A stretch of DNA of 22,217 bases from positions 1 through 22,217 of IMG/VR virus record IMGVR_UViG_3300035698_009726. The stretch is one strand, 5' to 3'. The notes under the pieces were generated by a model. That model was given only the letters and a program-made list of their open reading frames with translations, was not told where the DNA came from and ran no database searches. Shown piece after piece: positions 1-22,217 of the stretch. The position numbers and the translations under genes were made by a program. The stretch is from a virus. The first letter of the stretch is position 1; each line of letters starts with the position of its first letter.

Positions 1-2
1 AA

Positions 3-980
3 ATAGAGTTATGTCTTTTTTGTGGGGATCCAAAAAAGTTTAACAATTTTGGAAAATTTTCAGGAAAAAATAAATATTCTAGAGGAAAAAATTATTTAAA
101 GTCTTGTGGAAAAAAAGAATGTGCAAATACTTTTAGTATTCAAGGATTAAAACGTACCATGAAAGAGAAATATGGGGTAGATAATGTTTCTCAGACTCCG
201 GGATGGAAAGAAAGAGTCACAAAAAATAATTTAAGAAAATATGGAGTTGAGTGGCAAACGCAAGTAGAAGAATTTAATATTAAAAGAAAAGCTACGTTTC
301 AACGAAAATATGGTGTCGACACACCTCTTGCGTCAAAAGAGTTAAGAGCAAAAGGTGTTGAAACATGTCTGAAAAAATATGGTGTCGATCATCCATCAAA
401 AGCAAAAGAAGTTGGTGATAAATGTAAAAAGACTTGTTTGGAACGTTATGGAGCTGAATTTTTATTACAATCCAAAGAAGTTAAAGATAGAGTGATGAAA
501 ACAAATTTGGAACGTTATGGTTCTGAATGGGGATTTGGATCAAAAATAATAAGAGATAAGATTAGAGATGGGTATGTGGAGAAACATGGAGTTGAACATA
601 ATTCACAAATCGTTGGGGTAATTGAAAAACGAAACAGATCTCAGTATAGATGGAAAGAATATTTCTTACCATCAGGAAAAATGGTAAAAATTCAAGGCTA
701 TGAAAACTTTGCATTGGACGAATTATTTGAAAATGGAAAATCCGAAAGTGATTTAATAATTTCAAATAAATTTATAGAAGATCAAATAGGGAAAATTTGG
801 TATTGGACAGAAGATGGAAAGAAACACAGATATTTCCCAGATTTTTTTATAAAATCAGAAAATAAGATTGTTGAAGTCAAATCTGTATGGACTTTTGAAA
901 TTGCAAAAGAAATAAATCTTTTAAAACGACAGGCATGTTTGGACAAAGGATATGAATTTGAATTTAAAGTTTACAAATAA
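3..980 (+). CDS. Homing endonuclease, zinc finger + YGV repeats + PD-(D/E)XK domain (5' truncated)
   Basis: The reading frame is open to the left edge, so the gene starts outside the window; ATG 159 is internal, because coding with domain character continues upstream of it. The visible product is 325 residues. Visible residues 4-40 carry a probable zinc finger (C-x2-C at codons 12 and 21, C-x4-C at codons 105 and 120). Next come seven tandem 23-residue units starting K/R-Y/H-G. The C-terminal part has the motif YFPDFFI followed by NKIVEVKS, the D...E-x-K core of a Vsr-like PD-(D/E)XK nuclease often seen in phage free-standing homing endonucleases. Expected role: cutting DNA at a target in related phages lacking the gene, so that the gene is copied there. 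It sits just upstream of a small tagged-protein gene (17-nt gap). The assignment as a homing endonuclease is by motif memory. The exact target and the true start are unknown. Confidence 0.8.
   Translation: MELCLFCGDPKKFNNFGKFSGKNKYSRGKNYLKSCGKKECANTFSIQGLKRTMKEKYGVDNVSQTPGWKERVTKNNLRKYGVEWQTQVEEFNIKRKATFQRKYGVDTPLASKELRAKGVETCLKKYGVDHPSKAKEVGDKCKKTCLERYGAEFLLQSKEVKDRVMKTNLERYGSEWGFGSKIIRDKIRDGYVEKHGVEHNSQIVGVIEKRNRSQYRWKEYFLPSGKMVKIQGYENFALDELFENGKSESDLIISNKFIEDQIGKIWYWTEDGKKHRYFPDFFIKSENKIVEVKSVWTFEIAKEINLLKRQACLDKGYEFEFKVYK
168..650 (+). repeat. Seven tandem 23-residue (69-bp) YGV repeats inside the endonuclease
   Basis: Seven consecutive units of exactly 23 codons begin KYGVD, KYGVE, KYGVD, KYGVD, RYGAE, RYGSE and KHGVE. 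Units often have a basic/acidic helix and a T-[NC]-L-[ER/K]-like end. Positions 6-9 after the YGV-D/E box vary strongly between units (for example NVSQ, WQTQ, HPSK, WGFG). Conservation is at protein level; the DNA copies are divergent. Similar repeats occur in phage endonucleases and probably contact DNA, but that role is inferred. Confidence 0.85.
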
Positions 981-996
981 AAAAAAACAAACAGAC

Positions 997-1263
997 ATGA
1001 AAATATTCAGTGAAGTTGAAAAAAGTTTAAACGAGGCTAATATTGGACAGAGATTAGTAAAAGATTTAGAAAAAAGTCTTGACAAATCAATAGAGTTAGC
1101 AAAAAAAGTGGGCAAGTATGTCGACGCTGATCAGGACAGAGCGGCGGATCAATTTACTGGTACAGAAGGAAATATAATAATGGAACAGTTAGAAAAGATA
1201 TGGAATGCATTTAAAACCGGAAATCCTACGGACGATGAATATGCAGATGAAATTTTTAAATAA
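997..1263 (+). CDS. Small acidic/helical protein with capsid-targeting-like N-terminus
   Basis: An 88-residue protein if translation starts at ATG 997. An in-frame ATG at 952 would add 15 residues overlapping the upstream endonuclease, which is less likely. The N-terminus MKIFSEVEKSLNEA closely parallels that of the next gene, with L11-N12-E13 followed by A14. This resembles T4 internal-protein capsid-targeting sequences (MKTYQEFIAEA) and the T4 gp21 protease site ([LI]-x-E before A/G). The middle is a charged helix (residues about 15-45), then an acidic stretch (VDADQDRAAD) and a C-terminal helix. I do not recognise a family. Inference: an internal head protein or prohead-core component cleaved after E13. 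No clear ribosome-binding site is visible, as is usual in this window. Confidence 0.7.
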   Translation: MKIFSEVEKSLNEANIGQRLVKDLEKSLDKSIELAKKVGKYVDADQDRAADQFTGTEGNIIMEQLEKIWNAFKTGNPTDDEYADEIFK

Positions 1264-1277
1264 TAAAAACTATAAAT

Positions 1278-1505
1278 ATGAAAAAATTTAAAGAATTTGA
1301 AAACGCTATCAATGAAAAAAATTCAACCTTTTCGGAATTGGAGACTTTGAAAGAGCTTTTGAAAGAAGTTTTTGATGGAAAAATGATTGGAAAAATTCAA
1401 TCTGTTTTAAATCAAGATACAAAATTGGCAAAAGAAATAGATTATAATATTCCAAAAATAATGAAATCTGTGGAACGATTATTGGAAGCTGCAGAAAAAG
1501 AATAA
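1278..1505 (+). CDS. Small helical protein with capsid-targeting-like N-terminus
   Basis: A 75-residue, Lys/Glu-rich, almost wholly helical protein. Its first 14 residues, MKKFKEFENAINEK, align without gaps to those of the preceding gene: M1-K2-x-F4-x-E6-[VF]7-E8-x-x-[LI]11-N12-E13. The same layout is seen in T4 internal proteins, where gp21 cuts after the Glu; here position 14 is Lys rather than Ala/Gly, which is less favourable. The remaining 62 residues have no motif I recognise. The gene lies 14 nt after the tagged 88-residue gene, suggesting co-transcription and a recent or ancient duplication of at least the tag. The next downstream gene belongs to a mobile endonuclease unit. A packaged internal protein is inferred; a small scaffold component is an alternative. 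Confidence 0.7.
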   Translation: MKKFKEFENAINEKNSTFSELETLKELLKEVFDGKMIGKIQSVLNQDTKLAKEIDYNIPKIMKSVERLLEAAEKE

Positions 1506-1512
1506 GAAACAA

Positions 1513-1538
1513 TTACATAAGTTACACAATTTTACACA
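1513..1538 (+). promoter_or_regulatory. Three phased TTACAYA direct repeats (possible operator)
   Basis: TTACATA (1513-1519), TTACACA (1522-1528) and TTACACA (1532-1538) lie 9 and 10 bp apart, close to one helical turn, in the only sizeable gap (65 bp) of the left segment. They are 33 bp upstream of a gene for a small HTH protein. This is the layout expected of an autoregulatory binding site. Binding by that protein is inferred. Confidence 0.45.
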
Positions 1539-1570
1539 GATATTTTCATATATACAGAAAAAGGAAACTC

Positions 1571-1750
1571 ATGAGTAAATTAATTAAAATATCAAAATTG
1601 TATAAAGACTTAGGTGTTTGTAGAAAAACATTATATAATTGGGTCAAACAAGGAAAATTAGAATTTATAAAATCTCCTGGAGGACATAATTTTGTATCTG
1701 AAGAAACGTATAATTCTCTTTTGAATAAAAATAATTCAAAAGAGAAATGA
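1571..1750 (+). CDS. Small MerR/IS607-type helix-turn-helix DNA-binding protein
   Basis: A 59-residue protein made almost entirely of one winged-HTH unit: residues 5-23 form the helix-turn-helix (ISKLYKDLGVCRKTLYNWV), followed by QGKL and the wing SPGGHNFVSEETYNSLL. The order W-x-x-x-G-x-L...PGGH...S-E-E matches the N-terminal DNA-binding domain of IS607-family serine recombinases and MerR-like proteins, but no catalytic domain follows. The start at 1571 has an AAGGA ribosome-binding sequence at 1561-1565, better than most in the window. The stop overlaps the next ATG as ATGA, so translation of the GIY-YIG endonuclease is probably coupled to it. Likely role: repressor or accessory DNA-binding subunit of the endonuclease unit, possibly acting at the TTACAYA repeats. 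An excisionase-like role cannot be excluded. Confidence 0.75.
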   Translation: MSKLIKISKLYKDLGVCRKTLYNWVKQGKLEFIKSPGGHNFVSEETYNSLLNKNNSKEK

Positions 1751-2616
1751 TTATTTACAAAACTACAAATCTAATAAACGGAAAGTTTTATATTGGACAA
1801 GACTCTAAAAACAATTCAGAATATTTAGGTTCAGGAAATCTTATTAAACGAGCAATTAAGAAATATGGAAAAGAGAATTTTAAAAAAGAAATTTTGGAAT
1901 TTTGTAAAGATCAAGAAGAGTTGAATGAAAAAGAATGCTATTGGATAGAAAAATTAAATAGCCAAAATTTGAAGATTGGATATAATCTTGCACATGGAGG
2001 GAACCAATGGATGCTGGGATTGAAATTTACTGACGATCATAAGAAACGAATAGGAGATTCCATTAAAGATTTTTATAAAAATGCATCTCCGGAATATATG
2101 GAAGAGTTGTCAAGAAAAAGGTCAGGTCCAAATAATCCTCAATATGGGAAGCCTAATCCAAAAGAACAGATAGATAGAGCAAATGAGACAAGATCAAAGT
2201 ATTGGACTTTGGATAAACGAGAAGAATGGTCGGAAAAAATGAAAAGGGTTTGGAATGAACTTCCTGAAGAAACAAGGAAGGAACATAAAAGAAAATCTGC
2301 CGGGGAAATGAACGTAAATTATGGAAAGGGATTCTATAAGATTTGGATAGAAAAACACGGTAAAGAAGAAGCTGACAAGAGATTAATAAGATTCAAAAAG
2401 AAAATGAGTCAGGTACAATTTAAGAAGGTTTATGTTTATAATGAACAAAATAAATTAATATCTGAACATCAAAGCCCTGAAGAAGCGTCGCAGATATACG
2501 GAATAAAAGTTTATACGATAAGAAGATATTGTAGAGTTAATGAAGATAAAAATGTACGCAAAAACACTTTTTTGTTTACATACAAAAATGAATTAGAAGG
2601 AGGTTTTCCATGTTGA
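1747..2616 (+). CDS. GIY-YIG homing endonuclease (Seg-like, NUMOD3 and NUMOD1/IENR1 domains)
   Basis: A 289-residue protein with an N-terminal GIY-YIG nuclease domain (about 1-85): I3-Y4-K at the GIY position, Y15-I16-G17 at the YIG position, YLGSG at 26-30, the metal-ligand Glu region at E63 in the NEKECYWI segment, and the closing GYNLAHGG at 78-85. Residues about 92-150 hold NUMOD3-like DNA-binding motifs (HKKRIGDSIKDFY; NNPQYGKPNP). Residues about 226-282 form a NUMOD1/IENR1-like module (VYVYNEQNKLISEHQSPEEA, then ASQIYGIKVYTIRRYC). It is complete and appears intact. It overlaps the HTH gene by ATGA, and its 3' end overlaps the probable original start of the gp25-like gene (ATG 2610). No intron halves are evident, so it is a free-standing endonuclease that probably invaded the intergenic region next to the baseplate gene. 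Confidence 0.9.
   Translation: MIIYKTTNLINGKFYIGQDSKNNSEYLGSGNLIKRAIKKYGKENFKKEILEFCKDQEELNEKECYWIEKLNSQNLKIGYNLAHGGNQWMLGLKFTDDHKKRIGDSIKDFYKNASPEYMEELSRKRSGPNNPQYGKPNPKEQIDRANETRSKYWTLDKREEWSEKMKRVWNELPEETRKEHKRKSAGEMNVNYGKGFYKIWIEKHGKEEADKRLIRFKKKMSQVQFKKVYVYNEQNKLISEHQSPEEASQIYGIKVYTIRRYCRVNEDKNVRKNTFLFTYKNELEGGFPC
2595..2603 (+). promoter_or_regulatory. Strong Shine-Dalgarno-like AGAAGGAGG before ATG 2610
   Basis: AGAAGGAGG ends 6 nt before ATG 2610, inside the last codons of the GIY-YIG gene. It is the best ribosome-binding sequence in the window and points to ATG 2610 as the intended start of the gp25-like gene. It also encodes Glu-Gly-Gly of the endonuclease, so chance is possible. 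Confidence 0.4.
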
Positions 2617-2710
2617 AGGAAATTTATTTTCCGAGATCCAACTGACCCAAAATATAGATGGGACAAATTTGAGGACACCAGCAACCTAAGCCGTCCTCAG
2701 CAAGATCCGA
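2610..2710 (+). pseudogene. N-terminal part of gp25-like gene, split over three reading frames
   Basis: Reading from ATG 2610 gives MLKEIYF and then a stop at 2643. Skipping base 2631 continues as RDPTDPKYRWDKFEDTSNL (2632-2688). Skipping base 2689 continues as AVLSKIR (2690-2710), directly in frame with the gp25-like ORF at 2711. The spliced product would be 118 residues, near the usual 130 or so of T4 gp25. Its AVLSKIRMILYTNRGE segment fits the family pattern of a helix followed by I-L-x-T-x-x-G-E. Two +1 offsets within 60 bp can mean genuine frameshift mutations after endonuclease insertion, sequencing or assembly insertions, or (less likely) recoding. Whether a full protein is made cannot be told from sequence. 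Confidence 0.55.
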
Positions 2711-2968
2711 ATGATTCTTTACACGAACAGAGGAGAAGTTCTCGGAGAGCCAGAATTTGGAATGGATTTAGAGAATTATTTATTTGACAAGAAAATAAAC
2801 GAGCAGGTATTAAAGGAGAGATTCTACGCACAAGTTTCCAAATATATACCTGAGTCTGAAGAGTATCAGATTGCTTGTAATGTAGAAGTAAGAACAGAGG
2901 GTTATAAGGACGTGGGATACTTGTATATCACAGTGAATGACGAAAAATATATCAATGTGCAATTATGA
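2711..2968 (+). CDS. Baseplate wedge protein, GPW/gp25 family (open frame possibly N-terminally short)
   Basis: An 85-residue open frame with the GPW/gp25 signature: ILYTNRGE at 2-9, PEFGMDLENYLFD at 14-26, then a helix (EQVLKERFYAQVSKYIPE) and two beta strands ending GYLYITVNDEKYINVQL. In T4, gp25 sits in the conserved core bundle of the baseplate wedge with gp6 and gp7 and helps start sheath assembly. The family normally has about 35 more N-terminal residues; here they are present upstream but in other frames (2610-2710). ATG 2711 has only a weak leader, and equates to a Met inside the family's conserved helix-strand, so it is probably not the natural start. The stop overlaps the gp6-like start (ATGA at 2965-2968), the usual gp25-gp6 neighbourhood, with likely translational coupling. 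Confidence 0.85.
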   Translation: MILYTNRGEVLGEPEFGMDLENYLFDKKINEQVLKERFYAQVSKYIPESEEYQIACNVEVRTEGYKDVGYLYITVNDEKYINVQL

Positions 2969-4800
2969 AAAAACTATTCAAATTAAGCCGTCTTAAGGTT
3001 GAAGAAATATTAGAAGATATTAGTTCCTACACTCGTCAGGTCTATGACCAGGCAGAGCAGGTATTTCAGGCATCTAGTCCATGGGGACAAATAATCGTTG
3101 TGCTTGGAAGACTTTCCCAAATGATGGTTTATTATATTGAAGACTCCATTACCGAGTTAAATATTAACACGGCAAGTCGACCTGATTCTATCAGAGGATT
3201 AGCTCAATTGGCGGGACATAATATTACCAGAGCAATTGCAGCAAATGGAGATTTGTTTCTTTCGTATAATGGCATCACACCTAAAATGACAGGCACCCAA
3301 GTTAAAATTCCAAATCTTAATGTTATAAAATGTAATGATAATGGATTAGAATATGTGGCTGTTTTTGAACAAGAGGAAATTAAAATTGATATCTACAATA
3401 GCAGAGAAAGACGATATTTTAAAATAATCCAAGGCAAGGTAGAAAGACAAGAGTTTACAGGTACAGGGGAAGCCGCTCAATCATTTCCAGTTTCTGTTCC
3501 AAATGGATCCATGGTAGATCATTGGTTTGTAAATGTTTATGTGAATGGAAAGAAATGGAAGAAGTTTGACAGTTTCTTGGATCTTCCAAATGGGGAAGAA
3601 GGATATTTGGTCAAAACTGGAATCACTGGAGGAGTAGATGTATTTTTCGGGAACGACCATTTCGGATCTATGCCACCTGAGGGTTCTATAGTTCAAATAG
3701 AATATTTATTAACAGACGGACTCAGAGGCAATATTAGAGCTACTGATGGCATTTCTTTTGAATTTGTTGATTCCGGATTTGACAATAATGGGGACGAAAT
3801 AGATTTAAATGAAATTTTTAATATTGGAATTCATACTCAGATTAACTTTGGAAGTGATCCAGAACCCACACATTTAACAAGATTACTTGCTCCAAACACC
3901 AGCCGTTCCTTTGTACTTGCAAATACAAAAAATTATATAAGCTTCTTTGAAAAGTTTCAGATGTTCAGTTATATTGACGCATATACAGAATATGATGAAT
4001 TTGATCCTTGGGTTGATAATGTAGTTTATCTTTTATTGGTTCCTGACATTCGTAAAAGATTTAGAGCAGGGGAAAACTATTTCACAATTCCTTCTGAATA
4101 TTTTCAGCTGACAGATCTTGAGAAAAGAAAGTTGCAAGTACTTCTGGAAGAGTCTGGGCAAAAAATTGTAAGTGCAATTGTTTCCTTTGTGGATCCTCAG
4201 TATAAAAAATATGGATTAAACATTAGCATTACTACATGGGAAGGCTATGATAAAGATGTAATTTATGATAAGATAGTAGAAAAAATGTCAAGTTATTTTA
4301 GTAGCTTTAAAAGAAAAGATTTCCTTCCTAAATCAGATTTAATTGCAATCATAGAATCTATAGAAGGTATTGATTCTGTTAGTTTGTATTTCATATCAGA
4401 GTTAATAGAGCAAGAGCTGGCATATTTATTAAACAAAGACACTATAGATTATTCACAGTCACTTACTGATTCTCAAAAGGTTCATCTTAAATCAGTGTAC
4501 GACGATTTAGAAGAAGCTGGACTGACATTGAATGAATCTAAAATTACTGCCATTTTAAAATATCCTACCTTTGTTAATTTTGTTAATAAGCATATTGACA
4601 TGAACGGAGATATTGTTTTATCAAAAAATGAAATGCCATTAATTAGAGGCGGATGGTCTGATAGGAATGGATTAACTTATGCGGACGAGCTAGATAAAAC
4701 TAAAGTTTCTTCACTCAATGTTTATGTATCGAGAGAATCTATTGAAGATTCATATGCAATTTTAAATGAATTAAATATAAGTAATATTAAGGATAGTTAA
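2965..4800 (+). CDS. Baseplate wedge protein, gp6 / Baseplate_J-like
   Basis: A 611-residue protein, close to T4 gp6 (about 660). Residues about 224-257 carry the Baseplate_J hallmark: VDVFFGNDHFGSMPPEG, then IVQIEYLLTDGLRGNI, the F-G-x-x-x-x-G-x-x-P-P-x-G...Y...G-x-x-G-N pattern. Residues about 416-480 (LNISITTWEGYD..., then FLPKSDLIAIIESIEGIDSVSLYF) match the family's C-terminal alpha/beta domain. gp6 forms the dimeric wedge ring that links the six wedges and drives baseplate expansion during sheath contraction. It overlaps the gp25-like gene by 4 nt, supporting the paired assignment. It acts in the virion baseplate, assembled in the cytoplasm. Sequence identity to T4 itself looks low, so the call rests on motif and synteny. 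Confidence 0.88.
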   Translation: MKKLFKLSRLKVEEILEDISSYTRQVYDQAEQVFQASSPWGQIIVVLGRLSQMMVYYIEDSITELNINTASRPDSIRGLAQLAGHNITRAIAANGDLFLSYNGITPKMTGTQVKIPNLNVIKCNDNGLEYVAVFEQEEIKIDIYNSRERRYFKIIQGKVERQEFTGTGEAAQSFPVSVPNGSMVDHWFVNVYVNGKKWKKFDSFLDLPNGEEGYLVKTGITGGVDVFFGNDHFGSMPPEGSIVQIEYLLTDGLRGNIRATDGISFEFVDSGFDNNGDEIDLNEIFNIGIHTQINFGSDPEPTHLTRLLAPNTSRSFVLANTKNYISFFEKFQMFSYIDAYTEYDEFDPWVDNVVYLLLVPDIRKRFRAGENYFTIPSEYFQLTDLEKRKLQVLLEESGQKIVSAIVSFVDPQYKKYGLNISITTWEGYDKDVIYDKIVEKMSSYFSSFKRKDFLPKSDLIAIIESIEGIDSVSLYFISELIEQELAYLLNKDTIDYSQSLTDSQKVHLKSVYDDLEEAGLTLNESKITAILKYPTFVNFVNKHIDMNGDIVLSKNEMPLIRGGWSDRNGLTYADELDKTKVSSLNVYVSRESIEDSYAILNELNISNIKDS

Positions 4801-4805
4801 AAATT

Positions 4806-5042
4806 ATGAATGGGTTTAGAGAAAAATTGGCACACAGAAATGATAAGTTATTAAACAGAGGATATGATTACCGAGGAAACGTCCTTTTTAACACGTTATC
4901 AAAAGCGTTCTTTTTAGAAACTAAAAGAACAGACATTTTGAACCAGATGGATAAATTGCTTGTTTACGTAATTGATTATATAAAGCATATTAAAAAGACG
5001 TTCCATTATGGACACGACAAGCATTTCAGAGATTTTAATTAA
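4806..5042 (+). CDS. Small basic protein of unknown function in the wedge cluster
   Basis: A 78-residue, strongly basic protein. The first 25 residues contain several Arg/Lys (REKLAHRNDKLLNRGYDYRG). A central hydrophobic helix (KLLVYVIDYIKHIKK, about 54-68) could pack against another protein rather than a membrane, and the end is His-rich (HYGHDKHF). It starts 5 nt after the gp6-like gene and ends 15 nt before the 1443-residue gene, so it is almost certainly translated from the same mRNA. I recognise no family. By position it could be a small wedge or assembly factor, but no motif supports a specific T4 equivalent such as gp53. Confidence 0.65.
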   Translation: MNGFREKLAHRNDKLLNRGYDYRGNVLFNTLSKAFFLETKRTDILNQMDKLLVYVIDYIKHIKKTFHYGHDKHFRDFN

Positions 5043-5057
5043 AAATAAAGGAAAATA

Positions 5058-8000
5058 ATGGCTCTTCGGCACTGTAAATTTTTCGACAAGCGAGGAAACA
5101 ACTGCACACCAATTTTGGATCCTGCAGATGGTTTCTTCCGTATAAATATCAACATGAATAAAGTCAGTACGAATTTATTTGAGACTGAGCATATCTTTAT
5201 TTTTGAGGAAATCTTAAAACAAGGGAAGGCCGAGGACGACTATAGTGAGAAGCAGTTGGCCAGAGTAAATGTTTATCAGTCTACAGAAATTCAAATTCTT
5301 AAATATTTAAGTACTCATGGTAAAATAATAGAAACTTCTTTGGATCGTTTCTTTCCAAAACAGCATCTCGGAGAAGATTACACAGACGAGTTTATCAGGA
5401 AGCATCCAAAATTATTTGAAAGAACAGCAACAGGATCCGATATTTATGTAGAGAACACTTTATACGGAACGTCGTACTTATCGTCTTATGAAGAGAAAGA
5501 AAGAGAAAAATTGCTTTTAGGAGATGATTGGGAGGCTATTTTAAGTCGTCCAAGATCTAACTATCAAGATTCGATGGGAGAGGAATGTTTTTTATATTTT
5601 AAATGGAAAGATGACAAAGTAAATAATGCCTTGGATAAAAATATTTTTGTCTTTTTGGTTGACTCCTCTGATCCAACCAAATACTACAGAGGAGACAAGG
5701 CTCTGTGCAGAGACATTGGAACTGCATACCCATCGTTAGTGCCCATCTATAATGAAAATCTTTTAAATAATACATTTGATAATCCAAACTGGAAAAATTT
5801 CTTTACGGATTTTTCGTTCGTAGAAGGAAACTCTGATTGGTACGAAGACCCTACATATTTCCAGGTTCCTGTCTATGACGAAGTTCATGATGATTGGTAT
5901 TATGAGAATAAATCTAATAAGCCACGTTATCAAATGAGAAGGAAGTTAGGTACTCAAACTGAAGTTGATCAAGCTCCGTTCCAATTGAATATTGCTCTTC
6001 ACGCGGCAGATGAGGGAGAGTACGAAAGAACATTAGAAGTTTTCATGGCCAGAAGAACAGTTAGTGGAGAAGTTATTTCTGGAGAAGACTTTCAAAAAGA
6101 ATACACTCGTAATTATTATAAATTGGCGGAAGTTACATTTAATGGTCAAGTCATAGGAAAAGACGAGAGACTTGAAAAAACACTTGAGAATTTCGGTAGA
6201 AAAATAGAAGACTCCGAGTTTTATGTTTTTGATGATACTGATGTAGATGAGGATCTTCCAAATTATATTAAGATAAACGAACATAGAAAAGAATTGTATT
6301 TACAAGGGGAGGATATTTATCCTTATCTGGGATCTTATAAGGCGTTTACAAATGTAATTAAATATTTTGGCCATACAAATCTTAGATTGAAAGAATATTT
6401 TTATAATATTCAACTAAGTGATCCTAAGAATGATAGAATTTATTACAGCGCAGTTGATATTCCATTGGATTTGAAAGTGCCAGAGGAATACAGAGAAGAT
6501 TATAACTATAACGAATTTGTTTTTGGGAATATCCTTCCAAGTCCTGTCCATAAAAAGACATCTAGATTTGGTTTGTTTTATGATTTAAACAGGATAACAG
6601 GGGATTTTGACGAATGGGGATATCCAGAAATAGAGGATGCATATGATTATACAAATGAAGAAGTTTTATTAAAATTATATGGTCTCAAAAAGGTCATGGA
6701 AAAATATTTTCTTCCTCATCATGCAAGGATTGTTGACATAACAGGAGAAGGCGTATATTTTGCTAAGTTCAAAGTTAATAATTGGCCTGACAATGTACAG
6801 TTTATTACTCTAAGAGAAGGAAATTCTCCAAAATTTGAAGCAGTCCCATTAAAGATGGAAATTAAGGAACTAAACAAGCTTCTGAATATTTACAGGTTAA
6901 AACAAGGGATTCCTTTTGAAGAGGTAATTGACCCTATGACTGTAATGAGTGACATTATAAATAAGACTGGCGAAGAGTACATGCCATATCAAACAACTGA
7001 CTTCCCATTTGATCCGGATCTCACTTTAGAAAAAATAGAATCCTTTTATCCAGATTATTATGAATTAAGAACAGTAATTTTAAATCATTTATTGAATATG
7101 CCATGTTATCAAGAAGTGATAGATGAGCATGGAAATTCAAAATGGATAGCAAAAAGCTTCCCATCTGAAGATGAGTTTAAGTTGTTAGGGACACCTTGTT
7201 TAATTAGATATCTTCCAAATGAAGTGACATGGGATGACATGAGGGTGCGTTGGGAATACTTAGAGTTTAATACACCTTCATTGATTGATGAAGGTGCTCA
7301 TAGATTATACACTTGGGATGGATTGGGTGATTATGAAGGTTGGGGCATTGAATGGAGAATACATCATTCGGAAGATAAATATTGCTATCAAAGTGAAGGA
7401 TTTATTAAGGACAAAAAAGAAGTCTTGGTGTTTCTTCCACACACAGGAAAATATGATGTAACCTGCAGAGTCACAGACATTACTAATTTTCCTAATCTTT
7501 CTAGGAAAGAAGATTATATTGAGGTTGTGAAACCCAAAGCAGATTTTGTGGCGTTCGGAAGAAAAGTCACGTCATATACAAATTGGGATTCGTTCAACGA
7601 CATTGCATGGGAAGATTTTCCAGGGAGTTGGAATCAAAGTGGATTTTGTGAACTACAGACAACCTGGGACGAAGCTGATATTACTTGGGATACCCTTAAC
7701 TATAAAAATTATATCAATCAAGATTTTGGATCTTCTTATAAAATTACAAATGAGATTTTGAGTGTTGATAGAGAAGATTGCAAAGTTATATTGAAGGGAA
7801 GAGATTTCTATGACAATACAGATCAATATAGAGATCAAAAATGGAGGAATGTTCTGATTTTTAATAAGTCCTCCGAAAATGTACCGGCGTTTGATAATAT
7901 GATCGTCGATGAAGTAGGATACGGAAAAGTAAAAGTTCAAGGCGGATATGAGTTTAAAGTAGGAGAAGAAATTGAAATATATAAATATGATTTATTAGAA

Positions 8001-9389
8001 GGAAGTGAATTTAGGATAGAAGGAGATTCTATTTGGTGTAAGACTTCTAATATAAATGCATTTGAGGTTGGCAAATACATAAGAATGATAGGCAATTATA
8101 CAGATGATTATTTCTACGAAGATTATATCATCAAGGAAATTAATGCCGATTACGTTCAGGGAATGATTCAGGTATTTGTTGTAGATGATGGATCTTTGTC
8201 ATACACACCATTTGTGAATCAGTTTGGTAATATGAGCAGGTTTAATGAAGCTGAATTAAGATCAGATCATTATACGTTTATTATAGAGTCTGTACTTGAA
8301 GATGGAATTAATGATCAAATGATACTTTCTGTAACTGACAAAAACAAACATTTATTCAAGCTAAAAGATAAAGATTTAAGTTTATATAGAGTTGCAACTG
8401 GTTTGACATCTGGTAGATTTGTCTTTCCTGTATTGATCACAACATTAACAGAGGACAATGACACCGAGGTTACCTTAGATTGTACTGGGTCTATATGTAG
8501 TATCACACCATCTTTCATCGCAGAATACAGTGATTATGACTTAGATTATGCTATTCGCTTTGGTAGTTCTCAACATTTGTTCTGGGACAATTATGATATG
8601 GTGTCATGGGATGAGATGTCTCATCAAACTTGGGACATGATGGAATATCTAGGAACTGCTATAACAGGATTTAGGATAACTAAGGTAGACAATGGAGGAA
8701 CAATACAATTTAACGAAGAAACATTCACATTTGATTTTGAAAATACTGGCCCAAAAAATTGGCTGACAAAAGCAACTAAACAATTAACAAAGTCCACACA
8801 AAATATAGTAAACCTTTTTAATTATTATAATATTAATGGGCATTATATTCAGGCAGTTAGTAAATATGGATCCATTGACGCATTAGTAAGTCTGAAGGGA
8901 AGTCCAGGAATTGAAGTGGAGGAAGACAGTTATCCAGATTGTAATTTTAAATTCTGGGAAAAGAAATTTTTTGATGGGTATAACAATCCTGCATTACACA
9001 AGCCTCTTAGAAGAGTGTGGGAAGAAAACGGAGAAAGTTTTGAAAACCCAACAGGAGATACAGAACTTTTCAATCCGTTTATTAATGTCCTGTCTGGGTC
9101 TTTTGGATTCTCGGATACTTTTATCAGGAAGAGTGATTTTACAGTTCAGCCAAATACAATTGTTTTTGTGGCGTTTGATGACATGGAGATGTTAGATAAT
9201 AATTCTACTTTTGAATGGGAACTGTGGGAAGATAGCAGAAAAAAATTAGTAATGAGATCAAACAAATCTTATTTAATTTTTAATTTTATGGAAATTGGAG
9301 CATATACTGTAAAACTTACAGTGACTTCAAAACAAACAGAAAAGAACATTTTCGAGAAACGTGGATGGATTTACGTAGAAAATGACTAA
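5058..9389 (+). CDS. Very large baseplate structural protein (gp7-like position) with Ig/PKD-like domains
   Basis: A 1443-residue acidic, aromatic-rich protein, the largest in the window, preceded by a modest AAAGGAAAATA leader. The N-terminal ~400 residues have no fold I recognise. Residues about 420-450 (YPYLGSYKAFTNVIKYFGH, then LRLKEYFYN) recall the tail-protein-I/wedge segment that adapts peripheral proteins. From residue 720 onward Trp-Asp motifs recur (W725, W753, W843, W870, W877, W1176 and following). Residues about 770-826 (ending HTGKYDVTCRVTD) and 1355-1443 (ending GAYTVKLTVTSKQ) look like PKD/Ig-like beta sandwiches. Directly after gp25-gp6, a giant wedge protein in the role of T4 gp7 (1032 residues) is the best guess. 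That equivalence is inferred from order and size, not from clear similarity. Confidence 0.75.
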   Translation: MALRHCKFFDKRGNNCTPILDPADGFFRININMNKVSTNLFETEHIFIFEEILKQGKAEDDYSEKQLARVNVYQSTEIQILKYLSTHGKIIETSLDRFFPKQHLGEDYTDEFIRKHPKLFERTATGSDIYVENTLYGTSYLSSYEEKEREKLLLGDDWEAILSRPRSNYQDSMGEECFLYFKWKDDKVNNALDKNIFVFLVDSSDPTKYYRGDKALCRDIGTAYPSLVPIYNENLLNNTFDNPNWKNFFTDFSFVEGNSDWYEDPTYFQVPVYDEVHDDWYYENKSNKPRYQMRRKLGTQTEVDQAPFQLNIALHAADEGEYERTLEVFMARRTVSGEVISGEDFQKEYTRNYYKLAEVTFNGQVIGKDERLEKTLENFGRKIEDSEFYVFDDTDVDEDLPNYIKINEHRKELYLQGEDIYPYLGSYKAFTNVIKYFGHTNLRLKEYFYNIQLSDPKNDRIYYSAVDIPLDLKVPEEYREDYNYNEFVFGNILPSPVHKKTSRFGLFYDLNRITGDFDEWGYPEIEDAYDYTNEEVLLKLYGLKKVMEKYFLPHHARIVDITGEGVYFAKFKVNNWPDNVQFITLREGNSPKFEAVPLKMEIKELNKLLNIYRLKQGIPFEEVIDPMTVMSDIINKTGEEYMPYQTTDFPFDPDLTLEKIESFYPDYYELRTVILNHLLNMPCYQEVIDEHGNSKWIAKSFPSEDEFKLLGTPCLIRYLPNEVTWDDMRVRWEYLEFNTPSLIDEGAHRLYTWDGLGDYEGWGIEWRIHHSEDKYCYQSEGFIKDKKEVLVFLPHTGKYDVTCRVTDITNFPNLSRKEDYIEVVKPKADFVAFGRKVTSYTNWDSFNDIAWEDFPGSWNQSGFCELQTTWDEADITWDTLNYKNYINQDFGSSYKITNEILSVDREDCKVILKGRDFYDNTDQYRDQKWRNVLIFNKSSENVPAFDNMIVDEVGYGKVKVQGGYEFKVGEEIEIYKYDLLEGSEFRIEGDSIWCKTSNINAFEVGKYIRMIGNYTDDYFYEDYIIKEINADYVQGMIQVFVVDDGSLSYTPFVNQFGNMSRFNEAELRSDHYTFIIESVLEDGINDQMILSVTDKNKHLFKLKDKDLSLYRVATGLTSGRFVFPVLITTLTEDNDTEVTLDCTGSICSITPSFIAEYSDYDLDYAIRFGSSQHLFWDNYDMVSWDEMSHQTWDMMEYLGTAITGFRITKVDNGGTIQFNEETFTFDFENTGPKNWLTKATKQLTKSTQNIVNLFNYYNINGHYIQAVSKYGSIDALVSLKGSPGIEVEEDSYPDCNFKFWEKKFFDGYNNPALHKPLRRVWEENGESFENPTGDTELFNPFINVLSGSFGFSDTFIRKSDFTVQPNTIVFVAFDDMEMLDNNSTFEWELWEDSRKKLVMRSNKSYLIFNFMEIGAYTVKLTVTSKQTEKNIFEKRGWIYVEND

Positions 9390-9433
9390 TATATACTGAA
9401 ATAATATGTCTAATAAAATAAAGAAACAAAACA

Positions 9434-10258
9434 ATGGCTGAGATTAAAGTTAAAAAAATGTCCGGAAGTGATGTAATGTCCGGATCTCGAGAGTTAATAA
9501 ATAACAATTTCGTAATGCTACAGGATATTATTAACGAAATACAAGAATATGTAAATCTTGAAACATTGGAGTTTACCGGTTTCGAGAAGGCAACATTTTT
9601 CCAGGGTAATAAAAATACAGCGGTCCCGACACAGACTCTAATAGACACCAACGGATCTATTAAAGCTCTCGGGAATATAACAATTGGTGGGAATGTCATT
9701 GGCAACTTTGGTCAGTTTAATAATGGACTGAAAGTTGTTGCAGGAGATATTAACATACCGTCCTCGACAACAGCATTTAATCTTGCAGGAAATTTTAATG
9801 TTGGCGGAGAGATAGTATTAAAAGATTTTCAACAGGATGGTATTATTCCATCTGCACAAAAAGCATATTTCCTTAATCTTGCATCTGGCGGAACGTCCAT
9901 GTTAATATTATCTGGCAGTACTCCTATTGGTGGATGGGTAAGCATGAAGGGAAGAAACGGACTCGTTTTAAATTGGGAATTATATGATTCTCTAGATCCT
10001 GATTATGCGTTATATACCATCGGATTGAAAACAACAGACATCCCAGAAGGCTATGTAATTGACATCGTTGCTATGGTTAGTGATGCTTCAACTCTTGCAA
10101 ATGATGAATTTATAATATCATATGATAGTGTAAAATATCCAGGAGTTACGGCACCTACAAAAGGAATAGTTTTTACAGAAAGATATCAATCTGCAAGATT
10201 AATATTTACAAATTCAAATTGGGTTGTGACTAATCTTGTTGGTGCAACTTATGAATAA
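9434..10258 (+). CDS. Fibre-like virion protein with IN-x-NF N-terminal motif
   Basis: A 274-residue protein. Residues 12-26 contain S-D-x8-I-N-x-N-F, also found with identical spacing in the 467-residue collagen-like protein further on. A predicted helix follows (MLQDIINEIQEYV), then a Gly/Asn/Ile-rich beta region (GNITIGGNVIGNFGQFNNG; AFNLAGNFNVGGEI, about 78-135) typical of trimeric phage fibre shafts. The C-terminal half is a compact beta domain ending in NSNWVVTNLVGATYE. Such proteins are usually short tail fibres or baseplate-attached decoration. The gene lies 44 nt after the 1443-residue gene, with only an A-rich leader. Receptor binding is plausible but not demonstrated by any motif. 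Confidence 0.65.
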   Translation: MAEIKVKKMSGSDVMSGSRELINNNFVMLQDIINEIQEYVNLETLEFTGFEKATFFQGNKNTAVPTQTLIDTNGSIKALGNITIGGNVIGNFGQFNNGLKVVAGDINIPSSTTAFNLAGNFNVGGEIVLKDFQQDGIIPSAQKAYFLNLASGGTSMLILSGSTPIGGWVSMKGRNGLVLNWELYDSLDPDYALYTIGLKTTDIPEGYVIDIVAMVSDASTLANDEFIISYDSVKYPGVTAPTKGIVFTERYQSARLIFTNSNWVVTNLVGATYE

Positions 10259-10274
10259 AATCACATAAAGAGAA

Positions 10275-10676
10275 ATGAAAATTATAATTGATTATTCAGA
10301 GATGGTAAATGAGGGTGACATTGATGTTGAAATGTCACAACATGGCCAAGAGCGATCTAAAGAAAGATACGGGAAAAAAGTTGATATTCCTAAGAAAGAA
10401 ATTGAAGAGTTGGTTGATAAATCTTCTGGGGATTTAATCAGAAATTCCGGAAAGTTTAGTACATTTGTTTTGCATGGAATGAGATCAAAGTTGAATGTGA
10501 TTGGCAGTTTGATAAAAACAAGATCCAAATGGATTTTCAAGGTAATAACAGTAATGATAAAGAAGGTATTCTTTCCAAAACCCTATGATAAATACATTGA
10601 GGTTGTTGAAAATAAAGAATATATACTTTATGGAGAAACGGAAAAACGTCTAAAGTTTTTTAAGATTTTAGAATAA
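10275..10676 (+). CDS. Tagged small protein, possible DUF4258/RelE-like domain
   Basis: A 133-residue protein. The first 14 residues, MKIIIDYSEMVNEG, align with the tags of the two small proteins near the left end (M1-K2...V11-N12-E13-G14), a good T4-gp21-type cleavage pattern. After the tag comes MSQHGQERSKERYGKK: an H-x3-R-x3-R arrangement followed by helix, then SGDLIRNSGKFSTFVLHG and a strand KWIFKVITVMIKK. That order resembles DUF4258 and related RelE-fold proteins (H-x-x-x-R-x-x-x-R at the start, V-x-T-V near the end), some of which are toxins. It sits between fibre-like and histone-like genes and is followed by a terminator. It may be a packaged protein ejected with DNA; an RNase function is only a possibility. 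I do not recognise an exact family. Confidence 0.6.
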   Translation: MKIIIDYSEMVNEGDIDVEMSQHGQERSKERYGKKVDIPKKEIEELVDKSSGDLIRNSGKFSTFVLHGMRSKLNVIGSLIKTRSKWIFKVITVMIKKVFFPKPYDKYIEVVENKEYILYGETEKRLKFFKILE

Positions 10677-10683
10677 TATATTA

Positions 10684-10714
10684 TCTTTCTAAGAAAAACT
10701 TAGAAAGAATTTTT
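10684..10714 (+). terminator. Rho-independent terminator after the tagged protein gene
   Basis: A perfect 10-bp stem, TCTTTCTAAG (10684-10693) with CTTAGAAAGA (10699-10708), has an AAAAA loop and is followed by a TTTTT run (10710-10714). The stem has few G/C pairs but no mismatches. It lies in the 59-bp gap before the histone-like gene, so it ends or attenuates the upstream unit. Confidence 0.75.
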
Positions 10715-10735
10715 AAATAAAGAAAAGGTATTCGT

Positions 10736-10921
10736 ATGGAAAGCATTAATGAAGCTTATGAGCAAATTCTAGAACATTTTGAAGCTTTTAAAGAAGAGCA
10801 TAATAAAAATGTAGAAAAGGGAAACAAATCGGCAGGCAAAAGAGCAAGAGTAGCAATCGGCAAACTTAAGAATTTGGCTCCGCTTTACAGAAAATTTTCA
10901 CTTGAAAATGACAAGAAGTAA
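10736..10921 (+). CDS. Histone H1-like protein, Hc1 family
   Basis: A 61-residue Lys/Glu-rich helical protein. Residues 27-55 (VEKGNKSAGKRARVAIGKLK, then NLAPLYRKFS) match the characteristic core of bacterial histone H1-like Hc1 proteins of Bacteroidota: E-K-G-N-K-x-A-G-x-R-A-R...L-x-x-L...[FY]-R-x-x-[ST]. The length is typical of that small family. Such proteins bind DNA without sequence specificity and help condense nucleoids. In a phage late region it could coat or compact genome ends, be packaged as an internal protein, or disturb host chromatin. The N-terminus has an S-I-N-E-A stretch (3-7) that faintly recalls the protease site in the tagged proteins. It follows a terminator by 21 nt, so it may have readthrough or separate expression. 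Family assignment is by pattern recognition; function in the phage is inferred. Confidence 0.75.
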   Translation: MESINEAYEQILEHFEAFKEEHNKNVEKGNKSAGKRARVAIGKLKNLAPLYRKFSLENDKK

Positions 10922-10948
10922 ATAGACATAAAATAAAGGCAACAAATA

Positions 10949-13276
10949 ATGGCTTCAGATACTGAGTTAACAAAAGTAACCCCTTATGTAAGACAGATTG
11001 CAACGCAGGGAGGAACATTTTATACATTTTCCAGTGCGGCAGAGGATTTTACATTGTCGTTTAATGAAAATTCTGTTACTAATTTTAGGTTTTCTAAATT
11101 TGCGTTATTAAAGATTCCAGAAATTAGACAAGAACCTTACGCAAATACCCTGAAATTAGATGGGATTGCTGGTGCATATAATAAACTGACAAATAATAAC
11201 ATGAACGTTGACTTCGCTCAAAGTTTTCAGAATTATTGTTTGAATGCAGAAACTATGTTCCTTTCTCGAACAGCATATGACCATTCATTGCCTAAAACCG
11301 TGTCGGAGAGAGTATTTTGGAAATGGCTTAAGGAAATGGGAGGTTTGAGATTTCAAACATCTTCAGATCAACCATCCTGGGCCTATCCTTTATACAAAGA
11401 AGAAGATAATGTCACTGATAAATATGACAGGGTTGTAAAATACTTAGGTGAGATTGATTTTATAAACAATTACAGTGGTTTGACAAATACCTATTCTGAG
11501 GTGTATGCTCATGTCCCAACAGATGTCGGGGACTTTAAGGATGTTTACTTTAAATCAACCGAAGATGTGAACTACGCGCCAGGTATGACGCTTTGTAGGA
11601 TGGATACTACCGAGGCAGACAACTATTATATTGCTGGAAGAACTTATTTAGATACTCATCCAATGGGAGGATTTGACATTCGAGCATATTATGATAATCC
11701 TTGGGGACTCGGAACTGATGCCTCGCTTATTAGTGCAGGCGTTCAGATGTGGAAGAAAAAAGATAGTATTTCGGAAGCATCAAATAGCCTTCCGGATTAT
11801 AGTGTAGACACTTGGTGGTTTTTATCCACCAATGACAAACATTGTTATCACACTCAACCAAGGAATACTAATTCAGTAGAAAACGAAGACTTGTTAATAG
11901 GAGATTCTCAGTTTATAAGCGGCAACACAATACCTTTACAATGGACAAGACTAACAAGATCTAAATTAGAAGGAATTGAGATAGAATGGGACCCATCATC
12001 TTATACTCATTTAGAAGACGAAGTTTCTTGGTTAATAGATGTTGCCAGAGGAAGAAACGCAAAAGATTTTGAATTTAACGCAGTGCTATTTTATTATGAT
12101 TTATATGAGCCTGCTACAGATGATGTAAATGAAGTAACAACGACTTCCTTAGATGAGTCAACATTCTTTTCTGATTTCTCAGATGAAAATGAGTTAGCAA
12201 ACTCAACAGACACAACATTAGCAACTAACTTATTTGGTATCTTGTTTTTAGACAATGTCGAGCCTCTTTCATTAGGAGGAGGATATATTCCAACATTCCA
12301 AAAATGTATACCGAATAGAGAAACAAAACTCAATGGTAATTCATATGGAATAAAATTAAATATGAAACTTGACATTTCCGCAAATGATTCATTTGTAAAT
12401 GTAGAGACTGTTATTTCTGACAGTAATACGTTGTCGATGGACATATACGCGGATTCTTTAAACGAAATTAAAAAAGCATCTGACAGTATGTTTACTCTGT
12501 CAGAAGATATTATGAATTTCGATTCTAGATTGAGAGATATTGAAGATATTAATAATATTAATACACAAGCATCTTACAATGCTCTTAAATCAAGATTAAA
12601 TCAACTTGAGCTTTATATGAACAACCAAGAGTTGTTTTTAAATATAGCAGAGCGTAGAGAAATGCTGGACATGATTCAAAAAAATTATGATATGCTTGAT
12701 AGTATTCTTTCTAATAATGCATCGATAACGGTTGCATTTGACTTAGACGGAGTTCGTAATGGTCCAGGGGTTTCATTGGAAAGAGGAGAAAACTATGTGA
12801 AGATTTCTACATCTTCTAATGGGTTCAATTTTGGTAATAATTATATCATAAACCCTCCTTCAGACGAGAGGGAAACTGACGAATGGATAGAAAGAAACAG
12901 AAATTTGGCAGATGAAAATTTCTATGAATTTGAAGCTGATCTACAACCATTAAATAATTATATTAGGTTCACAAATGACAATGCAAGATTTACTCCTGCA
13001 GGGGATTTTTATTTTTATATAAAAGATGGACTTAATAACTGGCAGACAGGTCAAATATATCGAGTTTATTTTGAAGGAGAATATGATCTGCAAAACAAAT
13101 ATAAATTTATTATCAAAACAGATTTTAATAATATTAAGGTTGCAAAAGAAAACTATTCTGTTACCATAGCAGATGTTTCTGGAGCAGAGTTTTTACAAAT
13201 GGGGAATAAACCAGTATTTGAGATCCATTGTTTGGATGCAGATAATATGTTATTCTTAATAGACAAATTGAAATAA
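10949..13276 (+). CDS. Large virion structural protein with central coiled coil
   Basis: A 775-residue protein. The start at 10949 follows an AAAGGCAACAAATA leader 27 nt after the histone-like gene. The N-terminal ~480 residues are Tyr/Trp/Asp-rich, beta-type sequence with no signal peptide. Residues about 494-590 form a long helical, probably coiled-coil segment (DSLNEIKKASDSMFTLSEDI; SRLRDIEDINN; ALKSRLNQLELYMNNQELFL), and the last ~180 residues return to beta sequence. A beta head, coiled coil and beta tail is common in trimeric baseplate or fibre proteins. It ends 4 nt before the M15 peptidase gene, suggesting coupled translation and a joint location in the baseplate hub or its periphery. 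I recognise no named family; a structural role is inferred from size, composition and neighbours. Confidence 0.7.
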   Translation: MASDTELTKVTPYVRQIATQGGTFYTFSSAAEDFTLSFNENSVTNFRFSKFALLKIPEIRQEPYANTLKLDGIAGAYNKLTNNNMNVDFAQSFQNYCLNAETMFLSRTAYDHSLPKTVSERVFWKWLKEMGGLRFQTSSDQPSWAYPLYKEEDNVTDKYDRVVKYLGEIDFINNYSGLTNTYSEVYAHVPTDVGDFKDVYFKSTEDVNYAPGMTLCRMDTTEADNYYIAGRTYLDTHPMGGFDIRAYYDNPWGLGTDASLISAGVQMWKKKDSISEASNSLPDYSVDTWWFLSTNDKHCYHTQPRNTNSVENEDLLIGDSQFISGNTIPLQWTRLTRSKLEGIEIEWDPSSYTHLEDEVSWLIDVARGRNAKDFEFNAVLFYYDLYEPATDDVNEVTTTSLDESTFFSDFSDENELANSTDTTLATNLFGILFLDNVEPLSLGGGYIPTFQKCIPNRETKLNGNSYGIKLNMKLDISANDSFVNVETVISDSNTLSMDIYADSLNEIKKASDSMFTLSEDIMNFDSRLRDIEDINNINTQASYNALKSRLNQLELYMNNQELFLNIAERREMLDMIQKNYDMLDSILSNNASITVAFDLDGVRNGPGVSLERGENYVKISTSSNGFNFGNNYIINPPSDERETDEWIERNRNLADENFYEFEADLQPLNNYIRFTNDNARFTPAGDFYFYIKDGLNNWQTGQIYRVYFEGEYDLQNKYKFIIKTDFNNIKVAKENYSVTIADVSGAEFLQMGNKPVFEIHCLDADNMLFLIDKLK

Positions 13277-13280
13277 TAAG

Positions 13281-14078
13281 ATGGGATTAAAAGTTTGGTC
13301 AAACGGAGCAGGATCAGGTCCTTATAGTTCTCGATGGAGTAACGAAAAGAAAGGACAGAGTGGTCATCTGTCTCGAAGTTCATTGAACAGAGGACTAATT
13401 AAACCAGCGTATGATCAATGGATAAAACTATTGGGTGCTGCCAAATCTTCTGGAATCTATATAGGTACTGGAGGAACATATCGGAGTTTTGCTTCACAGC
13501 AGAAGGCAAAACGAGAGAAGCCTAATTTGTGCGCAACTCCTGGAAATTCAAATCATGGATGGGGAAGAGCAATTGATTTAGGTTATTATAGTAAGCAAAA
13601 AAAGATTGATAGTTCATCTGTATGGATAGGATATGACGGAAGTATTAGTTTTTCACATCCTGTTTATAATTGGTTATTTAATAATGCATATAAGTTTGGG
13701 TGGGTGAATCCGCCATGGGCAGCAAAGGCAACAGGGAGCAGAAAAGAGTATTGGCATTGGGAGTTTGTTGGTTTGCCAGGGTCAAATCAGGTTAATGTAG
13801 CAGTTGATGAAGATGCAGTATATACAGAAGGTGAAGGGGACGCGACAAGTACAGGAGGAGCAAATGGGACTGGATCAACACAACCAAGAATAGAAGCCAG
13901 GATTGCTTATTTTGAGATACAAGATGTTTTTAAAACGAGTAGCGTTAGTACGACTGCAGATAAAAATGGATCTGTAAAAGAAACAAAAAGTACTAAAGAA
14001 AAATCAACAGACCCAGATCTCAAAACAATTTCTAAAAATGATATTAAAAAAGATGAAACATCTCTTAACATTGAGTAA
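13281..14078 (+). CDS. Tail-associated M15 peptidase (D-Ala-D-Ala carboxypeptidase / VanY-like)
   Basis: A 265-residue protein with a clear M15 peptidase domain (about 30-165). YRSFASQQ at 67-74 carries the substrate-binding Arg region. SNHGWGRAIDLG at 90-101 is the S-x-H-x-x-G-x-A-x-D motif with zinc ligands H92 and D99. EYWHWEF at 156-162 supplies catalytic E156 and third ligand H159. These enzymes cut D-Ala-containing peptide bonds in peptidoglycan; as either carboxypeptidase or endopeptidase it would loosen the wall. Residues ~175-265 are a Gly/Ser/Thr- then Lys-rich tail lacking the catalytic motifs, perhaps an attachment tether. No holin or signal peptide is nearby and the gene is embedded among structural genes, so a virion-borne entry enzyme (analogous in role to T4 gp5 lysozyme) is more likely than a release endolysin. 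Confidence 0.88.
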   Translation: MGLKVWSNGAGSGPYSSRWSNEKKGQSGHLSRSSLNRGLIKPAYDQWIKLLGAAKSSGIYIGTGGTYRSFASQQKAKREKPNLCATPGNSNHGWGRAIDLGYYSKQKKIDSSSVWIGYDGSISFSHPVYNWLFNNAYKFGWVNPPWAAKATGSRKEYWHWEFVGLPGSNQVNVAVDEDAVYTEGEGDATSTGGANGTGSTQPRIEARIAYFEIQDVFKTSSVSTTADKNGSVKETKSTKEKSTDPDLKTISKNDIKKDETSLNIE

Positions 14079-14105
14079 ATAAGTTTAAAAACAAAAGAGT
14101 TTAAC

Positions 14106-16883
14106 ATGAATCAATCATATAGTAGTTTGACACAGATATTAAAAGATTTTTTTACAATACATCAAAAGACATTAAAAATCTTGTCACATCTAACTCAGTC
14201 AACTGTCACAAACGAAGATAAAATAAATTTTGAACTCACTTCTCCCAATGGAGATATTAAGAGTTTTAGTGTGCCTTCTTTTTCTGTGATTCTGAGGAAG
14301 ATGAATCAGATGGAAGGAAATCTTCAGAGATTGAATGATATAAAAAATAGAGAATTTGGCCATCCTGTTTTTGGGAAAGAGTCAATATCTGAACCAGGAA
14401 AGATAACAGGAATTCAAACTCCCACAATGTTCAGCAAGAAACCCAATTGGTTTTTTGATAATTTAATAAATCCAATGATGTATATTAATTTGGATGTATC
14501 AAAATGGGTTCATCCTCAGACTAAATATATGATTTCTCACAGATTAATTTTAAAATTGGACACCACACAGAAACAAAATTATTATAAGAACAAGATAGAA
14601 GAATCTGAAGAAGTTATAAAATATAATGACATTGTTAAAAAACTAAATGAGCAAGGGATTCTATATGAAATAGATGAAGAACAACATACCCTTCCTGCGT
14701 TGGTTTTACCAAAATCTGGAAAATTTACAGTGCTGGATATTTTTTCAGATATTATAGAGAGTCAAGTATATCCATTCTTAAGGAAATATTCTTTTGCATC
14801 TATTGAATATACAGATACCATTAATAACATATCAAAGATTTTACAAAAAGGGGATGTACTTTTAACACCTCATGGAGAAACTGAATATAATGTTGTTGAT
14901 GTAGATCAAGACAATAATAATGTCACTTTGGGAATAGGCGTGGGATATGAAATAGTTCCAATTGGGACGGATGTGTTGTGCATTTCGAGTGAAATGAAAG
15001 GGAAGAAAGAACTTCATTTGTCTGTTGGTCCGGATGAGGTAAATATCGTATTTTTAAAAACCACAGATCCTTATTATCACACAACCACGGAAGATTGGGG
15101 AGAAGGATTTTCTTATAGGACAGATGACCTTACTATTAATTTGGGTGATGGACAAGATCCTATGTCATTGAAAAGTTTTTATAATGCATATGCTCAAGAT
15201 TTTACTACGATATTAGATGGGGCAACAAAAGAAAATCAAATAGGGTCATATTATGGTGTTCAGCCTAATGCTCCAGAACTTGTCCAAGCAAATTTTGTTG
15301 TTGATAGAATTAATAAACATCGCAAAGGTTCTGAAAATGAAGACAAGATTAAAATGCTTTTTAAACATAAAGCAGAATTAGAGCAAGAGTCTGATCAGTT
15401 AACTACTTTAATAGCCTCCTTGCCAGTAAGCGAAAGGGTGCAGCCAACCGGACATAAATTGATAATTGATGCAACAATTTTAGAATTGGACAAAGAAATC
15501 AAAGACACAGTTAAGGTCTTTGCAGAAGGTACTTATGTTGTGACTCCAAAATATGCAATAAAAGGGTTCTGGCCAATTCCAGCAAAGCCATATCATGAGA
15601 AAACAGGAGATCAGGAAATTGTACAGTTTGAGGTTGCGTATAGATATTTGGATTTACATAACAACCCTTCCTCTTCTGTAAGAATAGTATATTTAGAAAG
15701 TACTGGAGATCAAGTCACTGGGAACTTTTCTCAATGGACAAATATAAAAGGATCTTTAAGGGAAAAAGAATATGACGAATTGCTTGGAAAGATGGTTTGG
15801 TCGAAAGAAGATCCAGGAGATTCAAGCCAAATAAATATAAATCAAATTCAAGTTCCTATAAATCACAATGAACGAGTTGAAGTTAGAGTGCGGGCATTGA
15901 CCGAAGCAGGATATCCTTTAAATCCTATTGCATCTGAATGGAGCAATACAGTTGTTATAGATTTCCCTCGAGATGAATTTGTAGACGATTTTGAATCTGT
16001 TTTGATGTATCAAAATTTACAATTTTATTCGTTACAATCAGAATTTAAAGAATGCTGTGAGGCTAATAAGTTAGCAATTAAAGAAATTAATGATAAGGTT
16101 GATTTATGGAGCGCTACTATTCAACGGGTTGACGCTTTGTCAAAAACTTTGGACGAGCAACTTAACCCAACTCATTATGGATATACTTGTCCTACCGGAC
16201 CACCGGGTTTTAGTAGTGTCCCGACTGTGAGTCCATCAGTCGGGGCCGGAACATGTGACGGACAATTAAATGTTTCAGGTACAGGATGTATCGGTCAAAC
16301 ATTGACGTACGAGTTTAGTTTGACAGGAGATTTAGAGTTTACATCATATTCTGCAGTTGCTGCAGCGGATGATTGTATTTATTTGTTTGATGATAGTACA
16401 GTAAGATTGGTACAGGGAGCAACAGAATTAACACCATTGTCTGCTGATGTTAGTAATCCTAAACTTGGTAAAGGTCGCTTTGTTATAGATGCTGCAGGAT
16501 CTTGGTTTGGTGTTGTTGAATCTGGAGATCTTCAGATAACATCTAACAGTTTGATAGAGGCTGTTGATTGTTCTTGTGATCCAGTATTAGTTAATAAAAC
16601 ACCTGCAATAGTACAATCACCACATGCACAAATTAACTTTGAATTAAATGGAGCAATATTTGCAGCAGTTTCTGATATACCTTGTGAGTATAAATTTGAT
16701 AGTATGGTACTTAGCCCTCCAGCTGGAATAGATATTACAGCTTATGACCATACATTATCAAGTGCTACTGCTGGTTATGGGTTGTTTGATTCTACTCTTG
16801 CATCTGGATCATATGAACTTATTATGAATACTGGTCAAGCTGATGAATTAATAGCAGAGCCTATAGTAACTGTCACGATATAA
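14106..16883 (+). CDS. Large baseplate/fibre protein with FN3-like domain, collagen-like stub and Ig-like C-terminus
   Basis: A 925-residue protein. The N-terminal ~100 residues are helical (SLTQILKDFFTIHQKTLKILSH style, MNQMEGNLQRLNDIKN). Residues ~395-440 are a second helical region. Residues ~505-620 resemble an FN3 module (VQFEVAYRYLD..., VRIVYLE..., ERVEVRVRALTEAGYPLNPI, then SEWSNTVVIDFP, the W-S-N and strand-G end). A helical segment with C650-C651 and the short CPTGPPGF stub (695-702) then lead to two Ig-like, Thr/Ser/Asp-rich domains up to the end. FN3 and Ig modules in phage tails usually give weak carbohydrate or surface binding. It follows the M15 gene by 27 nt. A baseplate-peripheral or fibre role is inferred; I recognise no named family. 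Confidence 0.7.
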   Translation: MNQSYSSLTQILKDFFTIHQKTLKILSHLTQSTVTNEDKINFELTSPNGDIKSFSVPSFSVILRKMNQMEGNLQRLNDIKNREFGHPVFGKESISEPGKITGIQTPTMFSKKPNWFFDNLINPMMYINLDVSKWVHPQTKYMISHRLILKLDTTQKQNYYKNKIEESEEVIKYNDIVKKLNEQGILYEIDEEQHTLPALVLPKSGKFTVLDIFSDIIESQVYPFLRKYSFASIEYTDTINNISKILQKGDVLLTPHGETEYNVVDVDQDNNNVTLGIGVGYEIVPIGTDVLCISSEMKGKKELHLSVGPDEVNIVFLKTTDPYYHTTTEDWGEGFSYRTDDLTINLGDGQDPMSLKSFYNAYAQDFTTILDGATKENQIGSYYGVQPNAPELVQANFVVDRINKHRKGSENEDKIKMLFKHKAELEQESDQLTTLIASLPVSERVQPTGHKLIIDATILELDKEIKDTVKVFAEGTYVVTPKYAIKGFWPIPAKPYHEKTGDQEIVQFEVAYRYLDLHNNPSSSVRIVYLESTGDQVTGNFSQWTNIKGSLREKEYDELLGKMVWSKEDPGDSSQININQIQVPINHNERVEVRVRALTEAGYPLNPIASEWSNTVVIDFPRDEFVDDFESVLMYQNLQFYSLQSEFKECCEANKLAIKEINDKVDLWSATIQRVDALSKTLDEQLNPTHYGYTCPTGPPGFSSVPTVSPSVGAGTCDGQLNVSGTGCIGQTLTYEFSLTGDLEFTSYSAVAAADDCIYLFDDSTVRLVQGATELTPLSADVSNPKLGKGRFVIDAAGSWFGVVESGDLQITSNSLIEAVDCSCDPVLVNKTPAIVQSPHAQINFELNGAIFAAVSDIPCEYKFDSMVLSPPAGIDITAYDHTLSSATAGYGLFDSTLASGSYELIMNTGQADELIAEPIVTVTI
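16220..16244 (+). repeat. GC-rich inverted repeat inside the 925-residue gene
   Basis: CCCGACTG (16220-16227) and CAGTCGGG (16237-16244) are perfect 8-bp arms with a 9-nt loop. They stand out in the surrounding AT-rich coding sequence, and lie just after the codons for the CPTGPPGF stub, where the helical part gives way to Ig-like domains. No T-run follows, so it is not a standard terminator. Confidence 0.6.
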
Positions 16884-16898
16884 TAAAATAGGAACCAA

Positions 16899-19322
16899 AT
16901 GAATCTGAACAATGGAAATACCTCATTAATTTACTCTTCCACTCCGAAGCTAACAAGCAATTTAAAAGTTGCTGTGGCTTCGGATGGCATTTATTTAAAT
17001 TCAATACATAGTAACAATATACTAAAAGACGTAGTTCTTCAGAAATATCGTATTCACAAAGATTCCGAATATGGAACAGACCTGGCCAATTTCTGGGCAC
17101 AAGGAGATGAAAAATTTAATTCTGTTGTTTGGAAGTTAGAGGACGAAAGTGAGTTTAACGCAAAACCGAAACTCAACAAAAATGTTTACTATAAAAATAC
17201 TTTTTCTTATTTTGCTCCTCTTTGGTTAAATGGCCAAGTAATGCCGTATTATTTTGTAATTTTTAAAGTAAAAGACTTTGTGTTTGACATTCAAAAAATT
17301 ACAGACTACGAGACCTTTGCAAAGGAAACATTATATAAGAGTGAAATTTTAGCCACTTATGACTTCACTTCTTCTACAACACTCGGGAGTTATCTTAGAA
17401 ATTTTGAAGATGCAATACCATTAAACACCTGGGAAATTTTAAATTCAACTACTATTTTATTAAATGGCATTGTTAAAAAAACAGGCGTGGCTGCGTCTCT
17501 TCCAATAATTGTTGATGATTCTTCTTTGGTAACGGACGCTCAAGTATTGGAATATTTTTGGGAGTCTGGGTTAATATCATCTAAATTAATAAACTTTGAA
17601 TTCTTTTTCTCGGACGAAGATCAAATAGATCCTTCACAATATTATGGAGTATATTTTACTAAAGAAGAAGCTACTAAATTTAGATTAGATTTTGATAAGC
17701 ACAATCAAGAAATATTCCCATATATTGAAGACCCTTATATTTGGAGACGCTCAGATTTATATCCACTCTCGGACCCAACAGGAATACGACTTCATGTCGG
17801 AACATGGGACGCCACAATTTCTAAAATCTTTGATTATAACTGTGATGAGTACGGAACTGACTATCCATTTAATTACAATCCTTATTGTCCAGGAGCATTG
17901 TGGATTGATGACATTCCTTATGGTGAAGATTATGGACTTGATTCCTCTTTAGAATCTGGAGATGATTATGGTGTTGATCTTGCAGTAGGAACTTCAAACA
18001 TTACAATTTTAGATTACTGGCTTTATTGTGCATACGATTTTGATTATCTAACAAATTCAAACGGAAGATTCTTTTATGCATTAGAAGATGTAAACAAAAG
18101 ATTTTATGGAGTGAAGGAATATGGAGAAGATATTATTCTTGCAAATACTGACAATGTTAACTTGGAAAACTTTTATGGCATAGATCCAAACAAAAATATT
18201 CAAATTCCAGGAAACGTATTAAAAACAGAAGGTTATGATAATTTAAGACTTACCTTTGCAAGACAAGACATCAACAAGATATTTTATCCTGGTGACTATA
18301 TGGTGATTAGATGTGGGATGATTGGACAAAGCTATGAATGGAGAGTTTACGCAGACTATGGTAATTGCTGTGAGGCAAATGAGATATGTTATCATGAAGC
18401 CCCTACCATAAAATTTAAAAGTTGTGATCTGACTTTTACAAGGTATAGCAATTCTGTGATCCTAGAAGCTAAATTAGAGGAAATGAATAGATTGGAAGAA
18501 GGAGATTCAATTCATCTTTCTTGTGATGAGTTTAAAAATATAGAATTTACAATAGACAAAATTGTTTATAATCATTCAGATAATACCAATACAGTTACAA
18601 TTTTAGATGTTAACGGAGAACATTTTAGAAAATGTTTAGATGTTGACACGATGGTCTTCGATTATGAAGGAAGATCTTATTATTTTGGATACTTTGACCC
18701 AAGAGGAACGATTGATCAACTCGGCAAAAAGTTGGAACATGTTTTTAATTTATTCCCTAATAGACTTTATGACATTGTAGAATACCAAAATGAGATAATT
18801 TTTAAAGGAAAATTCCCAGGAAATGTATTTTCTCCGTTTTTGTTCGAGTATCATTTTGAAGAGGGAAGTACAAATTTAAATAGTATTTTATTGAATAACA
18901 AACCTCTTAAAGGAACCACTTTTTATGATAGTCATCAGAATCCATTAATATTGAGAAAAAGAGGAAAGATAGAGTTTTTTGGAAAGTCTGCAATTGATAA
19001 CGGCGTAAGATTTTATATAGACAGAATTTGGACAGATGAAAACTTAAATGGTTCGGAGTTAATATCTACAAAACATAGAAAGGTGCCGTTAGTTACAAAG
19101 TATTTTGAAAATAACACACATTTTTATTCAAACTATCTTGAAGCTCCTATTCAATATGGAAATACATTGATAAGATATAACAATTTACAGAAGTATGCAG
19201 TCTTACAAATTGATGACAAAGAACCTCCGGTGTTTGAGAGTTCTAGTGGAATGATAAGTGCTAATTATGAGTTTCTCCCTAAAATGGTAAAATTTATATT
19301 GAATCCACAAACAGAATTATAA
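16899..19322 (+). CDS. Large virion structural protein, unknown family
   Basis: An 807-residue Tyr/Asp/Asn-rich protein with mixed beta character and no signal peptide, membrane segment or recognised enzymatic motif. The N-terminal part (LKVAVASDGIYLNSIHSNNI; FAPLWLNGQVMPYYFVIFKV) reads as beta-sandwich. Residues ~345-365 are acidic and glycine-rich (IPYGEDYGLDSSLESGDDYG). A Cys-rich stretch lies at 489-510 (GNCCEANEICYH..., KFKSCDLTF), with C490-C491 in a CCEAN pentapeptide also present in the preceding protein. The gene starts 15 nt after the 925-residue gene behind AGGAACCAA, a partial ribosome-binding site, and co-transcription with its neighbours is likely. Structural role is inferred from size, composition and context only. 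Confidence 0.68.
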   Translation: MNLNNGNTSLIYSSTPKLTSNLKVAVASDGIYLNSIHSNNILKDVVLQKYRIHKDSEYGTDLANFWAQGDEKFNSVVWKLEDESEFNAKPKLNKNVYYKNTFSYFAPLWLNGQVMPYYFVIFKVKDFVFDIQKITDYETFAKETLYKSEILATYDFTSSTTLGSYLRNFEDAIPLNTWEILNSTTILLNGIVKKTGVAASLPIIVDDSSLVTDAQVLEYFWESGLISSKLINFEFFFSDEDQIDPSQYYGVYFTKEEATKFRLDFDKHNQEIFPYIEDPYIWRRSDLYPLSDPTGIRLHVGTWDATISKIFDYNCDEYGTDYPFNYNPYCPGALWIDDIPYGEDYGLDSSLESGDDYGVDLAVGTSNITILDYWLYCAYDFDYLTNSNGRFFYALEDVNKRFYGVKEYGEDIILANTDNVNLENFYGIDPNKNIQIPGNVLKTEGYDNLRLTFARQDINKIFYPGDYMVIRCGMIGQSYEWRVYADYGNCCEANEICYHEAPTIKFKSCDLTFTRYSNSVILEAKLEEMNRLEEGDSIHLSCDEFKNIEFTIDKIVYNHSDNTNTVTILDVNGEHFRKCLDVDTMVFDYEGRSYYFGYFDPRGTIDQLGKKLEHVFNLFPNRLYDIVEYQNEIIFKGKFPGNVFSPFLFEYHFEEGSTNLNSILLNNKPLKGTTFYDSHQNPLILRKRGKIEFFGKSAIDNGVRFYIDRIWTDENLNGSELISTKHRKVPLVTKYFENNTHFYSNYLEAPIQYGNTLIRYNNLQKYAVLQIDDKEPPVFESSSGMISANYEFLPKMVKFILNPQTEL

Positions 19323-19368
19323 TATATAGAGTAATGTTTACAAACTAAAATTTTAGATTCGGATTATT

Positions 19369-20772
19369 ATGGCTGATGAGTATTCAAAAATACGAATAGA
19401 AACCACGCAAAGTAACTTGGTGATAGAACGTTTACGAAAAAGTGATACGTTTGGAAATGTACTTGACAAAATAAACAAGAATTTTGAAGAGGTACAGGAA
19501 AACGGCGGCGGACCGTTGGGGCAGTTAGGGCCACAAGGTAAGCCAGGATGTAGAGGCGTTCCTGGTCCAGTTGGGAAAGCAGGGGAATCAGATTTGAACT
19601 GGAAAAATATTCTTTCAGAGAAGTGTGACAGTGAAGAGCCTAATAACGAGACTGATGCTGAGATCATCATGAATAGGCTAACTAATCGTTCTTTGCTTCT
19701 TACTAATTTAATTCTGACCGATGATGACCTTATTAAATTAAAAGATATATCGTCTGTTGAAGAGACTATGGAAAAAGTCTCTAATACTTTTTCGGAATAT
19801 AAACTTAAGGTTTACAATGGTCAAAGTACCGGAAGAGGAGAACATGTTCATTTAGTGAACTCTGCCGCGGCACAGGATAACTTTTATTATTTGTGTAAAT
19901 CAGGATTTACAATTTCAAATGATTGGTTCGCCACCGGAGTGAACAGAGAAATTTTGAGAATAAGTGGTCAAAGAAATGCACAAATAAATAATCATTATTT
20001 AGACGCTGAATTTAATGTAGATTTGTTTAGTATTCGTAACAGAGAGTCTTCCCAATCTTTAGAAATAGATCCCGGATCTATAGTTGATAGTGTTCATAAA
20101 CTTCGTTTGACATTAGACACTCAGACAGCACAGAATGAGGTAAATCTTCCAGATAAAAAAGGATACAATTCTGTATGGACAGATGTTCTGCAAAGAGGAG
20201 AAACTTGGGAAATTACATCTGAATCTGATCTAAAAATTTATAAAAGTATTATCTGGGATTCCTCATATACTCCTTATGATATTGCGGAGGATGGAGATCA
20301 TTGGATTGAACTTCATGAAGATTCTTATATAAGATTTAAAAGGAACAATGATTTAGTGCTTGTTGATTTTCATTTAGGCGTAAAAAGAGATCCTTTACAA
20401 GATAACTTCACGTTAAGAACTCTTCAAGTTAGAGTGAATGTCCCAACAGTTGCCATGCGTACAATCGGGTGGTATCCAACGTCAATTTTGGAAAATGAAA
20501 GTATTTTAGAAGATAGTTCCGCAGAAAGCTTTTATGGACATTTTAAAATAGATAGTGTTGATTATGGGGATGGGACGTATAGTTTTCAGATAACTAATAA
20601 AATCCCAGCAGAAATCTATAACATGACATTTGACAGCACCACAGGAACCAATGAATTGTTTTGGATAACAGGACAAACATGGGCAACTATAGCAGATAGT
20701 GATACGGTTTGTGAATTGTTAGAAATCGTTCAAGAATCTGTGTGTCCAAATGTTGTAATTCAACAAAGTTAA
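19369..20772 (+). CDS. Collagen-like virion protein with IN-x-NF anchor motif
   Basis: A 467-residue protein. Residues 25-39 hold S-D-x8-I-N-x-N-F, matching the 274-residue fibre-like protein with the same spacing. This leads directly into nine unbroken G-x-y triplets (residues 48-74: GPL GQL GPQ GKP GCR GVP GPV GKA GES), long enough for a short collagen-like trimeric stem. A helical segment (~90-145) and a beta C-terminal region follow (TWEITSESDLKIYKSIIWD; DGDHWIELHEDSYIRF; QLEIVQES-like end). Collagen-like stems are common in phage fibres and tail-tip proteins. The N-terminal anchor, trimeric stem and distal beta domain suggest a fibre or spike bound to the baseplate. No receptor-binding motif is recognisable. 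Confidence 0.72.
   Translation: MADEYSKIRIETTQSNLVIERLRKSDTFGNVLDKINKNFEEVQENGGGPLGQLGPQGKPGCRGVPGPVGKAGESDLNWKNILSEKCDSEEPNNETDAEIIMNRLTNRSLLLTNLILTDDDLIKLKDISSVEETMEKVSNTFSEYKLKVYNGQSTGRGEHVHLVNSAAAQDNFYYLCKSGFTISNDWFATGVNREILRISGQRNAQINNHYLDAEFNVDLFSIRNRESSQSLEIDPGSIVDSVHKLRLTLDTQTAQNEVNLPDKKGYNSVWTDVLQRGETWEITSESDLKIYKSIIWDSSYTPYDIAEDGDHWIELHEDSYIRFKRNNDLVLVDFHLGVKRDPLQDNFTLRTLQVRVNVPTVAMRTIGWYPTSILENESILEDSSAESFYGHFKIDSVDYGDGTYSFQITNKIPAEIYNMTFDSTTGTNELFWITGQTWATIADSDTVCELLEIVQESVCPNVVIQQS
19510..19590 (+). repeat. Nine collagen-like Gly-x-y codon triplets
   Basis: The segment encodes nine consecutive Gly-x-y units with Pro at several x or y positions, and one Cys at an x position (GCR). 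Gly codons are mixed (GGA, GGG, GGT, GGC), so this is protein-level repetition rather than a recent DNA expansion. It is also richer in G and C than its surroundings. Confidence 0.9.
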
Positions 20773-20789
20773 CAAAAAAAGAGATATAA

Positions 20790-22217
20790 ATGAGAGTTAA
20801 TGCAGTTGCAAATAGTGAAATTACGTATTCTGTTAAAAGAGCAGATGGTACAAATGTAGACGCCATTAATTGGACGTTTTATTGGTCCATAATTCAATCA
20901 TCCAGTCAGGAATTAGGAGAGATAGTAAGCTCGAGCATTGCAAATGAGTATTGTGTCGTAAAATGGAGAGAGCCTTCGGCAGCATATCCATCTACCGTCC
21001 CAAGACAATTAAGATGCTCAGTTGATGTTATTGATGCTTCAGGGGTGGAAACTTGTATACAAACGACAATAATAGAAGTTATGGTCGCTTCCGCGGCAGT
21101 TCCTACTGACATAGTTTTAGACGGAGGGTCAGGTTATACGGCTCCTCCTGGATTAACTTGTCCAACAGCTCCATGTAGCATGTTAAATACTGACGGAAGT
21201 ATTGGACCTGTACGCCTAATAGATCAATGCCAAAAAGTAGGAGAAGACCTTGATTTTACAGTAAGAGGATCTACAGGCGTTGCAAATTATTGGTGGGAAA
21301 CAGATGACAAATCAAGTTTTGTGGTTGATTCTGTTCCAGTCGGACGAGAATTAATGACCATTCCAGATTCATCTTTCAATAGTGAAGCTACGGTAAGATG
21401 GACAAATGATATACCTTCTAACTCATCAGACGGAAGTTATTATATTACTGTCTATGCAACAGACACAACAGGTATAGCATCTAACACTGCAAAGATAAGG
21501 TTAAAACTTCTTCCATTAACACCTTTATTTACAGTAATTGCTCCGGACGAGCATCCAGAAGATGTTAAATACATAGACATAGTTCAAAGAAATAGAATAG
21601 TACAATGGCTTTTAGCGAATATTAAAAGATATCCAGAGTGGTATAATGTAGAATATTGGCTTGAAGTAGGAGAAGTGATTACAGAATGTCCTATTGGACC
21701 AACTGGACCATGTGAAGGAAGTTTAGATTCCCATTATACAGGAGCCAATTGGTTGCTTTCTGGTGGCACGTTAATCAATCTTTTAGACAGTGACATATTA
21801 AGCATTAAAAATAGTATCAGTGGAGATGACTATACTCTTACAGATTCAGTTGCTCTTCCATTAGAAAATCCTTGGATTATTGGAGATCCAGAACGTTATA
21901 GAATTAAACTGCATGTTAATTTCTTTGAGAATAGCAGTTGCGGACTTTCTACAGTTCTTCCTCATCAGGATTATGTTGTAGAATATTGTCCATCAGTTAT
22001 AGCTGGAGGAACGGGTCTTATTTTCAAAACAGATTCGTGCCCAACAGGAATTCCGGGTCCTTATGATCCAATCACTTTTGTCCCTGATGTTCCAATATCT
22101 CCATCTGGGCCTCCTGCTCCAGCTCCAACGGTACCATCTGGTTCATCTGCAGGTTCATCTGCTGGCCCAACATGCACAGCTAGCTATACAGCATCAACTG
22201 ACGGGTATACAATGTTA
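20790..22217 (+). CDS. Large Ig-like, Cys- and Pro-rich virion protein (3' truncated)
   Basis: The frame from ATG 20790 stays open for 476 codons to the right edge, so the C-terminus is missing. It starts 17 nt after the collagen-like gene. Residues ~1-100 look like an Ig-like domain (SEITYSVKRADGTNVDAINW...; LRCSVDVIDASGVETC). A linker with TCPTAPC follows (~125-131), then a second Ig-like domain (~145-235, ending SYYITVYATDTTGIASNTAK). Next is a helix (DIVQRNRIVQWLLANIKRYP), the Cys-flanked CPIGPTGPC (300-308), another beta domain, CPTGIPGPY (417-425) and a Pro/Ser/Gly linker (PSGPPAPAPTVPSGSSAG, about 441-458). Modular Ig domains joined by Cys-Pro-Gly stubs fit a long fibre or baseplate-peripheral protein. 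I recognise no specific family. Confidence 0.7.
   Translation, partial: MRVNAVANSEITYSVKRADGTNVDAINWTFYWSIIQSSSQELGEIVSSSIANEYCVVKWREPSAAYPSTVPRQLRCSVDVIDASGVETCIQTTIIEVMVASAAVPTDIVLDGGSGYTAPPGLTCPTAPCSMLNTDGSIGPVRLIDQCQKVGEDLDFTVRGSTGVANYWWETDDKSSFVVDSVPVGRELMTIPDSSFNSEATVRWTNDIPSNSSDGSYYITVYATDTTGIASNTAKIRLKLLPLTPLFTVIAPDEHPEDVKYIDIVQRNRIVQWLLANIKRYPEWYNVEYWLEVGEVITECPIGPTGPCEGSLDSHYTGANWLLSGGTLINLLDSDILSIKNSISGDDYTLTDSVALPLENPWIIGDPERYRIKLHVNFFENSSCGLSTVLPHQDYVVEYCPSVIAGGTGLIFKTDSCPTGIPGPYDPITFVPDVPISPSGPPAPAPTVPSGSSAGSSAGPTCTASYTASTDGYTML

Follow-up and report, generated by a model that had tools for sequence, protein, structure and literature searches.

In phage T4, an endonuclease gene lies alongside genes 39 and 60, and a ribosomal hop in gene 60, by which a gap of 50 nt is bypassed, has been described (PMC5009743). 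The homing endonuclease I-TevI cleaves DNA 23 and 25 nt away from the site of its insertion, and known free-standing endonucleases have cleavage sites hundreds or thousands of bases away from their own genes (PMC2988022). Here we analyse a virus record of 22,217 nucleotides that contains a tail gene cluster (the whole stretch is called the window in the following), in which a gene for a baseplate wedge protein of the gp25 family (positions 2610-2968) occupies three different reading frames at the border of a gene for a GIY-YIG homing endonuclease (1747-2616). Both genes, as well as the small helix-turn-helix gene and the gp6-like gene that flank them, are located on the plus strand.

The gp25-like gene begins with ATG 2610, which is preceded by the Shine-Dalgarno sequence AAGGAGG (2597-2603). 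As the preliminary description of this DNA had stated, this ribosome-binding sequence is a strong one. It is the strongest among the starts listed and is located inside the 3' end of the endonuclease gene. In the frame of ATG 2610, the first piece MLKEIYF (2610-2630) is followed by PRSN and then by a TGA stop codon (2643-2645). The second piece, RDPTDPKYRWDKFEDTSNL, is encoded in the +1 frame (2632-2688). The third frame is open from position 2690, just past a TAA codon (2687-2689), and its translation AVLSKIRMILYTNRGE... extends up to the TAA at 2966-2968. This third piece (AVLSKIRMILYTN...; 2690-2968) represents the body of the gp25-like protein and matches the gp25 family profile with an E-value of 1.6e-39. 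No alternative genetic code has to be invoked, since under table 11 the structural frames are open, with TAA as their stop codon.

The two nearest relatives, L009/L092 and L002/L093, encode gp25-like proteins of 119 amino acids each, which are 84% identical to each other, and in both of them the N-terminus (MLKEIYFRDPTDPKF...RLEAVLSKIRMILYTNKG) is found in a single open frame, starting with MLKEIYFRDPTDPKFSHLKMDETGRLEAVLSKIRMILYTNKGE... in the case of L009/L092 and with MLRELYFRDPSDPKYSRSKMDETGKLEAVLSKIRMILYTNRGD... in the case of L002/L093. When compared to L009, all seven residues of the first piece are identical and all base changes are synonymous, and in the second piece 10 of 19 residues are identical, with 7 of 8 over the stretch RDPTDPKY. 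As the relatives carry this N-terminus in one frame, the three-frame reading of the window reflects homology and not chance. Neither relative has an endonuclease of the window's kind beside its gp25-like gene, so that L002 and L009 represent endonuclease-free alleles. The preliminary description had claimed a gp25-like N-terminus scattered over three frames and had proposed a comparison with endonuclease-free relatives; its translations were reproduced, and in L002 and L009 the same N-terminus is unbroken. Also, a survey of viral contigs and huge-phage genomes comprised 86 gp25-like ORFs, that of the window included. The N-terminus is complete in 84 of them and is cut by the contig end in another one; the window gene, which lacks the intact reading frame of its homologues, is the only one broken within. 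Neither shift is present in any other of these ORFs, and the sequence at the first lesion was not found in another viral contig, within a set that may lack near-identical records.

In comparison to L002 and L009, the window has one extra base after TTTT at about position 2631 (TTTTCC; lesion 1). At lesion 2 (2687-2689), where the TAA of the third frame is located, the window reads CTAAGCC and L009 reads CTTGAGGCC; the site in the relatives, CTTGAGGC(C/A), encodes Leu-Glu-Ala. Overall, the gene has a length of 359 bases in the window versus 360 in the relatives. Because the residue spacing from the N-terminal motif to the FTNKGE motif is free of indels in 83 of the 86 homologues, and because both close relatives are one residue longer (119, not 118), the parsimonious reading of lesion 2 is a loss of two bases near 2688, and not the gain of one base combined with a codon lost independently. 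The two indels inside 60 bp noted in the preliminary description are thus seen against relatives. However, its repair, by which bases 2631 and 2689 are omitted to restore a protein of 118 residues, holds for the surplus base near 2631 and not for base 2689, as the spacing favours a 2-nt loss, and the 118-residue protein was dropped for an ancestor of 119 residues, given the invariant spacing. Similarly, assembly insertions had been proposed there; an assembly error could have occurred, but lesion 2 looks like a loss of two nucleotides and not like an insertion.

When codons 1-34 were compared to those of L009, reading each piece in its own frame, 35 base differences led to 9 amino acid changes. 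For 35 random changes, 20.9 non-synonymous codons would be expected instead of the 9 observed, and none of 5000 simulations gave a number as low. Against L009, dN amounted to 0.285 for the N-terminal part and to 0.271 for the rest of the gene. The N-terminal part is therefore as constrained as the rest, which indicates that the entire N-terminus was kept by selection during most of the period after the separation of the lineages. This constraint across the lesions excludes a long-standing neutral decay. The lesions would be either recent or not real, and recent lesions, errors or recoding are the explanations that the constraint data would leave.

The gene is a member of the gp25 family of baseplate wedge proteins, in agreement with the preliminary identification. 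The gp25-like family profile matches T4 gp25 (5iv5) at 1.6e-5 by sequence, and a fold model, which was built for the intact relative L092 and not for the window protein (mean pLDDT 78.6, first 7 residues unreliable), gave T4 gp25 structures 5iw9 (E 1.6e-4) and 5iv5 as top Foldseek matches. The Pfam family PF04965 matched the window protein at 4.4e-4 with 20.4 bits, below the curated cut-off of 27.2. The next gene, encoding a gp6-like baseplate wedge protein (2965-4800), is intact (PHROG 219, 2.2e-29) and shows 69% identity to L002 in a gap-free alignment. The claim that neighbouring genes are unshifted was confirmed, as no frame change occurs when 2965-8975 is aligned with the L002 ORFs of 612, 99 and 1304 residues (about 6 kb). 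The best protein matches of the wedge genes of the window are to huge phages: the gp25-like gene has matches in six uncultured phage records of 462-735 kb, and matches of the gp6-like gene include Prevotella Lak phages besides other huge phages, suggesting that the window phage is kin of known huge phages. No relative was found in the genome contigs searched. With the 611-residue neighbour of the gp25-like gene as query, no match was obtained in the viral contigs searched, and the relative's copy of this neighbour gave two matches in viral contigs. Further downstream, a VanY-type peptidase (13281-14078; 1.9e-16) is encoded inside the tail cluster and is possibly a tail-borne cell-wall enzyme, and a protein with a short collagen-like stretch (GPLGQLGPQGKPGCRGVPGPVGKAG) is encoded at 19369-20772.

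The ORF adjoining the gp25-like gene, which had been described as a homing endonuclease, does encode a free-standing GIY-YIG protein of 289 amino acids. Its GIY-YIG domain scored 25.0 bits versus a curated cut-off of 22.6 (Pfam GIY-YIG 2.4e-5), the SegE_GIY-YIG match (2e-5) likewise exceeded its curated cut-off, and the PHROG match was to homing endonucleases (7.2e-33). At its 3' end, with the TGA stop codon at 2614-2616, the endonuclease gene overlaps the first codons of its gp25-like neighbour. The endonuclease start overlaps, as ATGA, the stop of a gene for a small helix-turn-helix protein of 59 amino acids (1571-1750; Pfam HTH_17 2.7e-7; PHROG excisionase-like 1.8e-6), which had no match in 50,697 phage records and may be an accessory part of a mobile unit. 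All 14 other ORFs counted (159-20772) stop with TAA and none with TAG or TGA, whereas the helix-turn-helix and endonuclease genes (1571-2616) both stop with TGA, which suggests that this pair arrived recently from another background. The protein encoded at 159-980 of the window belongs to DUF7487; it contains repeated units of the KYGVD type, and its end weakly resembles a TnsA-like endonuclease. A similar repeat protein is encoded at 3051-3875 in L002, a few kb upstream of its gp25 gene. Besides the endonuclease, these proteins may represent another nuclease-like family that occupies this locus.

An endonuclease relative of 415 amino acids, 62% identical over the first 103 residues, was found in the 462-kb phage record LR756500.1 (L172, 302000-306500), another huge phage, where its 3' end overlaps the beginning of the following gene, an intact one. 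There, the endonuclease sits between tail genes that resemble those at 9434-10258 and 10949-13276 of the window, as read from translations and, for the gene resembling 9434-10258, also from an alignment. The overlapping type of endonuclease junction thus seems to be recurrent, and an endonuclease that abuts an intact virion gene shows that invasion in itself need not damage the next gene. Both damage on endonuclease invasion and an assembly error could have caused the lesions of the window.

Recoding had been one of the options in the preliminary description. A full protein could be produced by a pair of +1 ribosomal frameshifts or by a single hop leading from frame 0 into the third frame, which would perhaps shield the target from the endonuclease, and the conservation of the N-terminus across both junctions as well as the presence of an endonuclease alongside, as in the case of T4 genes 39 and 60, would fit such a scheme. 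At lesion 1, UUU-C (2628-2631) is able to slip +1 to UUC, but at lesion 2 a CUA tRNA would have to shift onto UAA without any re-pairing, and two shifts working in series are needed. A hop would remove the conserved RDPTDPKY, which is encoded where gene 60-like bypassing would have a non-coding gap. Furthermore, programmed frameshifting at these sites is not conserved among the relatives, and RNA folding at the lesions is unremarkable (z-scores of -0.35 and -1.9). A 5-bp stem touches lesion 1 and a 7-bp inverted repeat (2670-2699) surrounds lesion 2, but the window contains 48 perfect repeats of at least 7 bp. No tRNA gene, which would be a suppressor candidate, was found in the window, and a search for group I introns and other RNA elements gave none at gathering score and one match at chance level. 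We therefore consider recoding to be very unlikely, and its most specific version, in which the shifts are real, fixed, read by serial frameshifting and selected to hide the target site from the endonuclease while the virion protein is made, to be more improbable still. Recoding, if it took place, would make this gene a second case of the T4 gene 60 kind, with an endonuclease driving a change in the decoding of a gene.

The preliminary description had also considered a product made from the internal ATG at 2711-2713, that is, a working wedge protein truncated to 85 residues in the presence of real lesions. In favour of this, the frame that is open from 2690 is conserved, the region around 2711 folds weakly (-1.1 kcal/mol), and hosts of the Bacteroidota type, a host assignment made here from Lak-phage kinship alone, often do not need a Shine-Dalgarno sequence. 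However, ATG 2711 has none, and with an A+T fraction of 0.44 in the preceding 25 bases, compared to a range of 0.72-0.92 for the genes that begin at 2965 or later and to a mean of 0.66 for internal ATGs, its upstream region is the least AT-rich among the starts compared. None of the 86 homologues naturally lacks the N-terminus, the N-terminal part is still conserved in the other frames, and according to the model 13 residues would be missing from the 16-residue helix 1 (residues 22-37). Such a start is therefore unlikely. It is highly doubtful, and a matter of speculation, that lesion 2 arose by faulty repair of a GIY-YIG break, whose strands, cut 2 nt apart and then trimmed, would have lost two bases near 2688. 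Its reading as a 2-nt loss, the spacing of the I-TevI cuts and the position of the lesions at the border of the endonuclease gene would agree with this, but free-standing endonucleases cut far from their own genes, lesion 1 would not be explained, and the related endonuclease in LR756500 abuts an intact gene. In addition, breaks in phage DNA are mended by recombination with an intact partner.

Very probably, then, this is an ordinary gp25-family wedge gene starting at ATG 2610 whose N-terminal third is disrupted by two indels that break the frame, a surplus base near 2631 and the loss of two bases near 2688. We infer both indels to be recent and non-functional, either artefacts or a private mutation. 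The single-frame homologues, the fact that among 86 ORFs only that of the window is internally broken, and the lack of any frameshift in the 6 kb of alignable neighbours speak for recent indels. Also, the frame from 2690 would lose most of helix 1, so that retention of the N-terminal part is expected in a viable phage. We see about an even chance that the lesions are errors of the local consensus or of the assembly next to the endonuclease boundary, and a real, private mutation of this genotype is conceivable, if doubtful; an artefact is somewhat more likely than a real mutation. The data would be compatible both with a fault of the local consensus at a boundary, perhaps one that is polymorphic in the population, and with a private mutation in a defective genotype, and in either case the broken frame would not be decoded by any special mechanism. 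Against recent indels it can be said that the occurrence of two independent errors inside 60 bp, with no others elsewhere, is odd (given two lesions, the rough chance of such clustering is 0.02 over 6 kb, or 0.006 over 20 kb), that the conservation pattern by itself would be identical under recoding, and that, if real, an essential gene broken in the population consensus needs explaining. The gene represents a new member of the gp25 family; its broken frame would be a private mutation at best, if it exists at all. Mainly, it provides an example of the evidence (relatives, spacing, codon constraint and start context) by which a disrupted essential gene from a single metagenome contig can be judged before recoding is claimed.

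When compared to T4 gene 60, the window likewise has out-of-frame pieces of a conserved protein next to an endonuclease gene, but the intervening 57 bases encode conserved residues of the same protein, and a supported pair of take-off and landing sites is lacking. Like the free-standing GIY-YIG endonucleases of the T4 Seg family, the predicted endonuclease of the window has a GIY-YIG/SegE_GIY-YIG domain, is intergenic and shares the strand of its neighbours; in contrast to them, it is preceded and overlapped by a small helix-turn-helix gene. Finally, the N-terminal third of the wedge protein is split over three frames, unlike that of T4 gp25 (PF04965, PDB 5iw9/5iv5), whereas the predicted fold of the intact relative and the gp6-like wedge gene that comes next in the tail cluster resemble the T4 case.
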